A stretch of 64,000 bases of DNA. Origin: Paraburkholderia phytofirmans PsJN (lineage in GTDB: Bacteria; Pseudomonadota; Gammaproteobacteria; Burkholderiales; Burkholderiaceae). The position numbers and the translations under genes are program-made. Below, one piece after another: positions 1 to 64,000 of this stretch. Position 1 is the stretch's first letter. The number at the start of each line of letters is the position of its first letter. The notes beneath the pieces are model-generated. The model ran no database searches, was not told the origin of the DNA, and saw only the letters and a program-made list of their open reading frames with translations. The stretch covers positions 620,001 through 684,000 of the forward strand of contig NC_010676.1 of the NCBI RefSeq assembly GCF_000020125.1, read 5' to 3'.

Positions 1-1
1 G

Positions 2-535
2 CGGCCCGACACGCCGCATGCAAGTCTGCGCACGCTGATCTCGCAACAGGTGCTGACCAATCTGTTCGTAGGCATTGCCCAAGGCGCGCTCGACGAAGCG
101 CGCGCCTACGTCACGCAGAACGGCAAGGCGTGGATCTATTCCGGCGTCGACAAGGCCACCGACGATCCCTACCTGATCCAGCGTTTCGGCGAAATGCGCT
201 TGCAGGCGGTGAGCGCCGAAGCGCTGGCGACGCGTGCGGCCTGGCTGCTGGAAGATGCGTGGCAACAAGGGCCGGCGCTTACCGCGGAAACCCGCGCGCA
301 GGTTGCGCTCGCCACGTCGGAGGCGAAGATCGTCGCGCATCGCGCCGCGCTCGACGTCAGCGAAAAATTGTTCGACGCCTGTGGCGCCCGCGCGACGCAC
401 GCGCCGCTCGCGCTCGACCGTTTCTGGCGCAATGCCCGCGTGCACACGCTGCATGATCCGCTCGACTATCGTGTGCGCGACGTCGGCCGATACGCGCTCA
501 CCGGCGCGTTGCCGGAAGTTTCTTTGTACACTTGA
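2..535 (+). CDS. SfnB/DszC-like acyl-CoA dehydrogenase-fold flavin monooxygenase, C-terminal part
   Basis: Only the last ~177 residues are in the window; the frame is open from base 2. The helical C-terminal domain of the acyl-CoA dehydrogenase fold is visible, with SEKLFDACGARAT followed by the ending RNARVHTLHDPLDYRVRDVG. That ending is characteristic of the SfnB/DszC branch, FMNH2-dependent enzymes often linked to sulfur or sulfone acquisition, rather than of true beta-oxidation dehydrogenases. The substrate cannot be read from this fragment. The stop is 60 bp before the Nramp gene. The fold is sure; the monooxygenase assignment is inferred from the C-terminal motif. Confidence 0.75.
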   Translation, partial: RPDTPHASLRTLISQQVLTNLFVGIAQGALDEARAYVTQNGKAWIYSGVDKATDDPYLIQRFGEMRLQAVSAEALATRAAWLLEDAWQQGPALTAETRAQVALATSEAKIVAHRAALDVSEKLFDACGARATHAPLALDRFWRNARVHTLHDPLDYRVRDVGRYALTGALPEVSLYT

Positions 536-595
536 GGCGGTTCGCGGCAGCCGGTACGAGGCGCCGCGTTTTATCCCCTTCAAGAGATTTCCGGA

Positions 596-1924
596 TTGCA
601 GTTCAAACTACCGACCACCGCAACGGCGCCGTTTTGCCCATCCGAAGTGCAAGGCTCAGTGGCGGTCTCGCCGGGCGCGCCTTTCTGGAAGAAGATCCTG
701 CAATTTGCGGGCCCCGGCCTGCTGATCTCGATCGGCTATATGGACCCGGGCAACTGGGCCACCGACATCGAAGCCGGATCGCGCTATGGCTACAGCCTGC
801 TGTTCGTCGTCATGCTGTCGAGTCTTGCGGCGATGGCGTTGCAATGCCTGAGTATGCGCCTCGGCATCGCGACCGGACGCGATCTCGCCGCGTTGTCGAG
901 AGATCGTTATTCGCCGCGTGTGGCGCGCTTTCAATGGCTGCTCGCGGAGCTTTCGATCGTGGCCTGCGATCTGGCCGAAGTGCTGGGCGGCGCGCTCGCC
1001 TTCCATCTGCTTTTCAAATGTTCGCTGACTACCGGCGTCCTGCTGACTGCGTTCGATACGCTGATCGTGCTCGGCCTGAAGGGCAAGAATTTCCGCGATC
1101 TCGAAGCAATCATGCTCGGCTTGATCGCGACCATCGGCGTGGGATACATCATCGAGCTCGCGCTGGTGCAGCCGCATTGGCCGTCGGTCGCGCAGGGGCT
1201 GATTCCGTCGTGGCAGGCTTTGAGCTCGCGCGAACCCATGTATCTGGCGATCGGCATTCTCGGCGCGACGGTCATGCCGCATAACCTCTATCTGCATTCG
1301 TCGATCGTGCAGACGCGCGCGGTGAAGCGCGACCCCGCCAGCATCCGCTCGGCGATCGGCATGTCGCGCATCGACACGATCGGCTCGCTGGTGTTCGCGC
1401 TATTGATCAACATGGCGATCCTGATCCTTGCCGCCGCGGCGTTTCATGCCACCGGCCACAATCAGGTCACCGAAATCGAAGACGCTTATAAGCTGCTCGC
1501 GCCGATCGTCGGCACCGGCTTCGCGGCGGTGTTGTTTGCGGTGACCCTGCTCGCCTCGGGACAAAGCTCGACCTTCACCGGCACCGTGGCGGGGCAGGTC
1601 ATCATGGAAGGTTTCCTGAAGCTGAAGATTCCATGCTGGCAGCGGCGCTTCATCACTCGGGCGTTGGCCTTGATCCCCGCGCTGATCGGCGTGCAGATGA
1701 TGGGCAACGGTGCGGTCGGCAAGTTGCTGGTCGCAAGCCAGGTCGTGCTGAGCCTGCAACTGCCGTTCGCGCTTTATCCGCTGATCCGCATGACCAGCGA
1801 CCGTGCGTTGATGGGTGAATTCGCCAACACGCTGCTGACGCGGTTCGTTTCGTGGACGCTGTTCGTGGTGATCAGCGCGGCGAACCTGTGGCTGGTGGTG
1901 CAGACGGTGGGCATCGCCGGCTGA
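596..1924 (+). CDS. mntH: Nramp-family divalent metal (Mn2+/Fe2+) transporter MntH
   Basis: Inner-membrane, proton-coupled importer of Mn2+ and Fe2+. The Nramp signatures are present: DPGN at residues ~50-53 in TM1 and MPH at ~227-229 in TM6, the metal-coordinating segments, plus the conserved loop GQSSTFTGTVAGQ. Length (442 aa) and about eleven hydrophobic segments fit the family. The start used is TTG at 596; an in-frame GTG near 659 would remove a poorly conserved 21-residue leader, so the true start is uncertain. No MntR or Fur site was recognised upstream. A bidirectional terminator follows. Confidence 0.9.
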   Translation: MQFKLPTTATAPFCPSEVQGSVAVSPGAPFWKKILQFAGPGLLISIGYMDPGNWATDIEAGSRYGYSLLFVVMLSSLAAMALQCLSMRLGIATGRDLAALSRDRYSPRVARFQWLLAELSIVACDLAEVLGGALAFHLLFKCSLTTGVLLTAFDTLIVLGLKGKNFRDLEAIMLGLIATIGVGYIIELALVQPHWPSVAQGLIPSWQALSSREPMYLAIGILGATVMPHNLYLHSSIVQTRAVKRDPASIRSAIGMSRIDTIGSLVFALLINMAILILAAAAFHATGHNQVTEIEDAYKLLAPIVGTGFAAVLFAVTLLASGQSSTFTGTVAGQVIMEGFLKLKIPCWQRRFITRALALIPALIGVQMMGNGAVGKLLVASQVVLSLQLPFALYPLIRMTSDRALMGEFANTLLTRFVSWTLFVVISAANLWLVVQTVGIAG

Positions 1925-1976
1925 TGTTGCTTCGCGCCGTTTGCCTTATGCAGGCGACGGCGCGATGAGACGAAAA

Positions 1977-2000
1977 AAAGTCCGCTCGGAGGCGGACTTT
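1977..2000. terminator. bidirectional rho-independent terminator between mntH and flhC
   Basis: A perfect 9-bp stem (AAAGTCCGC pairing with GCGGACTTT) encloses a 6-base loop. An A-run lies on the left, giving a U-run on the reverse strand, and TTT closes the right arm. It sits between two convergent genes and can serve both. Confidence 0.75.
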
Positions 2001-2062
2001 CCAATCAAGGCTTCGGTTCGAATCGGGCTGGACCTGCCCTCATCGAGTTAGCGGCGCTCCGT

Positions 2063-2641
2063 TCAGGCAGCTTGCGCGATCTGTGCTGCTTCGAGCGCTT
2101 CCTGGCGGGCGGCCGCGGCTTTCTTGGTCTTGCCGGCACGCGACGGCGGCTGGCAGGCGCCACACACCACGTTGTGCTGCAGATCGTGTTTGTGCGCCAC
2201 GAACTTGCCGGTGCAACGGCAGCATTTGGTCAATTGCAGGATGTCGGCGTCGAAGAAACGCACTAGCGTCCACGCACGCGTCAAGTCCAGCACGGGTTCG
2301 GTTTCGCTGTGCTGGCAATGTTCTAGATACAGCCGATACCCTTTGGTCAGCGCGTCCAGATGCGAGCAGCGCGCTTCGTTCTTCAGAAACAGGTACGTGT
2401 TGTAGAACAGCGACGCGTGGATGTTCGCGAGCCACGTCATGTACCAGTCCGCCGAAAACGGCAGCATTCCCTTGGGCGGCGACACGCCCTTGACCTCGCG
2501 ATACAGGCGGATCATGCGGTCGCGCGAGAGCGTCAATTCACTCTCGAGCACTTGCATGCGTGCGCCCAGTTCGATCAGTGCAATGGCGCGGAATACTTCC
2601 TGTGCGTCTTCCGTCAGGCTACGCTTGAGCATCGCAGTCAC
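2063..2641 (-). CDS. flhC: flagellar master regulator subunit FlhC
   Basis: Subunit of the FlhD4C2 activator that switches on class II flagellar promoters together with sigma-70. The protein is 192 aa, the normal size. The zinc site is visible as C140-x2-C143 and C160-x2-C163 around TGKFVAHKHDLQHNVV, with the family block FSADWYMTWLANIHASLFYNTYLF upstream. It starts 5 bp after the flhD stop, so the two are co-transcribed. The tail is Ala/Lys rich. No motAB or che genes follow, unlike the usual Burkholderia arrangement, so this may be a detached or second copy. Confidence 0.95.
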   Translation of the reverse strand: MTAMLKRSLTEDAQEVFRAIALIELGARMQVLESELTLSRDRMIRLYREVKGVSPPKGMLPFSADWYMTWLANIHASLFYNTYLFLKNEARCSHLDALTKGYRLYLEHCQHSETEPVLDLTRAWTLVRFFDADILQLTKCCRCTGKFVAHKHDLQHNVVCGACQPPSRAGKTKKAAAARQEALEAAQIAQAA

Positions 2642-2646
2642 CTCGA

Positions 2647-2967
2647 TTAAGCGAACTGTTCAGCCGGCTGGCCTGCAAGCAGGATCGCCGCGTGAGTCGG
2701 TGCCACTGCGGTGTGCTTCGTCGTTTGCGTCAACGCCGACAACATCGAGTGATCGTTGAAGCGGAAGAAGCACAAAAGCTGATCGGAAGCGGCCAGCTTG
2801 ACGATCTGCGCGAGCGACAGCCCGGCAAGCAAATCAGCCAGTTCCGACGACAGTCCCAGCCGGAACATGCCGACCGGTTTGTCCTCACGCAACATACGTT
2901 GCGCAAGCATGATGTAAGACAAGTTAATCTCGCGGATAGAATCCAGCGTCTCGCTGCTACGGTCCAT
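2647..2967 (-). CDS. flhD: flagellar master regulator subunit FlhD
   Basis: Partner of FlhC in the FlhD4C2 class I transcription activator of flagellar genes. The 106-aa protein has the FlhD core ([16 protein letters not shown], then [19 protein letters not shown] and LLCFFRFND). It is the first gene of the flhDC operon, with 532 bp of noncoding, comparatively AT-rich DNA upstream, where global regulators would be expected to act. No binding site could be assigned. Confidence 0.95.
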
Positions 2968-3500
2968 TTCTGTTTTTTCCGAAGCCCCGAATTACTATGT
3001 CGGCTTTTTTTGCCGTTATGTCTTTTGTGCCTCGCCGGAAACGTTGTCCTCCGGCTACGGGTCACCGCCTGATACAGACAGCGACCTTTTGATACATCGC
3101 GTTACATTTCGTAACAGCTTGGGACGAATTGTATGAAGGGTAAAACAAGAAATCAATCCCTTCTCAAAAAAATATCTCAAAAAGATACATCAAATTTCGG
3201 TAACTCTTTCACGGTGCTGTAATAGATGATGCGACGTGGATTTTCCGCTATCAGAGGCGTTTGTCTGATCCATGGAAACCCTTGTATCACAGGCGTTTCG
3301 CTGGTTTGTCTGAGGAAATCAAGCAGGCCGGTTGCGAATCGGTAATTCCCGCTCGACTCAGAAAGGAAACAGAAAGCGAGCACGATATAGCGTAATAAAT
3401 ACCGTTATAAAGCGCTGCAATGGGGACACAGCAGAGATGTAACAGGTTGGTGCGGCCCCGGTTACAAACCGGGCCGCATTTGTAACGTCGTACGTAACAT
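2968..3500. other. 533-bp noncoding region between flhD and the YeeE/YedE gene
   Basis: No convincing gene; the short reverse ORFs here lack family motifs and ribosome-binding sites. The flhDC promoter should lie in the AT-rich part (~3000-3250). A GC-rich hairpin at ~3451-3478 (TGCGGCC... paired with ...GGCCGCA, one bulged C) lies just after the stop of the downstream reverse gene and probably ends its transcript. Confidence 0.5.
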
Positions 3501-4724
3501 CTAGCAGCCGGTGGACCGAACGCGTTCGACTTCGAGACCGAAGGCTGGACGCAAGCGCGTGCCCAGTACGTTTCCGGCGAAAGCAGCGGCCAGCCACAGC
3601 CAGCCGTGCAAGCTGCCTGACACGATGCCGCTGAAGTAGGCGCCGATGTTACAACCGTAGGCGAGGCGCGCTCCATAGCCCAGCATCAAGCCGCCGACCA
3701 CCGCCGCGATCAGCGAGCGGGCAGGCACTTTCCACACGGGCGCGTAACGTCCGGCCAGCGCGGCGGCTGACATTGCGCCGAGGATGATGCCGATATCCAT
3801 CACCGAGGTGACGTCATGCGTAACAGGGGCGGCGAGGGAGTTCGCATTGGCGTGAGCGGCCCAATACGGCCAATCGGCCACGTCGATGCCGAGCGTGGCA
3901 AAGAGCTTGGCGCCCCAGAGCGCGAACGCGGACGTCACGCCCCACGGACGCCCCGAGAGCGCCAGTGTCGCGAAGTTGAGCAGAGTCAACGCGATCGCGC
4001 CGACGAACAGCGGCCACGGACCATGCAGCCACGGTGACGTATGCGGCTGGCGCGGCGGCTCGTTGACCAATTGGCCGTGACGGCGCCGTTCGATCAGAAC
4101 GGTGAGTGCCGCGATGGCGGCAAACACGGCCAGGTTCAGCGCGATGGCCCAGCCAGCGCCGAACACGGTCACCAGCGAGAGCGGTTTGAGCGACGGCAAT
4201 GCGGTCCAGAACGGCATGTGCGCGGTCGCCACGACCGAGCCGATAACGAACGCCGCCAGCGTGACGATCATGCGGGTGCTGCCGCCACCCACGGTGTACA
4301 ACGTGCCGGACGCACAGCCGCCGCCCAATTGCATGCCGATGCCGAACATGAAGGCCCCGACCAGTACTGACGTGCCCGCCGGCGCGACAAGTCCGACCAC
4401 CGGATGGCCGAACAGCGTGCCGGCTTGCAGTGCCGGGAAGAAGAGCAACACGCCGAGCGCGAGCATCAGCATCTGGGCGCGCAGGCCGGCGCCGCGGCCG
4501 TCGGCGATAAAAACCCGCCATGCCGAAGTGAAGCCGAACGCCGCGTGATACAGCGACATGCCGAGCAGCGCGCCGACGAGATAGAGCGCCGCCTGGCGGC
4601 CGCTGACGGTCTGCGCCAGATAAACCGCGCCGAGCGCGATCAGAACGAGCGCGGCGCCGAGCGGTTTCGGATTGATATCGAAACGGCGCGGCACGCGCGG
4701 AAGCGAAGTGGAGAGGTCGGACAT
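3501..4724 (-). CDS. YeeE/YedE family sulfur-compound (thiosulfate-type) transporter
   Basis: Polytopic inner-membrane protein of ~407 aa with about ten hydrophobic segments in two similar halves. Each half carries a conserved cysteine: QLGGGCASGTLYTVGGGS in the first and YGCNIGAYFSG near the C-terminus. These match the TsuA/YeeE thiosulfate channel, in which the cysteines line the pathway. The start at 4724 (MSDLSTS) is preferred over longer in-frame extensions because the upstream residues have no membrane or family character. It is monocistronic; no TusA-like partner adjoins it. Transported species is inference. Confidence 0.85.
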   Translation of the reverse strand: MSDLSTSLPRVPRRFDINPKPLGAALVLIALGAVYLAQTVSGRQAALYLVGALLGMSLYHAAFGFTSAWRVFIADGRGAGLRAQMLMLALGVLLFFPALQAGTLFGHPVVGLVAPAGTSVLVGAFMFGIGMQLGGGCASGTLYTVGGGSTRMIVTLAAFVIGSVVATAHMPFWTALPSLKPLSLVTVFGAGWAIALNLAVFAAIAALTVLIERRRHGQLVNEPPRQPHTSPWLHGPWPLFVGAIALTLLNFATLALSGRPWGVTSAFALWGAKLFATLGIDVADWPYWAAHANANSLAAPVTHDVTSVMDIGIILGAMSAAALAGRYAPVWKVPARSLIAAVVGGLMLGYGARLAYGCNIGAYFSGIVSGSLHGWLWLAAAFAGNVLGTRLRPAFGLEVERVRSTGC

Positions 4725-4894
4725 GTGTGAGTTGACTGACAAGCGATGGGTCGAGAGCAGCACGACGGCGGTTGGAGAACCGTTTTCGGGGCGGGTGTGG
4801 CGACATGGCAATCAAAAACGTAGCACGGATCGCGTGCTGCGGCACGGCGGTTGAACGAGGGGGCGACGGGGCGCGACGCTCTGCGTGCCAGTAT

Positions 4895-5434
4895 CTATTG
4901 GATAAACAGCGCCATTAGATCCGCGTCATGAAACACGCCGCCGACATTCAGCGCGCCGACCTCGCAGCCAAATTTGCGAAAGCCGAGCGACTCATACAGT
5001 TTCCGCGCCGCTTCGTTACGGCTGCCGACATGCAACTGGATTTGCCGCAAACCCTCCACGCGCGAGGCCCGCGCCAGCAATTCGTTGAGCAGCGCGCGAC
5101 CGACGCCGCGACCCGCCGCTTCTGGCGCGACATACATGCCGATCAGGGCGGCTTTGTGCCGCTGCTTGTCGCCTGGATTGCGGATCAGGCCAACCACGCC
5201 GATCAACGGCGATCCGGCCGATGCGTAAGCGCCGAGCAAAAAATCGCCTTGAGCCGCATGCGAGCCCTTCAGCAGCGCGTCGTGTTGCGACGGACCTTTG
5301 GCGAGCGCTTCCTCGTAACTCTGGCCAAAAGAATCCGGATGCGCCTTCAGTCCCCGCAGGCGAAGCTGGAAATAGTCGTGGCGGTCGTCGGGACCGAGTT
5401 GGCGTACGAGTACGGCGTTGTCGTTCAAGTGCAT
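4895..5434 (-). CDS. GNAT-family N-acetyltransferase
   Basis: A 179-aa acetyl-CoA-dependent transferase. Motif A appears as IGMYVAPEAAGRGVGRALLNELLARA, with the R/Q-x-x-G-x-G/A acetyl-CoA pyrophosphate loop, and motif B as LHVGSRNEAARKLYESLGF near the end. The opening VRQLGPDDRHDYFQLRLRGLKAHPDSFG resembles the group with ribosomal-protein or small-amine substrates, but the substrate cannot be told. It stands alone, upstream of the XRE regulator on the same strand with a ~75-bp gap. Confidence 0.85.
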   Translation of the reverse strand: MHLNDNAVLVRQLGPDDRHDYFQLRLRGLKAHPDSFGQSYEEALAKGPSQHDALLKGSHAAQGDFLLGAYASAGSPLIGVVGLIRNPGDKQRHKAALIGMYVAPEAAGRGVGRALLNELLARASRVEGLRQIQLHVGSRNEAARKLYESLGFRKFGCEVGALNVGGVFHDADLMALFIQ

Positions 5435-5507
5435 CTCTCCGCGTCAATCTGGCGAGTGAAAGGACATGGGCTTGGCGTGGCGGTGTGCATCGTATTCCAC
5501 CATCAGG

Positions 5508-6374
5508 CTACGGTTGGCGGGCCGCCTCGGTGCGCTGGCTCTCACCGAATTCGCGCAGTGCGGCCGCAGTTTGCTGATCGGCCGGAAAGAACGCTTCGAT
5601 GGCGAGTTCTGAAAGCGTCACGTCGACCGGTGTGCCGAAGACGGTGGTCGTGCTGAAAAACGACAGCACGCCGATCGGCGTGCGCAGCCGCAGCGGCACC
5701 GCGATCTGATTGACGCCGGCGTTGTCGTGCCCGGCCGGTTCCGCGTCCGGCGGCGCCGGATAGGCGGCCAGTTCGTCGCGCAGCGCGCTCAGTGTGCTGT
5801 CGCCGCTCACGTCGATTTGCCGCTGCAGCCGAGCCAGAATGTGTTCGCGCCAGGCGTGCCAATTGACGATCGACGCCGCGATGCCCTCCGGATGCAAGCT
5901 CAGGCGCAGCGCATTGACCGGCGGCTTCAGCAGTTCCGGACTCGCACCGGTTAGTAGAGGCATGAGCGCATTGTTCGCGGCAATGATGGTCCAGTGCCGG
6001 TCGATGGCGAGCGCCGGATAGGGCTCGTGTCCTTTCAGCACCAACTCGACGGCCTCGCGCGCGGCGGCCAACTGCGGATCCGATAGCGGACGCTCGCGGA
6101 ACAGCGGCGCATAACCGGCCGCGACCAGCAGTGCGTTGCGCGCGCGCAGCGGTACGTCGAGCCGTTCCGCAAGATGCATGACCATTTCCCGGCTCGGCAC
6201 CGCGCGACCCGATTCGACGAAGCTCAAATGCCGGGTCGAAATATCGGCTTCAGCAGCGAGCAGCAACTGGCTCATTCTTCGCCGCTGGCGCCATTCACGC
6301 AGCAGATCGCCGACCGTGCGGCTGGCCGCCGATGCATGCGACGGGACGTTTTGCGCAAGAGAGAGTGTGTTCAT
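5508..6374 (-). CDS. XRE-family transcriptional regulator with MmyB-like ligand-binding domain
   Basis: The N-terminal helix-turn-helix (LREWRQRRRMSQLLLAAEADISTRHLSFVESGRAVPSREM) covers roughly residues 20-75. It is followed by the MmyB-like domain with its typical phrases YAPLFRERPL, ALAIDRHWTIIAANNALMPLL and LRLSLHPEG. Such proteins usually repress a neighbouring redox enzyme or control themselves; no short-chain dehydrogenase is next to this one. The start at 6374 (MNTLSL) sits 33 bp from a perfect palindrome at 6407-6427, which suggests autoregulation. Confidence 0.87.
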   Translation of the reverse strand: MNTLSLAQNVPSHASAASRTVGDLLREWRQRRRMSQLLLAAEADISTRHLSFVESGRAVPSREMVMHLAERLDVPLRARNALLVAAGYAPLFRERPLSDPQLAAAREAVELVLKGHEPYPALAIDRHWTIIAANNALMPLLTGASPELLKPPVNALRLSLHPEGIAASIVNWHAWREHILARLQRQIDVSGDSTLSALRDELAAYPAPPDAEPAGHDNAGVNQIAVPLRLRTPIGVLSFFSTTTVFGTPVDVTLSELAIEAFFPADQQTAAALREFGESQRTEAARQP

Positions 6375-6406
6375 GCCACCGATGATAGCCAAACCGTGCT
6401 AGCCAT

Positions 6407-6427
6407 CCATTACCTGAGGGGTAATGG
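6407..6427. promoter_or_regulatory. palindromic candidate operator upstream of the XRE gene
   Basis: Perfect inverted repeat: CCATTACC, 5-base spacer, GGTAATGG. It lies 33 bp upstream of the XRE start codon, the right place for an autoregulatory site. The last bases overlap a second imperfect palindrome (GGGGTA-N6-TACCCC, 6418-6435) that leads into the 10-bp repeats. Its function is inferred from position. Confidence 0.5.
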
Positions 6428-6455
6428 AATACCCCGGAATACCCCGGAATACCCC
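6426..6455. repeat. three tandem copies of a 10-bp unit
   Basis: GGAATACCCC is repeated exactly three times, with a degenerate fourth copy (ACCCCGGAAA) about 15 bp later. It lies between the XRE gene and the antitoxin gene. The unit contains TACCCC, half of the flanking GGGGTA/TACCCC palindrome, so it may be an amplified operator half-site. Confidence 0.8.
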
Positions 6456-6547
6456 GACCAGGCCTACGAAACCCCGGAAACATTCCTGAGCCCAGTTGAT
6501 CCAACCTGCTGACCGCCCTGTGAAGTCGCCACAAGTGGCAATGCAAC

Positions 6548-6850
6548 TCAGGCCGCCGCCACGCCTTCCGGCACCACGTTGAGTTTGACGCCGAGCGCGC
6601 GCAGCAGCTTGAGCACCGTGTCCATACGCGGCTTGGATCCGGGCGCGAGCGTTTTGTAGAGGCTTTCGCGCCCGAGTCCGGCGTCTGCCGCAACCTTGGT
6701 GATGCCACGCGCTTTGGCGATGTCGGCGATGGCGGCAAGCAGTACGTCGGCGTCGCCGTCTTCAAGCGCTGCGTTAAGATACTCGGCAATCGCTTCCTCG
6801 CTATCGAGGTAGTCCGACGCGTCGAACCGCGCGGTTTTGATTTTGCTCAT
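6548..6850 (-). CDS. antitoxin of HI1420 type (helix-turn-helix addiction-module antidote)
   Basis: A 100-aa DNA-binding antitoxin. The family layout is clear: ARFDASDYLDSEEAIAEYLNAALEDGD at the N-terminus, then AAIADIAKARGITKVAADAGLGRESLYKTLAPGSKPRMDTVLKLLRALGVKL, a HTH with the R-E-S/G-L-Y-K signature. It neutralises the adjacent toxin and, with it, should repress their promoter. Its ATG overlaps the toxin stop by 4 bases (6847-6850), so it is translationally coupled and downstream of the toxin, the usual order of this HI1419/HI1420 family. Confidence 0.9.
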   Translation of the reverse strand: MSKIKTARFDASDYLDSEEAIAEYLNAALEDGDADVLLAAIADIAKARGITKVAADAGLGRESLYKTLAPGSKPRMDTVLKLLRALGVKLNVVPEGVAAA

Positions 6851-7152
6851 GACAGTTCCTTTCTGATTGCTGCCCACATTGCTTTGGCATGCTTGATATC
6901 GGCTGGCTGAGTGGCCTTGACGCCACCACAGAGAAGCAGATACACCATGCGCCCTTCACGCGCGAAATAAACCCGATAGCCCGGGCCGCAGTCGATGCGC
7001 ATCTCGGATACACCGTCTTCCAGCAATTTCACGTCGCCGAAATGCCCGCGTTCCGCACGCCGGATCCGCACGAGTATTTTTGCCCTCGCTCGTAAATCCG
7101 CGAGCGTTGCAAGCCATGCGTCGAATTGCTCGGTGCGGTTGACTTCATACAC
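6847..7152 (-). CDS. RelE/ParE-superfamily toxin of HI1419 type
   Basis: A 101-aa toxin with the family pattern VYEVNRTEQFDAWLATL ... RARAKILVRIRRAERGHFGDVKLL ... GVSEMRIDCGPGYRVYF ... LLLCGGVKATQ. The core RIDxGPGYRVYF strand is diagnostic. Members are predicted ribosome-dependent mRNases. A longer in-frame start at 7218 exists, but it would place the promoter and operator (7177-7205) inside the gene. The GTG at 7152 gives the usual family length and is preferred. The gene is first in a two-gene operon with its antitoxin. Confidence 0.87.
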   Translation of the reverse strand: MYEVNRTEQFDAWLATLADLRARAKILVRIRRAERGHFGDVKLLEDGVSEMRIDCGPGYRVYFAREGRMVYLLLCGGVKATQPADIKHAKAMWAAIRKELS

Positions 7153-7176
7153 AGGCGGTGAACCGATCTGCTGTGC

Positions 7177-7205
7177 AGTGTATCCTTGTGGATACGATCT
7201 TGCAA
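7177..7205 (-). promoter_or_regulatory. promoter with overlapping palindromic operator of the toxin-antitoxin operon
   Basis: On the reverse strand, -35 TTGCAA (7205-7200), a 17-base spacer and -10 TACACT (7182-7177) form a good sigma-70 promoter. A perfect palindrome GTATCC-N4-GGATAC (7180-7195) fills the spacer and reaches into the -10. Binding of the toxin-antitoxin complex there would occlude polymerase. Transcription would begin near 7170, about 18 bases before the GTG start. Confidence 0.7.
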
Positions 7206-7492
7206 GTGTAAAAACCATATTGAAAAAGGCCCCCGTGTCCGTGATTTGTCGAGTACGTCGTGTGCCGCGCGCCGGCGCCGCGCGGCTCCATTCGCCACAC
7301 GAGGTTAGCGGCTGCCAGCGCGGCTGACGACTCGGCCGGATGGCCAATCCGACGAACAACGAAACACGAGGATGCTTACCTCGCACGTAATCGACGCAGC
7401 GCGTTCGAGCCGTCAATCTTCACTCCGAGCCCGCCGCATACAACGAGTGTGCCGAGCGTAGTGCTCAGTCCTGCCAATCAAGGAGTCTGGAG
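7206..7492. other. noncoding stretch between the TA promoter and the SnoaL gene
   Basis: No gene or structured element was recognised. The region should hold the promoter of the forward SnoaL/RbsD cluster, with an AGGAG-like ribosome-binding site just before 7493. Confidence 0.4.
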
Positions 7493-7861
7493 ATGAACGC
7501 GCATACCGATCTGATCGACCGTTATTTCGACGCATGGAACGAAACCGATGGCGCGCGCCGTCGCGAGTTGATCGCCGCGACATGGAGCGCCGACGCCGAC
7601 TATCGCGACCCGCTGCTGGCGGGCGCGGGCCACGCCGGCATCGACGCGATGATCCGCGCGGTGCACGAGCGCTTCCCGCATCACACGTTTCGCCGTACTG
7701 GCCAGGTCGACGGCTTCGCCGACCGGCTGCGTTTCTCGTGGGAGCTGACCACGCCTGCGGGCGACGCGATCGTGAAGGGATCCGACTTCGGTGTGATCGA
7801 TCCGCATGGACGCTTGCAGGCCGTCACGGGCTTCCTCGACCAGGTGCCCGACGGCGTCTGA
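7493..7861 (+). CDS. SnoaL-like/NTF2-fold family protein
   Basis: A 122-aa protein of the NTF2-like cone fold. It opens LIDRYFDAWNETDGARRRELIAATWSADADYRDPL, where the tryptophans and the W-x-x-D-A-x-Y-x-D-P-L segment are typical. It continues GIDAMIRAVHERFPHHTFRRTGQVDGFADRLRFSWEL and ends in a strand pair. Members are small-molecule isomerases or hydrolases, or have no known activity, so the substrate is unknown. A clear AAGGAG site precedes the ATG. The next gene starts 27 bp after the stop. Confidence 0.8.
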   Translation: MNAHTDLIDRYFDAWNETDGARRRELIAATWSADADYRDPLLAGAGHAGIDAMIRAVHERFPHHTFRRTGQVDGFADRLRFSWELTTPAGDAIVKGSDFGVIDPHGRLQAVTGFLDQVPDGV

Positions 7862-7888
7862 CCAAAAACTTTTTGTACGGAGACGATC

Positions 7889-8239
7889 ATGCACGAGCCC
7901 GCTGCCGCCACGGCTCCTCAATCGGCCATCACGTTGGCGCGCCTGTCGGGCGCACTCGACTCGCTGTCTAGCGTGGTGGCCGGGTTCGCGCTGCTCGCCG
8001 GAGCGCGCGCGTTCATGTTCATCGCGCTGCTGGGCTGGCGCGAGCCGGTGTTGAGCGGCGCGGGTCTCGTGCTGCTGGCGGCGGTCGGCTGGTTGCGCTG
8101 GCAGTGCGGTGAAGCCGTGACCGTGCCGGCCATGCGGCGCGTTCGCCCGACCACCCGCTCCAGCAGCGCGACGTGCAGCCGCCTCGCGCCGCTCTCGACG
8201 AATGCCCGCGACGTTGCTTGCTACAATCGTCCGCTGTAA
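7889..8239 (+). CDS. small predicted membrane protein of unknown function
   Basis: A 116-aa ORF with a CGGAG ribosome-binding site and two hydrophobic stretches: SSVVAGFALLAGARAFMFIALLGW and GAGLVLLAAVGWLRW. The C-terminal ~35 residues (RRVRPTTRSSSATCSRLAPLSTNARD) look non-conserved, so the real end may differ. It lies between the SnoaL and RbsD/FucU genes on the same strand and may be co-transcribed. No family was recognised. Confidence 0.45.
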   Translation: MHEPAAATAPQSAITLARLSGALDSLSSVVAGFALLAGARAFMFIALLGWREPVLSGAGLVLLAAVGWLRWQCGEAVTVPAMRRVRPTTRSSSATCSRLAPLSTNARDVACYNRPL

Positions 8240-8409
8240 TGCGATTCGTCGCGCGGACACGCGTTCGCCGAGCCGGGCGCCCGCTGCTTCGGCCCGACCC
8301 GAGCGCGGGCATGAGCCGGTCGGTTCGCGTGACCGCCCGCTTCGCGCGAACCGATAACCCACGTCCAAACCTCGGCGGTCAACCGCCAACCGGACCACAA
8401 GGAGACACC

Positions 8410-8874
8410 GTGCTGAAGAATCTGGACCCGCTGCTGAATGCCGACATCCTGCATGCGCTGCGCGCGATGGGCCATGGCGACGAACTCGTCATCTGCGACG
8501 CCAATTTCCCTGGCGATTCGGTAGCGCGCGAGAGCGTGCTGGGCAAAGTGCTCCGCCTCGACGGCGTGAGCGCGCCGCGCGCGATTCGCGCGGTGCTGTC
8601 GGTGATGCCGCTGGACACGTTCATCGAGCATCCCGCGTCGCGCATGGAAGTGGTGGGCGAGCCGCACACCATGCCGGCTGTGCAGCGCGAGGCGCAGGTC
8701 GAGATCAACGCCGCGGAGGGGCGCGACGTGCCGTTCGCGTCGATCGAACGGTTTGCGTTTTATGAACGGGCGCGCAAAGCGTATTGCGTGATCGCGACCG
8801 GTGAAGAGCGCGGCTATGGTTGCTTCGTCTTCACCAAGGGCGTTCTGCTCGCGCCGGATGCACCTCAGTCGTAA
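8410..8874 (+). CDS. RbsD/FucU-family sugar mutarotase (fucose-mutarotase type)
   Basis: A 154-aa decameric-family protein that interconverts sugar anomers. The FucU-type signature is readable: LLNADILHALRAMGHGDELVICDANFPGDSVA, with the conserved His of RAMGHGDE and the D-A-N-F-P strand. FYERARKAYCVIATGEERGYGCFVFTKGV near the end is also typical. The start is GTG at 8410 because AAGGAG lies 5-6 bases before it, and the long upstream extension has no family character. No sugar transporter adjoins the gene, so the physiological sugar is unknown. Confidence 0.9.
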   Translation: MLKNLDPLLNADILHALRAMGHGDELVICDANFPGDSVARESVLGKVLRLDGVSAPRAIRAVLSVMPLDTFIEHPASRMEVVGEPHTMPAVQREAQVEINAAEGRDVPFASIERFAFYERARKAYCVIATGEERGYGCFVFTKGVLLAPDAPQS

Positions 8875-9029
8875 CCTTCGCCAACTTTATTGCGGCGCGA
8901 AGCCATGAGCGCGACGCGCCGGCCGCCTTACGCGGATCTCGCGCACGTGCTAATTTTTCGTCTGGCCGCTGACGGCGGGTCGAGCCGATCCGTCGCGGCG
9001 CATCGCCCTCCATCACGGTGACGAAAACC

Positions 9030-9437
9030 ATGACCTTTTCGATAGACACGCTCGATCATCTCGTTCTGAACGTCGCCGACGTGGAAGTCAGCGCGGCGTG
9101 GTACGCACGTATGCTCGGCATGCGGCGCGCCGAGTTCGAGTCGCGCACCGGCACGCGGGTGGCGATGTTCTACGGCAATCAGAAGATCAATCTGCGTCCC
9201 GTAACCGCCGACACCGTCGCGTGGTTCACCGGCCGCGAGCCGGTGCCTGGCAGCGCCGATCTGTGCTTCGTCACGACCACGAGCCCGGCCGAGGTCAAGG
9301 CACATTGGCTGGCGCAAGGCGTCGAAATCGAGGCCGGTCCGGTGGAGCGCGACGGCGCGCGCGGCAAGATGACCTCGGTGTATTGCCGCGATCCTGACGG
9401 CAATCTGATCGAAGTCGCAACGTATCCTCAAGTATAA
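9030..9437 (+). CDS. VOC-family (glyoxalase/bleomycin-resistance fold) protein
   Basis: A 135-aa single-module vicinal-oxygen-chelate protein. It begins IDTLDHLVLNVADVEVSAAWYARMLGM, with the metal-ligand His of LDHLVL, and closes with SVYCRDPDGNLIEVATY, the D-P-D-G-N-x-I-E motif carrying the second metal ligand Glu. It resembles the virulence-associated VOC proteins with an NQKINLR motif, present here. The ATG at 9030 is preferred over GTG 9018. Substrate unknown. Confidence 0.85.
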   Translation: MTFSIDTLDHLVLNVADVEVSAAWYARMLGMRRAEFESRTGTRVAMFYGNQKINLRPVTADTVAWFTGREPVPGSADLCFVTTTSPAEVKAHWLAQGVEIEAGPVERDGARGKMTSVYCRDPDGNLIEVATYPQV

Positions 9438-9650
9438 GCATGGCGGCGATTCCGCCGTCGGCGCTCGGCGTGGCCGCTACCGGGCGGGCCGCACGGATGG
9501 TTATTCCATCCGCGGCGTGCCGCGAGTTGCGCGCCTTTCATCCTGGTTCGTGCTAGGAAAAGGCGGGCAAACGCCCGGTTGTCCGGTGCAAAGTGGGGAA
9601 CTGCGGGCTGCTAGCCGGGTCTGCTGCTTATTCATTTACTGGAGTGCCTC

Positions 9651-10082
9651 ATGTCGCGTCCCGTCGATTCCAGCGTTATCCTCATCGCCCGTATTGCGCT
9701 TGCGGTGCTGTTTCTGTGGGGCGGTGTGATGAAACTGCTGGGCTACGCGGGCTTTGTCGGCTACCTGCATTCGAAGGGCGTGCCGTTCGTGCAGATCGCC
9801 GCACCGATCGCAACCGCGGTCGAGGCGCTCGGCGGCCTGTTGCTGATCGTCGGCTTCAAGGTGCGGCCGCTCGCTCTGATCATGGCGGTGTACACGGTGG
9901 CGACCGCGGTGCTGGGCCACGATTTCTGGAATGTCACCGACGCCGCCTTGCAGCGCGACATGGTGATCCATTTCTGGAAGAACATCGGCATTGCCGGCGG
10001 TTTCCTGCTGCTGTTCGTGACGGGCGCGGGCCGTATCAGCATCGACGGTGCGCGAGCGCCGCGCGGCGGACTAGGGCTTTGA
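9651..10082 (+). CDS. DoxX-family membrane protein
   Basis: A 143-aa integral membrane protein with four hydrophobic segments. The DoxX pattern is visible: ARIALAVLFLWGGVMKLLGYAGFVGYLHSKGVP, then ATAVEALGGLLLIVGFKVRPLALIMAVYTVATAVLGHDFW, the H-D-F-W motif, and FWKNIGIAGGFLLLFVTG. GGAG lies 7 bp upstream of the ATG. DoxX proteins are linked to respiratory or redox-stress functions, but no activity can be assigned here. It is probably transcribed alone. Confidence 0.9.
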   Translation: MSRPVDSSVILIARIALAVLFLWGGVMKLLGYAGFVGYLHSKGVPFVQIAAPIATAVEALGGLLLIVGFKVRPLALIMAVYTVATAVLGHDFWNVTDAALQRDMVIHFWKNIGIAGGFLLLFVTGAGRISIDGARAPRGGLGL

Positions 10083-10146
10083 CGCGGCGCTTGAGGTAGT
10101 CTGTGCGAGTCGCTTTCGATTCTGGCCGTAACCAAGGGAGCAAATA

Positions 10147-10419
10147 ATGATTCAAAGTTTTGAGCAAATCATTGGCGGCAAGGCCACGCAGTTGTGTGCG
10201 AGTCTTGGTGAGGGGCCCACGCCGCATCGGGTGATCATCAGCCTGGCTGATTCGGCGAAGACCCTGGTGGTTCTGGATGCGTCCGGATTCATCAGCACGA
10301 TCAAGGCCGAGATCGAGGAACCGGAAAAACTGATCGCCGACGCCATCGCCAAAGCGCAAAACGAAGGGCTGATCGAGCGCGCCATCGACACCGGCACCAT
10401 TCAGGAAGCGTCGCTGTAA
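10147..10419 (+). CDS. conserved-looking small protein of unknown function
   Basis: A 90-aa soluble protein preceded by AAGGGAG. It is predicted mixed alpha/beta (VIISLADSAKTLVVLDASGFISTIKAEIEEPEKLIADAIAKAQNEGLIERAIDTG), with an acidic C-terminal helix. Codon use matches its neighbours, and a strong terminator follows ~50 bp after the stop, which supports a real gene. No family was recognised. Confidence 0.65.
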   Translation: MIQSFEQIIGGKATQLCASLGEGPTPHRVIISLADSAKTLVVLDASGFISTIKAEIEEPEKLIADAIAKAQNEGLIERAIDTGTIQEASL

Positions 10420-10468
10420 ACCGGGAGGCGGCGTGGCGAACTAGCCATTTGCCGTCGAACCAACGGTA

Positions 10469-10510
10469 ACGACCCCCGCCATGCGCAAGCATCGCGGGGG
10501 TCGTTTTTTT
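10469..10510 (+). terminator. rho-independent terminator after the 90-aa gene
   Basis: An 11-bp GC-rich stem (ACGACCCCCGC with GCGGGGGTCGT) around a ~14-base loop is followed by a run of seven T. It ends the forward transcript and separates it from the convergent MFS gene. Confidence 0.85.
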
Positions 10511-10538
10511 GTGCACACGATCCTGACGTGGGACACCC

Positions 10539-12014
10539 TCAGCGCAATTCGCCGACCCGTTCGCGACCTGCATGACGATGCGCGGCGTCCGGCGACTGCG
10601 GCTGCGGATGCACGAAACAGCTCAGCACGCCGCCGATCGCCAGCAAGCCGACCGACACGGCGGTCGACGCCCGCATGCCCGCCACGATCTGCGCCGCAGC
10701 CGCGCCGCTCGCCAACGCGCCGAAAGCCGCCACGCCGATCGCGCCGCCTGCCTGCCGCGCCGTATTCAGCACGGCGGATGCGGTACCGGCGCGTGGCGCG
10801 TCCGTCGAGGCGAGCACGGCGGTGGTCATCGCCGGAACCGCCAGACCCATGCCCGACGGAATCAGCAGAAACGGCAGCAGGAGGCCGATAAGCGGCGTGC
10901 CGGCATCGACGAAATGCAGCAGGCCATAGCCGAGCCCGGCGGTGATCGCGCCGGCAATCATCGGCACCCGCACGCCGAAGCGGCCGACCACCCAGCCGCT
11001 CGCCACATTCGACAGCAAAAAGCCGCCTGTCAGCGGCAGGAATGCAAGGCCCGCCTGCAACGGCGTATAGCCGCGCACGCGCTGCAAATACAGGCTCAGC
11101 ACGAACACCATGCCGTAGTACGTCAGATTCACACAGATACCGAACAGCACCGCCACGCTGAAGGAGCGCTTGCTGAAGAGCGAGAGCGGCAGCATCGGCG
11201 CCGCGACGCGCGATTCCACGAGGACAAAGGCGCTCGCCGCGATCAGCGCGAGCACGAAGCCGCCGGCCACGAGCGGGTGGCCGAGACCTAGTGGCCGCCA
11301 TTCGATCACGGCAGCGACGAACGCGGTCAGCGCGACGACGGCAAGACACTGGCCGCCCAGGTCAATGCCGCGCGGCTTCGTGTCGGAGGCGGCAGTTGCG
11401 GGCGACAACGGCTTTCGACACGTCGCGGCTTCGGGCCGTGGCACCCACAGCAAGGTCGCCAGGAAGCCGGCGGCGCAAATCGGCAGATTGACGAGAAAGA
11501 TGCTGCGCCAGCCGAACGCCGCGATCAGCAGGCCGCCGACCACCGGCCCCGCGGCGATCGCGATCGCGCCCGCGGCGGTCCACAGTCCGACCGCGCGCGC
11601 CCGCAGTTTGGGTTCGTGTCCGTACGATTGATTGAGGAGCGCCAGCGAGTTCGGCAGCATGGCGGCGGCGCCGACGCCTTGCACCGCGCGCGCCGCTACC
11701 AGCATGGCCGAGTCGAGCGCGAGGCCGCAGGCGAGCGACGCGAGCGCAAATAGCACGATGCCGCCCGCATACAGCCGCCGCGCGCCGAAGCGGTCGCCGA
11801 GCGCACCGGCGGACAGCATCAGCACGGCGAACGCGAGCGTGTAGGCGTCGACGACCCACTGCAGGCCGGCGACATTCGCATGCAGATCCGCGCCGATTTT
11901 CGGCAGCGCGATGTTGACGATGGTTACGTCGAGTTGCGTGACGACGAAGCCGACACTGACTGTGGCGAGAACACGGCCGAGTGCGGACGAATGGGGGGAA
12001 TTTGAGGAGTTCAT
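10539..12014 (-). CDS. MFS drug-efflux-type transporter, DHA2 (EmrB/QacA) family
   Basis: About 491 aa with 14 predicted transmembrane segments. The DHA2 signatures are present: FVVTQLDVTIVNIALPKIGADL in TM1 (motif D1, L-D-x-T-x-V-N-x-A-L-P), QWVVDAYTLAFAVLMLSAGALGDRFGARRLYAGG (motif A) and VGPVVGGLLIAAFGWRSIFLVNLP (motif C). It would export small toxic compounds by proton antiport. The ATG at 12014 (MNSSNSP) is chosen because upstream residues are not family-like. No TetR or MarR regulator adjoins the gene, so substrate and control are unknown. Confidence 0.88.
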   Translation of the reverse strand: MNSSNSPHSSALGRVLATVSVGFVVTQLDVTIVNIALPKIGADLHANVAGLQWVVDAYTLAFAVLMLSAGALGDRFGARRLYAGGIVLFALASLACGLALDSAMLVAARAVQGVGAAAMLPNSLALLNQSYGHEPKLRARAVGLWTAAGAIAIAAGPVVGGLLIAAFGWRSIFLVNLPICAAGFLATLLWVPRPEAATCRKPLSPATAASDTKPRGIDLGGQCLAVVALTAFVAAVIEWRPLGLGHPLVAGGFVLALIAASAFVLVESRVAAPMLPLSLFSKRSFSVAVLFGICVNLTYYGMVFVLSLYLQRVRGYTPLQAGLAFLPLTGGFLLSNVASGWVVGRFGVRVPMIAGAITAGLGYGLLHFVDAGTPLIGLLLPFLLIPSGMGLAVPAMTTAVLASTDAPRAGTASAVLNTARQAGGAIGVAAFGALASGAAAAQIVAGMRASTAVSVGLLAIGGVLSCFVHPQPQSPDAAHRHAGRERVGELR

Positions 12015-12170
12015 GCGATACATCGTAGGCTCGATGCAGCGCACCATGTTTCGGAGCGGCGTGAAGTGTGGATGTCACGCTGTCAAGCGCAAGCCGTCGA
12101 GCCCGACGATGCAAAACAAAAACGGCGCACCGTTTGCGGCACGCCGTCGTTGCAAAGCGCAAGCAGCCGA

Positions 12171-13472
12171 TCAGTGCTTCTGCGGCGCGTCCTTGATGAA
12201 CAGCGTGGTCAATGCCCCGAGAATGCAGATCGCGCCGACATACATCGGCGCGGCCATCGGGTTCGACTTCATCATCAGCGACACGGCGATCGGCGTGAGG
12301 CCGCCGAACACGGCGTATGCCACGTTGTACGAGAACGAGATGCCCGAAAAACGCACCACGGGCGGGAACGCCTTGACCATCACGAACGGAATCGCGCCGA
12401 TCACTCCGACGAACAGACCCGCCACCGCATACAGCGGCACGAGCGCGGAGGTGTCGACGGCGAGTTGCTGGAACATCACGTAGTACGTCACCGCCAGCGC
12501 CACGCCGCCGATGAAAATCGTGCGCCCCGCGCCGATGCGGCCGGCAATCGAACCCGCCATCACACAGCCGATCGTCAGGCACAGCGTCGCCACGCAGTTC
12601 GCCAGCAGCGCCGTGGCCGGCGCGATGTGGAATTGCTTTTGCAGCAGCGTCGGCGTCATCAGGATCACCACGACGATCGCGGCGGAGAGCATCCACGTGA
12701 GCAGCATCGAGACGATCACGGCGCGGCCGTGGTCGCGCAGCACGGCCTTGAGCGGCACTTCGGCGGCGATCGCCTTGCGCTGCTTGAGTTCGGCGAACAC
12801 CGGCGTTTCATGCAGCCAGCGGCGCAGATACACCGAAAACATGCCGAACACGCCACCCACCAGGAACGGAATGCGCCACGCGTAGGCGGAGATTTCCGCC
12901 GGCGCGAAGTTGCGGTTCACCGCCGAGGCGATCAGCGAGCCGAGCAGAATGCCTGCCGTGAGGCCGGCCGTCAGCGTGCCGCATGCATAGCCGATGTGCC
13001 GCTGCGGCACGTGCTCCGAGACGAACACCCACGCGCCCGGAACTTCACCGCCGACCGCCGCGCCTTGCATCACACGAAACAGCAGCAACAGGACCGGCGC
13101 CAGCACGCCGATGCTGGTGTAAGTGGGCAGCAGGCCCATCATCAGCGTGGGCACCGACATGAGCAGCACGCTCAGCGTGAACATGCGCTTGCGGCCGAAC
13201 AGGTCGCCGAAATGCGCCATGATGATGCCGCCCAGCGGCCGCGCCAGATAGCCCGCCGCGAAGATGCCGAAGGTCTGCACCTGACGCAGCCAGTCGGGCA
13301 TTGCGGCCGGAAAGAATAGCTGGCCGATCGCCGGCGCGAAAAATACGAAGATGATGAAGTCGTAAAACTCCAGCGCCCCGCCGAGGGCGGCGAGTCCGAG
13401 CGTTTTGTAATCGCTGCGCCCAAGAGGGCGTGGGGTGACAGCCTGCGCTCCACCCAGATTTGTCGCTTGCAT
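12171..13472 (-). CDS. MFS transporter, metabolite:H+ symporter (MHS) family
   Basis: A 433-aa symporter with 12 transmembrane segments. The MHS hallmarks are GGALEFYDFIIFVFFAPAIGQLFFP in TM1, ARPLGGIIMAHFGDLFGRKRMFTLSVLLM (motif A) and LLLFRVMQGAAVGGEVPGAWVFVSEHVP, the G-G-E-x-x-G motif. The family imports organic acids such as citrate, shikimate, proline/betaine or alpha-ketoglutarate. The start at 13472 (MQATNL) excludes a non-family 42-residue extension. It has no enzyme neighbour, so the substrate is unclear; hydroxyproline or a dicarboxylate is possible but unsupported. Confidence 0.87.
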   Translation of the reverse strand: MQATNLGGAQAVTPRPLGRSDYKTLGLAALGGALEFYDFIIFVFFAPAIGQLFFPAAMPDWLRQVQTFGIFAAGYLARPLGGIIMAHFGDLFGRKRMFTLSVLLMSVPTLMMGLLPTYTSIGVLAPVLLLLFRVMQGAAVGGEVPGAWVFVSEHVPQRHIGYACGTLTAGLTAGILLGSLIASAVNRNFAPAEISAYAWRIPFLVGGVFGMFSVYLRRWLHETPVFAELKQRKAIAAEVPLKAVLRDHGRAVIVSMLLTWMLSAAIVVVILMTPTLLQKQFHIAPATALLANCVATLCLTIGCVMAGSIAGRIGAGRTIFIGGVALAVTYYVMFQQLAVDTSALVPLYAVAGLFVGVIGAIPFVMVKAFPPVVRFSGISFSYNVAYAVFGGLTPIAVSLMMKSNPMAAPMYVGAICILGALTTLFIKDAPQKH

Positions 13473-13870
13473 TGCTTTTGTCGTGTTTTGAATTGGGAAC
13501 CACACGTAGCGCGTGGAAATACGGCGGTCGTCGAGCGAGAAGTGTGGCAAGCGCTGGGTAGAGCACGGGACACCGGCGCGCCGGCCCGGGTAGGGCAAGC
13601 GCGATGACGATTGAGGCCAAGCGGGATTTTACCGGATGAAAGCCGATTGCTTCGGGAAGTGCTTAATTAGACTGGGAAAAGTTCCCGGGAATGCGCTTTT
13701 TCGACGGCAATCGCGACAACGCTGCTCTCAGGACTTGTCGCTAGCGAATGTAGGAATGCGGAGCGGCGTTGTCCGGCCGGATCGATTCATATGTAAATTA
13801 GGATTGCTCCTATGGGATGGAATGGGGCCGCCTCTGAGAATCGCGTCCGAGCTATCTTACGAGTCATCCC
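13473..13870. other. 398-bp divergent noncoding region
   Basis: It lies between the MHS transporter and the response regulator, which point away from each other, so both promoters should be here. A short forward ORF overlapping it (13636-13896) lacks a ribosome-binding site and family character. No operator was recognised. Confidence 0.4.
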
Positions 13871-14611
13871 ATGCGTATTGCCATTCTTCAGCGTGACCTG
13901 GTCATGCGTCAGTCGATCGAAAAGGTCCTGACGAGCGCTGGCCATTCCTGCTCGACCTATGACGACGGCCTGAGCATGTCGAGAGCGCTCGCGCGTTCCA
14001 CGGTCGATCTGCTGGTGCTCGACTGGCAGGGCCTGCGCCTCTCCGGCGCCGAGGTGTTGCGCGCGGCGCGCGCGGTGGGCGGCGACCGTCTGCCGGTCAT
14101 GTTCGCATCGGCGGACACGGCCGAGGAAAACATCGTGCGCGCGTTCGTTGCCGGCGCGGACGACTATGTCGCGTTGCCGCTGCGCGCAGCCGAGTTTCGC
14201 GAGCGGGTCGCGGCACTGCTGCGGCGGGCCTATCCAGACCGGTTCAGCTCCGCCAGTTTCGATGTCGGCCCCTACCATTTCGACACGCACCGTCAACTCG
14301 TCATGCTGCGCGGCCAGCCGGTTCAGCTATCCGGCACGCAGTACCGGCTGGCGTCGCTGTTCTTCTCCAACATCGGCCGCGTGCTGTCGCGCGACCATAT
14401 CTTCGCGATGGTGTGGGGTCGCGAGTTCCGCGAATTCACCCGCACCATCGACAGCCACGTTTCGCGGCTGCGCCTCCTGCTCGAGATCGAGCCGCAAAAC
14501 GAATTCCGGCTGCAACCGGTTTATAAAAGCGGCTACCGGCTGCTGCATCTGCGTCAGGGTGAAGCCGCCGTTATCAATGCGCAGATCGACGCCGAGAAGC
14601 AGGCGGCCTGA
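13871..14611 (+). CDS. OmpR-type response regulator with degenerate receiver domain
   Basis: A 246-aa protein with an N-terminal receiver (~1-120) and a C-terminal winged helix (~130-228: QPVQLSGTQYRLASLFFSNIGRVLSRDHIFAMVWGREF...RTIDSHVSRLRLLLE). The phospho-acceptor position is D51 (LLVLDWQG). The usual acidic pair near the start is reduced to QRD (D9), and the conserved lysine of the K-P motif is Leu in DDYVALPLRAAEF. Phosphotransfer switching may therefore be altered or absent. No histidine kinase is adjacent. DNA binding looks intact; targets unknown. Confidence 0.88.
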   Translation: MRIAILQRDLVMRQSIEKVLTSAGHSCSTYDDGLSMSRALARSTVDLLVLDWQGLRLSGAEVLRAARAVGGDRLPVMFASADTAEENIVRAFVAGADDYVALPLRAAEFRERVAALLRRAYPDRFSSASFDVGPYHFDTHRQLVMLRGQPVQLSGTQYRLASLFFSNIGRVLSRDHIFAMVWGREFREFTRTIDSHVSRLRLLLEIEPQNEFRLQPVYKSGYRLLHLRQGEAAVINAQIDAEKQAA

Positions 14612-14631
14612 CGCCAACCCGCCGCGCCGGA

Positions 14632-15537
14632 TCAAATCTGCGGCAGCGCGGGCCGCGTTTCGAGCGACTTGCGAATCAATGCTTCGACGGCCTTGCGTTC
14701 GTCGCCAGCCAGCGGCAGACGCGGTGGCCGAACCGGTTCGGTGCCGAGTCCGACAATCGCTTCGGCAAGCTTGATGTTCTGCACCAGCTTCGCCGACACG
14801 TCGAGCGCGAGCAGCGGCGCGAACCAGCGGTAGATCGCCCGCGCCTCCTCGATGCGTCCCGCTTTGAGCAACTTGTAGATCGCCACCGTCTCACGCGGAA
14901 ACGCGCATACGAGACCGGCCACCCAGCCATGCGCGCCCATCAGGATCGCCTCCATCGCGAGATTGTCGACGCCGCAGAGAATGGCGAAACGGTCGCCGAC
15001 CACGTTGATCAGGTCGGTCACGCGCCGAACGTCGCCGCATGATTCCTTGATCGCGACGATCTTCTTCTCGTCGGCGATTTCCGCGAACATGTCGGGCGTC
15101 ATGTCGACGCCGTAGGCGAGCGGATTGTTGTAGATCATCAGCGGGAGCGCGCTCGCGTCGGCGACGCTGCGGAAATGATGCAGCGTCTCGCGACGGTCCG
15201 ACAGGTAACGCAGCCCCGGCAGCACCATGTAACCGGCCGCGCCGTGACGGCTGCCGGCCTCGGCCTGACGGCAGGCGTCGAGCGTGCTGTTTTCGGCGAT
15301 CGTCAGCAGGACCGGCACGCGGCCGCGCGAAGCCTCGACGGCGATGTCGAGCACTTGCAGCTTTTCATCCAGCGAGAGCGTCGACGCTTCGCCCAGCGAT
15401 CCGCACACGATGATGCCGTCCACGCCGGCGTCGATCTGCGCCTCGATATTCTTGCCGGTCCACGCGCGATCTATGCTGAAATCCGCGTTGAATTTGGTGG
15501 TGACTGCGGGCAATACGCCTTCCCAGATATGCGCCAC
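14632..15537 (-). CDS. dihydrodipicolinate synthase-family deaminase, probable 1-pyrroline-4-hydroxy-2-carboxylate deaminase
   Basis: A 301-aa class I aldolase-fold TIM barrel. The Schiff-base lysine is K164 in VAIKESCG, and Tyr136 lies in LMIYNNP; the substrate-carboxylate loop is CGSLGEAS. By family and context it should convert 1-pyrroline-4-hydroxy-2-carboxylate to 2-oxoglutarate semialdehyde, the third step of hydroxyproline breakdown, because it is divergent from a hydroxyproline epimerase/dehydrogenase operon. The start is GTG at 15537 with AGGAG 7 bases upstream; the longer ORF has no family residues. A 2-oxoglutarate-semialdehyde dehydrogenase is not in this cluster. Confidence 0.82.
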   Translation of the reverse strand: MAHIWEGVLPAVTTKFNADFSIDRAWTGKNIEAQIDAGVDGIIVCGSLGEASTLSLDEKLQVLDIAVEASRGRVPVLLTIAENSTLDACRQAEAGSRHGAAGYMVLPGLRYLSDRRETLHHFRSVADASALPLMIYNNPLAYGVDMTPDMFAEIADEKKIVAIKESCGDVRRVTDLINVVGDRFAILCGVDNLAMEAILMGAHGWVAGLVCAFPRETVAIYKLLKAGRIEEARAIYRWFAPLLALDVSAKLVQNIKLAEAIVGLGTEPVRPPRLPLAGDERKAVEALIRKSLETRPALPQI

Positions 15538-15896
15538 GACTGCTCTCCTGAGTGTTGATGTGTTCAGCGCAGTGTAAGCAGGGAAAATCCTGCCGTCTTG
15601 CGTGAATCGCGCGTGGCGGATGACGATTTCAGCATAGCGGCTCTGCCCGTTGGGTCCTGCGATCAAGGTGCATGGGTTATTTCAGGATGAAGGGCGAGGT
15701 GGCGCCAAGTGCGCGTGAACAGCATGACGGCATGCGCTCCGGGTCACGCTCGTTGTGCGTCTTGCACGCTGGCCCGGACTGGGGGCGACAGGAGCGTGCA
15801 AGGCGGTCGCGTCACCGCATGACTATGCCGAAATCGTCACAATCCACGCGTAAGCACACCAAGACTCGCACGCCCGCCGTTTCTACCATGGGCATC
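15538..15896. other. 359-bp divergent control region of the hydroxyproline cluster
   Basis: It separates the deaminase (reverse) from the epimerase operon (forward), so promoters for both and the binding site of the PAS-AraC regulator are expected here. A forward frame stays open through it, but the residues are not family-like. No operator was identified by eye. Confidence 0.4.
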
Positions 15897-16844
15897 ATGA
15901 AAACCTTGGATATCATCGACTCGCACACCGGCGGTGAACCGACCCGCCTCGTGGTGTCGGGCGGCCCGGATCTCGGCGGCGGCACGCTGGCGCAACGGCT
16001 CGACGTGTTCCGCACGCAGTTCGACGACTGGCGCGCGGGCATCGTCACTGAACCGCGCGGCTCGGACGTGGTGGTGGGCGCGCTGCTCTGCGAGCCGGAC
16101 GACCCGACGTGCGCGGCCGGCGTGATCTTTTTCAACAACGTCGGCTATCTCGGCATGTGCGGGCACGGCACGATCGGGCTCGTCGTCTCGCTGGCGCACC
16201 TGGGACGGATCGGGGCGGGACGGCATCGGATCGAGACGCCGGTCGGCATTGTCGAGGCGACGCTGAACGACGACGGCAGCGTTGCCGTGCGCAACGTGCC
16301 CGCGTACCGGTATCGCCGGTCGGTGCAAGTGGACGTGCCGGGTCACGGCGTGCTAACCGGCGACATCGGCTGGGGCGGCAACTGGTTCTTTCTCGTCGCG
16401 GATCACGGGCGCGTGCTGGAAGCGTCGCGGATCGGCGAATTGACCACGTTCAGCGGCGCGATTCGCGATGCGCTGATCGCGCAACACATCACCGGCGCGG
16501 ACGGTGCGTTGATCGACCACATCGAACTCTTCGGACCGGGTTCGCGCGATGGCCTCGACAGCCGCAGCTTCGTGCTCTGTCCCGGCAGTGCGTACGATCG
16601 CTCGCCGTGCGGCACCGGCACGAGCGCCAAGGTGGCGTGCCTTGCTGCCGACGGCAAACTGGCCGAAGGCGCGGTCTGGCGACAGGAAAGCATTATCGGC
16701 AGCGTGTTCGAGGCGAGCTATCGCCACGCCGGCGATGGCGTCCACGTGATTCCCACCATCACCGGTCACGCGTACATCACGGCAGAAGCGCGCCTTTGCT
16801 TCGACGAGCGCGATCCGTTCGCGTGGGGCATCCCCGCGGCATGA
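15897..16844 (+). CDS. lhpA: 4-hydroxyproline 2-epimerase (proline racemase family)
   Basis: Cofactor-free two-base epimerase converting trans-4-hydroxy-L-proline to cis-4-hydroxy-D-proline. Both catalytic cysteines are present: C88 in MCGHGTIG and C238 in [10 protein letters not shown]. The Cys pair plus [11 protein letters not shown] at the N-terminus separates this branch from the Thr-type dehydratases. The start at 15897 ([13 protein letters not shown]) matches the family N-terminus; an ATG at 15888 is also possible. Its stop overlaps the ATG of the FAD oxidoreductase, giving a coupled operon. No strong Shine-Dalgarno is visible. Confidence 0.9.
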
Positions 16845-17968
16845 CGGCGGACGCGTTGATCGTCGGGGCAGGCATTGTCGGCGCGGCGTGCGCGGCGGAA
16901 CTGGCCGCGCTCGGCATGCGGGTCGAGGTGCTCGACGCGCAGGGTATCGGCGGCGGCGCGACGGCGGCGGGCATGGGCCACATCGTCGTGATGAACGACT
17001 CGCCGGCGGAATTCGCGCTGAGCCGCTATTCACGAGACTTGTGGCTGGAGCTTGCACCGCAACTGCGTCCGCGCGACGCGTTCGCGCGCTGCGGCACGCT
17101 CTGGGTCGCCGCCGACGAAGAAGAGTGGCAGGCCGCGCGCGCGACGCATGCCGCGTTCGAGGCTCAGGGAATCGCCGCGCAATTGCTCGACGCGCCCGCG
17201 CTGCGGGCTTGCGAGCCGGCGCTGGCGGCATCGATGGCGGGCGGTTTGCGGATCGAGCACGACAGCATCGTGTATGCGCCGACCGTCGCCGAGTGGCTGC
17301 TGACACGATCGCCGAGCGCGGCGAATATCCATTTGCGTTTGGGGGCCGCGGTGGCGTCGGTCAATGCGGGCGGCGTCACGCTGACGAGCGGCGAACGCAT
17401 CGGCGCGGCGCACGTAATCGTGGCGAATGGTGTGGGTGCGCAGCAACTGGTGGCGTCGCTGCCTTTGCAGCCGAAGAAAGGCCACCTGCTGATCACGGAT
17501 CGCTATCCCGGCCTGATCCGGCATCAACTGCTCGAACTTGGCTACATCAAGAGCGCGCATCATGCGGCCGGCACCTCGGTGGCGTTCAATGCGCAGCCGC
17601 GGCCCACGGGACAATTGCTGATCGGCTCATCGCGCCAGTTCGACAGCACCGATCCCGCCGTCGACCTGCCCGTGCTCGCGCAGATGCTGCAGCGAGCCGC
17701 GTGCTATCTGCCGGTGCTGCCCACGCTCCATGGCATTCGCGCGTGGACCGGGTTTCGCGCGGCATCGCCGGACGGCCTGCCGCTGATCGGTCCGGCCGGC
17801 GATTTCGCGCCAGGTGTGTGGCTCGCCGTTGGACACGAGGGGCTGGGCGTGACGACCTCGCTTGCGACCGCGAAGCTGCTTGCCGCGCAAATCGTGCAGA
17901 GTGGCACGGCGATTCCTCTCGATCCTTATTTGCCGGTTCGTTTTGCCCAAAAGGTGATTCATGAATAG
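16841..17968 (+). CDS. FAD-dependent D-hydroxyproline dehydrogenase subunit (DAO fold)
   Basis: A 375-aa D-amino-acid-oxidase-fold protein. The N-terminal Rossmann motif is [29 protein letters not shown] (G-x-G-x-x-G), and the C-terminal FAD contact is [28 protein letters not shown]. In the operon it is flanked by the epimerase (ATGA overlap at 16841-16844) and the ferredoxin/FAD subunit (ATG inside its last codons at 17961). This is the layout of membrane-linked LhpBEF-type D-hydroxyproline dehydrogenases, where this subunit oxidises cis-4-hydroxy-D-proline to 1-pyrroline-4-hydroxy-2-carboxylate. Confidence 0.85.
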
Positions 17969-19736
17969 CGTGGGAGTCGCGACGCCTGTGAGCGTGACGA
18001 TCAATGGCCACCGTATCGATGTCGATGCCGGCACGACCGTGGCCGCGGCGCTCGTGTTAGCGGGCGTTCGCAGCACGCGAATGTCGGTAAGCGGTCAACC
18101 TCGCGCCGCGCTATGCGGCATGGGCGTGTGTCAGGAATGCCGCGTGACGATCGACGGCCGGGCGCATGCGCTGGCGTGTCAGACTTTGTGCCGGGAAGGG
18201 CAGGTCGTTCGTACTCAGGACACGGCGGGTGCGCAATTAGGTTGCACTTGGATATTGTGGTCGCGGAAGCCTGTCTGGACCAGTCGAATGAAGCGGTGGA
18301 CCCTCGATGACAGTGCGCTCAGATCATGTCGCCCTCGGCGCCGGCTTGGCGAACTTGGGACCAACGGACGCTCGCCCGATGAAACGACGCCCGGATATCG
18401 TTGCCATGGGCGCCGGCCTGGCCAAGTCGAACCAAGGAGCGGGCATTCGATGAAACAGCACTTCGACATCGTCATCGTCGGCGCTGGTCCCGCTGGTTTG
18501 AACGCCGCCTCCGCCGCCGCGCGCGCGGGCGCGACGGTTGCGCTCGTCGACGACAATCCGCGCGCGGGCGGCCAGATCTGGCGTCAGGGTCCGGGCCACG
18601 CGCCGCAGGCGCAACTGCGCAGTTTTCTGACGGCGATCGGTGAGCAAAACGCGATCACACACTGGCCGTCGACACGCGTCGTCGCGCCGTTGAGTCGTCG
18701 CGGCCTGCTGCTCGAATCGACGGAATTCGGCGGCGCGTGCGTCACCTACGAGCGCCTGATTCTCGCGACCGGCGCACGTGAGCGGCTCCTGCCATTCGCC
18801 GGCTGGACCTTGCCCGGCGTGACCGGCGCGGGCGCGTTGCAGGCGCTCATCAAGGGCGGCATGCCGGTGCGTGGCGAGCGGATCGTGATTGCCGGCAGCG
18901 GTCCTTTGTTGATTGCGGCGCTCGCTACGGCGCGCGCGGCCGGCGCACGCGTGGCGGCGGTGGTGGAGCAGGCTTCGGCGTTCTACGTCGCGCGTTTCGG
19001 CGTTTCCCTGCTGGCGGCGCCTGCCAAGTTGCGGCAAGCAGTCGGCATGACGCGTGGTTTCGCGGGCTTGCGCTACTGGACTGGCAGCGTCGTCGAAGAG
19101 GCGCAGGGCGAGGGCCGCGTCGAGCGCGTTACCGTCAGGTGTGGCCGCGAGGGCAGGCGAGTGACGTTGGATTGCGATCGCGTGGCTTGCGGCTATGGAC
19201 TCGTGCCGAACATCACGCTGGCCCAGGCGCTCGGCTGCGCGATCGGCGAAGCGGGCGAGATTGTCGTCGACGGCAAGCAGCGTACGTCGGTCGAAAGCGT
19301 GTTTGCGGCGGGCGAATGCACCGGTGTCGGCGGCGCGGAGCTGGCCGGTGTGGAAGGCGAGATCGCGGGTCTTGCTGCAAGCGGCGCTGGCGCGGACCAT
19401 GCCGCCCTCGACGCGCACCGTGCGCGCTGGCGCCGGTTCGCGCGCCGCGTCGATACGGCGTTTGCATTGCAGGATGCGGCGCGTACACCTCCCGCGGATA
19501 GCACGCTGCTGTGCCGCTGCGAGGACGTGAGCATCGGCGATGTACGTGCTTTCAACGACTGGCGCGAGGCCAAGCTGCATACGCGTTGCGGCATGGGCGC
19601 CTGCCAGGGAAGAATCTGCGGCACGGCGGCCAGCGTGTACTTTGGGTGGCAGGCCGCCGCGCCGCGTCCGCCGTTCAGTCCGGCGCAAATCGGTACGTTG
19701 ATGGCGTTGGTTGCGGAGCCGCCGCCGGTTGAATGA
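17961..19736 (+). CDS. fused [2Fe-2S] ferredoxin-like and NAD(P)/FAD oxidoreductase subunit of D-hydroxyproline dehydrogenase
   Basis: One open frame of 591 aa holds two parts normally encoded separately. Residues ~8-90 are a small Fer2 domain with cluster cysteines in ALCGMGVCQECRVTIDGR and a fourth at ALACQT. From residue 164 (ATG at 18450) there is a pyridine-nucleotide-disulfide-type FAD protein (DIVIVGAGPAGLNAASAAARAG) ending in a BFD-like Cys domain (LLCRCEDVS ... RCGMGACQGRICG). The ~70 residues between are basic and unlike either family. The second part has its own AAGGAG at ~18434, so it may also be translated from 18450. The linker DNA is a tandem repeat of the downstream gene start. 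Confidence 0.75.
   Translation: MNSVGVATPVSVTINGHRIDVDAGTTVAAALVLAGVRSTRMSVSGQPRAALCGMGVCQECRVTIDGRAHALACQTLCREGQVVRTQDTAGAQLGCTWILWSRKPVWTSRMKRWTLDDSALRSCRPRRRLGELGTNGRSPDETTPGYRCHGRRPGQVEPRSGHSMKQHFDIVIVGAGPAGLNAASAAARAGATVALVDDNPRAGGQIWRQGPGHAPQAQLRSFLTAIGEQNAITHWPSTRVVAPLSRRGLLLESTEFGGACVTYERLILATGARERLLPFAGWTLPGVTGAGALQALIKGGMPVRGERIVIAGSGPLLIAALATARAAGARVAAVVEQASAFYVARFGVSLLAAPAKLRQAVGMTRGFAGLRYWTGSVVEEAQGEGRVERVTVRCGREGRRVTLDCDRVACGYGLVPNITLAQALGCAIGEAGEIVVDGKQRTSVESVFAAGECTGVGGAELAGVEGEIAGLAASGAGADHAALDAHRARWRRFARRVDTAFALQDAARTPPADSTLLCRCEDVSIGDVRAFNDWREAKLHTRCGMGACQGRICGTAASVYFGWQAAAPRPPFSPAQIGTLMALVAEPPPVE
18236..18520 (+). repeat. four diverged tandem copies (~71 bp) of the start region of the FAD oxidoreductase
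   Basis: Copies begin near 18236, 18307, 18379 and 18450. The equivalent Asp codon falls at 18251, 18322, 18394 and 18465, spacings of 71, 72 and 71. Translated in their own frames they read DIVVAEACLDQSNEAVD, DHVALGAGLANLGPTDA, DIVAMGAGLAKSNQGAG and DIVIVGAGPAGLNAASA; the last is the genuine Rossmann start. Copies 1 and 3 agree at about two thirds of bases. Copies 2-4 each begin with ATG. Confidence 0.75.
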
Positions 19737-19952
19737 GCCGCGCGCGGTGCGTCCATGCATCCACGCTTCGGGCGGATATTGTCGGTGGCGGCGCGGCCCT
19801 ATAATCGACCGCACGTGTCGGGCGCATGGGGCCGAGCGCCGGGCTCTTTGCACCTGGCGTCGGTCGGCGACGGAGCAGTCGGCAACCGGCAACCGAGCAG
19901 TAGAGCAACCAGGCAATCGGCAAGTGCGCAACCGGCGGCCACCAGCCTTCAG

Positions 19953-20047
19953 CAACCCGCAACCCGCAACCCGAAGCCCGAAGCCCGAAGCCCGAAGCCC
20001 GAAGCCCGAAGCCCGAAGCCCGAAGCCCGAAGCCCGAAGCCCGAAGC
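19953..20047. repeat. 7-bp tandem repeat array in the leader of the PAS-AraC gene
   Basis: Three units of CAACCCG run into eleven exact units of CCGAAGC (19971-20047). The array sits in the 394-bp gap (19737-20130) between the dehydrogenase operon and the regulator. Exact identity of the units suggests recent slippage and copy-number variation between strains. A forward frame running through it encodes a repeated Pro/Ser/Lys heptapeptide but has no other gene character. Confidence 0.9.
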
Positions 20048-20130
20048 CCTAGACCACACAACCAAACACTCCCCCAAGCCGCCCCCACTAACGCCCCCGA
20101 CCAACGTCCCCGACCAACGGAACCCGCACG

Positions 20131-20898
20131 ATGAACACGCTGGCTCATCCGCTCGAACCAGACGACGCAACGCTATCCGGCATGCTGTCGCACTTCAGGC
20201 TGCTCGAGCCTGTCTTCGACGCGATGCCGGACGTCGTGTTCTTCGTCAAGGACGCCGAGGCGCGCTACGCGCTGGTCAACCGCACGCTCGCGTCGCGCTG
20301 CGGCTTCAAGGAAAAATCCGCGCTGCTCGGCCGCACCGCCGAGGACGTGTTCCCGCGCCGCTTCGGACGCATCTACACGGCGCAGGACAAGGCGATCATC
20401 AGCGTCGGCAACCAGATGATCGACCAGCTGGAACTGCATCTGTATCCCGGCCGTCAGCCGGGCTGGTGTCTGACCTGCAAGCAGCCGCTGCGCGATCCTG
20501 CCGGCAAAGTGGTGGGTCTCGCCGGTATTTCCCGCGATCTGAAAGCGGACGAAAGCAGCCATCCCGCCTACAGCCGCCTCGCCGCGGTCGTGCAGTCCAT
20601 TCAGGAAAATTACGTTCAGCCTTTGAATCTGAAGCAACTCGCGGCCATGGCGAATATGTCGGTCGCGCAACTGGAGCGCTACTTCCACAAGGTTTTTCAT
20701 CTGACGCCGCGCCAGGTGTTGCTGAAAACCCGTCTGGACGCCGCCACGGCGCTGCTGGTGTCGCACGACAAGGTCACCGACGTCGCCGCGCTGTGCGGCT
20801 ACACCGACCACAGCGCGTTCACACGCCAATTCAAGGCGACCGTCGGCATTACTCCGACCGAGTACCGCATGCTGCTGCACGGCACTTCGCGGAGTTGA
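20131..20898 (+). CDS. PAS-domain AraC-family regulator, probable hydroxyproline-cluster activator
   Basis: A 255-aa protein: a PAS domain at ~20-140 (LEPVFDAMPDVVFFVKDAEARYALVNRTLASRCGFKEKSALLGRTAEDVFP) followed by two helix-turn-helices of the AraC type (LKQLAAMANMSVAQLERYFHKVFHLTPRQVLLKTRL and VTDVAALCGYTDHSAFTRQFKATVGITPTEYR). It lies directly downstream of the hydroxyproline dehydrogenase genes on the same strand, so it likely senses a pathway intermediate through the PAS domain and activates the cluster. That role is inference. Its leader contains the 7-bp repeat array. Confidence 0.87.
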   Translation: MNTLAHPLEPDDATLSGMLSHFRLLEPVFDAMPDVVFFVKDAEARYALVNRTLASRCGFKEKSALLGRTAEDVFPRRFGRIYTAQDKAIISVGNQMIDQLELHLYPGRQPGWCLTCKQPLRDPAGKVVGLAGISRDLKADESSHPAYSRLAAVVQSIQENYVQPLNLKQLAAMANMSVAQLERYFHKVFHLTPRQVLLKTRLDAATALLVSHDKVTDVAALCGYTDHSAFTRQFKATVGITPTEYRMLLHGTSRS

Positions 20899-20908
20899 AC
20901 CGCAGCAC

Positions 20909-21238
20909 ATGGCTCGTCGCAAGCACCATTACTACGTCTACGTCATCGCGCTCGACGACAAGGTCTGGAACGAGGCGCGTTTTCGCCGCGCGAATCCGGA
21001 CTACCGGTTCGACAAACCTTGTGTGTACGTGGGAATGACGGGACTGGACCCGGATCTGCGCTTCGACCGGCATAAGGCCGGCATTCAGGCCAATCGCTAT
21101 GTACGCGATTACGGCTTGCGCCTTGTGCCCGAACTGTACGAGGTGTTCAATCCCATGCCTTACCGCGGCGCACAGGATATGGAAGTGGAATTGGCGATTG
21201 GACTGCGTGAAGCGGGGTACGGTGTGTGGCAGGCGTGA
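20909..21238 (+). CDS. GIY-YIG-like nuclease-fold small protein
   Basis: A 109-aa protein whose start lies 10 bp after the AraC stop. The two halves of a GIY-YIG motif are visible as HYYVYVIALDD and KPCVYVGMTGLDPDLRFDRHKAG, the second with the conserved R-x-x-x-H-x-x-G. The catalytic Glu expected later may be within GAQDMEVELAIGLREAGYGV. Stand-alone members of this size have no established role. Whether it shares the regulator's transcript is likely but unproven. Confidence 0.7.
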   Translation: MARRKHHYYVYVIALDDKVWNEARFRRANPDYRFDKPCVYVGMTGLDPDLRFDRHKAGIQANRYVRDYGLRLVPELYEVFNPMPYRGAQDMEVELAIGLREAGYGVWQA

Positions 21239-21359
21239 TGCTCGTGAGCCGGTCGCGGCGCTTGTCAGCGTGAGTCGGGCCCATGCTCTGCCAGGTTGAG
21301 CGGTCTGAGCCTTACGCGCGCGTGCTTCACTCGCTTTCGCGCTCGAACCAAGGCGTGCA

Positions 21360-21620
21360 TTACTTTATGCCGAGGCCGCGCAGTACGGCGTTGCCCTCGG
21401 GCGTCAGACGGATACGCGAACCGCCTGCGTCGCTGGACACGGTTTCAACCAATCCGGCTTCGTGAAGCTGCGGAATCTCGGGTTTGGCAAATGCGTCGAT
21501 CGGCGCGTGCAGCAACAGCAGCAGCGTCGCCAACTCGTGGTGGCTCAGCAGGCGGCGCAAAATGGTAGGCCGCTTGGCCGGCGCCGGGGTGTCGTTCGTG
21601 TTGTGATCGGGCTGGTTCAT
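21360..21620 (-). CDS. small winged-helix-like protein of unknown function
   Basis: 86 aa from the ATG at 21620 (MNQPDHN). A hydrophilic N-terminus precedes ILRRLLSHHELATLLLLLHAPIDAFAKPEIPQLHEAGLVETVSSDAGGSRIRLTPEGNAVLRGLG. The ending (LxEAGLVE...RIRLTPEGxAVLRGLG) has the look of a MarR-like wing and recognition region, so a DNA-binding role is possible. A longer frame to 21725 exists but lacks such features. No family was recognised with certainty. Confidence 0.65.
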   Translation of the reverse strand: MNQPDHNTNDTPAPAKRPTILRRLLSHHELATLLLLLHAPIDAFAKPEIPQLHEAGLVETVSSDAGGSRIRLTPEGNAVLRGLGIK

Positions 21621-21777
21621 GGTTCGCACCTTGTGCGGTTTCGTGTCGGATGGATGATGCGGACGAAGTCTTAAACGATTCTTAAGACTCCATTGTCCTG
21701 TAACACCATGACATGAAGATTGCATCGAACCATGTTACCGATTGTCACACTTACGCTTTCTATCCTCCCGCAAACCT

Positions 21778-22110
21778 TTACGGGGCGCAGGTTTTGCCCG
21801 CGGACTCGATCCACAGATTGCTCACGTGGCGCTTGCCCGCGTAGAAACGGTAAGTCGTCGCGCCGTTGTCGCTGCGCACCTTGACGATATTCGAATCGCC
21901 GAAGTCGAGCATCTGGCCTTGCGGGATCGCCGTGGATTTGAACGCGGCGTCGTGGCTGGTGGCCAATTGCGTGAGGCACGAGACCACGTCGTTGACGGAG
22001 CGTTGCGTGGTGGTGTCCGTAACGGGCTCGCCGGCATCCGGATTCTTCTGGAAGTACGCGCAAGCGCTGAGGAGCAGGGGAATTGACAGGACTACGGCAA
22101 ACTTCTTCAT
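21778..22110 (-). CDS. small lipoprotein of unknown function
   Basis: A 110-aa exported protein. MKKFAVVLSIPLLLSACAYF is a type II signal peptide with lipobox LSAC, so the mature protein begins at Cys17 and is membrane-anchored. The body (VNDVVSCLTQLATSHDAAFKSTAIPQGQMLDFGDSNIVKVRSDNGATTYRFYAGKRHVSNLWIESAGKTCAP) contains two more Cys that could form a disulfide. AGGAG precedes the ATG at 22110; the longer frame is rejected for that reason. Monocistronic. Confidence 0.8.
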   Translation of the reverse strand: MKKFAVVLSIPLLLSACAYFQKNPDAGEPVTDTTTQRSVNDVVSCLTQLATSHDAAFKSTAIPQGQMLDFGDSNIVKVRSDNGATTYRFYAGKRHVSNLWIESAGKTCAP

Positions 22111-22300
22111 ATCTCTCCTGACGTTACATTCGGCCGACAAAGGCACACACGGCGCCGCTTCTGACACAACCGCGTAGCATCGGCCGTGAAATCAGGCGCC
22201 ATTATATCGGTGCGGCGCGGCTACCCCTGCCGATGCCGCACATGCCGTGCCCGCCTGGCCGGAGTCGCCGACTAAAGTTGCTCGCCAAACCGCCAAAGCC

Positions 22301-24184
22301 CTACTTGCGCCGCTGCGCCTGCGCGGCGAGCCGCACGGCAGCATTAGCCGCGCCATAACCGTCATAACCGCCGCGCCGCTCGACGATCTCCATAAAAAAG
22401 CGCTGGTCGAGCTGCTCCGTGTAAGCATGGAAAAACTCGCCGCCGCGCTCGTCGCGGTCGTACAGGATGTTATTGGCGCGCAGCGCCTCCAGCGTCCCGT
22501 CCGGCAACGCGTAGCGGGCGGCCAGATCCTCGTAGTAATTGCGCGGGATGCGCAGGACCGGCAAGCCGTCGGCGACGAACTCGGGAATCGCGCTAAAAAT
22601 GTCACTGGTGCTGAAGGCGACGTGGTTCAGGCCCGAGCCATGATACGTATGCAACGCCTCGGCCACCGCCGTGTGATGGTCCACGGAGGCATTCAGCACG
22701 ATCCGCACCGAACCGTCGTGACTGCGCAGCGCGCGGCTGCGCACGAGGCCGTACGGATCGGGCACCAGCACGCCAGGCTCGGCCTGGAAGCCTAAAGCCG
22801 TGCGCAGAAACAGCACCCAAGTATCCAGCGAATTCGCCGGCACCGACAGGCACACATGGTCGATGCGGCTGAGCGGCCCCACTTCGCTCGGGCCGTTGAT
22901 GTCGGTGAGGACGAAATCGGCCTCGAACAAGGTGGGCTGATCCGGCGTTTCGTCGACGAAATAGTTCAGGCTGCTGTCCGGTGCCTGCACGGCGGGCAGC
23001 ACGCGCTCGTTCGGGCCGATCTGCCCGGAAAACGGCGCGTAGCCGAAGCCGGCGGCGCGTTCGAACGCCTGATTGGCATCGTCCACGCGAAACGCCGACG
23101 CGCACAGCGACAAGCCATGCTGCTGGAAGAACGCGTTAGCGAACGAATCCGGCTCGGCGTTCAGCACGATCGAGGCCGCGCCGTGCTGATACAGCGTGAC
23201 TTCCTTCGAGCGATGCCGGCCCGCCTCGCGAAAGCGCAGTTTGCCGAGCCAGTCGACGAGTTGCGCCCGCGTGCTGTGGTCGACCGCGAACTCCAGAAAC
23301 TGGTAGCCGACGTGCGCGGGCGCCGCAGGCGAGCGATACAGGTCGCCGACCGGCTGCTGCGTGCTTTCGAGCAGCGCGCGGGTCTGCTCCTCGAGAAACA
23401 GGAGCGAGCGATGACCATCGGCGGCCGTGATGGTGGTCGGCGCGGCGCGAAAACCGTCGTTGAAAATTTCCAGCGAAAGCGGCCCGCTGTAGCCGGTTTT
23501 CACGACCTGCGCCGTGAAATTGGCCAGATCGAAATCGCCCTGGCCGGGGAAGCAGCGGTAATGGCGGCTCCATTCGAGCACGTCCATGGCGAGCTTCGGC
23601 GCGTCGGCGATCTGCACGAAGGCGATGCGGCCGCCCGGAATGTCGGCGATCGCGTCCGGCGTGTCGTTCAGCGACAGCGTGTGGAAGCTGTCGAGCACGA
23701 GCCCGAGATTCGGGTGATTCACCGTATTCACGAGCTTCCACGCGTGCCGGTAGGTCTTGACGTGCTTGCCCCACGCGAGCGCTTCATAGCCCGCGATCAC
23801 GCCGGCCGCCTCCGCCGCGCGCGCCAGCGCGCCGAGCTGGTCGGTCATCAATGCGTCGTCGCCGATGGTGTCGGGCGAAACGTTGCTGCACACCAGAATG
23901 CGGTCCGTGCCCAGTTCATGCATGACGTCGAACTTGCGCTTCGCGCGGTCGAGATTGCGCTCGAGACGCTCCGGGCTGACACCGTCGAAATCGCGGAAAG
24001 GCTGAAACAGCATGATTTTCAGCCCGAGATCTTCAGCGATGCGCCGCACGTCGGCGGGCGAGCCGTCGAAATACAGCAAATCGTTTTCGAAAATCTCGAC
24101 GCCTTCGAAGCCCGCCGCCTGGATCGCGGTCAGCTTCTCGACGAGGGTTCCGCTGATCGACACGGTGGCAATCGAACGTTGCAT
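22301..24184 (-). CDS. quiC: 3-dehydroshikimate dehydratase QuiC (sugar-isomerase plus HPPD-like fusion)
   Basis: A 627-aa two-domain enzyme that dehydrates 3-dehydroshikimate to protocatechuate, feeding the beta-ketoadipate pathway. The N-terminal ~280 residues are an AP-endonuclease-2/xylose-isomerase-like TIM barrel (GVEIFENDLLYFDG, LVLDSFHTLSL, LSLEIFNDGFR; metal-ligand Glu and His residues present). Residues ~290-620 carry two VOC/4-hydroxyphenylpyruvate-dioxygenase-like modules (GRHRSKEVTLYQHGAA, RIDHVCLSVPANSLDTW, GLNHVAFSTSDIF, FFMEIVERRGGYDGYGAANA). This matches the Pseudomonas QuiC1 architecture and length. It is divergent from aroQ. Confidence 0.9.
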   Translation of the reverse strand: MQRSIATVSISGTLVEKLTAIQAAGFEGVEIFENDLLYFDGSPADVRRIAEDLGLKIMLFQPFRDFDGVSPERLERNLDRAKRKFDVMHELGTDRILVCSNVSPDTIGDDALMTDQLGALARAAEAAGVIAGYEALAWGKHVKTYRHAWKLVNTVNHPNLGLVLDSFHTLSLNDTPDAIADIPGGRIAFVQIADAPKLAMDVLEWSRHYRCFPGQGDFDLANFTAQVVKTGYSGPLSLEIFNDGFRAAPTTITAADGHRSLLFLEEQTRALLESTQQPVGDLYRSPAAPAHVGYQFLEFAVDHSTRAQLVDWLGKLRFREAGRHRSKEVTLYQHGAASIVLNAEPDSFANAFFQQHGLSLCASAFRVDDANQAFERAAGFGYAPFSGQIGPNERVLPAVQAPDSSLNYFVDETPDQPTLFEADFVLTDINGPSEVGPLSRIDHVCLSVPANSLDTWVLFLRTALGFQAEPGVLVPDPYGLVRSRALRSHDGSVRIVLNASVDHHTAVAEALHTYHGSGLNHVAFSTSDIFSAIPEFVADGLPVLRIPRNYYEDLAARYALPDGTLEALRANNILYDRDERGGEFFHAYTEQLDQRFFMEIVERRGGYDGYGAANAAVRLAAQAQRRK

Positions 24185-24357
24185 GAACGGCTCCTGCAAA
24201 AACACTCAAACGGCTGTTGAATAAGGTGCGCAACGGCCGGCGCGCGACGCTCGCCAGTCCGGTGACGGGCATGCTGCAGTGCGGAAAATGGACGAGTTCG
24301 TTACACACGTCAGCAAGACGCAAGCCGCACTCTCCCACACTAACCGAAATTCTCGCC

Positions 24358-24371
24358 AGTTTATACAAACT
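24358..24371. promoter_or_regulatory. palindrome between quiC and aroQ, candidate TetR operator
   Basis: AGTTT-ATAC-AAACT is a perfect inverted repeat in the 318-bp divergent region (24185-24502), which is notably AT-richer than its surroundings. It is followed at once by AACTAACTAG and a second TACAAA. Its position between the two divergent transcripts and the presence of a TetR gene at the cluster end suggest a shared operator. Assignment is inference. Confidence 0.4.
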
Positions 24372-24502
24372 AACTAGATGGTACAAATTCGTAGAAACCC
24401 CGAATGACGGCGACGTCCAATGCGCGCACACTTCGCTCACGTTGCGATACCACGGCGATTGCCGTGGCTGGCTTCTTGCCCTATCTAGCTGGAGTGGTTG
24501 TC

Positions 24503-24958
24503 ATGAGTTTTGCGTCAGTACTGGTCCTCAACGGACCGAATCTCAATCTGCTCGGCACGCGCGAGCCCGCCATCTACGGCTCGGAAACGCTCGACGACGT
24601 CGCGAAGCTTTGCCGCGATGCGGCGGAGCGCCTGGATCTGTCGATCAACTTCTGTCAGTCGAACGCCGAGCATCAACTGATCGACTGGCTGCACGCGGCG
24701 CGCACCAAGGTCGACGGCATCGTGATCAATCCGGCGGCTTACACGCATACGTCGGTGGCCATCGCCGATGCGCTTACCGCGATCGAAAAGCCGGTCGTCG
24801 AGGTGCATATTTCAAACGTGCATCGTCGCGAGGCGTTCCGTCATCACTCGTACGTGTCGGCGGTGGCGGACGCGATCATCATCGGTTGCGGCACGCAAGG
24901 CTATGTACTGGCTTTGGAGCGGATGGCGACCATTCTTAAGAATAGGGCGGCGAAATGA
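24503..24958 (+). CDS. aroQ: type II 3-dehydroquinate dehydratase AroQ
   Basis: A 151-aa dodecameric-type dehydratase converting 3-dehydroquinate to 3-dehydroshikimate. The family signature [20 protein letters not shown] opens the protein, with catalytic Tyr in the IYG segment; [33 protein letters not shown] and [21 protein letters not shown] (catalytic His) follow. The ATG at 24503 (MSFASV) is preferred to an upstream extension at 24404 because the family begins here. Within this cluster it is the catabolic copy, and its stop overlaps the next start (ATGA). Confidence 0.94.
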
Positions 24959-25869
24959 ACGTACAAGCGAACACACAACCGAACGCACAAACGAACGCAC
25001 AAACGAACTCACAGGCAACGCCGCATTCCTATCTGGTCGGCCTGATCGGCGCGGGTATCGGCGGATCGCTGACGCCGGCCATGCACGAGGAAGAGGGCAG
25101 CAAGCTCGGTTTGCACTATGTGTACCGCCGTATCGACCTGGAAGCGCTGAAACTCGACGTCGCCGCGCTGCCCGATCTGTTGATGGCCGCCGAACGCATG
25201 GGCTTCAACGGTCTGAACATCACGTACCCGTGCAAGCAGGCCGTGATTCCGCTGCTCGACGAGCTTTCCGACGACGCGCGCGCACTCGGCGCCGTCAACA
25301 CGGTGCTGTTCAAAGATGGCAGACGCATCGGCCACAACACCGACTGGTCCGGTTTCGCGCGTGCGTTCCAGCGCGGCTTGCCGGACGTGTCGCTGGAACG
25401 TGTCGTGCAACTCGGCGCGGGCGGGGCCGGCGCAGCAGTCGCGCACGCCGCTCTGAACATGGGCGCGAAATCGCTGACGCTTTTCGACGTGGACGCCACG
25501 CGCGCCGCGTCGCTCGCCGACGAATTGCAGAAGCGTTTTCCCGCCGCCGCCGTCGGCGCCGGCAGTTCGCTCGCCGAATCGCTCGCAGCCGCCAATGGCC
25601 TGATTCACGCTACGCCCACCGGCATGGCGAAATTGCCCGGCTTGCCGTTGCCGGTCGAATTGCTGCACCGCGATCTGTGGGTCGCGGACATCGTCTATTT
25701 TCCGATTCGCACCGCGTTGCTGCAGGCGGCCGAAGCGCTCGGCTGCCGCACGCTGAGCGGTGGCGGCATGGCGGTGTATCAGGCGGTCGACGCCATGCGC
25801 ATTTTCACCGGTCTCGAACCGGACGCCGAGCGCGTCTACACCCACTTTCAGTCGTTGTTGCAACGCTAA
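24955..25869 (+). CDS. quinate/shikimate dehydrogenase, probably NAD+-dependent
   Basis: A 304-aa AroE-superfamily enzyme. It has [11 protein letters not shown], as in catabolic quinate/shikimate dehydrogenases, then NITYPCK with catalytic K94, NTDWSGF with D130, and the dinucleotide loop GAGGAGAAV at ~154. The loop is followed by LFDVDATRA, where an Asp replaces the Asn-Arg-Thr of NADP enzymes; this favours NAD+ and catabolic use. The first ~22 residues are an N-terminal extension of four xNxQ repeats absent from the family. It overlaps aroQ by 4 bases. Confidence 0.87.
24967..25014 (+). repeat. four tandem 12-bp units inside the shikimate dehydrogenase N-terminus
   Basis: Units of the type xCGAACxCACAx (24967, 24979, 24991, 25003) encode [12 protein letters not shown] and TNSQ. 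The repeat is in frame, so copy changes only lengthen the flexible tail. An internal start after the repeat is not obvious. Confidence 0.8.
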
Positions 25870-25918
25870 CCGGCAGCGTGCCGACCGGTAACGAGAAGAT
25901 CGAGGAGACAAGAAACCC

Positions 25919-27295
25919 ATGCAGCAACCGATTCAATCCAGTTCCGCCGACGCCGCCACGCCGCAAGGTGTGACGGCGAGCACCGCGCGCCGCTCCAAAG
26001 CGCGTTATCAGATTCTGGCGCTGCTCGCGGTCGGGACGATGATCAATTATTTAGACCGCACGGTGCTCGGCATCGCCGCGCCGCAATTGACCAAGGAGCT
26101 CGGCATCAACGCCGCGTTGATGGGGCTGCTGTTCTCCGTGTTTTCGTGGAGCTATGTAGCCTCGCAAATTCCGGGCGGCCTGTTTCTCGACCGCTTCGGC
26201 AGCAAGCTCACGTATTTCCTGTCGATGACCTTGTGGTCGCTGTGCACGCTGGCGCAAGGGCTGGTGCACGGGATCGGCGCGCTGTTCGCGTTCCGCCTCG
26301 GCCTGGGCGTTTCCGAAGCGCCGTGCTTTCCGACCAATAGCCGCGTGGTCGCCACGTGGTTCCCGCAAAGCGAACGCGCGATGGCGACCGGCACGTACAC
26401 GGTCGGCGAATACATCGGCCTCGCTTTTTTCAGCCCGTTTCTGTTCATGCTGATGGGCGCGTTCGGCTGGCGCTCGCTGTTCTACGTGGTGGGCGGCGTG
26501 GGCATCGTGTTCGGCGGGATCTGGTGGATGTTCTATCGCGAACCGCGTGATCATCCGTCGGCGAATCAGGCGGAGCTCGACTATATCGAAGCGGGCGGCG
26601 GTCTCACGCATCGAAAGAAGGATGCCGATTCGGCGGGCGGCGCGGACGCGGCATCGGCAAAAAGCGGCGGCTTCGAATGGCGCACCATCGGACGCCTGCT
26701 CAAGCATCGTCAACTGACGGGCATTTGCCTCGGCCAGTTCGCCGGCAACTCGACGCTCGTGTTCTTCCTCACCTGGTTCCCGACGTATCTCGCCACCGAA
26801 CGCCATATGGCCTGGCTGAAGATCGGCTTCTTCGCGATCATGCCGTTCATTGCCGCCTCGATCGGCGTGATGTTCGGCGGCTTCTTTTCCGATTGGCTGC
26901 TGCGCCGCGGCAAGTCGCCGAACGTGGCGCGCAAGCTGCCGATCATTGCCGGCCTGCTGCTCGCGTCGACCATCATTCTCGCCAACTATGTGGAGAGCAA
27001 CGTGGCGGTGATCGCGATCCTGTCGGTGGCGTTTTTCGCGCAAGGCATGGCCGCGCTGGGCTGGACGCTGGTGTCGGACATCGCGCCGGATGGTCTGCTC
27101 GGCGTGACCGGCGGCATCTTCAACTTCGCGGCGAACTTGGCCGGTATCGTGACGCCGCTGGTGGTGGGCTTCATCGTCGCGGCAACCGGTTCGTTCGTCG
27201 GCGCGCTGGTGTTCATCGGCGCGATCGCGCTAATCGGGGCACTGTCGTACATCTTCATCGTCGGCGATATCAAGCGGATCGTGCTGGTGGATTAA
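25919..27295 (+). CDS. MFS transporter, anion:cation symporter (ACS) family, probable quinate/shikimate importer
   Basis: A 458-aa protein with 12 transmembrane segments. The ACS pattern is clear: INYLDRTVLGIAAPQLTKELGINAALMGLLFSVFSWSYVASQIPGGLFLDRFGSKLTYF in TM1-2, FRLGLGVSEAPCFPTNSRVVATWFP, and FGWRSLFYVVGG. This family carries hexuronates, phthalate and aromatic or hydroxy acids. Placed third in the aroQ operon, it most likely imports quinate or shikimate by proton symport. A bidirectional terminator follows. Confidence 0.88.
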   Translation: MQQPIQSSSADAATPQGVTASTARRSKARYQILALLAVGTMINYLDRTVLGIAAPQLTKELGINAALMGLLFSVFSWSYVASQIPGGLFLDRFGSKLTYFLSMTLWSLCTLAQGLVHGIGALFAFRLGLGVSEAPCFPTNSRVVATWFPQSERAMATGTYTVGEYIGLAFFSPFLFMLMGAFGWRSLFYVVGGVGIVFGGIWWMFYREPRDHPSANQAELDYIEAGGGLTHRKKDADSAGGADAASAKSGGFEWRTIGRLLKHRQLTGICLGQFAGNSTLVFFLTWFPTYLATERHMAWLKIGFFAIMPFIAASIGVMFGGFFSDWLLRRGKSPNVARKLPIIAGLLLASTIILANYVESNVAVIAILSVAFFAQGMAALGWTLVSDIAPDGLLGVTGGIFNFAANLAGIVTPLVVGFIVAATGSFVGALVFIGAIALIGALSYIFIVGDIKRIVLVD

Positions 27296-27318
27296 GCGGC
27301 TGCCTGAAGCCAGACGAA

Positions 27319-27347
27319 AAAAACGGGACGCGGCGCGTCCCGTTTTT
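27319..27347. terminator. bidirectional terminator between the ACS transporter and TetR genes
   Basis: A 13-bp perfect stem (AAAAACGGGACGC with GCGTCCCGTTTTT) has a three-base loop. The A and T ends give U-runs on both strands, as expected between convergent genes. Confidence 0.9.
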
Positions 27348-27365
27348 ACTTGAGGCCCGCTTTCC

Positions 27366-28061
27366 TCAATCGTCCTTGCGCACGAACCGCAGCACGGCAT
27401 CGACGATCATGGCGCGATGCCGCGCCCGCAAACGCGGATGCGACGGATCGCGGCCGAACGCCGTCCCGAACGTATGGCGATTACCCACACGGTGAAAGCA
27501 CAGCGAACTGATCAGCAAGTGCAGATCGATCGGATCGATATCGCTGCGGAACTGTCCAGCCGCGATGCCGCGCGAGAGCAGATCCTCGATCGTATGAATC
27601 ACGGTGACGTTGCGGCCTTTGAACGTCTTGACCTGCTCGACGTACTTGGCGCCGTGAATATTTTCGATGGTGACGAGCCGTACGAAATCGCGCTGACGGT
27701 CGTGATAGTCGAACGTAAACTCGACGAGCGCACGCATGCCCTCGATCGGATCGAGTTCGCTGACGTGCAGATCCTGTTCTAGCGCGCGAATGTCTCCATA
27801 CACCTTTTCCAGCACCGCCTGGTACAACCCTTCCTTGCTGCCGAAGTAGTAGTACAGCATGCGCTTGGTGGTGTTCGTGCGCTCCGCGATCGCGTCGACG
27901 CGCGCGCCCGTCAGTCCCATCGCGGAGAACTCCTGGGTCGCGACGTCGAGGATGTTGCGCTTCGTCTGTTCGGGATCGTACTTGCGCCGGGCGTCGGTAC
28001 GCGGACTGTCGGACGGGATGCCGTTGGTATCAGGCTCGGCGGCCTTGCTTCCCTTTTTCAT
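27366..28061 (-). CDS. TetR-family regulator, probable repressor of the quinate/shikimate cluster
   Basis: A 231-aa protein. The N-terminal TetR HTH (TKRNILDVATQEFSAMGLTGARVDAIAERTNTTKRMLYYYFGSKEGLYQAVLEKVY) is at ~33-90 and is followed by an all-helical ligand domain with the HDRQRDFVRLVTIENIHGAKYV segment of the TetR_C/YcdC-like group. It is convergent with the transporter and closes the cluster. The likely inducer is quinate, shikimate, dehydroshikimate or protocatechuate; this is inferred from context. Confidence 0.88.
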   Translation of the reverse strand: MKKGSKAAEPDTNGIPSDSPRTDARRKYDPEQTKRNILDVATQEFSAMGLTGARVDAIAERTNTTKRMLYYYFGSKEGLYQAVLEKVYGDIRALEQDLHVSELDPIEGMRALVEFTFDYHDRQRDFVRLVTIENIHGAKYVEQVKTFKGRNVTVIHTIEDLLSRGIAAGQFRSDIDPIDLHLLISSLCFHRVGNRHTFGTAFGRDPSHPRLRARHRAMIVDAVLRFVRKDD

Positions 28062-28155
28062 TGTGTATTCGAGCGGCAGTGACGGCGCATTCTAGCATGG
28101 CGAAATTGGCCTTTTAGCCTGCGCGCGGGCATGAGCGGCGGCGCGTTGGCCGAGG

Positions 28156-29436
28156 TCAAACGGCAGGCCGGCGACGCGCGGCGAGCGCGTCGCGCGTCTG
28201 CATGGCGGTGTAGGTCAGTTGCGCGGCGGCGAGGCCGAGCGCGCCGTAAGCGGGCGTCAGGCCGAACGACGCAAACGCCTCGGGCACCGGACGCTCCCCG
28301 GCAATCGCCGCGGCCAGCAGTTCGCCGGACACGGTGGTCGGCGCCATGCCGTGTCCACCGAAGCCGACCGCGTACCAGACGCCATCTGCGCTGCGGCCGA
28401 TCTGCGGCATCTTGTGCCGCGCGTAGCTCATCAGGCCGCCCCACGCATAGTCGATCCGTACGCCGTGCAACTGCGGATAGACCTTCAGCAGATCGCGCCG
28501 CAACAGTCGCGCGATCACCTCGGGTTCGCGGTCGCGTACCGAGATGCGGCCGCCCCACAGAATGCGCGTGTCGGGCAGCGGGCGGTAGTAGTCGAAAGCG
28601 AAGCGAGTGTCGTAGATGGCGGCGCGCGTGTCGATCGCATCTTGCAGACGCGCGCCGAGCGGTTCGGTCGCCATCACGTAGGTGGCGATCGGCAGCACCG
28701 CGCGTTCGACCCGCGGATAGACGCGGCGCGCATAACCGCCGCCCGCCATCACGACGTGTCGCGCGTCGAGCACACCGTGCTGCGTGTGCACCACGAAGCC
28801 GGCGCCGTCGCGCTCGAGACGCACGACCGGCGAATCCTCGTGGATCTGCACGCCGGCATGCGCCGCGGCGTTAGCCACGCCGAGCACATACTTCAACGGG
28901 TGAAAGTGGAACGCGTTGCGCTCGAACAGACCGCTGTGATAACGGCGCGTTTTCAGCTGCGAAGCAAGCTGCTGCGCCGCCACCGGTTCCCACTCGACGC
29001 CGAACGAATCGCGCATCAGACGCCGCTGCGATTCCAGCCGAGCCGGTTCGTCGAACCAGTTGGCGAGGATTACGCCGGCGTCGGTCGCGTCGCAGTCGAT
29101 GTGATAGCGCGCGATGCGCTTGCGCATCAGATCGACTGCGTCGGTGGTCAGCGTATAGAGTTCGCGAGCGCGCACGGCGCCGAGGGTTTTGAGCAGATCG
29201 GCGCAATCGAGGCTATAGCCGCCGAACACGAACCCGCCATTGCGGCCGGACGCGCCGAAGCCCACTTGCCGGGCTTCGAGCACGGTGACGTCCGCGACGC
29301 CTCGTTCGGCGAGTCCCAACGCGGTGGACAATCCCGCCAGACCGCCGCCAATGACGCAGACATTGGCGGCACGCCGGCCAGCCAGCGGCGCATAGGCGGA
29401 AGAACGGGTGACAGTGGCTTCGTAAAAGCTTTGCAT
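28156..29436 (-). CDS. DAO-family FAD oxidoreductase (PuuB/gamma-glutamylputrescine oxidase-like)
   Basis: A 426-aa flavoprotein. SFYEATVTRSSAYAPLAGRRAANVCVIGGGLAGLSTALGLAERGVADVTVLEARQVGFGASGRNGGFVFGGYS gives the FAD Rossmann motif and the G-A-S-G-R-N-G-G motif of the PuuB/OrdL group. The C-terminal WGGLMSYARHKMPQIGRSADGVWYAVGFGGHGMAPT is also typical. It would oxidise a secondary amine or amino acid. No puuACD genes adjoin it, so the substrate is open. The start at 29436 (MQSFYEA) matches family N-termini. Confidence 0.88.
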   Translation of the reverse strand: MQSFYEATVTRSSAYAPLAGRRAANVCVIGGGLAGLSTALGLAERGVADVTVLEARQVGFGASGRNGGFVFGGYSLDCADLLKTLGAVRARELYTLTTDAVDLMRKRIARYHIDCDATDAGVILANWFDEPARLESQRRLMRDSFGVEWEPVAAQQLASQLKTRRYHSGLFERNAFHFHPLKYVLGVANAAAHAGVQIHEDSPVVRLERDGAGFVVHTQHGVLDARHVVMAGGGYARRVYPRVERAVLPIATYVMATEPLGARLQDAIDTRAAIYDTRFAFDYYRPLPDTRILWGGRISVRDREPEVIARLLRRDLLKVYPQLHGVRIDYAWGGLMSYARHKMPQIGRSADGVWYAVGFGGHGMAPTTVSGELLAAAIAGERPVPEAFASFGLTPAYGALGLAAAQLTYTAMQTRDALAARRRPAV

Positions 29437-29511
29437 ACGGCTAGGGTAGCGGCAATCGCGCGCTCGCGTCCAGCCGTGGCGTGAAAGGGAAGTGCATGCG
29501 CGCATGAAAAC

Positions 29512-29546
29512 AAGGCCGGCATTCACGTCGAGCGAATGCCGGCCTT
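29512..29546 (-). terminator. terminator of the sigma/anti-sigma operon
   Basis: A 13-bp perfect stem (AAGGCCGGCATTC with GAATGCCGGCCTT) and a nine-base loop lie just after the anti-sigma stop on the reverse strand. TTGTTTTC follows in that direction. Confidence 0.75.
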
Positions 29547-29567
29547 CTCCGGCTAATCATGCAACGC

Positions 29568-30350
29568 CTACGACACCGGCAACAGCTTGCCGGTGAACAC
29601 CACCGGACCGCTCGGCGCGTTGTGATCGGGCGAGCCGCCCGGCGCTTCGATCGACACGGCCAGCGCCGCGTAATTCTCCGGCTTCTGCTGGCCGGCCGTG
29701 ACCTTGCCGTTCGCGCTGTCCGGCAGCATGCCGAGCGAGACCGGATGGCCGCTCGCCGGAATGCCCCACAGTTCCATCGCCCGGCCGGCGGGCAGCTCGA
29801 CCTTGCCGAGCGGATGCACCGACATGGTCGAATGCGCCTCGTCCCACGCGACCAGCATGACCGGATGCGCGTCCTTGTTGTTCAGCACGGCGACATGCGA
29901 CACGGCCGTTTCGGGTTGCTGAGCAACGGTCGGCGCCGTGACAGGCGGCGTGGCGGACGGCAACAGCGAGCGCACGGCGACCACCACGGCAACCGCTGCG
30001 AGGCCCGTGACGCCGAGCGCCCAGCCGCGCCAGAACGCCAGGTTTTCGAAGATGCTGCGCGATGGCCGCGCGGGTGTTTCCACCACGGTGCGAGGACGCG
30101 CTGCCTCGCGCGTGGCCGTGAGGCCGAGTCGCCGTTCGATGGCGTCCCAGACGGCGGCCGGCGGCATGCGCGGCTCGGCGAGTTCGGCCATCGGCGAGAT
30201 GCGCCGCTGCCATTGCTCGACGGCTTTGCGGATCGTCGTGTCATGGTCCGCGTAGCGTTCGAAGCGCCGCCGCGCACCGCCGCGCAATGTGCCGAGCACG
30301 TATTCGGCGGCCAGCAGATCGACGAGCTGAGGATAGCGATGCAGATTCAT
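29568..30350 (-). CDS. RskA-type anti-sigma-K factor
   Basis: A 260-aa single-pass membrane anti-sigma factor. The cytoplasmic N-terminus has the anti-sigma motif DLLAAEYVLGTLRGGARRRFERYADHD, WQRRISPMAELAEPRMPPAAVWDAIERRL. A transmembrane helix is at ~FWRGWALGVTGLAAVAVVVAV, and the periplasmic RskA domain (LPAGRAMELWGIPASGHPVSLGML) follows. It would hold the co-transcribed ECF sigma inactive until regulated proteolysis. The ATG at 30350 overlaps the sigma stop. Confidence 0.88.
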   Translation of the reverse strand: MNLHRYPQLVDLLAAEYVLGTLRGGARRRFERYADHDTTIRKAVEQWQRRISPMAELAEPRMPPAAVWDAIERRLGLTATREAARPRTVVETPARPSRSIFENLAFWRGWALGVTGLAAVAVVVAVRSLLPSATPPVTAPTVAQQPETAVSHVAVLNNKDAHPVMLVAWDEAHSTMSVHPLGKVELPAGRAMELWGIPASGHPVSLGMLPDSANGKVTAGQQKPENYAALAVSIEAPGGSPDHNAPSGPVVFTGKLLPVS

Positions 30351-30919
30351 CACTCGCCTCCCAGGCAGGTCTTCAGCTTGGCGAGGCCGCGCCGGATCCA
30401 CGACTTGATAGTGCCGAGCGGCACGCTCAGCACTTCGGCGATCTCGCTATGGCTCTGATCGCGCAGATACGCGAGGGCAACCGCCTGGCGTTGCGCGGGT
30501 TCGAGCTGCTGCATGCAGCCGGCCAGCAAACGCGCCTGCAGGCTGACCGCGCTCAGCGCTTCGGGATCCGGGTCGCCGGTCGCCACGAGATCGTCCAACG
30601 CATCGCTCCATTCCGTTTCCTGCGTGTTGACCCGCCGCAGGTGATCGAGAGCACGGTTGCGGACGATCGCCGACATCCACGTCATCGGGGCGGACAATGC
30701 GCGGCGATAGTCGCCGGCAAAGCGCCAGATATTGACGAAGCTGTCCTGCAAAACTTCTTCGGCCCACTCGTGCCTGCTCAATATACGGAGCGCGAGGCCA
30801 AACAGTTTCGGGGCGGCGAGATCATAAAGCTCGCGCAACGCTGCGCCATCTTGTTTGGCGACACGTTCGAGCAGTTCGGCGAGCGTTTCCGGCGTCAGTT
30901 CTCGAGGATTGGCGGTCAT
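30350..30919 (-). CDS. ECF RNA polymerase sigma factor (SigK-like)
   Basis: A 189-aa sigma factor. Region 2 is LRELYDLAAPKLFGLALRILSRHEWAEEVLQDSFVNIWRFAGDY...PMTWMSAIVRNRALDHLRR; region 4 is LEPAQRQAVALAYLRDQSHSEIAEVLSVPLGTIKSWIRRGLAKLKTCL, with the recognition helix GTIKSWIRRG. With its overlapping RskA-type partner it forms an inner-membrane-controlled stress module. The regulon is unknown. Autoregulation from the upstream noncoding region is likely. Confidence 0.92.
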   Translation of the reverse strand: MTANPRELTPETLAELLERVAKQDGAALRELYDLAAPKLFGLALRILSRHEWAEEVLQDSFVNIWRFAGDYRRALSAPMTWMSAIVRNRALDHLRRVNTQETEWSDALDDLVATGDPDPEALSAVSLQARLLAGCMQQLEPAQRQAVALAYLRDQSHSEIAEVLSVPLGTIKSWIRRGLAKLKTCLGGE

Positions 30920-31361
30920 GGAGGCAGTTAGGGTGAGCTTGCGCGCCTATGTTACTCAACTTCGCCGCCAGCTTGTATGTGGTTTTTTTTCGTCGGCCTG
31001 CATCCATTGGGAAGTGGTTTGCGTATGTGGCTGCAGAGCCCCGCGTTGCGTGTGCTTGCGCCTCGACGATAGGGCGCGCTACGTGGCGCTTGCAGGACGG
31101 TCCGGACACGGGGTGCGTGTGAGTGGGAGCAGGGCCGTTGCGCTAGCCTGACGAAAACCACAGGCCGGCAACGGAGCCAGACGATGCCGCAGGAAATAAG
31201 GCGTCGCGGGCGGTGTAACGAAGTGCGGGGTGCGCGGCTCATTCCTGAGACCAGGTCCGGGCGGTTGACGATTCGTCGGCAACTACCCGGACCGGGATGG
31301 GCTAATGCGTTCGTGCGGTATTTGCCGCCTCAATTTGCGCCTGGCTGCTTCGAGGCGAGCT
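30920..31361. other. 442-bp noncoding region upstream of the ECF sigma gene
   Basis: Several overlapping short frames occur, but none has a ribosome-binding site plus family motifs. The sigma operon promoter should lie near 30920-31000 on the reverse strand. Nothing else was recognised. Confidence 0.4.
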
Positions 31362-32294
31362 TTAACGACCCCAGCGCAGCACCAGGGGATCGAGCCGCCG
31401 CGCAACCTTCAACAATCCTTCGCGCGTGGCCGGATGCATTTGCGGCAACGGATGGCGCACCGCGTCCGAGCGGATTACGCCGCCTTCCTTCATCAGCGCC
31501 TTGCACGATGCGAGGCCGCCCTGGCGATTTTCGTAATTGATCAGCGGCAGCCACTGTTGATAGTGCGCGGCGGCGGCCTCGGTGTCGCCGGCCGCGTAGG
31601 CATCGACGATCAGACGGATGCCGTCGGCGTAGCCGCCACCTGTCATCGAACCGGTTGCGCCCGCATCCAGATCGGCCATCAGCGTGATCGCCTCTTCGCC
31701 GTCCCACGGACCCACGATTGCGTCGCCGCCCAGTTCGATGAGCTCGCGCAGCTTGTTCGCCGCTTGCGGCACTTCGATCTTGAAGTACGACACGTTGTCG
31801 ATCTCGCGCGCCATGCGGGCGAGAAACGGCGCGGACAACGGCGTGCCGCTGACCGGCGCGTCCTGAATCATGATCGGGATGCCGATCGCGTCGGACACCG
31901 TGCGGTAGAACTCGTAAATACCACGTTCGCCGATGCGGATGGTCGCGCCGTGATACGGCGGCATGACCATCACCATGGCGGCGCCCGCGGCCTGCGCGCT
32001 GCGGCTGCGCTCGGCACACTGGTACGAGCTGAAATGCGTGGTCGTCACGATCACCGGCACGCGGCCCGCGACGTGTTCGAGAACGACGTGCATGAGCGTG
32101 TTGCGCTCGTCGTCGGAGAGCGCGAACTGCTCGGAGAAGTTCGCCAGAATGCACAGCCCGTTCGAACCCGCGTCGATCATGAAGTCGATGCAGCGTTTCT
32201 GGCCTTCGAGATCGAGCCGGCCGGCGTCGTCGAAGATGGTCGGCGCGACGGGGAACACGCCGCGCATCGCGGCGGGATGAGATGACTGCGTCAT
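31362..32294 (-). CDS. dihydrodipicolinate synthase-family aldolase/dehydratase (KDA-dehydratase-like)
   Basis: A 310-aa TIM-barrel class I lyase. The Schiff-base lysine is K172 in VSYFKIEVPQ. The catalytic Tyr of true DapA (Y-N-x-P) is replaced by MIQDAPVSG (Q144-D145), as in the branch that includes 2-keto-3-deoxy-L-arabonate dehydratases. A sugar-acid role is therefore more likely than lysine synthesis. GERGIYEFYRTVSD and GGDAIVGPWDGEEAITLMADLDAGATGSM are family blocks. It is divergent from a LysR gene that probably controls it. No other sugar-acid genes adjoin. Confidence 0.8.
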   Translation of the reverse strand: MTQSSHPAAMRGVFPVAPTIFDDAGRLDLEGQKRCIDFMIDAGSNGLCILANFSEQFALSDDERNTLMHVVLEHVAGRVPVIVTTTHFSSYQCAERSRSAQAAGAAMVMVMPPYHGATIRIGERGIYEFYRTVSDAIGIPIMIQDAPVSGTPLSAPFLARMAREIDNVSYFKIEVPQAANKLRELIELGGDAIVGPWDGEEAITLMADLDAGATGSMTGGGYADGIRLIVDAYAAGDTEAAAAHYQQWLPLINYENRQGGLASCKALMKEGGVIRSDAVRHPLPQMHPATREGLLKVARRLDPLVLRWGR

Positions 32295-32472
32295 GGTGAT
32301 GGGTGTCTCGTTGGCGTTGGAATGTCGGCATGTCGACCAGAGTTGGCTTTAGCGCTTACTCCGGTCCCATGCAACTCAGCCGACTATACGGCGCTGAACA
32401 CGGCAGGTATATTGAATTGTTTCCATCTTGTGATCGCTTTTGCGACTCACCTACGCTGCAATCCGATCCGCC

Positions 32473-33456
32473 ATGAAAGACACCCTCAACGTCCTGCTGT
32501 CGAAGCTGCGCATGAAGCAACTCCAATTGCTGATCGCCCTCGACGACCTGAAGTCGCTGCACAAAGCCGCCGGCGCCATGTCCATGACGCAGTCGGCCGC
32601 CAGCAAGGCCTTGCAGGAACTGGAGTCGATGCTCGAGGCACCCCTCTTCGAGCGCTCGAAAAGCGGCATGATCCCGAACCAGCTCGGCCATTGCGTGATC
32701 CGCTACGCGCGCCTCATGACGACCGATCTCACCGCGCTCTGCCAGGACGTCGCCGAGATACGTTCCGGGCGTGGCGGGCGGCTCGCGATCGGCGCGATCA
32801 TGGGCGCGATTCCGGAGTGCGTCGTGCCGGCGCTGAATCAGCTGCATGCCGCGCAACCGGGTCTTTCCGTCGAAGTGGTGGAAGACACGAGCGCGCGCAT
32901 GCTGCGGCAACTCGACGACGGCCGGCTCGATCTGGTGATCGGCCGCGCGACGGTGGCGGCCGATCCGTCGAAATATCACTATCGTCCGCTCGGCGATGAA
33001 CCGCTCTCGGTGGTGGTCGGCTACGGCCATCCGCCGTTGCCGAAGAAAGAGGTGAAACTGCGCGATCTGGCGGGCCACCGCTGGGTCATGTATCCATCGC
33101 ATATGCCGCTGCACGCGCTGCTCGAACGCGAGATGGATCTGGCCGGTCTGCAAATGCCGGATAACCCGGTTTCCACGGCCTCGACGTTCGTGACGGTGGC
33201 GCTCCTGCAAAGCAGTCACGATCTGGTTTCGCTGTTGCCCACGGCGATCGCCGCCTTATTCGTCCGGCAAAAAATGCTGCGCCTCGTGCCGGTCAAGCTC
33301 AAGTCGCCTTCGCAGACTTTTGGCATCGTCACGCGCAAAGGCGGCGTGTTGTCGCCGCCGGCGGAACAGTTCATCGAATTGCTGTGCGCGCAGCCGATCG
33401 AACCGGCGCAAGGGCGGTTGCCGGAACACCCGGCGAGAAAGCAAAAAACCGCCTGA
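32473..33456 (+). CDS. LysR-family transcriptional regulator
   Basis: A 327-aa protein. The HTH is MKQLQLLIALDDLKSLHKAAGAMSMTQSAASKALQELESMLEAPLFERSKSGMIPNQLG near the N-terminus, of the GbpR/CbbR-like group. The ligand domain LAIGAIMGAIPECVVPALNQLHAAQPGLSVEVVEDTSARMLRQLDDGRLDLVIGR follows. The ATG at 32473 (MKDTLNV) is chosen over 32440. It is divergent from the DapA-family gene across a 178-bp gap, so it is its probable regulator. The stop is embedded in a terminator. Confidence 0.9.
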   Translation: MKDTLNVLLSKLRMKQLQLLIALDDLKSLHKAAGAMSMTQSAASKALQELESMLEAPLFERSKSGMIPNQLGHCVIRYARLMTTDLTALCQDVAEIRSGRGGRLAIGAIMGAIPECVVPALNQLHAAQPGLSVEVVEDTSARMLRQLDDGRLDLVIGRATVAADPSKYHYRPLGDEPLSVVVGYGHPPLPKKEVKLRDLAGHRWVMYPSHMPLHALLEREMDLAGLQMPDNPVSTASTFVTVALLQSSHDLVSLLPTAIAALFVRQKMLRLVPVKLKSPSQTFGIVTRKGGVLSPPAEQFIELLCAQPIEPAQGRLPEHPARKQKTA

Positions 33457-33469
33457 AGCGGCGGTTTTT
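33444..33469 (+). terminator. terminator at the end of the LysR gene
   Basis: A 10-bp stem (AAAAACCGCC with GGCGGTTTTT) and short loop overlap the last codons of the LysR gene, and the right arm ends in a U-run. Confidence 0.8.
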
Positions 33470-33651
33470 CATCACAGGAAAGACGCTGAATATCGCATGG
33501 CGATTCACGCCGCGCCATGCTTCGCAAACGGGTGTTGTAGCCGCGACACTCTCGGGTAAATCCGAACGGATCGCAGCTTCACGTTCCGCGCTACACTGCT
33601 TTGAAGGTGCGCCGGGCCAGAAGAAACCGGCGTCCGCTCGGGGAGAGCAGC

Positions 33652-36600
33652 ATGAATCGGCCGCTGGTTCGGTTACCGTTTCGCGCAACAGGCGTGGCGT
33701 CTGTGCGCAAATGGTTCAAATGGGCGCTGGTCGCGGCATTTTTGCTCGCGCTGGCATTGGCGGCACGCTTTTGCCAGAACGAGATCGAAACCTCGCGATT
33801 GCAGGCGCACTATCTCTCCGAATTGACTCGCGACGTGGGTTTCTCCGTCGCCGACGGTCCTAGTCATTCCATCCGTTTTCCCGAAGCCGACAAAGGCCCT
33901 TACGACAGCCGTCTGGGCTACGCGTTGCTACCGTCGATCCAGCAGCGTCTGCTGCAACGCGGCTTTGAAATCACCGCCCAGGCGCGCGATTCCGAGCGGA
34001 TGCTGTCGCTGGCGGATAACGGCCTCTTTCTGCCGTACGAAGAAAAAGATCGCGCGGGCCTGCAACTCTTCGACGGCACCGGCGCGCCGCTGTTCGCCGC
34101 GCAGTTTCCCGGCCGCGTGTACGACGACTTCGATGCGATTCCGCCGCTGGTCGTGAATTCGCTGCTGTTTATCGAAGACCGCTACCTGCTCGATCCGAAC
34201 CAGCCGAACCGCAATCCCGCCATCGACTGGGGGCGCTTTAGCCGCGCGTTGGCCGATCAGGGCGTGCGCGTGTTCAATCACCATCAGTCGCAGCCCGGCG
34301 GTAGCACTCTCGCCACGCAGATCGAAAAATTCCGCCACTCCGCGGGCGGCCGCACGGCGACACCGCCGGAGAAATTGCGGCAGATCGCCTCGGCTTCGGT
34401 GCGCGCTTATCTGAATGGCCCGCAAACCATGCCGGCGCGCCAGCAGATCGTGGTCCACTATCTCAACTCGGTGCCGCTGGCCGCGCAGCCGGGCATCGGC
34501 GAAATCAACGGTATTGGCGACGGTCTCGCCGCCTGGTATGGCCGCGACTTCAACGACGTCAACCGCGTCCTGATCGCTCCGTCGACCGAACAGAATCTGC
34601 CGGAGCAGGGCATCGCATTCCGGCAGGTGCTTTCGTTGATGATCGCGCAACGTGCGCCGTCGTATTTCCTGCATCACGGCTACAAGGAACTTGAGCGGCT
34701 GACGGACAGTTATCTGCGGCTGCTGGCGAACGGCGGCATTGTGTCGGTCCCGTTGCGCGACGCCGCGCTCTCAGCGGTGGTCGATTTGCAGCGCGCGCCC
34801 GTCAAAACTGCCAGTGCGGATTCCTTCGTGTCGCGCAAGGCGGTGACGTCCATGCGCTCGCATCTTCTGGCCGCGCTCAACATTCCGAGCTTCTACGAAC
34901 TCGACCGCCTCGATCTACAGGCGAATGGCACGCTCAACAACGCCGTTCAGCAAGCCGTGAGCGACCGGCTCGCCGCTGCCGCCACGCGCGACGGCGCGAA
35001 AGCCGCGGGTCTGGTCGGCTTCGAAATGCTGCGCGCGTCGGACGATCCTTCGAGGATCGCGTATAGCTTCACGCTGTTCGAGCGGCGCGACGGCGCCAAC
35101 CTCGTGCGGGTGCAAACCGACAGCGTCAACCAGCCGTTCGACATCAACTCCGGCGCGCGCCTGAATCTCGGTTCGACGGCGAAACTGCGTACCGTGGTGA
35201 CGTATTTGCAGATCGTCTCCGACTTGCACAAGCGTTATGCGCCGCTGAGCACAGCGGAGCTGAAAGCCGTGAAGTACGATCCGAACGATCAACTCACGCG
35301 CTGGTCGCTCGATTATTTCGCGCACACCTCGGACCGTTCGCTGCAAGCCATGCTCGACGCGGCCGTGGAGCGAAAATACTCGGCCAGTCCCGGCGAAACT
35401 TTCTACACGGGCGGCGGCGCGCAGACCTTCAACAACTTCGAATCCGACGACAACAGCCGCATCCTGACCGTGCACCGCGCGTTCCAGCATTCGGTGAATC
35501 TGGTGTTCGTGCGGCTGATGCGCGACATCGTCCATTACGAAATGGTGCAGACCACCGGGCCGTCGGCGCAATGGCTGGGCGATCCCGAGATGCGCAAGAT
35601 GTATCTGACGCGCTTCGCCGATCAGGAAAGCCGCGTGTACATGAACCGTTTCTACACGAAGTATCACGGCAAGACACCCGATCAGGCCTTGTCGCTGCTG
35701 CTGCTCGGCGTGCGCAAATCGCCGCCCAAGGTGGCGACGGTGTTGCGCAGCGTCGCGCCGGACGAGTCCAATGCGTGGTTCAACCTCAAGATGCGCGCGG
35801 CGCTGAAAAACACGCCCGCCGCCTCCGTACTCGACGACGAAGACCTGGCTAACCTGTACGCCAAATACGCGATCGACCGCTTCAATCTGAACGATCGCGG
35901 CTATATTTCGAGCGTGCATCCGCTGGAACTGTGGACGCTCAACTATCTGCGCGAGCATCCCGATGCGACGCTCGAACAGATCCAGAGCGCGAGCCGCGAG
36001 GTACGTCTGTCGACTTATTCGTGGCTCTTCAAGACGCGCTATCACGCGACGCAAGACCGCCGCATCAAACGCATGGTCGAACTGCGTGCCTACGACGCCA
36101 TCGGCAAATCATGGCAGGCGCTCGGCTATCCGTTCGCGACGCTCACACCTTCGTATGCCGCGGCAATCGGCGCGTCGGGCGACCGGCCGGCCGCGCTCGC
36201 GCAATTGATCGGCGTGGTCGCCAATAACGGCAACAAGGTGCCGACGGAAAGCCTCACGCAACTCGACTTCGCGAAAGACACTCCGTACGAAACGCATTTC
36301 AAACGCGCGGCGGTGGCGCCCGAGCCGCAGTTGTCGCCGGAAATCGCGAGCACGGTGAAAGTGTTGTTGCGCGATGTCGTGACCGGCGGCACGGCGAAGC
36401 GTCTCGCGCAAGGCATGACGTTCCCCGATGGCCAGACGCTCGAGGTGTACGGCAAGACCGGTACCGGCGATCAGCGCTTCAATGTGTTTGCCAAAGGCGC
36501 GCGGCTGATCGAGTCGCGCAAGGTGAACCGTAGCGCGACCTTTGTGTTCGCGATGGGCGACCGGTTCTACGGCACCTTGACCGCGTGGGTGCATGAACCG

Positions 36601-36732
36601 TATGCCGCGCATTACGAGTTCACGAGCGCGCTGTCGGTGCAGTTGCTGAAGTCTTTGGCGCCGGTCTTGCAGCCGTTGCTGAATGAGACGCCTGTGAAGA
36701 CGGCTTCGGTTACGAAGGTTGCCGCGCAATGA
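33652..36732 (+). CDS. giant class A penicillin-binding protein (GT51 transglycosylase plus transpeptidase)
   Basis: A 1026-aa bitopic protein, longer than usual PBP1a/1b. TM anchor at ~25-45 (WALVAAFLLALALAARFC). The GT51 domain has IEDRY at 174-178, where E175 is the candidate catalytic Glu (the usual ExD-H pattern is altered), and GGSTLATQIEKF at ~216. The transpeptidase has S508-T-A-K511 (SxxK), S614-V-N616 (SxN) and K935-T-G-T-G. The 319 residues between SxN and KTG are unusually long. Start 33652 follows GGGGAGAG. It should polymerise and crosslink peptidoglycan in the periplasm; why it is enlarged is unknown. Confidence 0.85.
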   Translation: MNRPLVRLPFRATGVASVRKWFKWALVAAFLLALALAARFCQNEIETSRLQAHYLSELTRDVGFSVADGPSHSIRFPEADKGPYDSRLGYALLPSIQQRLLQRGFEITAQARDSERMLSLADNGLFLPYEEKDRAGLQLFDGTGAPLFAAQFPGRVYDDFDAIPPLVVNSLLFIEDRYLLDPNQPNRNPAIDWGRFSRALADQGVRVFNHHQSQPGGSTLATQIEKFRHSAGGRTATPPEKLRQIASASVRAYLNGPQTMPARQQIVVHYLNSVPLAAQPGIGEINGIGDGLAAWYGRDFNDVNRVLIAPSTEQNLPEQGIAFRQVLSLMIAQRAPSYFLHHGYKELERLTDSYLRLLANGGIVSVPLRDAALSAVVDLQRAPVKTASADSFVSRKAVTSMRSHLLAALNIPSFYELDRLDLQANGTLNNAVQQAVSDRLAAAATRDGAKAAGLVGFEMLRASDDPSRIAYSFTLFERRDGANLVRVQTDSVNQPFDINSGARLNLGSTAKLRTVVTYLQIVSDLHKRYAPLSTAELKAVKYDPNDQLTRWSLDYFAHTSDRSLQAMLDAAVERKYSASPGETFYTGGGAQTFNNFESDDNSRILTVHRAFQHSVNLVFVRLMRDIVHYEMVQTTGPSAQWLGDPEMRKMYLTRFADQESRVYMNRFYTKYHGKTPDQALSLLLLGVRKSPPKVATVLRSVAPDESNAWFNLKMRAALKNTPAASVLDDEDLANLYAKYAIDRFNLNDRGYISSVHPLELWTLNYLREHPDATLEQIQSASREVRLSTYSWLFKTRYHATQDRRIKRMVELRAYDAIGKSWQALGYPFATLTPSYAAAIGASGDRPAALAQLIGVVANNGNKVPTESLTQLDFAKDTPYETHFKRAAVAPEPQLSPEIASTVKVLLRDVVTGGTAKRLAQGMTFPDGQTLEVYGKTGTGDQRFNVFAKGARLIESRKVNRSATFVFAMGDRFYGTLTAWVHEPYAAHYEFTSALSVQLLKSLAPVLQPLLNETPVKTASVTKVAAQ

Positions 36733-36784
36733 GCATCGGGCGCAGCGTGCCGGTGTCGACGCAGATGCATCACACCGGCAGCGC

Positions 36785-38011
36785 CTAATAAACCGTCTCC
36801 GCCGCCGGCTTCAGGAACAGCTCATGCACCGGCGCGAAATGCGCATAGAGCGGCAGAATCGCGCCGCCCATCGCGCGCGCATCGGCGCCGATCGCGCCTT
36901 CCAGTAATTGCGGACGCACCATGCCTTCCCATTCGAAGCGATCGAGCACGCGCTCGGTGCGGCGAATGATTTCGCGCAACAGTTGCCGGTCGAGTTCGCC
37001 GTCGATCACGATCGCGTCGAGATCGAGCAGGGCGGCTGCATTGGTCAACGCAGTGGCGATCGCGGGGCACGCGCTGTCGAGCCATTGCTCGGTGTGCCGC
37101 CACAGTTCGGGCGACAGTGCGCGATGATCGTGCGCGGCCGCAGCCGGCGCGCCCGCATCGGTCAACAGCTTTTCGAGCACGAAGCCCGACGCCGCGTGCA
37201 ACAGCTGGCGCGCGGGTTTGCGCGCGCCGCCTTCGCGCAACGGAATCGAGCCGACCGCACCCGCGTTGTCGTGCGGGCCGCCGTGCAGACGGCCGTCGAT
37301 CACGAGCCCGCCGCCGATAAACGTGCCGACGAACAGATACAGAAAATTGTGGATGCCGCGCCCCTGGCCCATCACCAGTTCGGCGGCGCAGGCAGCCGTG
37401 GTGTCTTTGGCGAACTCGACGGGCAGGCCCGTCATGGTGCCGATGCGCGAGCGCAGATCGATCTCGTTCCACGCTTCCAGCGCGTCGGGCGGCGCGCCGA
37501 GAAAGTCTCGCCAGCCGCCGAGCCATAAAGGCGCCGCGACGCCCACGCCGACCACCTGGCTGGCCTTCGCGCCGAGTGTCTGATTCACGCGCGCGAGTTT
37601 GTTTTCGAGCGCGGGAAACAGCGTGCGTGGATCGGGATACGCGTAGTCGAAGACATCGCGGTGCACCACGTGGCCGGCAAAATCCATCGCCAGCACGTCG
37701 AGACTGCGGCGTCCCACCTTGATGCCGATGGTGTACGCGCCCTGCGCGCGCAACGCGATCGGCACGGACGGCTGGCCGATCCTGCCGCGCACGCGAGCCT
37801 GCTTTTCGAGCAGGCCGTCTTCGATGAGACGCTCGACGATCATCGACACGGTCTGCATCGAAAGACGCGTGAGGCGGCCCACGTCGGCTTTCGGCAGCGG
37901 CCCATGCAAGCGGATCGCTTGCAACACGATGCGTTCGTTGAACTGCCGCATGCCGACCTGATTCGAGCCGACCGTGCGTTTGAGGGGCGAGCGGGTGCCG
38001 GTGGTTTCCAT
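36785..38011 (-). CDS. ROK-family repressor, probable regulator of the fructose ABC operon
   Basis: A 408-aa protein with an N-terminal winged helix (MRQFNERIVLQAIRLHGPLPKADVGRLTRLSMQTVSMIVERLIEDGLLEKQ) and a C-terminal ROK sugar-kinase-like domain (VGVGVAAPLWLGG, VEFAKDTTAACAAELVMGQG, FIGGGLVIDGRLHGGPHDNAGAVG). The usual ROK zinc cysteines are not obvious, which suggests a regulator rather than an active kinase. It is last in the frcBCA-type operon (30-bp gap) and likely responds to the imported sugar. Confidence 0.87.
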   Translation of the reverse strand: METTGTRSPLKRTVGSNQVGMRQFNERIVLQAIRLHGPLPKADVGRLTRLSMQTVSMIVERLIEDGLLEKQARVRGRIGQPSVPIALRAQGAYTIGIKVGRRSLDVLAMDFAGHVVHRDVFDYAYPDPRTLFPALENKLARVNQTLGAKASQVVGVGVAAPLWLGGWRDFLGAPPDALEAWNEIDLRSRIGTMTGLPVEFAKDTTAACAAELVMGQGRGIHNFLYLFVGTFIGGGLVIDGRLHGGPHDNAGAVGSIPLREGGARKPARQLLHAASGFVLEKLLTDAGAPAAAAHDHRALSPELWRHTEQWLDSACPAIATALTNAAALLDLDAIVIDGELDRQLLREIIRRTERVLDRFEWEGMVRPQLLEGAIGADARAMGGAILPLYAHFAPVHELFLKPAAETVY

Positions 38012-38041
38012 GGCGGGCGCCCGCTCAGCAGGATGCGCGCA

Positions 38042-38839
38042 TCATGCAATCGCCTTGACGTCTGCTTCCTTTGCACCGGTCATGATCGCCACCGCCTCCG
38101 ACATGTGGATGTCCGCCCGGTTCACGAGCGCCGCGCGCCGGCCGAGCCGCTGGATATGAATGCGGTCCGCGATCTCGAACACGTGCGGCATGTTGTGGCT
38201 GATGAGGATCACCGGCAGGCCGCGATCGCGCACGCGCCGGATCAGTTCGAGCACCATGTTGCCTTCCTTCACGCCGAGCGCGGCGGTCGGCTCGTCGAGA
38301 ATCACCACGTGCCGCGCGAACGCCGCGCTGCGCGCCACGGCCACGCCCTGACGCTGGCCGCCCGAAAGTGTTTCGACGGCCTGGCGCATCGAGCGGATGC
38401 CGATTTGCAAGTCCTTCATATGCGCGGTCGCTTCGTCCAGCATGCGGCGCTTGTCGATCATCTTGAAGATCGAGCCGCGCCAGCCGGGTTTCAGCAGTTC
38501 GCGCGCAAGGAACAGGTTTTCGGCGATGCTCATGGCCGGCGCCACGGCGAGTTCCTGATATACCGTCTCGATGCCTTGCGCGCGGGCATCGAGCGGGCTG
38601 CGGAATTTGACCGGTTTGCCGTCGAGCAGAATTTCGCCTTCGTCTGGCACCGTGGCGCCGGAAAGTGCCTTGATCAACGACGACTTTCCCGCGCCGTTAT
38701 CGCCGATCACGGCCATGATCTCGCCGGGCATCACTTCGAAATCGCAACCGTCGAGCGCGGTCACATTGCCGTAGCGTTTGATGAGTCCGCGCGCCTGGAG
38801 AACGGGCATCGCGGAAGAAGCGGAAGTAGGGGTAGACAT
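38042..38839 (-). CDS. frcA: CUT2 sugar ABC transporter ATPase, FrcA type
   Basis: A 265-aa single-domain ATPase, unlike the duplicated RbsA type. Walker A is GDNGAGKSSLIKALSG, the signature is LSGGQRQGVAVAR, Walker B is VVILDEPTAALG, and the switch His lies in ILISHNMPHV. The phrase FLARELLKPGWRGSIFKMIDKRRMLDEA is typical of FrcA-type proteins of the fructose/ribose/mannose system. It powers the FrcC permease. The order frcB-frcC-frcA-ROK on the reverse strand implies one operon. Confidence 0.88.
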   Translation of the reverse strand: MSTPTSASSAMPVLQARGLIKRYGNVTALDGCDFEVMPGEIMAVIGDNGAGKSSLIKALSGATVPDEGEILLDGKPVKFRSPLDARAQGIETVYQELAVAPAMSIAENLFLARELLKPGWRGSIFKMIDKRRMLDEATAHMKDLQIGIRSMRQAVETLSGGQRQGVAVARSAAFARHVVILDEPTAALGVKEGNMVLELIRRVRDRGLPVILISHNMPHVFEIADRIHIQRLGRRAALVNRADIHMSEAVAIMTGAKEADVKAIA

Positions 38840-38858
38840 GACGGATTCCTCTGACTGT

Positions 38859-39845
38859 TCAACCGCGACGATGGGAAAGTTTGTCCGCGGCCACCGCGAG
38901 AATCACCAGCATGCCGGTGATCAACACCTGGTAGACCGAAGAGACGCCGATCAATGTCAGGCCGTTGCGAAACACGCCCACGATCAACGCGCCGAGCAGC
39001 GTGCCGGAAATCGAGCCGCGTCCGCCGAACAGACTTGTGCCACCGAGCACGACCGCGGTAATGCTGTCGAGATTCTCGGTTTGCCCCGCCTGCGGATCGC
39101 CCACGCCGGTTCGCGAGACGGACAGCAGTGCGGCGATGCCGTAGATCGCGCCGGCCAGCGAATACACGGTCAGCAATATTTTCTGCGACGACAGGCCCAT
39201 CAGGCGCGCGGCCTCGGGGTTATTGCCGAGCGCGTAGAGATGCCGGCCCGGCACCGTGTCGCGCAATACGAACCACGTGGCCAGATACATCAGCAAAGTG
39301 AGCACGGTGCCGTACGTGACATCAGCAGGGCCGAGTTTGAAGGTGTTGCCCAGGAACATGATCGCGTCCGGCAGGTTCGACACGCTCTCGGCGTTCGAAT
39401 AGATCTGCGTGAGAGCGAACGCGATATTCAACGTACCCAACGTAACGATGAAGGCCGGTAATTTGATGCGCGTGATCAGCACGCCGTTGAGCGCGCCGAA
39501 CAGCGCACTCGCGCCAACCCCGCAGAGAATCGCGAGCACCGGCGGTACACCTAGCGTGACCGCGAATTTGGTCATGATGATCGAGCCGAACGCCATCACC
39601 ATGCCGCACGACAGGTCGATGCCGCCGGTCAGCACGATCAGCGTCTGGCCGATCGCGATGACCGCGACCACCATGGTTTGCTGCAGGATTAGCGAGAGAT
39701 TCTGGAACGACAGGAAGCGGCTGCTCTGCGAAATGAAGAAGCCGCAAGCCAGTACCAGTGCGATGAGTGGCCCGACCTCGGCAAGCGATGGCATGCGTTC
39801 GGCGAACGAACGCGAGTGGCCGGCGGGCGCGGAAGGAGTCGACAT
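38859..39845 (-). CDS. frcC: CUT2 sugar ABC transporter permease, FrcC type
   Basis: A 328-aa inner-membrane permease with about ten hydrophobic segments. The RbsC/FrcC blocks are TVVALGQTLIVLTGGIDLSCGMVMAFGSIIMTKFAV-like (TMVVAVIAIGQTLIVLTGGIDLS), GRHLYALGNNPEAARLMGLSSQKILLTVYSLAGAIYGIAALL and TAVVLGGTSLFGGRGSISGTLLGALIVG. It forms the membrane channel for the FrcB-delivered sugar. It starts 92 bp after the frcB stop and ends 19 bp before frcA. Confidence 0.9.
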   Translation of the reverse strand: MSTPSAPAGHSRSFAERMPSLAEVGPLIALVLACGFFISQSSRFLSFQNLSLILQQTMVVAVIAIGQTLIVLTGGIDLSCGMVMAFGSIIMTKFAVTLGVPPVLAILCGVGASALFGALNGVLITRIKLPAFIVTLGTLNIAFALTQIYSNAESVSNLPDAIMFLGNTFKLGPADVTYGTVLTLLMYLATWFVLRDTVPGRHLYALGNNPEAARLMGLSSQKILLTVYSLAGAIYGIAALLSVSRTGVGDPQAGQTENLDSITAVVLGGTSLFGGRGSISGTLLGALIVGVFRNGLTLIGVSSVYQVLITGMLVILAVAADKLSHRRG

Positions 39846-39937
39846 GATGGATGACCTCGATGCAGAAGCGTGGCGCTCGGGCCACGCGGCAAATCCGATG
39901 ACGGCCCGGCGAATCGGGCCGCCCTATTCAGTGCGCG

Positions 39938-40942
39938 TTACTTGTTGCCCCAGCAGTTGTCGAGGCCGAACTTGGTGTCCTTGCTGTCGATACCGGCCAT
40001 CGGTTTGTCGGTGATCAGCGTCACGCCGGTGTCCTGATAGCCGGAGACTTTCTTGCCGGTCTTCGCGTACTCGACACCGGCCGTCACGCCGAGCGAGGCC
40101 ATCTTCAGCGGATACTGCTGCGAGGTCGCGGCGATGGCGCCGGCCTTGACGTTGCGCACGCCTTCACAGCCGCCGTCGATCGAGACGATCATCACGCTCT
40201 TGTCCTTGCCCGCAGCTTTCAGCGCGCGGTAAGCGCCCGCTGCCGCCGGTTCGTTGATGGTGTAGACCACGTTGATGTCGGGCGACTTCTGCAGGCAGTT
40301 TTCCATCGCCGTCTGGCCCTTGGCCTGATCGCCGCGGGTGTCCTGGCTGCACACCACTGACGGATCGCCTTCCTTCACGCCGAAGCCTTCCAGGAAGCCG
40401 TTGTGACGCAGCACGCCGACCGAGACGCCGGGCGCGAGATCGAGCGTGGCGATCTTCGCGGGCTTGCCGTTGAGCGCGGCTTTCGCGTATTTGCCGATCA
40501 GCACGCCGGCCTTGAAGTTGTCGGTGGCGAAGAGGGCGTCGGTGGCGTCTTGCGGATCGGTGGGTGTGTCGAGCGCGACGACCATCACGCCGGCGGCGCG
40601 CGCTTTCTTGATGCTCGGCACGATCGCCTTGGTGTCGCTCGGCGTGATCAGAATCGCCTTCGCGCCGGCTGTCATCATGTTTTCGATGGCGGTGACCTGG
40701 CTCGCGTTGTCGCCGTCGAACTTGCCGGCCGCGGTGATCAGCTTCGCGCCGTCTTTCGATGCAGCCGCTTCGGCGCCCTGTTTCATCTTCACGAAGAATG
40801 GGTTGGTGTCGGTCTTGGTGATGAGGCCGACAACCGGCTGGTCAGCCGCCTGGCTCGCGCTCGCACACCATACCGCCGATGCGGCGACGCACATCGACAC
40901 GATTTTCCTGGCGACAGGAAGCCTGCGGGAATTCAGATTCAT
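39938..40942 (-). CDS. frcB: periplasmic fructose/ribose-type sugar-binding protein, FrcB type
   Basis: A 334-aa exported protein with an N-terminal signal (RKIVSMCVAASAVWCASASQAAD). The mature protein begins QPVVGLITKTDTNPFFVKMKQGAEAAASKDGAKL, the FrcB hallmark, and contains NMMTAGAKAILITPSDTKAIVPSIKKARAAGVMVVALDTPTDP and VVYTINEPAAAGAYRALKAAGK of the periplasmic-binding-protein type I fold. It should deliver fructose (possibly ribose or mannose) to FrcCA. First gene of the operon; a palindromic candidate operator lies ~145 bp upstream. Confidence 0.9.
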   Translation of the reverse strand: MNLNSRRLPVARKIVSMCVAASAVWCASASQAADQPVVGLITKTDTNPFFVKMKQGAEAAASKDGAKLITAAGKFDGDNASQVTAIENMMTAGAKAILITPSDTKAIVPSIKKARAAGVMVVALDTPTDPQDATDALFATDNFKAGVLIGKYAKAALNGKPAKIATLDLAPGVSVGVLRHNGFLEGFGVKEGDPSVVCSQDTRGDQAKGQTAMENCLQKSPDINVVYTINEPAAAGAYRALKAAGKDKSVMIVSIDGGCEGVRNVKAGAIAATSQQYPLKMASLGVTAGVEYAKTGKKVSGYQDTGVTLITDKPMAGIDSKDTKFGLDNCWGNK

Positions 40943-41085
40943 GGGACGCTCCTCCGGTTTTTGGCAACGACGTTGTGGTACTGGCGGTTGCCTGCGCGAA
41001 CGCTGCGTGCTGGCAACCTGGTTTGCGATCTGCCGCGAGATGAAGGCGGTTCGAAACGACTTTTAGCCCGGTCGCTTCGCGCCGC

Positions 41086-41108
41086 CTAAATCACTTTGGT
41101 TGATTTAG
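41086..41108. promoter_or_regulatory. palindromic candidate ROK operator upstream of frcB
   Basis: CTAAATCA and TGATTTAG form a perfect 8-bp inverted repeat with a 7-base centre, in the 446-bp gap upstream of frcB. It is AT-rich in a GC-rich region and in the right place for the ROK repressor encoded at the end of the operon. The rest of the gap (40943-41388) has no gene. Confidence 0.5.
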
Positions 41109-41298
41109 TACAGCAGGCGCGTCGGCTCGCGTCAAGGAAATCATCGGCATGAAAGTTTGCGCACGGAAAGCTGCCGGAGGGCTGAGCGCCTTATGTGGCA
41201 GGGATTTGACGGATTAGTGCGGTGCGGGATCGAGCGTTCGGGCTTGGGGAAAGTCCTGGCTCGAATGAAGGCTTATTGAAAGCTGATTGATGTTTTCT

Positions 41299-41320
41299 CG
41301 ACGCTAAATCTTTAGCGTCG
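41299..41320. repeat. perfect 10-bp inverted repeat with 2-base centre
   Basis: CGACGCTAAA and TTTAGCGTCG are separated only by TC. It lies 69 bp past the ycgR stop (reverse strand). There is no U-run, so it is not a classical terminator; it may be a protein-binding site or a transcript-end hairpin. Confidence 0.6.
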
Positions 41321-41388
41321 CGAGGGTATTCAGCGGACCCTGAAGTGTGCGGACATCGCGGTTATGACGATGTCCGTGACGAATCGGC

Positions 41389-42174
41389 TCAACGGCGCGG
41401 CGTGAGCGCTTGCCGCCTCGTTTCGAGTTGCGTGACCACGCGTTGCAAGGTGCGCTCGGCAGGGCCCGGCGTCGCGACGAACTTGCAACCGATCACAAAG
41501 CGTCGATCGCCCTTCGCCGTGCTCACCTGCCGGGGCGCGACGATTTCCAGATCGAGTCGCAGCATGCCGAAGCCGCCGAGTTGCAATGCGACGTCGCGCA
41601 GCACCGTGCCGCGTTCGAGCGAGCCGAAGCGTTCGTCGGCGGTCTTCAACGCGATGCCGCCCAGCGACAGGTCCAGCAACTCCAGGCGGAACGAGCCGCC
41701 ATCCGCATACCGGCCGCTGGCGATGTACGGGTCGAGCACGGGCGTTTGCACGCGGAAGAACTCGCGGCGTTGAACGTAGTGGAGCACGGTAGGCAAGGGC
41801 GCTTCGAAAGCCGGCAGTCCATCGAACTGAGTCGGCGTGGCATCGAACGTCGTGAACTCGGTGCGAATGCCGCCGGGCAGGCTGCGGAACGTCAATTGCC
41901 GGGCAGATGGCAATGCATCGTTGTCATCGGCCACGCTGCCGGCATCGAAGACGAAGCGCGCATTGCGCGAGTCGACATCGAGTATCTGCGTGACGATTTG
42001 CCGGCCACCGAATTCGACCGTGACGAAGTCCTGTCCGGCCACCAGTTGGCGCAGACACACGGCAATTTGCAAGGGATGGCGCTGCGCGAAGTTTGAGTCG
42101 GCGCCCAAGGTTTGTTGAGTTTGTTCGGCGACGTCGGCATCCAGCGAGAGATCGGCAATCATTCGAATATCCAT
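41389..42174 (-). CDS. ycgR: YcgR-like PilZ flagellar brake protein
   Basis: A 261-aa c-di-GMP receptor. The N-terminal YcgR domain (~20-128) is followed by the PilZ domain with the binding motif RREFFR (R137-x3-R141) and DLSLGGIAL (D168-x-S170-x2-G). On binding c-di-GMP such proteins contact the flagellar MotA/FliG interface and slow swimming. The start at 42174 (MDIRMIADLSL) gives the usual family length; longer frames add basic low-complexity residues. Neighbours are transport genes, so it is a stand-alone motility gene. Confidence 0.88.
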   Translation of the reverse strand: MDIRMIADLSLDADVAEQTQQTLGADSNFAQRHPLQIAVCLRQLVAGQDFVTVEFGGRQIVTQILDVDSRNARFVFDAGSVADDNDALPSARQLTFRSLPGGIRTEFTTFDATPTQFDGLPAFEAPLPTVLHYVQRREFFRVQTPVLDPYIASGRYADGGSFRLELLDLSLGGIALKTADERFGSLERGTVLRDVALQLGGFGMLRLDLEIVAPRQVSTAKGDRRFVIGCKFVATPGPAERTLQRVVTQLETRRQALTPRR

Positions 42175-42412
42175 GCGTGTTACGGCCTTGGCCCGGCCGG
42201 TTGGAGAGCGCGGACGGCCTGTGGGTCGTCGCGGCGCTCGGCCTTTCCCTGAGTTAATGCAGGGACCGTGCCAACTGCATGGATCGTGGATGAATGCTGT
42301 GTGCAGCCTGCTGGACCGCGCGCGGCGGGCGATTGCGGGCAGCGCATGAGGAAGGCGGCGCGCGCGTAGCGAGGATTCGCTACGTAACGTCCGCGATGCT
42401 GTTACGGCCACA

Positions 42413-43444
42413 TCAGCGCGAACGCGGCACGCCCGTGGATGCACGCACAACCAGTTCGGGCGGCGAGGCGATGCGCATCGGCACGCTGGTCGTTGGGCGA
42501 CCCGCCTGTCCATACGACGACTCGATCAGCTCACGCAATAGCGATACCGCGAGCCCCGCGACTTCGACTGTCGGCACGGCGACCGTCGTCAACGCGGGGC
42601 GCGATTCGCGCGCGAGTTGAATGTCGGTAATGCCGATCACGGACAGGTCCGTTGGCACGTTCAGGCCGAGGTCGGCGGCGGCGTGCATCGCGCCGAGCGC
42701 GGGCAGGTCGTTGGTCACGAAGATCGCGGTGAGCTTCGGATCGCTTTCGAGCAGCGCGCGTGCCGCTTCGTAGCCGCCCTGGATCGTATCGGCCGCATGT
42801 TTGACACGGCCTTTCGGCGCGCCGCCGGCGCGCAGTGCATCGACGAAACCTTCGTAACGGGCCGCATGAATGCCCGACGCTTTGCTGCCCACAATCGCGC
42901 CGATCCGCCGATGGCCGAGCTCCAGCAAATGCGCGCCCGCCAGTTCGCCGGCACGCCGGAAATCGACCGCGACGCACGGCAACCCCGGCGGCTCGTTAGG
43001 CCGTTCCCACATGCACAGCACGACCGGCGTGCCGCGCGATTCGGTCGTATGAAGATCAGCGAGATCGAGGTTCGCGTTCGTCACGAGCACGCCTTCGGAG
43101 AGCGTGCCGGCAATCTGGTCGAGATACGCGCGGCCGGTGTGCGGATCTTCGTTCGTATTGCAGATGATCACGAAGTGGCCGCTCGTGCGCGCCGCGCGTT
43201 CGACGGCGAGCGCGAACTCCGGATAGAACGGATTGGCGATGCTCGACACCATCAGCGCGAGCGTCGGCGCGCGACCTTCGGCAAGGGCGCGAGCGGCGAG
43301 ATGCGGACGGTAGCCGAGCGCTTCGACGGCCTCGAGCACGCGCTGCCGGGTGGTCGCGCCGACCCGGCCGCGATTGCGCAGCACGTTGGATACCGTCGCC
43401 GGGGTGACGCCGGCATGACGCGCGACTTCGCTGAGTGTGGGCAT
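42413..43444 (-). CDS. LacI-family repressor of the GH42/CUT1 operon
   Basis: A 343-aa protein. The N-terminal LacI HTH is MPTLSEVARHAGVTPATVSNVLRNRGRVGATTRQRVLEAVEALGYRPHLAARALAEG, including the hinge helix, and the effector domain is of the periplasmic-binding type (LALMVSSIANPFYPEFALAVERAA, VVGSKASGIHAARYEGFVDAL, FVTNDLPALGAMHAAADLGLNVP). It is divergent from the ABC operon, with a perfect palindrome between them. It is expected to repress in the absence of a galactoside-type inducer. ATG 43444 is the family start. Confidence 0.92.
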   Translation of the reverse strand: MPTLSEVARHAGVTPATVSNVLRNRGRVGATTRQRVLEAVEALGYRPHLAARALAEGRAPTLALMVSSIANPFYPEFALAVERAARTSGHFVIICNTNEDPHTGRAYLDQIAGTLSEGVLVTNANLDLADLHTTESRGTPVVLCMWERPNEPPGLPCVAVDFRRAGELAGAHLLELGHRRIGAIVGSKASGIHAARYEGFVDALRAGGAPKGRVKHAADTIQGGYEAARALLESDPKLTAIFVTNDLPALGAMHAAADLGLNVPTDLSVIGITDIQLARESRPALTTVAVPTVEVAGLAVSLLRELIESSYGQAGRPTTSVPMRIASPPELVVRASTGVPRSR

Positions 43445-43584
43445 GATGTTTTCATTATTTGGGACGACTGCCCGACATTTGCATCGCGCGCCAAGGCGCG
43501 GCACCATCTGTCGCACAGATAAAACGATCTCGGAGACAGGCAAGGCCCAAACGATCCCAAGCGATCGATTTTTTCGGCCTTTCT

Positions 43585-43600
43585 GATTAAGCGCTTAATC
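43585..43600. promoter_or_regulatory. LacI-family operator upstream of the ABC/GH42 operon
   Basis: GATTAAGCGCTTAATC is a perfect 16-bp palindrome with the central CG typical of LacI-family operators. It lies 38 bp before the ATPase ATG and between the divergent LacI gene and the operon. A half-site (GATTAA) recurs at ~43615. Confidence 0.75.
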
Positions 43601-43637
43601 TCCGACTTCGAGCCGATTAAATCACGGAGTCGATGCA

Positions 43638-44792
43638 ATGGCGAGCATTTCGTTAAGAGGCGTGCAGAAGGCGTATGGCGAGGGCGCGCCGGTGATCCGC
43701 GACGTGGATCTCGAGATCGGCGAAAACGAGTTTTGCGTGTTTCTCGGTCCGTCCGGCTGCGGCAAGTCGACCTTGCTGCGCATGATTGCCGGACTCGAAG
43801 ACCTCACGGACGGCGACCTCTCGATCGGCGGCAAACTCATGAACGACGTGCCGGCCGCGCAACGCGGCGTGGCGATGGTGTTCCAGAGTTACGCGCTGTT
43901 TCCGCACATGAGTGTGTTCGAGAACATGGCGTTCGGGCTGAAGCTCGCGAAAACCCCCAAGGATGAAGTCGACCGCAAAGTGCGCGAAGCCGCGCGCATC
44001 CTGCAACTGGAAGCGCTGCTCGAACGCAAGCCCAAGGCGCTGTCGGGCGGCCAGCGGCAGCGGGTGGCGATCGGCCGCGCCATTGTGCGCGAGCCGGGTG
44101 TATTTCTGTTCGACGAGCCGCTCTCCAATCTCGACGCCACGCTGCGCGGCCAGACTCGCATCGAGATCGCGCGGTTGCACAAGCAGTTTGCCAAAGCCAG
44201 CGTGGTTTACGTGACGCACGACCAGATCGAGGCGATGACGCTCGCCGACAAGATCGTGCTGCTGCATGCCGGCAAGGACACCGAGCGTTACGGCAGCATC
44301 GCGCAGATCGGCGCGCCGCTCGAGTTGTACCACCGTCCGAAGAGCCGCTTTGTCGCAGGGTTCATCGGTTCGCCGCGCATGAACTTTTTGCCGGGAAGGG
44401 TCGCTTCCCTGGATGCGCAAGGCGTCACCATCACGCTCGATCACACGCAAGAGACTGTGCGCGTGCCGGTGAACGGCGCGGGGCTGCAAACCTCGCAAGC
44501 GGTCACGCTCGGCGTGCGCCCTGAGCATCTGGAATTTGTCGATCCGTCTTCCGTCGCGCCGGACGACGCCGTGCTGACACGCACCGTCTCGCTCGTCGAA
44601 CAACTCGGCGAACACAGCTATGTCCACCTCGATCAGCCCGGCGGCGCCGCGCTGGTCGCCAAAGCGCCGGGCAATACGCGCCTCGCACCCGGCGAGCGCG
44701 CGAGCTTGCGCGTGCCCCGTGCCGCCTGCCATTTATTTACCGAAGACGGCTTTGCCGCCGCTTCGCTCGAATCCGTCGAACACTACGCATAG
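43638..44792 (+). CDS. CUT1 sugar ABC transporter ATPase (MalK/UgpC family)
   Basis: A 384-aa ATPase. Walker A is [16 protein letters not shown], the signature is [15 protein letters not shown], Walker B is [12 protein letters not shown], and the switch is VTHDQIEAM. The C-terminal regulatory TOBE/MalK domain ([42 protein letters not shown]) is complete. It energises the two permeases encoded 3.5 kb downstream in the same operon. It is first in the operon, directly after the LacI operator. Confidence 0.92.
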
Positions 44793-44803
44793 AGGACATT
44801 CGG

Positions 44804-46786
44804 ATGCGCCTTGGAGTCTGTTATTACCCGGAACACTGGCCGGAGTCGATGTGGCAAGACGACGCTCGCCGGATGAAAGCCCTCGGCATCGAGCAGGTGC
44901 GGATCGCCGAATTTGCCTGGAGCCGCATTGAGCCCACGCCGGGCGAATACGATTGGGGCTGGCTCGACCGTTCGATCGACGTGCTCGGCGCGGCCGGCCT
45001 GCAAGTGGTGATGTGCACGCCGACCGCGACGCCGCCCAAGTGGCTGATCGACCGCCATCCCGACATTCTGCCGGTCGGCGCCGATGGCCGTCCGCGCGCG
45101 TTCGGCTCGCGGCGTCATTACGACTTTTCGTCGCCGTCGTATTTCGCCGCATCGCAGAAGATTTGCACGGCGGTGGCCGAGCGCTACGGTAAGCATCCGG
45201 CTGTCGCTTACTGGCAAACCGACAATGAGTTCGGCTGCCATCACACGGTGGTCAGCTATTCGCCGGCGGCTGTCGGGCGCTTTCGCGAGTGGCTCAAAGC
45301 GCGCTATCAAACCATCGACGCGTTGAACCGCGCGTGGGGCACGGTGTTCTGGAGCATGGAGTACCGCAGCTTCGACGAGATCGACGCGCCGGTGGCGACC
45401 GTGACGGAAGCGCACCCTTCGCATCGCCTCGACTACCGGCGTTTCGCCTCTGACGAAGTGGCGCGCTATAACCGCATGCAGGTCGAGATCATCCGCGCGC
45501 ATTCGCCGGGGCGGCCGGTCGCGCACAACTTCATGCAACTCTTCACCGAGTTCGATCACTACAAGGTCGCCGCCGATCTCGATGTGGCTACCTGGGACAG
45601 TTATCCGCTCGGCGCGCTCGAAGAGCAATGGTTCGCACCGGAAGTGAAAGCGCGCTGGCTGCGCAGCGGGCATCCGGACTTCGCGTCGTTCAATCACGAC
45701 GTTTATCGTGGCATGTCGAAGCTGCCGTTCTGGGTGATGGAGCAGCAGCCGGGTCCGGTGAACTGGGCGCTGTGGAATCCGGCGCCGCTGCCGGGCATGG
45801 TGCGGCTGTGGAGTTGGGAGGCGTTCGCGCATGGCGCGGGCTGCGTGTCGTATTTCCGCTGGCGTCAGGCGCCGTTTGCGCAGGAGCAGATGCATGCAGG
45901 TTTGAACACGCCGGACAATCGTCTGGACGTGGGCGGCAACGAAGCGTCGCAAGTTGCCGGCGAGATTCGCACGGTGCTCGCCGCGAATGCCGATGCCGAC
46001 GCCGCGGTCCGGTCGAAAGTCGCGCTCGTCTACGACTACGAGGCGAAGTGGCTCTTCGAGATTCACCCGCAGGGAGCGGACTTTCACTATCCGCGCTTCG
46101 CCTTCGAGTATTACTCGGCGTTGCGTGCGCTTGGGCTCGACGTGGATGTCGTGCCGGTGGATGCGCCGCTGGACGGCTATAGCCTGATCGTCGTGCCGCC
46201 GCTGCCGGTCGTGCCCGAGGCGTTTGCGCAGCGTCTGGCGAGTTCGGGTGCGCAGGTCGTGCTCGGTCCGCGCACGGGTTCGAAGACCAAAGATTTGCAG
46301 ATTCCGGCGAACCTGCCGCCTGGTGCGCTGACTTCGGTGTTGCCGTTGCGCGTGTGGCGGGTCGAATCGATGCGGCCGAACGTGACTGAAGCAGTGCGGC
46401 TCGCTGACGGCGAAAGTGCTGGCGAAGCAGACGGTTTCGCCCGTCACTGGCGTGATTTCATCGACACCGATGCGGCGCAATCGCTCGACGTGCGGGCCCG
46501 ATTCGCGGACGGCCATCCCGCGTATGTACAAGGCGGCGCGTTCCATTACCTCGCGAGTCTGTTCGACGACGCGCTCACGGTGCGTCTTTTTGCGCGGATC
46601 GCACAGGAAGCGGGGCTCGAAACGATGCCGCTCGGCGACAGCGTGCGAGTGAGCCGTCGCGGCGCGCTGACCTATGTGTTCAACTACGGCGACGAAACGC
46701 ACACGCTCAGCGGCGTAGCCGACGACGCCCTTGTGTTCGGTTCGCGCGCGATCGAACCGCAGGGTGTGGCCGTCTATCGATCATGA
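44804..46786 (+). CDS. GH42 beta-galactosidase
   Basis: A 660-aa cytoplasmic glycoside hydrolase of family 42. The N-terminal barrel begins [44 protein letters not shown]. The acid/base is E142 in TDNEFGCH and the nucleophile is E313 in [13 protein letters not shown] trimerisation (class-I-amidotransferase-like) domain ([19 protein letters not shown]) and a C-terminal beta domain complete the usual layout. It hydrolyses beta-galactosides or galacto-oligosaccharides brought in by the ABC system in the same operon. No signal peptide. It starts 11 bp after the ATPase stop. Confidence 0.93.
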
Positions 46787-46875
46787 TGGCGACCTGATGC
46801 ACCGACGCAGTGTCCAACGAAATTCCATGCAGTAACACAACGACGCAAAATCAAGGAATCAAGGAGACAGGCAAC

Positions 46876-48129
46876 ATGAAAATGAAACCACGCAAGATTC
46901 TGTTGGCACTCGCGCTGGCCGCTGCGGCGGTGGGGACGTCTGCCGTCAGCACGGCACAGGCGGGCACGCTAACGGCCAATATCGCGTTTAAGGGCGCGAG
47001 CCAGCGCGCTGTCTGGCAGTCGGTGATCGACGACTTCAAGAAGGCGCATCCCGGCATCGACGTGAAAGTGTCGTTCGTCGACGAAGAAGCGTACAAGGTG
47101 CAATTGCCCGGCTGGCTGACGACCGTCGCGCCCGACATCGTCAACTGGCATGACGGCGAACGCATGGCCTATTACGCGCAGCGCGGCCTGTTCGAAGACC
47201 TTAGCGGCGACTGGGCGAAGAACGGCTGGAACGAGATGTATGCATCGACCAAAGAGGCTTCGTCGTATAAGGGCAAGCAGTACGCCGCGCCGACCGTGTA
47301 CTACTCGTGGGGCATGTTCTATCGCAAGGATCTGTTTCAAAAGGCAGGTATTAGCGGCGAGCCGAAAACCTGGGATCAGTTTCTCGAAGACTGCAAGAAG
47401 CTGAAGGCCGCCGGCATCACGCCGATCGCCGTGGCAGGCCGCGATTCGTGGACACTCGCGGGGTGGTTCGACTATCTCGACTTGCGTTTGAACGGCAATG
47501 CGTTCCATCAGAAGCTGATGGCAGGCGAGATTCCGTACACCGATCCGCGCGTGAAGAAGGTCTACACGACGTGGAAGCAATTGATCGATGCAGGCTATTT
47601 CATCGACAACTCGCTCTCCTACGATCTCGATTCGGTGCAGCCGTTCCTGTTCCAGGGCAAGGCCGCGATGATGCTGATGGGCACGTTCATCACCGCCGGT
47701 TTCCCGCCGAATGTGAAGCCGGAAATGGGTTACTTCCAGTTCCCGATCATCGACGCAAAGGTGCCGACTGCTGAAGACGGCCCGGTGGAGTCGCTGCATA
47801 TTCCGTCGAAGGCGAAGAACAAGGCGGATGCGCACACGTTCCTGGCGTTCGTCGAGACGCCGGAAATCGGCGCGAAGCTGGCGACCGGTCTGGGCTCTTT
47901 GTCGGCGAATAGCAAGTCGCCGGAACCGGAAGATCCGATCTCCAGGATCGGCTTCCAGATCCTTGCGAACACCAAGGGCGGGATTGCGCAGTTCTATGAT
48001 CGCGACATGACCAAGGAAATGGCCGACGAAGGCATGAAGGGGATGCAGCAGTTCATCTCCGACCCCACGAAGCTCGACGATGTGCTCGCGCAACTCGAGC
48101 AGACGCGCAGGCGGATCTACAAGAAGTAA
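46876..48129 (+). CDS. CUT1 periplasmic sugar-binding protein
   Basis: A 417-aa exported protein. MKMKPRKILLALALAAAAVGTSAVSTAQA is a cleavable signal. The mature domain (LTANIAFKGASQRAVWQSVIDDFKKAHPGIDVKVSFVDEEAYKVQLPGWLTTVAPDIVNWHDGERMAYYA, then GKAAMMLMGTFITAGFP) matches the SBP_bac_1/MalE-like fold. AAGGAG is 9 bp before the ATG at 46876; the upstream extension is rejected. By operon context it captures a galactose-containing oligosaccharide. It is followed by two hairpins before the permeases. Confidence 0.92.
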   Translation: MKMKPRKILLALALAAAAVGTSAVSTAQAGTLTANIAFKGASQRAVWQSVIDDFKKAHPGIDVKVSFVDEEAYKVQLPGWLTTVAPDIVNWHDGERMAYYAQRGLFEDLSGDWAKNGWNEMYASTKEASSYKGKQYAAPTVYYSWGMFYRKDLFQKAGISGEPKTWDQFLEDCKKLKAAGITPIAVAGRDSWTLAGWFDYLDLRLNGNAFHQKLMAGEIPYTDPRVKKVYTTWKQLIDAGYFIDNSLSYDLDSVQPFLFQGKAAMMLMGTFITAGFPPNVKPEMGYFQFPIIDAKVPTAEDGPVESLHIPSKAKNKADAHTFLAFVETPEIGAKLATGLGSLSANSKSPEPEDPISRIGFQILANTKGGIAQFYDRDMTKEMADEGMKGMQQFISDPTKLDDVLAQLEQTRRRIYKK

Positions 48130-48180
48130 GCGGCGGCGGCCGCGAGGCCGCCTTCCGTTGCATTGAGCTTTATAGGAATC

Positions 48181-48259
48181 GGAGTTAGCGTTGAAGCGCT
48201 AACTCCATGAATAGCTTTGCATGGGACCAGAGTAAGGCGCTAAAGCGCCAACTCTGGTC
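48181..48259 (+). repeat. two adjacent hairpins between the binding-protein and permease genes
   Basis: Hairpin 1 (48181-48206): GGAGTTAGCG pairs with CGCTAACTCC over a 6-base loop. Hairpin 2 (48225-48259): GACCAGAGT pairs with ACTCTGGTC, with an inner GGCGCT/AGCGCC stem. Their right arms are alike (AGCGCTAACTC, AGCGCCAACTC), so they may be copies of one element. There is no U-run. In this position such structures stabilise the upstream message and lower permease expression. Confidence 0.7.
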
Positions 48260-48274
48260 GACAGGAGAACGATC

Positions 48275-49252
48275 GTGTCGCATTCCGTCACCCGTCACAC
48301 TGTGAGCGGTCCCGCTGAACCCGGCGGCCCGGGCTTGCCCACGCCGGGCGGCGCCGTGCGCGGAGGCAAGCCGGCCAGTTCGCGGCGGCGCGGTCCGTCG
48401 CCCACCGCGCGCCGGCAGCGGCGCGCCGCTTTTCTGTTCCTCGCGCCGGCCTGCGTGATGGTGGCTATCTACGTGGTGTGGCCGATCCTCTCCACCATCC
48501 GCCTGAGCTTTTTCAACTGGGACGGAATGAGCGAGCCGTCGTTCGTCGGACTCGCGAACTACGTCGAGCTGTTTCATGCGCAGACGTTCTACACCGCACT
48601 GAAGAACAACCTCATCTGGCTGCTGCTGTTCCTGCTCGCTCCGCCGATGGGACTCGCCGTCGCGTTGTATCTGAATCAGGCGGTGGCCGGCATCCGTATC
48701 GTCAAATCGCTATTCTTCGCGCCGTTCGTGTTGTCGGGCGTGGTGGTCGGTTTGATCTTCTCGTGGTTTTACGACCCGACCTTCGGCCTGCTCGCCGTGA
48801 TTCTCGGCCACGGCGTGCCGGTACTCGGCGACCCGCGCTATGCGACGTTCGGGATCGTGTTCGCGGCGCTGTGGCCGCAAACCGCCTATTGCATGATTCT
48901 CTATCTGACCGGGCTGACCTCGCTGAACGCCGAGCAGATCGAGGCCGCGCGCATGGAAGGCGCGCGCGGCTGGTCGATGCTGTGGCACGTGATCCTGCCG
49001 CAACTGCGGCCGACCACGTTCATGGCGATTGTCGTGACGATTATTGGCGCGCTGCGCAGTTTCGATCTGATCTCGGTGATGACGGGCGGCGGTCCGTTCG
49101 AAAGCTCGACCGTGCTCGCGTATTACATGTACGACCAGGCGATCAAGTACTACCGCATCGGCTATTCGGCGGCAGTGGCGGTCGTGCTGTTCGCCATCAT
49201 GCTGGTGTACATCGTTTATCACTTGCGGCGGATGCTGCGCGCCGAGCAATAA
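48275..49252 (+). CDS. CUT1 sugar ABC permease (MalF/UgpA type)
   Basis: A 325-aa inner-membrane permease with six transmembrane segments. It has a Pro/Arg-rich N-terminal tail, then RAAFLFLAPACVMVAIYVVWPILSTIRLSFFNWDGM. The EAA loop is LNAEQIEAARMEGARGWSMLWHVILPQLRPT, which contacts the ATPase. It forms the translocation pore with the next gene's product. The start may be GTG/ATG near 48275 after AGGAGAAC. The next gene begins 10 bp after its stop. Confidence 0.9.
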   Translation: MSHSVTRHTVSGPAEPGGPGLPTPGGAVRGGKPASSRRRGPSPTARRQRRAAFLFLAPACVMVAIYVVWPILSTIRLSFFNWDGMSEPSFVGLANYVELFHAQTFYTALKNNLIWLLLFLLAPPMGLAVALYLNQAVAGIRIVKSLFFAPFVLSGVVVGLIFSWFYDPTFGLLAVILGHGVPVLGDPRYATFGIVFAALWPQTAYCMILYLTGLTSLNAEQIEAARMEGARGWSMLWHVILPQLRPTTFMAIVVTIIGALRSFDLISVMTGGGPFESSTVLAYYMYDQAIKYYRIGYSAAVAVVLFAIMLVYIVYHLRRMLRAEQ

Positions 49253-49262
49253 GGAGCCGACC

Positions 49263-50114
49263 ATGTTTCCAATTCCCATCGACAAATGGAAGCCGGCCAC
49301 TCGCCGCATGTACAAATTGACGCTGCCGGTCGCGCTGCTGATCTGGCTGCTGCCGATGATCGCGGTGCTCGTCACATCGGTGCGTTCGACAGAAGAGTTG
49401 AGCGAGGGCAACTACTGGGGATGGCCGAAGCACTTCGCGATGTTCGACAATTATCGCGAGGCGCTGACCACGTCGCCGATGCTGCATTACTTCTGGAACA
49501 GCGTGTTGATCACGGTGCCTGCCGTGGTGGGTTCGATTGCATTGGCGGCTATGGCGGGCTTCGCTCTGGCGATCTATCGGTTCCGCGGCAATTCGACTTT
49601 GTTCGCGACCTTCGTGGCGGGCAATTTCGTGCCGGTGCAGGTGTTGATGATTCCGGTGCGAGATCTGTCGTTGCAACTCGGTCTGTTCAATACCGTCAGC
49701 GCGCTGATTCTGTTTCACGTGTCGTTTCAGACTGGTTTTTGCGCGCTGTTTCTGCGCAACTTCATCAAGCAGTTGCCATTCGAGCTGGTCGAAGCGGCGC
49801 GCATCGAGGGCGCGAATGAATGGACGGTCTTCTTCAAGATCGTGCTGCCGTTGATCCGGCCGGCGCTCGCGGCGTTGGCGATTCTCGTGTTCACATTCGT
49901 CTGGAACGACTACTTCTGGGCGCTGTGTCTGACTCAAGGTGACGATGCAGCGCCGATTACCGTGGGCGTAGCCGCGTTGAAAGGGCAGTGGACCACGGCG
50001 TGGAATCTCGTCTCGGCGGGATCGATTCTCGCGGCATTGCCTTCGGTGGCGATGTTCTTTGCGATGCAGAAGCATTTTGTCGCCGGTTTGACTTTCGGGG
50101 CGACGAAGGGTTGA
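49263..50114 (+). CDS. CUT1 sugar ABC permease (MalG/UgpE type)
   Basis: A 283-aa permease with six transmembrane segments. It carries the EAA loop LPFELVEAARIEGANEWTVFFKIVLPLIRPALAALAILVFTFVWNDYFWAL, with the W-N-D-Y motif typical of MalG-type subunits. AAGGAG precedes the ATG. Last gene of the ATPase-GH42-SBP-permease operon, followed by a terminator. Confidence 0.92.
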   Translation: MFPIPIDKWKPATRRMYKLTLPVALLIWLLPMIAVLVTSVRSTEELSEGNYWGWPKHFAMFDNYREALTTSPMLHYFWNSVLITVPAVVGSIALAAMAGFALAIYRFRGNSTLFATFVAGNFVPVQVLMIPVRDLSLQLGLFNTVSALILFHVSFQTGFCALFLRNFIKQLPFELVEAARIEGANEWTVFFKIVLPLIRPALAALAILVFTFVWNDYFWALCLTQGDDAAPITVGVAALKGQWTTAWNLVSAGSILAALPSVAMFFAMQKHFVAGLTFGATKG

Positions 50115-50143
50115 AGTGGTTGCGTGTCGTGTTGAGAAGGTTT

Positions 50144-50166
50144 GCCCGCGAAAGCGGGCTTTTTTT
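50144..50166 (+). terminator. terminator of the ABC/GH42 operon
   Basis: GCCCGC-GAAA-GCGGGC is a 6-bp stem with a stable GNRA-type tetraloop, followed directly by seven T. Confidence 0.85.
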
Positions 50167-50387
50167 CGCCGGATGCGTCTGCTGACCGGCTGCAAATCAT
50201 CCAGGGTGATAGTGGACGTCACGTGCATTACATAGATATGCAAGGGAATGTTTTCATGATCCTGATCTGAGTTACGACTGTATGAGCGGGTGAGTGCAGA
50301 ACAAGCGCGTGCGATACAGGTGCATGACATGAAGTTGCCAGGGCGTGCTGCAATGATGGCTCACACAGCAGATTCATAGGCCATCAA

Positions 50388-50750
50388 ATGATTACGTCGA
50401 CTTCGAGTACGCCATCTAGGCAGGAATATGACGACAGTTCGTCTACTGATCGGGCTGATCAACCCGTAGGAGAAGCAGCTCCGGTGCTGCCCGACAAAGA
50501 TAGAAACTCTGAGCAAAATGTGCCAGTCTCTCCACCAATCACGACACCCAATGCCAACAGTCTGAACTTTAAAGCCGGCGGCTTCATGCTTGTCTGGGAT
50601 GCTCTGCACGGCAGGCGAGCCGGAGCCGGAAGCAGTTCCATGCCGTCGAGACAGATGCAGTCACATCGTGTGGGACATTCCGGCAATGGGATCGCGGCCA
50701 ATTTCCGCCGGTTTCTGGAGGCACTTGGGCAGGAGAGCGATCCCCCATAG
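50388..50750 (+). CDS. N-terminal part of the frame-broken TQT-array protein
   Basis: A 120-codon frame rich in Ser, Thr, Pro and Asp at the start (MITSTSSTPSRQEYDDSSST...), without a Sec signal; this composition is often seen in type III-secreted proteins. It ends RFLEALGQESDPP-stop at a CCCCC tract (50742-50746). Removing one C joins it to PHSDRDKTLLGLQ of the 50590-53034 frame, giving one 881-aa protein. It is therefore read as the true N-terminus of the downstream gene. Base composition is lower in GC than the flanks. No secretion-chaperone gene is adjacent. Effector status is inference. Confidence 0.55.
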   Translation: MITSTSSTPSRQEYDDSSSTDRADQPVGEAAPVLPDKDRNSEQNVPVSPPITTPNANSLNFKAGGFMLVWDALHGRRAGAGSSSMPSRQMQSHRVGHSGNGIAANFRRFLEALGQESDPP

Positions 50751-53034
50751 TGACAGAGACAAAACGTTGCTGGGATTGCAGGCGGCCAAGGCGTTGGGGA
50801 ATGTGGCGGGATTCACAATCGACTATGCAAGGGTGCCTGATAAGGGAGCAAGCGTGCGTAACTTCGCATACGGGGCTCGAAGCCATGGAGCGTATTCGCT
50901 GGTGGATTCAGGAGCAATACAGGAAATCGAGCTGACTCATTTCAAGCCGGCCCCCCAATCACGCTACGCTCAAACTTCTGAACCTGCGACTGGCGAGGCG
51001 CATACGCAAACGCCGCCGCCCGAGTCGACCGGCTCGCAGACCGAGCGGCAGGATAAGTTGCCTGCCCACACGCAGACGCAAACCGGCAGTTCTGACAAGG
51101 CGACACAAACGTCGACTTCCACGCGCGCTGGCTCGAGTCAGACTGGTACGAACGGTGGAGATATCGCGGGCAACAGGACAACCTCGTCGAGCAGCGATGA
51201 AAAGGGAACGCAAACGCACATACAGCTCGTCAGCGAAAAGACTCAGGCTCATTCGCACGGACAGGATGCAGAAACCCAGACGCAGCGGCGGGAAACAACG
51301 GATGCCGAAAACCAGGCAAAGCCAAAAGTCTCGCACAAAGGCGTGCTCGCACGCGTTCCCCGACAGGAGCAGTCCGTTCAGACTCACTCGTCCGGACCGG
51401 TAGATAGCTCTGTGCAAACCGAGGCGAGAGTAAAAAATAGCAAAACGCAAACAGGGGCTGATGTGCACGATGCCACCGTGCAAACAGGCAGTTCATCGAA
51501 GACTGACACGGCGACTCAAACGGTCTCGTCCAGGTCCTCCGTCGGAACGCGGACTGCAACGACCAGCCACAATGTGCAGGTACAGACGGCACCGTCAAAC
51601 GCCCGCGAGTTGATCCCGCAGACTTCTGCTTCTTTATACGACCCAAGGAAGCGGAGTCCTCGAGAAGGAATTCAACCGACACCCAGGCATCATGCCGGAT
51701 CCCAAACTGTGTTGCCGCGGACAGATCAAGGATCGCAGGCGAATGTGAAGACTCAGGACCGTAACACTCAAAGCTCCCTCCCGACCAAAGAGGATCAGAG
51801 CAGTCAAACAAGGGTCTTTAGCAAAGATAGCGAAATACAGGTCACGTCTCCCTCCCGAACCAGGTCTACCCAGACTACTCAAGCTCCTCACATTGGCGTG
51901 CCCTCGTTCAAGCCTCAGCGCCCGGCCGTCCCGTCCACCGTAAAGGCCAATGGCCACTGGCTGGTAATCGATGCATTCGCGCTGGCATCAAGCGGCTCCA
52001 ATCTAAAAGGCGATCCAAGTCAGATGAACAGGCTGACACTCGCCTCCGACTCTATTAGCAGCGCTGGCGACGTAGCCGCCACGATCAATCTCGGCGGCAA
52101 TGAGGTGCTTGCCTTGACGGGGAAAACGCTGTCGCTTCTCGGCACGGCGATCGGGCTTGCACCATCTGTTGCGCAGCTATCGTCCGATATCAAGACCCTG
52201 ATTGCTCACCCCGAAAACGAGCAGGCGAAATGGAACGTAGGCAATAGTGCCGTGCAGCTCTTCGGTGGCCTTCTCGCGACGGCTGCTTCGTTTGCCTTTC
52301 CTCCGGCTGCCCTTGTTCCCTTGCTATTTCCGAATTTCGCCGAGATTGGTCACGCCGAAGACCTGCGGAAGCAGGAAGCCGAATTGCGAGCGCAAGGGCG
52401 GACTGCGGAAGCCGACGTCGTCCATGGAGAGTATGTAAAAGCTGCACTCAACGCGACACCAATTATCAACTGGTTCTCCTCGTTCTACACGCCCGCCATG
52501 CGGCCTGCCATCGAGAGATTCGAGCTATCTCACGGAAACAAGCCCGGCTCACCGCCGCGGGGCGATCTGAGGCCAGGCGAGCGAGGTGACCCGGCTGTGG
52601 CGGACTACTATGGTCAGGCCATCCAGCAGCGTGGCCAAAGTCTTGCTGCAGCCGCAACGCCTTATCTGAAAGAGGTTCTGAAAGGGACGAACGCGGATTC
52701 GATTACATTCGTATCGCGAGCTCCGCAAATGTTTGGCTGGCCATCGACCGGCCAGCCGATGCGTATGTTCGATCGCGCTATCGCGATTACTTATTCGAAG
52801 AAAACTGGTCTGTGCACCTTCCAGTTCTTCGGTAAGGACAAGGACGGGGTCTTCCGTCTTCCGATATTGAATGAGGGCGTAGCAACGGACGATCACCAGA
52901 AAAACATAGTCCTGATGGGTAATCAGTTAGATCCGGACAAGCAGAAGGTTAAATTCGATCTCGAGGCATACCGCAATGCGCCACATGGCCAGATGATTGT
53001 TGTCGATCCAAACAACTACAGGCTTGGCGCATAG
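50590..53034 (+). CDS. large effector-like protein with TQT/VQT motif array
   Basis: An 814-codon frame; the part before ~50742 is probably a shadow of the true N-terminus in another frame. Residues ~70-120 look folded (AKALGNVAGFTIDYARVPDKGASVRNFAYG). Residues ~125-430 are disordered and hold nine TQT, four VQT and several SQT motifs. A C-terminal region (~450-814) has hydrophobic helices (ALTGKTLSLLGTAIGLAPSVAQL; VQLFGGLLATAASFAFPPAALVPLLF) and a mixed alpha/beta end (ITFVSRAPQMFGWPSTG, FQFFGKDKDGVFRLP). There is no signal peptide and no recognised domain. Low GC and lack of homologous neighbours suggest transfer. TQT is the core of eukaryotic LC8-dynein-light-chain ligands, which prompts the effector idea. 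Confidence 0.6.
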   Translation: MSGMLCTAGEPEPEAVPCRRDRCSHIVWDIPAMGSRPISAGFWRHLGRRAIPHSDRDKTLLGLQAAKALGNVAGFTIDYARVPDKGASVRNFAYGARSHGAYSLVDSGAIQEIELTHFKPAPQSRYAQTSEPATGEAHTQTPPPESTGSQTERQDKLPAHTQTQTGSSDKATQTSTSTRAGSSQTGTNGGDIAGNRTTSSSSDEKGTQTHIQLVSEKTQAHSHGQDAETQTQRRETTDAENQAKPKVSHKGVLARVPRQEQSVQTHSSGPVDSSVQTEARVKNSKTQTGADVHDATVQTGSSSKTDTATQTVSSRSSVGTRTATTSHNVQVQTAPSNARELIPQTSASLYDPRKRSPREGIQPTPRHHAGSQTVLPRTDQGSQANVKTQDRNTQSSLPTKEDQSSQTRVFSKDSEIQVTSPSRTRSTQTTQAPHIGVPSFKPQRPAVPSTVKANGHWLVIDAFALASSGSNLKGDPSQMNRLTLASDSISSAGDVAATINLGGNEVLALTGKTLSLLGTAIGLAPSVAQLSSDIKTLIAHPENEQAKWNVGNSAVQLFGGLLATAASFAFPPAALVPLLFPNFAEIGHAEDLRKQEAELRAQGRTAEADVVHGEYVKAALNATPIINWFSSFYTPAMRPAIERFELSHGNKPGSPPRGDLRPGERGDPAVADYYGQAIQQRGQSLAAAATPYLKEVLKGTNADSITFVSRAPQMFGWPSTGQPMRMFDRAIAITYSKKTGLCTFQFFGKDKDGVFRLPILNEGVATDDHQKNIVLMGNQLDPDKQKVKFDLEAYRNAPHGQMIVVDPNNYRLGA
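51004..51876 (+). other. disordered segment with repeated TQT/VQT motifs
   Basis: In the 50590 frame, TQT occurs at residues 139, 161, 163, 172, 207, 229, 286, 309 and 427; VQT at 263, 275, 297 and 331; SQT at 149, 183, 371 and 406. Flanks often have Lys or Asp before the motif (SDKATQT, DEKGTQT, DAETQT, NSKTQT, TDTATQT). The codons differ between copies, so the motif is kept at protein level and is not a simple DNA repeat. Confidence 0.8.
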
Positions 53035-53083
53035 ACCGTTCGCAGGCGATCGGGGCCGCGCTTCGTGAAAGTGCTGATACGAA

Positions 53084-53128
53084 CTTCTGCTACCGCATCG
53101 CCTCGCGCTGAGGCGCGGATAGCAGAAG
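53084..53128. other. long hairpin after the TQT-array gene
   Basis: CTTCTGCTA pairs with TAGCAGAAG, with inner CCGC/GCGG and GCCTC/GAGGC stems. It lies 50 bp after the stop and before the tannase remnant. It lacks a U-run but could end either convergent transcript. Confidence 0.5.
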
Positions 53129-53152
53129 CGCTGTCACGTTAGCGAGGCAGCC

Positions 53153-54426
53153 TCAACACTGCGAGTTGCTGTCCCAGCGAGTCGGTACTTTGCGGTAGCT
53201 GCTCCAGTTGTTGCCTTCCTTGCAAACCCGTTGCGAGCCCTGCGTTTGACACACTGACTCGTAGCCCGGTCAATAGAGCCACTCACCGATCCAATGCAGG
53301 TCGATGCGCGGATCCGATGACGGCGTGGCGGCCACGAAGTTGGCGGCGTCGTCCGTGCTGCCCGAGCCGGTGTAATGAGCCACCGACGGATACGGGACAC
53401 CGGGCGCGTGCGCGTCGTTTAACCGTTCGTCTTCACGATCGAGGCGACGATCTTGCCGGGCTTGGTGCCGGTCTCCGCCCACGCCATCACCGACGTCACG
53501 ATGTCGAACATGTTCGGGCCATTGCCGCCTCATTCGCGCGAGACTACTTGCTCGAGGTGGACGCCGTTCGAATCGGTCGCACCGTCATGAATCTGGCGTA
53601 CGACATTCACTTCCGCCTGGGAGAGGCAGGTGGATGCCGTCAGGCCTTTTGCGCACAGCATGGATTGCGGATTGAAGTGGCATACCTGCGGATTGTCGAT
53701 GACGCCGTCCGCCACGCCGTCGATGCTAACGCACGCTTGCAGCACGGCAGCGTGGATCAGTGGCAATTTGCTCGCGAGCAGAATGTACATGCCGGTCTCC
53801 GGATCGACGTTGATCACTGCGGGCCATGCGTGATGGAACGTGTTCTGCACGATGAGGCCGTTCACGGGCGCGCCCGCTGCGATACCGTCGAAATCGTCCG
53901 GAAAACGCTGTGCTTCCATCTACGCCTCACTACCGCCATCGCAACAACCGTCGAAGTACGAATACTTCGCTGGCCGCACGTAGAACTTGTCGATGATTGC
54001 TTTGGATACCTGTGCAGGGGCATGCTCCGCACGATACGCAAAATCGATCTTTGTTTAAGGGTTGAGTGCCCGCGAGCCGTCGTTGCCACCTTCGTGACCC
54101 ATGTCGGTCGCGGCCATTGCGATTTGTCCATTGGTGACGGGCACGCAGGTCAAGGCCATTGGCGCATTGACAGAGAGGTTGCCGCACAGTCCGCCGCAAC
54201 CGGCTTGCAGGTAGCGTTGCGTCCAGCCTTGCGTCGGCAGTTGCAACTCGAATAGCGAGGCACCCGGTCCGATTGTCCCCTTCACATCGCACTTGGCTGC
54301 TGGCAGCGCGTTCTGTCCCACGACAGTGCCCGTGGGAAGCACCGTGGCCGACGTAATGGTGACCGTTCCGCCGGTGACGCCGCTGAGGTCCATGCTCGTC
54401 ACGGCGGCGCAATTCATGGCGGACAC
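53153..54426 (-). pseudogene. decayed tannase/feruloyl esterase gene
   Basis: Fragments of a tannase-family esterase are spread over three frames. The N-terminal piece (MNCAAVTSMDLSGVTGGTVTITSATVLPTG ... QGWTQRYLQAGCGGLCGNLSVNAP) ends at a stop near 54055. The next piece has the active-site region as YSYFDGCCDGGSEA followed by TAG, so the catalytic Ser of G-C-S-x-G-G is Cys and a nonsense codon follows. Then MEAQRFPDDFDGIAAGAP continues to a stop at 53531. A large internal block is missing before GGNGPNMFDIVTSVMAWAE, and the C-terminal part is interrupted by TGA before PGYESVCQTQGS. At least four disabling lesions; not functional. Confidence 0.85.
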
Positions 54427-54966
54427 TGTCGGCGACCGACGAAATAGGGGCCGTTGGAAGCGCGCCGCAATCGACCCCGGTGCGCCGATTCAATACAGGC
54501 GGGCGTGGTAGGGGAAAGAAGACGTGGCGCGGCCGGGTAGACGTGCGATCAAATTCAGCTTTGCGAAACTTTCTGCCTGGTGCGTCGAATTGCGGACGCG
54601 ATCTGGAGCGGTTCATTAATTGGAAAGTACCGCAAAATCAATGAGGTAGGGTGGGGTGTCGCGCGGTTCGGCGAGGCGGTGCGTTGAGCGTTTGCGTCGC
54701 GATTCTCGGTCCGTGTGATAAGAAAAATAGATTGGATTGCATTCGCAATCGCGCTGCCTTGATCGATGCCGTCATCGATATCATCAGCGCCGCGTGGAAA
54801 TATCGTGTAAGCACTTTTGAATCAAGGCGTGTTCTCCCATCATCGCGGCATTTCGCGGGCGCTAATCTACTGCCACAGCTAGCGCAATCCCTGATTGCCT
54901 CGCAGCAGGCCGCGACATAGTCTCGTGACGCCTGAGCCTGGTTACTTCCCTGAACAGAGGCCTGGT
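54427..54966. other. 540-bp noncoding region
   Basis: Contains no supported gene. A short forward frame (54651-54920) has no ribosome-binding site or family motif. The region is relatively AT-rich near 54700-54850 and should hold the LprI-like gene promoter. Confidence 0.4.
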
Positions 54967-55467
54967 ATGTCTACCGTGAACACCGTTTTGTCCCGCGTTC
55001 TTCAACGTCTCGCGGCGCCGTCCACCATGCTGTCGATCGGCATGCTGCTCGCAGGCGCCATGCTTGCTGTGGACGCGTCCGCGGCAAGCTTCAAGTGCAC
55101 GAGCAAGTCGTCCGTGTCGGAAAAGATCGTCTGTAAGGAGCCGACGCTGTCAGCGCTCGACGATCGTCTTACCGCCGCGTGGCAACGCGCGAAAGAGGCA
55201 ACGCTCGATACGGCGGCCCTCGAAGCGGCACGTACGCATCAATGGCTCTGGCGCCAGCACAACTGCACCGATGAGGCTTGCGTGAAGAGTTGGTACGACC
55301 GTCGCATTGCCGAACTGGACGCTGACTACGTGCAGGCAAAGCAGGCACGCCGCGAAGCGTTCGACGCGTCGCTGGCCGGACAGAACCTCGCGCCTTCGGC
55401 CGCCGATGCAGTTCGCAAGATGAAGGGCGAGGCTGTTGCGAATGCGACGACTGCCAGTGCGCAGTAG
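54967..55467 (+). CDS. LprI-like/DUF1311 periplasmic protein
   Basis: A 166-aa exported protein with a long N-terminal signal (…LQRLAAPSTMLSIGMLLAGAMLAVDASAA). The mature part has the DUF1311/LprI pattern: FKCTSKSSVSEKIVCKEPTLSALDDRLTAAWQRAKEAT, then THQWLWRQHNCTDEACVKSWYDRRIAELD, with four conserved Cys likely forming two disulfides. Relatives include a lysozyme inhibitor, but the function of most is unknown. The ATG at 54967 is preferred to the longer frame at 54895. Confidence 0.82.
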   Translation: MSTVNTVLSRVLQRLAAPSTMLSIGMLLAGAMLAVDASAASFKCTSKSSVSEKIVCKEPTLSALDDRLTAAWQRAKEATLDTAALEAARTHQWLWRQHNCTDEACVKSWYDRRIAELDADYVQAKQARREAFDASLAGQNLAPSAADAVRKMKGEAVANATTASAQ

Positions 55468-55512
55468 TTGCCGGTGGTGAAGGCGCGTCGGTGGACGCGA
55501 CGCCTGGACGCG

Positions 55513-56196
55513 CTAGCTCACATTGAAATGCACGCGGACGTCCTGCCTGCTTTCGATCGGATGGCCGCCCTGCAATGCCGGAAAAAAGCGCCATTTGCGT
55601 AGGGCTTCGAGGAGAAGCTGGTTGAGGCGTGGATTTTGAGTCGGCTTGAGCAGTTCGACATCGACCGAGCCGTCGACATGAATCACGAAGCGCGCGGTCG
55701 CAACGGTTTGATAGGCTTGCTCGCGTAGATCGTCGGGTAATTCGGGTAACGGTTGCGCGATAGAGCGCGCGGCTGTGTCGCCGGGAGGGAGAGTGGGTTG
55801 TGATGTGCTTTGTCTTTCCTCTTGGGAGTTAGGTGAACGCGCGGTGGACTCGGTGGACGCGGTGGATTCATTGGGAGCGGGGATTCGAGTTGGCTGAACG
55901 TCCGGTGTCGGTTGCCGCGGTGTGCGTGCTTCAGCGGGTCTCGGCGCAACATGCTGACGTGGCTCGACTGGTCGCTGTGGTTTGACCGTGGGCGCCGGTT
56001 CGCGATGCACTGGCGCCTGCGGATCGAGTTCCACCACGCGCATCTCCAGCGGCTTATCTGGCGCTGGCTGCGATGTCGTTGCGTCGAGCCAATGTCCGAG
56101 CGCGTACAGAAACACGATCCAGACTACGAGCGCGACGACGATCGCCAGTACGATCCGAAGCGTCGGCGAATCATCGATTGAAATGGTCAGACGCAT
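55513..56196 (-). CDS. tonB: TonB energy-transducing protein
   Basis: A 227-aa TonB. One N-terminal transmembrane anchor (LRIVLAIVVALVVWIVFLYALGHWL), a Pro-rich periplasmic spacer (VHREPAPTVKPQRPVEPRQH...), and a C-terminal TonB domain (YQTVATARFVIHVDGSVDVELLKPTQNPRLNQLLLEALRKWRFFPALQGGHPIES). It links the ExbBD motor to the receptor encoded upstream. It is last in a four-gene reverse-strand operon, 4 bp after exbD. Confidence 0.9.
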   Translation of the reverse strand: MRLTISIDDSPTLRIVLAIVVALVVWIVFLYALGHWLDATTSQPAPDKPLEMRVVELDPQAPVHREPAPTVKPQRPVEPRQHVAPRPAEARTPRQPTPDVQPTRIPAPNESTASTESTARSPNSQEERQSTSQPTLPPGDTAARSIAQPLPELPDDLREQAYQTVATARFVIHVDGSVDVELLKPTQNPRLNQLLLEALRKWRFFPALQGGHPIESRQDVRVHFNVS

Positions 56197-56200
56197 CGCG

Positions 56201-56599
56201 CTATTTTGGACGCACGGCGATCAGAAACCGCGCCGCGCCGGCTCGGCGTGCGGCGAGCATGGCCTGCACGACTGCGCCGTGGCCCGCAGCGTCGTCGGCG
56301 GCAATGACGACATTGGCGTCGGGCTGCAGCAGTCGCTTTATCGTCGGCTCGATCTGATCGGGGCGCACAGGCAGATGGTTCACGAAGATTTCGTTGCGAC
56401 TGTCGACCGAGATGGTTAGCGGCTCATGCTCGGCCAATTGTTGCGCGCGACCCGCGGGCAACGTCAGCTTGACGGCATCGAGCCGCTGCATGGCGAGCGA
56501 AGCGAGCATGAACGTCGCCAGCAGAAAGAACATCACGTCGATCATCGGAATGATTTCGATGCGGCCACGTCTGGCCGCGCGCGAACGTTTGAACTTCAC
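56201..56599 (-). CDS. exbD: ExbD biopolymer-transport protein
   Basis: A 132-aa protein with a single transmembrane helix. RGRIEIIPMIDVMFFLLATFMLASLAM carries the essential membrane Asp (P-M-I-D-V), the proton carrier. The periplasmic domain (LTISVDSRNEIFVNHLPVRPDQI) follows. It forms the stator with ExbB. The ATG overlaps the exbB stop by 4 bases. Confidence 0.92.
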   Translation of the reverse strand: MKFKRSRAARRGRIEIIPMIDVMFFLLATFMLASLAMQRLDAVKLTLPAGRAQQLAEHEPLTISVDSRNEIFVNHLPVRPDQIEPTIKRLLQPDANVVIAADDAAGHGAVVQAMLAARRAGAARFLIAVRPK

Positions 56600-57243
56600 G
56601 ACTGCGCTCCCGCAACGCTCGTGGCAAGACGTATTTCACCGAGCCGTGCAGTCGCGAACGATTCGAGTTCATCCATCAGGCGCTCAAGCCGACGGGAAAA
56701 ATAGTTGAACGCGAAGAGTGCGAACAGCGCGACGACGAGACCGATCGCCGTCGCCACCAACGACTGCGCGACGCCGCCGGTGACGCCGGCCGGATCGACG
56801 AGCCCCGTGCCGCCGAACAGCTGAAACGAATGCATCATGCCGACGATGGTGCCGAGCAAGCCCAACAGCGGCGCGGCCGTGACGATCGTCTCCAGCACCC
56901 AGAAACCCTTGCTCATGTCGCGCTCGATCTGCGAAGCGACCGATTGCGCATTGGCTTCGCGCAGCCACAGCGGAACGGATGCATCGGGCCTCCACGATGT
57001 ACTCATACGTTTGAATACGTTCTGACGTGGCGCATGATTCAATCCGTTGTCCATGCCGGTGGAAGATGCGGGCATGTGAATTCCGTGCGCGTCGTCGGCG
57101 CCCGGCGGCAGACGGCCGAAACGCAAAAACACATAGGCGCGATCGAGGACGATCGCAACCGCCACAACAGCAAGTACCGTGAGCGGATAGATCACCCATC
57201 CGCCCACGCGCACCGCCGCCAGAATATTCGTCCAATCTTGCAT
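56596..57243 (-). CDS. exbB: ExbB proton-channel protein
   Basis: A 215-aa MotA/TolQ/ExbB-family protein with three transmembrane segments: VGGWVIYPLTVLAVVAVAIVLDRAYVFLRF, then FWVLETIVTAAPLLGLLGTIVGMMHSFQLFG, and VAQSLVATAIGLVVALFALFAFNYFSRRLERLMDELE. The TM2/TM3 Thr and Gly positions that line the channel are present. It drives the adjacent TonB with ExbD. It starts 26 bp after the receptor gene. Confidence 0.92.
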   Translation of the reverse strand: MQDWTNILAAVRVGGWVIYPLTVLAVVAVAIVLDRAYVFLRFGRLPPGADDAHGIHMPASSTGMDNGLNHAPRQNVFKRMSTSWRPDASVPLWLREANAQSVASQIERDMSKGFWVLETIVTAAPLLGLLGTIVGMMHSFQLFGGTGLVDPAGVTGGVAQSLVATAIGLVVALFALFAFNYFSRRLERLMDELESFATARLGEIRLATSVAGAQS

Positions 57244-57269
57244 GACTGACCTCGTGCTGCGTGACAGAT

Positions 57270-59615
57270 TTAGAAATGCTTGGTGATACCGGCGTAGACG
57301 GCGAAATGCGGGCCGTATTGCGGCGCGCCCACTCCGATGCCCGAGCCGTCACGCAATTCATAAACGCGGTTGAATGCATTGACGACCAGCAAGCGCGCAT
57401 CGAACTTACCCACTAGAGGCTGGTTGAAATGCTGGATTACGCCGAGATTGATCTGCGCATAGACGGGCAGGCGATCGGTGTTGGCGAAGCCGCTTCTCAG
57501 GCCGCTGCCCACCAGGCCGTCGAAGGTGAATGTCGTTCTGCCGAGGTCATACGTGCCGCCGAATGACGCGGTGATGCGTTGGTCATGATCCAGATACACC
57601 CAATGGTCGTTGATGTAGGCAAGTTCGTCCGCTTCGAAATTGAACTGAGCCGAGTCGATTTGTTTGCCTTGCGCGCGGCTGTAGGCGAAGTTCAGATAGG
57701 CGGACGCGTTGTCCTGCTTGTAATTCGCGGTGAATTCGAGTCCGTACACGCGTCCGTATTGATAGTTGAACGGCGTGAAGATGAGGGCGGAGCCGAACTG
57801 ACCTTCGTCGAGCAGGTTAGTGGATTTTTTGTAGTAGGCGTCGATGCCGACCGTCACGTTCGAACCGAGACGCTGTGTGACGCCGAGGTCGAAATAATGA
57901 CTGCGTTCCGGCTGCACCTGATCGTTCTGACTCGACGGACTCTGGTTAGTGGTGCCGTTGAAGCGGCTGATGGTGGAGCCGGACACCAGTTCGAATGCGG
58001 GTGGTGTGAAGTAGCGCGCATAGCCGGCGTGAAAGGTGGTGGTCGGCGTCAGCGCATAGACCAGCCCGATGCGAGGACTCAACTGGCTCGCACTGACGTA
58101 CTCATCCATCTTGTCATAACGCAGCCCGTAATTGAGCGTGAGCTTGTCGGTGATTTTCCATTCGTCTTGCACGTATGCGCTGTACAGGTAGCCGGTTCTG
58201 CTGCTCGAGTCGTGGATATTGAAGGGCTGGTCGGATAGCTGATTGCCCTCGGAGTCGGCTGCGAACACGTCGACGCTGTCGTCGAATACCGCGTGTTCCT
58301 GCTGGAAAAAGAGGCCGGCGCGAATCGTATGCTTCTCGTTGAGTCGCCACGTGGTGTCGACTTGCGCACCGTTGGCCGAGTTGCTGTGAAAGTCCTGGGA
58401 CGCAACGCCGTTGAAAAGCAGGTCGCCCACCGGATCGGGATTGAATTGCGTTCGCGTGTAACGGGTGAATAGCGCGACCTGGTAGTCCAGTGCGCCGCCA
58501 TTGGTGCCTTGAAGCGCCAGCACCGCAAAATTGTTCAACTCCGATTGCGTCTCGTCCAACTGACTCGAATCGAACGCGTTGTTGCCGTTGAGCGTGAAAT
58601 TTGTTGGAAGCCCCGGCGTGTTGGGGATTTCGAATTGGTTGCTCGTGGTGCCGAACATCAGGCTCACTCGCGTGAGCGGATTGATGATGTATGACATATA
58701 ACCGAACGCATCGCCCTGACGGGTGTGGTCATGCAGCGCGCTCGCGCTTGCGGTCGGGTTCTCGATGCCGAGGTTGTTGACGCCAAGTGAGCCGCTGAAG
58801 TAGTAGCTGAACGGACCTTGCGTGCCGAACACGTCGGCGCTGGTCTTGAGGGTCTGGTGGCTGCCGCCGAACACGTCGATGGTGCCGCCGTTGCCCGCGT
58901 CACCGGTTTTCGTGCGGATGTCCACGACACCGGCCGTGCGGTAGCCGTACTGCGCCGGTAAAGCCCCGGTCAACAGATTGACCTGGTCGATGATGCGCGT
59001 GTCGAGCGCTTGCCCAAAGCCGCTGATCGGTTCAGGAATGATGATCCCGTTGATGCGATATTGCAGATTGGCGTGGTCTCCGCGCACGTGAAGTTGTCCG
59101 TATGAATCGCTGGCCACGCCGGGCGCTTGCAGCAGCACCTGATTCAGTGGCGTGTCCTGGCCTGCGGGTAGCGCTTCGATATCGGCCTGGCTGAAGCGGT
59201 ACACGCTGCTGCCGGTCTCGGGCAACAACCCATTACGCGCTCTGTCCAGTCGCTTCGCGTTCACCTGAACGTCGAGTGTGCCGCTCTTTGCAAGACTAAC
59301 GCTGACGGTGCTTTCCGCGCCGGCGCTCGTGGTGGTGATGCTGTTGCCGCTCGCAAATCCCGGTGCGGTGACGACGATCGCGTAGGTGCCCGGTGTCACG
59401 TGCGCGATGGCGAAGCGGCCTTCGGCGTTCGTTTTCGCCTCGGTGACAGCGGCGCCGCTCGCGTTCTGCACGATTACCGTGGCGTTGTTGACGGGTTGGC
59501 CGGCGGCGTCTGTGACTGCGCCGGTTACTGAACTTTCGTCAGTCGCGGCGTGGGCGTGGGCGGCCATGGCGAACAGCAGCAAAGCTGCAGAGGAGACGCG
59601 CGTGCGGATTGTCAT
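57270..59615 (-). CDS. TonB-dependent outer-membrane receptor with carboxypeptidase-regulatory-like N-terminus
   Basis: 781 aa: a signal peptide to ~23 (ALLLFAMAAHAHA); a CarboxypepD_reg-like beta domain at ~26-110 (VTGAVTDAAGQPVNNATVIVQNASG); a plug at ~125-240 (ALPAGQDTPLNQVLLQAPGVASDSYGQLHVRGDHANLQYRINGIIIPEP); and a 22-strand barrel ending in Phe (VYAGITKHF). It heads the receptor-exbB-exbD-tonB operon, so it has a private energy source. The ligand is not readable from sequence; a Zur-box-like site upstream hints at zinc or a zincophore. No metal-binding His-rich loop stands out. Confidence 0.9.
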   Translation of the reverse strand: MTIRTRVSSAALLLFAMAAHAHAATDESSVTGAVTDAAGQPVNNATVIVQNASGAAVTEAKTNAEGRFAIAHVTPGTYAIVVTAPGFASGNSITTTSAGAESTVSVSLAKSGTLDVQVNAKRLDRARNGLLPETGSSVYRFSQADIEALPAGQDTPLNQVLLQAPGVASDSYGQLHVRGDHANLQYRINGIIIPEPISGFGQALDTRIIDQVNLLTGALPAQYGYRTAGVVDIRTKTGDAGNGGTIDVFGGSHQTLKTSADVFGTQGPFSYYFSGSLGVNNLGIENPTASASALHDHTRQGDAFGYMSYIINPLTRVSLMFGTTSNQFEIPNTPGLPTNFTLNGNNAFDSSQLDETQSELNNFAVLALQGTNGGALDYQVALFTRYTRTQFNPDPVGDLLFNGVASQDFHSNSANGAQVDTTWRLNEKHTIRAGLFFQQEHAVFDDSVDVFAADSEGNQLSDQPFNIHDSSSRTGYLYSAYVQDEWKITDKLTLNYGLRYDKMDEYVSASQLSPRIGLVYALTPTTTFHAGYARYFTPPAFELVSGSTISRFNGTTNQSPSSQNDQVQPERSHYFDLGVTQRLGSNVTVGIDAYYKKSTNLLDEGQFGSALIFTPFNYQYGRVYGLEFTANYKQDNASAYLNFAYSRAQGKQIDSAQFNFEADELAYINDHWVYLDHDQRITASFGGTYDLGRTTFTFDGLVGSGLRSGFANTDRLPVYAQINLGVIQHFNQPLVGKFDARLLVVNAFNRVYELRDGSGIGVGAPQYGPHFAVYAGITKHF

Positions 59616-59760
59616 CGTTATGTATTCGAGTGTGTTGGCGACTGGCTGTATGCGTTGTTCTGTCTTGGTCGACGGTTTTTCTGCGGCTGACGTGTGCTGC
59701 TGCTGCGATTCGCGGCATGGATATCCTTTCAGCCGCGAAAGTTTTTTCGTGTCTCGTAGA

Positions 59761-59781
59761 GAATGTTATATCATTACATTC
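59761..59781. promoter_or_regulatory. Zur/Fur-like palindrome upstream of the TonB-receptor operon
   Basis: GAATGTTATA ... ATTACATTC is an imperfect inverted repeat (GAATGT and ACATTC arms perfect) in an AT-rich patch, 146 bp upstream of the receptor ATG. It resembles the proteobacterial Zur consensus (GAAATGTTATA and its complement). The reverse strand has a possible -10 TATAAC inside it, with TTGTTT 16 bases upstream. Zinc control is inference. Confidence 0.45.
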
Positions 59782-60061
59782 GAGGAAAACAATGACAAGT
59801 TGATGGCGCGTTGGTTCTGAGGCGTGGGATGAGATAGCGGGCGCAATTCATGCCTGCGCGGTTGCCCGTTTTGGGCAATTTGCGTAGTGCAGTGCGTCTT
59901 ATTGGCTGTGGGTTTGCGTGCCGGCTAATGCGGCGGGGGAGGCGGTTTTGATCGCATGTCGAACCCTTTTGTCGATTCGAGCAGGCAGCCGCCGCTCTCG
60001 CTGACGACGCGGTTCAGTCAGGTGCGATGACGTTGCCGCCGTGGGTGCTAGAGTTCAACGT

Positions 60062-60110
60062 GTGGCTCGTTGACGAGCCACGAGCATCGCCACGCTGAGA
60101 GCAGCGTGGC
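60062..60110. other. pair of perfect hairpins after the hydrolase gene
   Basis: GTGGCTCGT/ACGAGCCAC (60062-60081) and GCCACGCTG/CAGCGTGGC (60089-60110) lie ~70 bp downstream of the hydrolase stop. There is no U-run on either strand; they are probably transcript-end structures. The rest of the gap 59616-60176 holds no gene. Confidence 0.6.
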
Positions 60111-60176
60111 GGGCAGAGAGCGATTGCCTTGCTAAATGACGTTCTTCGAATGGCTCGGGATTGTCGGCCCATCAGT

Positions 60177-60971
60177 TCAGGACCGCACGTGCTTCGCCGC
60201 GTCTTCGATGACGGCTGTCACTTCTTTCGGCCGCGATTCATAGACCGAGTGGCTTGCGCCCGGGATCACCGTCGTATGGCTGTGCGCGCGTGCGTAGTAC
60301 CAGCGTTCGAGATCGGGGTTGATGATCTTGTCGTCGGCCGCCACGATGCCCCAACTCGGCTTGGTCGTCCAGGCGGCAACAGTCATCGGCGCCGAGAAGA
60401 CTTTCGCGGCCGTCAGGATTTGCGAATGCGATTCGAACTGCGCTTGCTTGAGCGGCAGATCGGCAGCGAAATCCTTCGCGAAATCCGCAGGATTCAGATA
60501 AGTGTATCCATCGCCGGTCTTCATGATGGCGTCCGGTTGCTTTGATGTGTAGCTCGGCATGCCTTTCCCAAGGTCGCTTTCGTCTTCGCCGACGGCCGGC
60601 GCGTGCGCGGCCACATACACCAGGCCCACCACTTTCGGGTGCACGCCGGCTTCAGTGATGACCGAGCCGCCGTAGCTGTGCGCCACGAGAATCGTCGGAC
60701 CGTCCTGCTGATCGAGCACGCGTTTCGTTGCAGCGACGTCGTCGTCGAGCGATGTCAGAGGCTCCTGCACGATGGTGACGTGATAACCGTCCTTGGTCAG
60801 CCTGTCATAGACCGGCTTCCAGCCGGAGCCGTCTACCCACGCGCCGTGTACGAGAACGATGTTGTGGACGGGCGCGGTTTGCGGTTGAGCGTCTTGCGCC
60901 ATCGCGGCAGTAGAGGCGAAAAGGGCGGCAGACAACGACAAGGCCGCGGCGGCGAGAGGCAAAACTTTCAT
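60177..60971 (-). CDS. exported alpha/beta hydrolase
   Basis: A 264-aa protein with a signal peptide (VLPLAAAALSLSAALFASTAAMAQD). The alpha/beta-hydrolase core follows: IVLVHGAWVDGSGWKPVYDRL (oxyanion region), VAHSYGGSVI with nucleophile S99 in H-S-Y-G-G, and TTVIPGASHSVYESRPKEV with the candidate catalytic His. The arrangement and short loops resemble the salicylate-esterase/MES-like group common in Burkholderia; the substrate is unknown. Monocistronic; the DUF4148 gene begins well upstream. Confidence 0.87.
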   Translation of the reverse strand: MKVLPLAAAALSLSAALFASTAAMAQDAQPQTAPVHNIVLVHGAWVDGSGWKPVYDRLTKDGYHVTIVQEPLTSLDDDVAATKRVLDQQDGPTILVAHSYGGSVITEAGVHPKVVGLVYVAAHAPAVGEDESDLGKGMPSYTSKQPDAIMKTGDGYTYLNPADFAKDFAADLPLKQAQFESHSQILTAAKVFSAPMTVAAWTTKPSWGIVAADDKIINPDLERWYYARAHSHTTVIPGASHSVYESRPKEVTAVIEDAAKHVRS

Positions 60972-61087
60972 GACATACTCCGTTTATAAGTAAGAAATTG
61001 TTCTTGAAAAGATGGTTTCAATTAGCTTTATAAAAGTAGGAATCCTGTTGAAATGAAAGGCGAAACAGGATTCCCGATACGTGTCAT

Positions 61088-61438
61088 TCAGCTGCCGAAG
61101 AAGACATTGCAGAAACTGACGGGGCCGACGCAACTGGAATCGGTCGACGCGTGCTTGCGCATGCCGGACGAAGAAGTGCCTTTTTGCCCCACGCCTCCGT
61201 ACGACGGTTGCGTCGTCTGCGGAGCGGTCTGTGCGGCGACCTTTGCTTCGGCTGCCTGAATGGCGGCCGGATAATCAGCGTCGTTGCCAAGCGAAGGGTT
61301 GTAGCCAGCCTGTTCGAGGCGTACCAGATCGGCGCGGACCTCAGCACGTGTGACGGGGCCATTAGATTGTGCGAAGCTCACAACAGGGGCGGCCAGCGTG
61401 CCGAGAGCGAGAGCGAAACAAACAAGAGCTTTTTTCAT
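61088..61438 (-). CDS. DUF4148 exported protein with C-terminal two-Cys motif
   Basis: A 116-aa protein from the ATG at 61438. A signal peptide (KKALVCFALALGTLAAPVVSFAQ) precedes the DUF4148 helix-rich block VTRAEVRADLVRLEQAGYNPSLGNDADYPAAIQAAEAKVAAQ. The tail ends CVGPVSFCNVFFGS. DUF4148 proteins are abundant in Burkholderiaceae and have no known function. The tail motif recurs in the 49-aa protein encoded immediately upstream (61501-61650), so the two genes are probably functionally linked. Confidence 0.87.
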   Translation of the reverse strand: MKKALVCFALALGTLAAPVVSFAQSNGPVTRAEVRADLVRLEQAGYNPSLGNDADYPAAIQAAEAKVAAQTAPQTTQPSYGGVGQKGTSSSGMRKHASTDSSCVGPVSFCNVFFGS

Positions 61439-61500
61439 GATAAAAATTCCTTGATCTATGCGATGAGTAGACAAATAACGATTGCCTGAAGCGTGCTGGT

Positions 61501-61650
61501 TCAGCTACCGAAGTACGGGGTGCAGAAGCTTGCGGGACCGACACACTGCTGCGTATTCGTGTGCATATGTTCTTTCGCTGAAGCTTGGGTAGCGAAACCT
61601 GCCGAAGCAAGAACGATCAGCGAGAGAATGACGGAAAGTTTGCTTTTCAT
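61501..61650 (-). CDS. 49-aa exported peptide sharing the CVGPxSFC tail
   Basis: A short frame, ATG 61650 to TGA 61501. MKSKLSVILSLIVLASAGFA is a signal peptide, with likely cleavage after TQASA. The mature part is only ~24 residues and ends QQCVGPASFCTPYFGS. The pattern C-V-G-P-x-S-F-C-x3-F-G-S-stop is shared with the neighbouring DUF4148 protein, and the TGA stop is shared too. The two Cys, six residues apart, could form a disulfide loop in the periplasm. No DUF4148 helix is present. Easily missed because of length; coding is supported by the signal peptide and the shared tail. Confidence 0.7.
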   Translation of the reverse strand: MKSKLSVILSLIVLASAGFATQASAKEHMHTNTQQCVGPASFCTPYFGS

Positions 61651-62115
61651 TTGGATGCCTAACTAGTAAGAGATTGAAGTTGGCTTGCGAATTAAGTGAA
61701 GCTAAGTCTTTGCTTATCCACCAACATGACCCGCATGCAATGAGAGCCGCGCGTACATGCCTGTTTCGTCACTACCGTGCAGCGTTTGTCGCTGTCTTGT
61801 AGGGGCGAACACATCGGGTTTCCTCTTATTCCAAATTTTTTTCGTGATTGTGAAGAAAAACTCTAATCTTACAATTACCTGAACGTTTGGCGTGCGGAAG
61901 ACGGGTGCTCCCGCCGTCTAACGAAAAAGCTGTTCACGCGCAAAGCCTTATCCAGTCTGGCTCCCAAACGCTTGCGCGGTTAAGTCTGACGATTACGTTT
62001 ATTAAAGATTTGCGTTTTGCATGTCGTTATCCAGTCAAATAATCTGGACCATCGGACATACGCAAGCCTTTGACGGCAAGCGCTGACGAGGAAATCGCTC
62101 TTCGGGGGAATCATC
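61651..62115. other. 465-bp AT-rich noncoding region upstream of the cNMP-FliG gene
   Basis: No gene seen. The stretch ~61810-61880 is strongly AT-rich (poly-T then AAGAAAAACTCTAATCTTACAATTACC) and probably contains promoters for the divergent small peptide and cNMP-FliG genes. Confidence 0.4.
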
Positions 62116-63360
62116 TTGAATCACCAACGATCGCCATGGTCGCGTACAGCGGCTCCGGGCGAAGTCATCTATTCCGAGGGCTTTGCGGGCGACGCCGTCG
62201 TCTACGTCATTGCGGATGGCAAAGTCGAAATCTCCACCCAGTGTGACGAGAAGAAGGTGATTCTCGCCACACTGGGTAAAGGGGAGTTTTTTGGCGAGGC
62301 GGCGTTGCTGCCGCCCGAACCACGAGCGCACACCGCGAAGGCACTGAGCTTCTGCCAGTTGACCGTCATCGCGGCGAAGGTGGTGGAGGAGGAACTCGAA
62401 CGTGTCTCGCCGTTGCTTCGCCATATCGTACGCACGCTGATACGGCGCGTGAAAAAGAAGGACGATGTTCTTGCCACGAATACGCACGCGGACTTTCTGC
62501 CGGGTGTCGTGTCCTACGCGCACGTCCTTTCATTGATGGCGGGCGGCGAGAATGCCGACAGGCTCGACGGCCGCATGCGCCGCGCGCAAGGGGAGGAGTT
62601 CTCTGTGCCTCTGCCTGACGTAATCAGGAAGTGCCATGCCATCGCCGGCCATTCGCGTCCGCACGTGATGGCCATGCTCAAACGAATGGAGAAGCTCAAT
62701 CTCGTCTCGCTCGAACCCGGCCGGACCGACCGTCCGAGCACGGCCTCAGCGCGCTATTCCGCGCAGGACGGCGCAACGAGCCGGCAACTAGTCACGTTCG
62801 ATCCCGTGCGAATCACCGAGCGTGCGCAACAGGTAGCGGATCACGATCTCGATCTCTCGATCAGCAGCGAACTGGAATTGATCGAGCTGGACGACCTGGA
62901 AGCTTTGATCGGCGTCGAGAAGAAGGTGATTCTCAACAAGCTGTCTCACTCGGAAATCGCGGAAGACCTTTTTGCGTTTCGCAAGACCAAGGTGTTGAAT
63001 TACGTCGAGGAAAAAGGTATCAGCTATTTCTCGCGCCGCAATACCCGGGGTTTGACCGAGCTGAAGTCGCTCGACGATCTGGAGTTCGTCGACCAGCGAA
63101 CCTTGTTCGAAGCGGTGAGCGCGTTCGACACATACGACCTCGCGAAACTGCTGTCCGCCGTGACGGGCCAGCCGATCGCCGAGCGGCTGCTCTCGGTGAT
63201 GACCGAGGCGAGAAAGAAAGAAGTCTCGTGGGTCATGCGTCGGGAGATCAAGATCGATCCACTTGAAATCGCCGAGATCGAAGAGCGCTTTCTAGAGATC
63301 GTGCGAACAATCAAAGCTCCGGCGGCTGCGGCTGCGCCGCTTTCCAATCTTGACGCCTGA
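62116..63360 (+). CDS. cyclic-nucleotide-binding protein fused to a FliG-C-like domain
   Basis: A 414-aa soluble protein starting at TTG after GGGGGA. Residues ~14-110 are a cNMP-binding domain (PGEVIYSEGFAGDAVVYVIADGKVEIS, ATLGKGEFFGEAALLPPEPRAHTA; the phosphate-binding loop G-E-A-A-L and Arg70 are present). Residues ~163-200 (VPLPDVIRKCHAIAGHSRPHVMAMLKRMEKLNLVSLE) look like a winged-helix remnant. Residues ~255-400 are two FliG-like repeats; the second (LDDLEFVDQRTLFEAVSAFDTYDLAKLLSAV ... RFLEIVRTI) aligns by eye with FliG-C, including D-D/Q-R at the start and the closing helix. The FliG-C acidic pair appears as VMRRE. The MotA-like gene begins 72 bp later, so a rotor or brake role is inferred. 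Confidence 0.75.
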   Translation: MNHQRSPWSRTAAPGEVIYSEGFAGDAVVYVIADGKVEISTQCDEKKVILATLGKGEFFGEAALLPPEPRAHTAKALSFCQLTVIAAKVVEEELERVSPLLRHIVRTLIRRVKKKDDVLATNTHADFLPGVVSYAHVLSLMAGGENADRLDGRMRRAQGEEFSVPLPDVIRKCHAIAGHSRPHVMAMLKRMEKLNLVSLEPGRTDRPSTASARYSAQDGATSRQLVTFDPVRITERAQQVADHDLDLSISSELELIELDDLEALIGVEKKVILNKLSHSEIAEDLFAFRKTKVLNYVEEKGISYFSRRNTRGLTELKSLDDLEFVDQRTLFEAVSAFDTYDLAKLLSAVTGQPIAERLLSVMTEARKKEVSWVMRREIKIDPLEIAEIEERFLEIVRTIKAPAAAAAPLSNLDA

Positions 63361-63432
63361 CGCGCAACACGCAAACGGCAGGCCGCGTCGGCTTCGAAGT
63401 TCGAAGTCGCGGCCGGCCATTCGAGAGGACAT

Positions 63433-64000
63433 ATGGATCTGTTGACGCTATTTGGTGCGGTGTTCGGCGTGACGGCGATCGTCGCGGGTTTCTCGCTCGA
63501 GGGCGGGCACTTTACTTCGCTGTTTCAGTTGGAGGCATTCGTCATCGTTCTGGGCGGCACTTTTGGCGCCGTGATGATTCAGAACACATGGGCAAGGTTT
63601 TTCGACGGCATCAAGCAACTGCGCCTTGCTTTCGTGAAGGCGCGGCAGGTCGATCGCGAGAGCCTGTCCGTTTTGCTCGAGTGGGGCGATCAGGCCAAGC
63701 TGAACGGCATGCTGGTGTTCGAGTCAATCGAGGCGGGCGGCATCAATCCGTTTGCCAAACGAGGTTTGGAGTTGCTGGCAAACGGCGTGTCGACGGCCGT
63801 GCTGGAAGACGCTTTGCAGCGAGAGCTGGATGCGTATGAGCGCAATCACATGTTGGCCGCGCGGATCTGGCAACAGGCCGGCGGCTACGCACCCACGTTC
63901 GGGATTCTCGGTGCGGTACTCGGTCTGATTCAGGTGACCGGCCATATGCTCGAACCCGCGCAACTCGGGCAAGGTATCGCGGTGGCTTTCGTCGCGACGC
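63433..64000 (+). CDS. MotA/MotC-type flagellar stator protein, N-terminal part
   Basis: 189 residues before the window end. The MotA/PomA pattern is clear: MDLLTLFGAVFGVTAIVAGFSLEGGHFTSLFQLEAFVIVLGGTFGAVMIQ (TM1-2, E-G-G-x motif), a cytoplasmic loop (ESLSVLLEWGDQAKLNGMLVFESIEAGGINPFAKRGLELLANG, RELDAYERNHMLAARIWQQAGGYAPTFGILGAVLGLIQVTGHM), then LGQGIAVAFVAT at TM4. It is closest in style to the MotC group, which lacks a long N-terminal insert. GAGAGGAC precedes the ATG. A MotB/MotD-type partner is expected beyond the edge. Confidence 0.9.
   Translation, partial: MDLLTLFGAVFGVTAIVAGFSLEGGHFTSLFQLEAFVIVLGGTFGAVMIQNTWARFFDGIKQLRLAFVKARQVDRESLSVLLEWGDQAKLNGMLVFESIEAGGINPFAKRGLELLANGVSTAVLEDALQRELDAYERNHMLAARIWQQAGGYAPTFGILGAVLGLIQVTGHMLEPAQLGQGIAVAFVAT

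What the first reader, a model, noticed from the sequence alone, without database searches (positions are those of the whole stretch)
62116..64000. Cyclic-nucleotide sensor fused to a FliG-C-like domain, encoded next to its own MotA-type stator
Seen: one 414-aa frame has a cNMP-binding fold, a winged-helix-like middle and two FliG-like repeats, and a MotC-style stator gene follows 72 bp later. Known: FliG-C is the rotor face that meets MotA; cNMP domains sense cAMP or cGMP; YcgR shows that nucleotide receptors can dock at this interface. Inference: the protein could replace or compete with FliG, or act as a clutch tuned by a cyclic nucleotide for this particular stator. In my by-eye alignment the acidic pair of the FliG torque helix is Arg-Arg, which might match a stator with altered loop charges. 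I know of no described system with this domain combination.
Basis: partly seen in the sequence, partly recalled or inferred. Interest (0 to 1): 0.82.

Follow-up and report, generated by a model that had tools for sequence, protein, structure and literature searches.

The report
Cyclic-nucleotide sensor with rotor-mimic domain
A bacterial cyclic-nucleotide receptor carries a copy of the part of the flagellar rotor that touches the motor's power units, and its gene usually sits next to its own set of power-unit genes, so it is probably a switch that lets a small signal molecule control a flagellar motor.

Summary
The finding holds, with corrections. The 414-aa protein (cF, window 62116-63360) has a cyclic-nucleotide-binding domain with conserved ligand contacts, a weakly supported winged-helix-like middle, and one FliG-C-like domain. 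The FliG match is below threshold in this protein (17.7 bits, cut-off 23.3) but clear in relatives: four distant homologues score 27.5-38.3 bits. Only the stator-facing end of FliG is matched; the claimed second FliG repeat is unsupported. A cassette of cF, MotC-type sA and MotD-like sB stands in 103 of 104 cF-bearing Burkholderiaceae genomes, and in three of four distant genomes of the class, there with another stator type. Triad stators lack MotA's Arg90-Lys91 rotor contact (106 of 106; Lys-aliphatic in Burkholderiaceae) but keep Glu98 (105 of 106); all 8 other MotA-type stators compared keep Arg-Lys. cF residues W372 and R376 are invariant beside stator genes and changed in all 5 orphan paralogues. 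One distant cassette has a nucleotide cyclase gene just upstream. Best reading: a cNMP-gated FliG mimic that docks on its own stator and controls rotor engagement. Nine paper searches found no description.

The parts
61965..61976 (.). Upstream near-palindrome (consensus CAAACGTTTG; one base off here), possible repressor operator of the cassette
   Evidence: Conserved in 13 aligned upstream regions of close relatives; function inferred
62003..62031 (+). Conserved promoter-like block TAAA-N15/16-GTCGTTATC; only loosely like a sigma-28 promoter
   Evidence: Conserved in 13 relatives; only 5 of 8 matches to a sigma-28 -10 consensus recalled from memory
62116..63360 (+). cF, 414 aa: cNMP-binding domain + winged-helix-like middle + ~70-aa module + FliG-C-like domain; close homologues are named Crp/Fnr or cyclic nucleotide-binding protein
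62146..62400 (+). cNMP-binding domain, residues 11-95; ligand contacts E61 and R70 (role recalled) conserved
   Evidence: PF00027 E 1.6e-18; E61 in 86 of 86 and R70 in 84 of 86 aligned sequences
62593..62733 (+). Winged-helix-like region, residues about 160-206
   Evidence: At E<=10: MarR_2 in 7 of 33 members, HTH_Crp_2 in 1 of 33, all weak
62842..63051 (+). Middle module, residues about 243-312; fold unknown; shortened in orphan paralogues
   Evidence: No FliG-model match, no convincing solved structure; conserved in triads, shortened in orphans
63067..63312 (+). FliG-C-like domain, residues 318-399, corresponding to positions 20-100 of 108 of the Pfam FliG_C model
63433..64000 (+). sA, MotC-type stator gene (continues past the window end; 254 aa in full)
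   Evidence: 189 aa in the window; full; PRK09109 248.6 bits, cut-off 237

Best explanation
cF is a cyclic-nucleotide receptor that regulates a dedicated second flagellar stator. Its FliG-C-like domain imitates the part of the rotor that meets MotA, so it docks on the cytoplasmic face of the stator (5 sA, 2 sB by analogy) encoded in the same cassette. Binding or loss of a cyclic nucleotide (most likely cAMP) at the CRP-like front half changes whether the mimic domain holds the stator, and so whether the stator can engage the real FliG ring: a ligand-gated clutch or gatekeeper. Shown: domain content, cassette conservation, conserved ligand contacts, FliG homology, lost Arg90-Lys91 in the partner stators, and change of W372/R376 in paralogues without stator genes. 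Inferred: physical contact, ligand identity, and the direction of the effect.
For: FliG_C homology. Only the stator-facing FliG end is matched (FliG_C positions about 17-104; no FliG_N or FliG_M match listed). cF followed by sA on the same strand in 102 of 109 fetched loci, i.e. 102 of the 103 other cF genomes, plus the window = 103 of 104; sB seen in 101 of those 102, the other locus ending too early. In 21 neighbourhoods compared, the cassette genes recur in all 16 non-orphan ones, while flanking genes in the printed clusters are shared by at most 6 of them. Same cassette in three distant genomes, with stators whose best model is MotP, then PomA, instead of PRK09109. Stator rotor-contact residues: Arg90-Lys91 in 8 of 8 other MotA-type proteins, Lys-(Leu/Val/Ile) in 103 of 103 Burkholderiaceae triad stators, Ile/Met/Leu-Ala/Gly in 3 of 3 distant ones; Glu98 kept in 105 of 106. 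Arg90/Asp288-289 and Glu98/Arg281 are the published contacts (PMC12505986, PMC7564593, passages read). W372 and R376 invariant in 102 of 102 readable triad cF, changed in 5 of 5 orphans. Cyclase-domain gene just upstream of one distant cF (PF00211, E 1.3e-7). Canonical FliG in all 4 distant and 59 of 60 tested Burkholderiaceae cF genomes; the exception has frameshifts in cF and sB.
Against: No structure prediction or co-fold could be run, so contact between cF and sA is untested. Profile-profile comparison with 30 FliG sequences gave probabilities of at most 1.3%. PDB profile hits to FliG had E 0.2-0.9 and unrelated chains scored slightly better. In Burkholderiaceae cF the FliG positions K264 and R281 hold non-basic residues, so docking cannot be the canonical charge pairing. 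Five orphan paralogues keep the FliG-like domain without stator genes, and a partial second cF copy at a contig start in G581 (L215) has none in the next 5.5 kb. One genome has FliG-like domains in large proteins without other Pfam matches. The W372/R376 change was picked after the fact: positions changed in all 5 orphans are 5 of 26 near-invariant ones in the FliG-like domain, against 8 of 41 in the winged-helix region and 4 of 44 in the cNMP domain, and four of the orphans are close relatives. A winged-helix-like middle also fits a transcription factor. The cF frameshift in the FliG-less genome G533 lies in a run of one base and may be a sequencing error, and G533 keeps a flagellin match. 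Arg90 to Lys in the Burkholderiaceae stators is a mild change.
Confidence: 0.5

Rival explanations
1. cF is first of all a CRP-type transcription factor of the stator cassette or of other genes; the FliG-like domain senses free stator or is an oligomerisation add-on.
For: CRP-like layout with a winged-helix-like middle, net charge +2 over residues 119-242; Arg181 invariant in 102 of 102 readable triad cF, in the place I align by eye with CRP Arg180 (CRP sequence recalled); a conserved palindrome and promoter-like block upstream of the cassette; source name 'Crp/Fnr family transcriptional regulator' for many homologues.
Against: Winged-helix matches are weak; Arg181 is not conserved in 3 of 4 distant homologues; other CRP DNA-contact positions look changed (from memory); a pure transcription factor would not explain why the stator-facing part of FliG was acquired.
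Confidence: 0.22
2. cF is an adaptor that brings the second stator to the flagellar motor, joining or bridging the FliG ring rather than blocking it.
For: Near-constant pairing with a second stator in genomes that have a normal FliG; stators with an altered rotor-contact loop might need an adaptor.
Against: No match to the FliG parts that bind FliF, FliM and neighbouring FliG (their roles recalled); no data on location.
Confidence: 0.13
3. The cassette is a separate rotary device: the stator turns cF instead of the flagellum.
For: Lost Arg90-Lys91 in the stator and a private FliG-like partner.
Against: FliG is present in 59 of 60 tested family carriers and FliG and flagellin in all 4 distant ones; the one genome without FliG has a damaged cassette; no output element is encoded with it.
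Confidence: 0.06
4. The FliG-like fold is just a generic interaction domain and the stator neighbourhood is incidental or historical.
For: Five orphan paralogues without stators and a stator-less partial copy in G581; FliG_C-like domains in large proteins of G971; MgtE_N, a FliG-related fold by my recollection, gives weak matches.
Against: 103 of 104 genomes keep the cassette although flanking genes differ between groups, and distant cassettes pair cF with a different stator type.
Confidence: 0.09

Closest known systems
FliG C-terminal domain (Pfam FliG_C; solved example 1qc7)
   Same: Sequence homology over the stator-facing domain (alignments)
   Different: No FliG N or M match; charged torque residues changed; fused to a cNMP receptor
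YcgR, MotI/DgrA and FlgZ (c-di-GMP receptors at the motor)
   Same: A nucleotide second-messenger receptor proposed to act at the rotor-stator interface (passages of PMC9039648)
   Different: Those respond to c-di-GMP, by recollection through PilZ domains; cF has a CRP-type cNMP domain and a rotor-like domain and is encoded with its own stator
CRP/FNR family regulators
   Same: cNMP domain followed by a winged-helix-like region; source name of many homologues
   Different: About 170 extra C-terminal residues including the FliG-like domain; stator cassette; DNA binding untested
MotCD second stator of Pseudomonas
   Same: sA passes PRK09109 (recalled as MotC); sB matches MotD best, below its cut-off
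   Different: Arg90-Lys91 replaced by Lys-aliphatic in Burkholderiaceae triads; preceded by cF. The non-triad proteins scoring closest to sA (L131, L137) keep Arg-Lys
EpsE clutch of Bacillus subtilis
   Same: Works like: a protein that uncouples rotor and stator (passages in PMC9039648 and PMC13432727)
   Different: EpsE is a glycosyltransferase that binds FliG; cF would bind the stator

Membership tests
FliG-C domain homologues | Match to the FliG_C profile over the curated cut-off | tested here: met
   Not by the window protein itself (17.7 of 23.3 bits), but by its relatives: 38.3, 38.1, 27.5, 38.3 bits; cF loci of 28 of 60 Burkholderiaceae genomes marked over the cut-off, two of them only with neighbours in the frame
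FliG (rotor/switch protein) | FliG N and M domains for ring assembly | tested here: not met
   FliG_C was the only FliG model listed at E<=10 for the window protein and at E<=5 for four distant ones; HMMER's filters drop most matches above about 0.1
FliG (rotor/switch protein) | Conserved charged torque residues (K264, R281, D288, D289, R297) | tested here: not met
   Burkholderiaceae: K264 and R281 positions hold non-basic residues; acidic pair and R297 not conserved as a set in either register. Distant: R281 kept in 4 of 4 and K264 in 3 of 4
cNMP-binding receptor | Phosphate-binding cassette Gly-Glu and Arg (roles recalled) | tested here: met
   G60 and E61 in 86 of 86, R70 in 84 of 86; in triads E61 102 of 102 and R70 100 of 102 readable
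cNMP-binding receptor | Measured binding of cAMP or cGMP | not testable with these tools
   No assay; a cyclase-domain gene adjoins one distant cF
CRP/FNR transcription factor | DNA-binding winged helix | tested here: inconclusive
   Weak MarR_2 (7 of 33) and HTH_Crp_2 (1 of 33) matches at E<=10
MotAB/MotCD flagellar stator (sA, sB) | MotA_ExbB and MotA_N domains; MotB-type TM aspartate and OmpA-like domain | tested here: met
   Window sA over both cut-offs; distant sA over MotA_ExbB, below the MotA_N cut-off; distant sB with OmpA and MotB_plug; TM Asp in 105 of 105 sB
MotAB/MotCD flagellar stator (sA, sB) | Rotor-contact residues Arg90 and Glu98 of MotA | tested here: not met
   Arg90 absent in 106 of 106 (Lys in 103, Ile/Met/Leu in 3); Glu98 present in 105 of 106. 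Still clearly stator-type by profile
YcgR/MotI-type motor regulator | PilZ domain binding c-di-GMP | tested here: not met
   No PilZ match listed in the Pfam scans of cF

The most novel reading that the evidence does not exclude
cF is a direct relay from motor to genome: while its stator is idle, the FliG mimic keeps the CRP-type factor at the membrane; when the stator engages the rotor, real FliG displaces it and the freed, nucleotide-loaded factor changes gene expression, so the cell reads stator engagement (load, surface contact) as a transcriptional signal.
Probability: 0.12. Interest if true: 0.95.

Novelty: new variant of a known kind. Interest (0 to 1): 0.75.

Why it matters
Motor control by c-di-GMP receptors is well known; a CRP-type cyclic-nucleotide receptor built to touch the motor is not described in what I could search. 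[quoted passage not shown] cF is a concrete candidate for a receptor of that kind in Burkholderiaceae and makes the question testable there. It would also be an example of a rotor surface copied into a regulator, with stators whose rotor-contact loop differs alongside it. cF was found in 104 of 398 sampled genomes of the family, and the named homologues listed carry only Crp/Fnr, cAMP-binding, cyclic-nucleotide-binding or hypothetical-protein names.

Tried and rejected
Profile-profile comparison of cF pieces with an alignment of 30 FliG sequences gave no significant score and scattered placements; significance came only from Pfam's broader model and distant homologues. PDB profile searches placed FliG among the top hits but with E 0.2-0.9, behind unrelated chains, and a single-sequence search of the C-terminus found no FliG. 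I considered the 243-312 module as a second FliG repeat and, by eye, as an excisionase-like helix-turn-helix; neither was supported. I considered a non-flagellar rotary machine; FliG and flagellin in all four distant carriers speak against it. A sigma-28 promoter for the cassette was considered and left open. Literature: searches found no paper describing this protein or cassette; the library lacks most subscription journals and all bioRxiv preprints.

Two alignments disagreed on the register of the last helices. (no gap there): FliG D288/D289/R297 positions are mostly W/V/D in Burkholderiaceae. (gapped): R, E/D and E. I rest no claim on one of them. K264 and R281 assignments agree in both.

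Rows not followed: nine rows read through one stop codon; five of those proteins (L035, L043, L057, L065, L066) were seen as open frames of 403-408 aa, the other four were not examined for this. In one search some MotA_ExbB matches came without a locus, so the 8 comparison stators are those in hand, not every stator of those genomes.
Full report
WHERE IT IS. The window is bases 620001-684000 of contig C1 of an 8.2-Mb, three-contig genome. The best public protein match is from Paraburkholderia sp. BL6669N2 (97% identical over the full length). The frame 62116-63360 encodes 414 residues and starts with TTG. The start and a GGGGG stretch before it are conserved in 13 aligned upstream regions. I call the protein cF. 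The stator gene begins 72 bp after its stop. Taken from the whole genome, the stator proteins are sA (254 aa, L002:5434-6198) and sB (222 aa, L002:6248-6916), all on the same strand.

WHAT cF IS MADE OF. Residues 11-95 are a cNMP-binding domain (PF00027, E 1.6e-18); the cassette residues G60 and E61 are present in 86 of 86 aligned homologues and R70 in 84 of 86. Residues about 160-206 resemble a winged helix, but only weakly (at E<=10, MarR_2 in 7 of 33 members and HTH_Crp_2 in 1 of 33). Residues about 243-312 form a conserved module that matches no FliG model and no solved structure convincingly. Residues 318-399 match Pfam FliG_C. In the window protein alone this match is below threshold (17.7 bits against 23.3). 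Across the family it is not: 30 of 33 members match at E<=10, best E 3.8e-6; in 30 of 60 cF-bearing genomes the cF locus matches at E<=1e-3, 28 of them marked over the cut-off (two only with neighbours in the frame); and four distant homologues score 38.3, 38.1, 27.5 and 38.3 bits. The matched part is about positions 17-104 of the 108-position model, which ends in the stator-facing domain (1qc7, 101 residues, aligns over the same part). No FliG_N or FliG_M match was listed. Other comparisons did not reach significance: profile-profile against 30 FliG sequences and PDB profile searches, where FliG had E 0.2-0.9 and unrelated chains ranked slightly higher.

HOW COMMON, AND WITH WHAT NEIGHBOURS. 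cF (searched with residues 120-414) was found in 104 of 398 sampled genomes of the same family and 2 of 300 of the order; profiles of its C-terminal part hit 5 of 369 of the class and 2 of 398 of the phylum; each sample contains the window's own genome. I fetched the cF loci of the other 103 family genomes. Of the 109 loci examined, 102 hold cF followed by sA on the same strand, one per genome, and sB was seen in 101 of them (L044 ends too early; in L213 and L214 cF itself is incomplete). Five loci are orphan paralogues without stator genes (L048-L052). L215 is a partial second cF at a contig start in G581 with no stator gene in the next 5.5 kb. L216 had no cF match at that threshold. With the window this makes 103 of 104 genomes with the cassette; the 104th (G339) has only an orphan. 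In a comparison of 21 neighbourhoods the cassette genes recur in all 16 non-orphan ones, while flanking genes in the printed clusters are shared by at most 6 of them. Eight plasmid-collection records also encode cF at 64.8-71.5% identity.

DISTANT CASSETTES. Four genomes of the same class outside the family have cF. Three carry the cassette: L102 (G857), L103 (G970) and L104 (G846; its contig has the length of the public record 'Gammaproteobacteria bacterium isolate Madre5'). The fourth, L105 (G971; likewise 'Methylococcales bacterium isolate SI037_bin4'), has cF without stators on its 8.8-kb contig. The three distant sA score best as MotP, then PomA, below the cut-offs of those models, whereas the two Burkholderiaceae sA tested pass PRK09109; so cF pairs with two kinds of stator. 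L102 has a gene with an adenylate/guanylate cyclase domain just upstream on the same strand (PF00211, E 1.3e-7), and L103 has a second cNMP-domain protein between cF and sA. All four genomes also have canonical FliG and flagellin.

STATOR SIDE. Published rotor contacts of MotA are Arg90 with FliG Asp288-289 and Glu98 with FliG Arg281 (PMC12505986 and PMC7564593, passages read). All 8 non-triad MotA-type proteins found among the loci compared (from five genomes) have Arg90-Lys91 and Glu98; the five printed alignments of sA to solved stators also show Arg followed by Arg or Lys there. Triad stators differ: Lys then Leu/Val/Ile in 103 of 103 Burkholderiaceae, Ile/Met/Leu then Ala/Gly in the 3 distant ones, with Glu98 kept in 105 of 106. 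The channel aspartate of sB is kept in 105 of 105.

ROTOR-MIMIC SIDE. Distant cF keep the FliG Arg281 position in 4 of 4 and Lys264 in 3 of 4; Burkholderiaceae cF have non-basic residues at both (one search agrees). The register of the acidic pair is uncertain: Trp-Val, Arg-Glu/Asp. W372, R375 and R376 are invariant in 102 of 102 readable triad cF; W372 and R376 are changed in all 5 orphans. Among positions near-invariant in triads, at least 3 of 5 orphans keep 37 of 44 in the cNMP domain, 28 of 41 in the winged-helix region, 16 of 34 in the middle module and 20 of 26 in the FliG-like domain. The middle module is thus the part that goes when the stator genes are absent; the FliG-like domain as a whole is not changed more than the winged-helix region, so W372/R376 are a modest hint, picked after the fact, and four of the orphans are close relatives. 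Of those four, three (L048, L050, L051) have downstream of cF a conserved gene, encoding GGDEF and EAL domains in L048, where the stators would be; the fourth (L049) ends at the contig edge, and the fifth orphan (L052) lacks that gene.

DEPENDENCE ON THE FLAGELLUM. Canonical FliG was found in 79 of 80 genomes tested: 59 of 60 with cF (one of these, G339, orphan only) and 20 of 20 without. FliG presence therefore does not predict cF. The one cF genome without FliG (G533) shows no match like the 48-bit, 298-aa MotA of its relative G566, though a weaker partial match remains; its cF match is split over two frames and its sB match over three. This is suggestive only: the cF frameshift lies in a run of one base and may be a sequencing error, sA is intact, and G533 still has one flagellin match.

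MECHANISM. The most economical reading is a cyclic-nucleotide-gated FliG mimic that docks on its own stator and controls whether that stator engages the rotor. Contact, ligand and sign are inferred. Rivals are a transcription factor with a stator-sensing domain, an adaptor that recruits the stator, a separate rotary device, and a generic use of the fold. The boldest reading not excluded joins the first two: stator engagement releases the factor to act on genes.

KNOWN OR NEW. Named homologues in the listing are Crp/Fnr, cAMP-binding, cyclic-nucleotide-binding or hypothetical proteins. Nine paper searches found nothing on this protein or cassette; a 2025 survey of stator evolution, searched for six terms in its main text, has no occurrence of 'cyclic' or 'Burkholderia' (PMC12505986). 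It works like YcgR- or MotI-type motor regulators but is not a member of that family: no PilZ match was listed. It is not a FliG either. I call it a new variant of a known kind.

Noticed in passing
L113:3143-4747 and L114:6-2864 (genome G971): FliG_C-like domains (57.9 bits; 75.7 bits in two stretches) in large proteins of 534 aa and over 950 aa that match no other Pfam family at E<=0.01, in what appears to be a Methylococcales metagenome bin.
   Followed up: partly
L048:3677-6163, L050:3114-5594, L051:3499-5979: Orphan cF paralogues in three genomes are followed by a conserved gene (GGDEF-EAL in L048) where the stator genes would be.
   Followed up: partly
L102:9695-11917: Protein with an adenylate/guanylate cyclase domain encoded just upstream of a distant cF; the N-terminal half looks like CHASE2 by eye, with no Pfam match for it at E<=0.01.
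   Followed up: partly
L103:7849-8322: A second, stand-alone cNMP-domain protein sits between cF and the stator gene.
   Followed up: no
L052:6429-9326: The most divergent Burkholderiaceae orphan cF stands next to a gene for a sigma-54 activator with a VpsR domain.
   Followed up: no
L011 (G000:C1:2209862-2210152): The window's genome has a further MotA-type protein, so three flagellar-type stator A subunits (with L010 and sA) but one FliG_C match at E<=1e-3.
   Followed up: no
window 55513-59615: By eye a TonB-ExbD-ExbB-TonB-dependent receptor cluster on the minus strand; the ExbB-type channel is supported by a MotA_ExbB match of 96.3 bits.
   Followed up: no
L002:10892-12628: A 578-aa protein with a cNMP-type N-terminus (match) and, by eye, a thioredoxin-reductase-like remainder, about 4 kb downstream of the cassette.
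   Followed up: no
window 61965-61976: Near-palindrome conserved upstream of the cassette in 13 relatives; resembles LacI/PurR-type operators as I recall them.
   Followed up: partly
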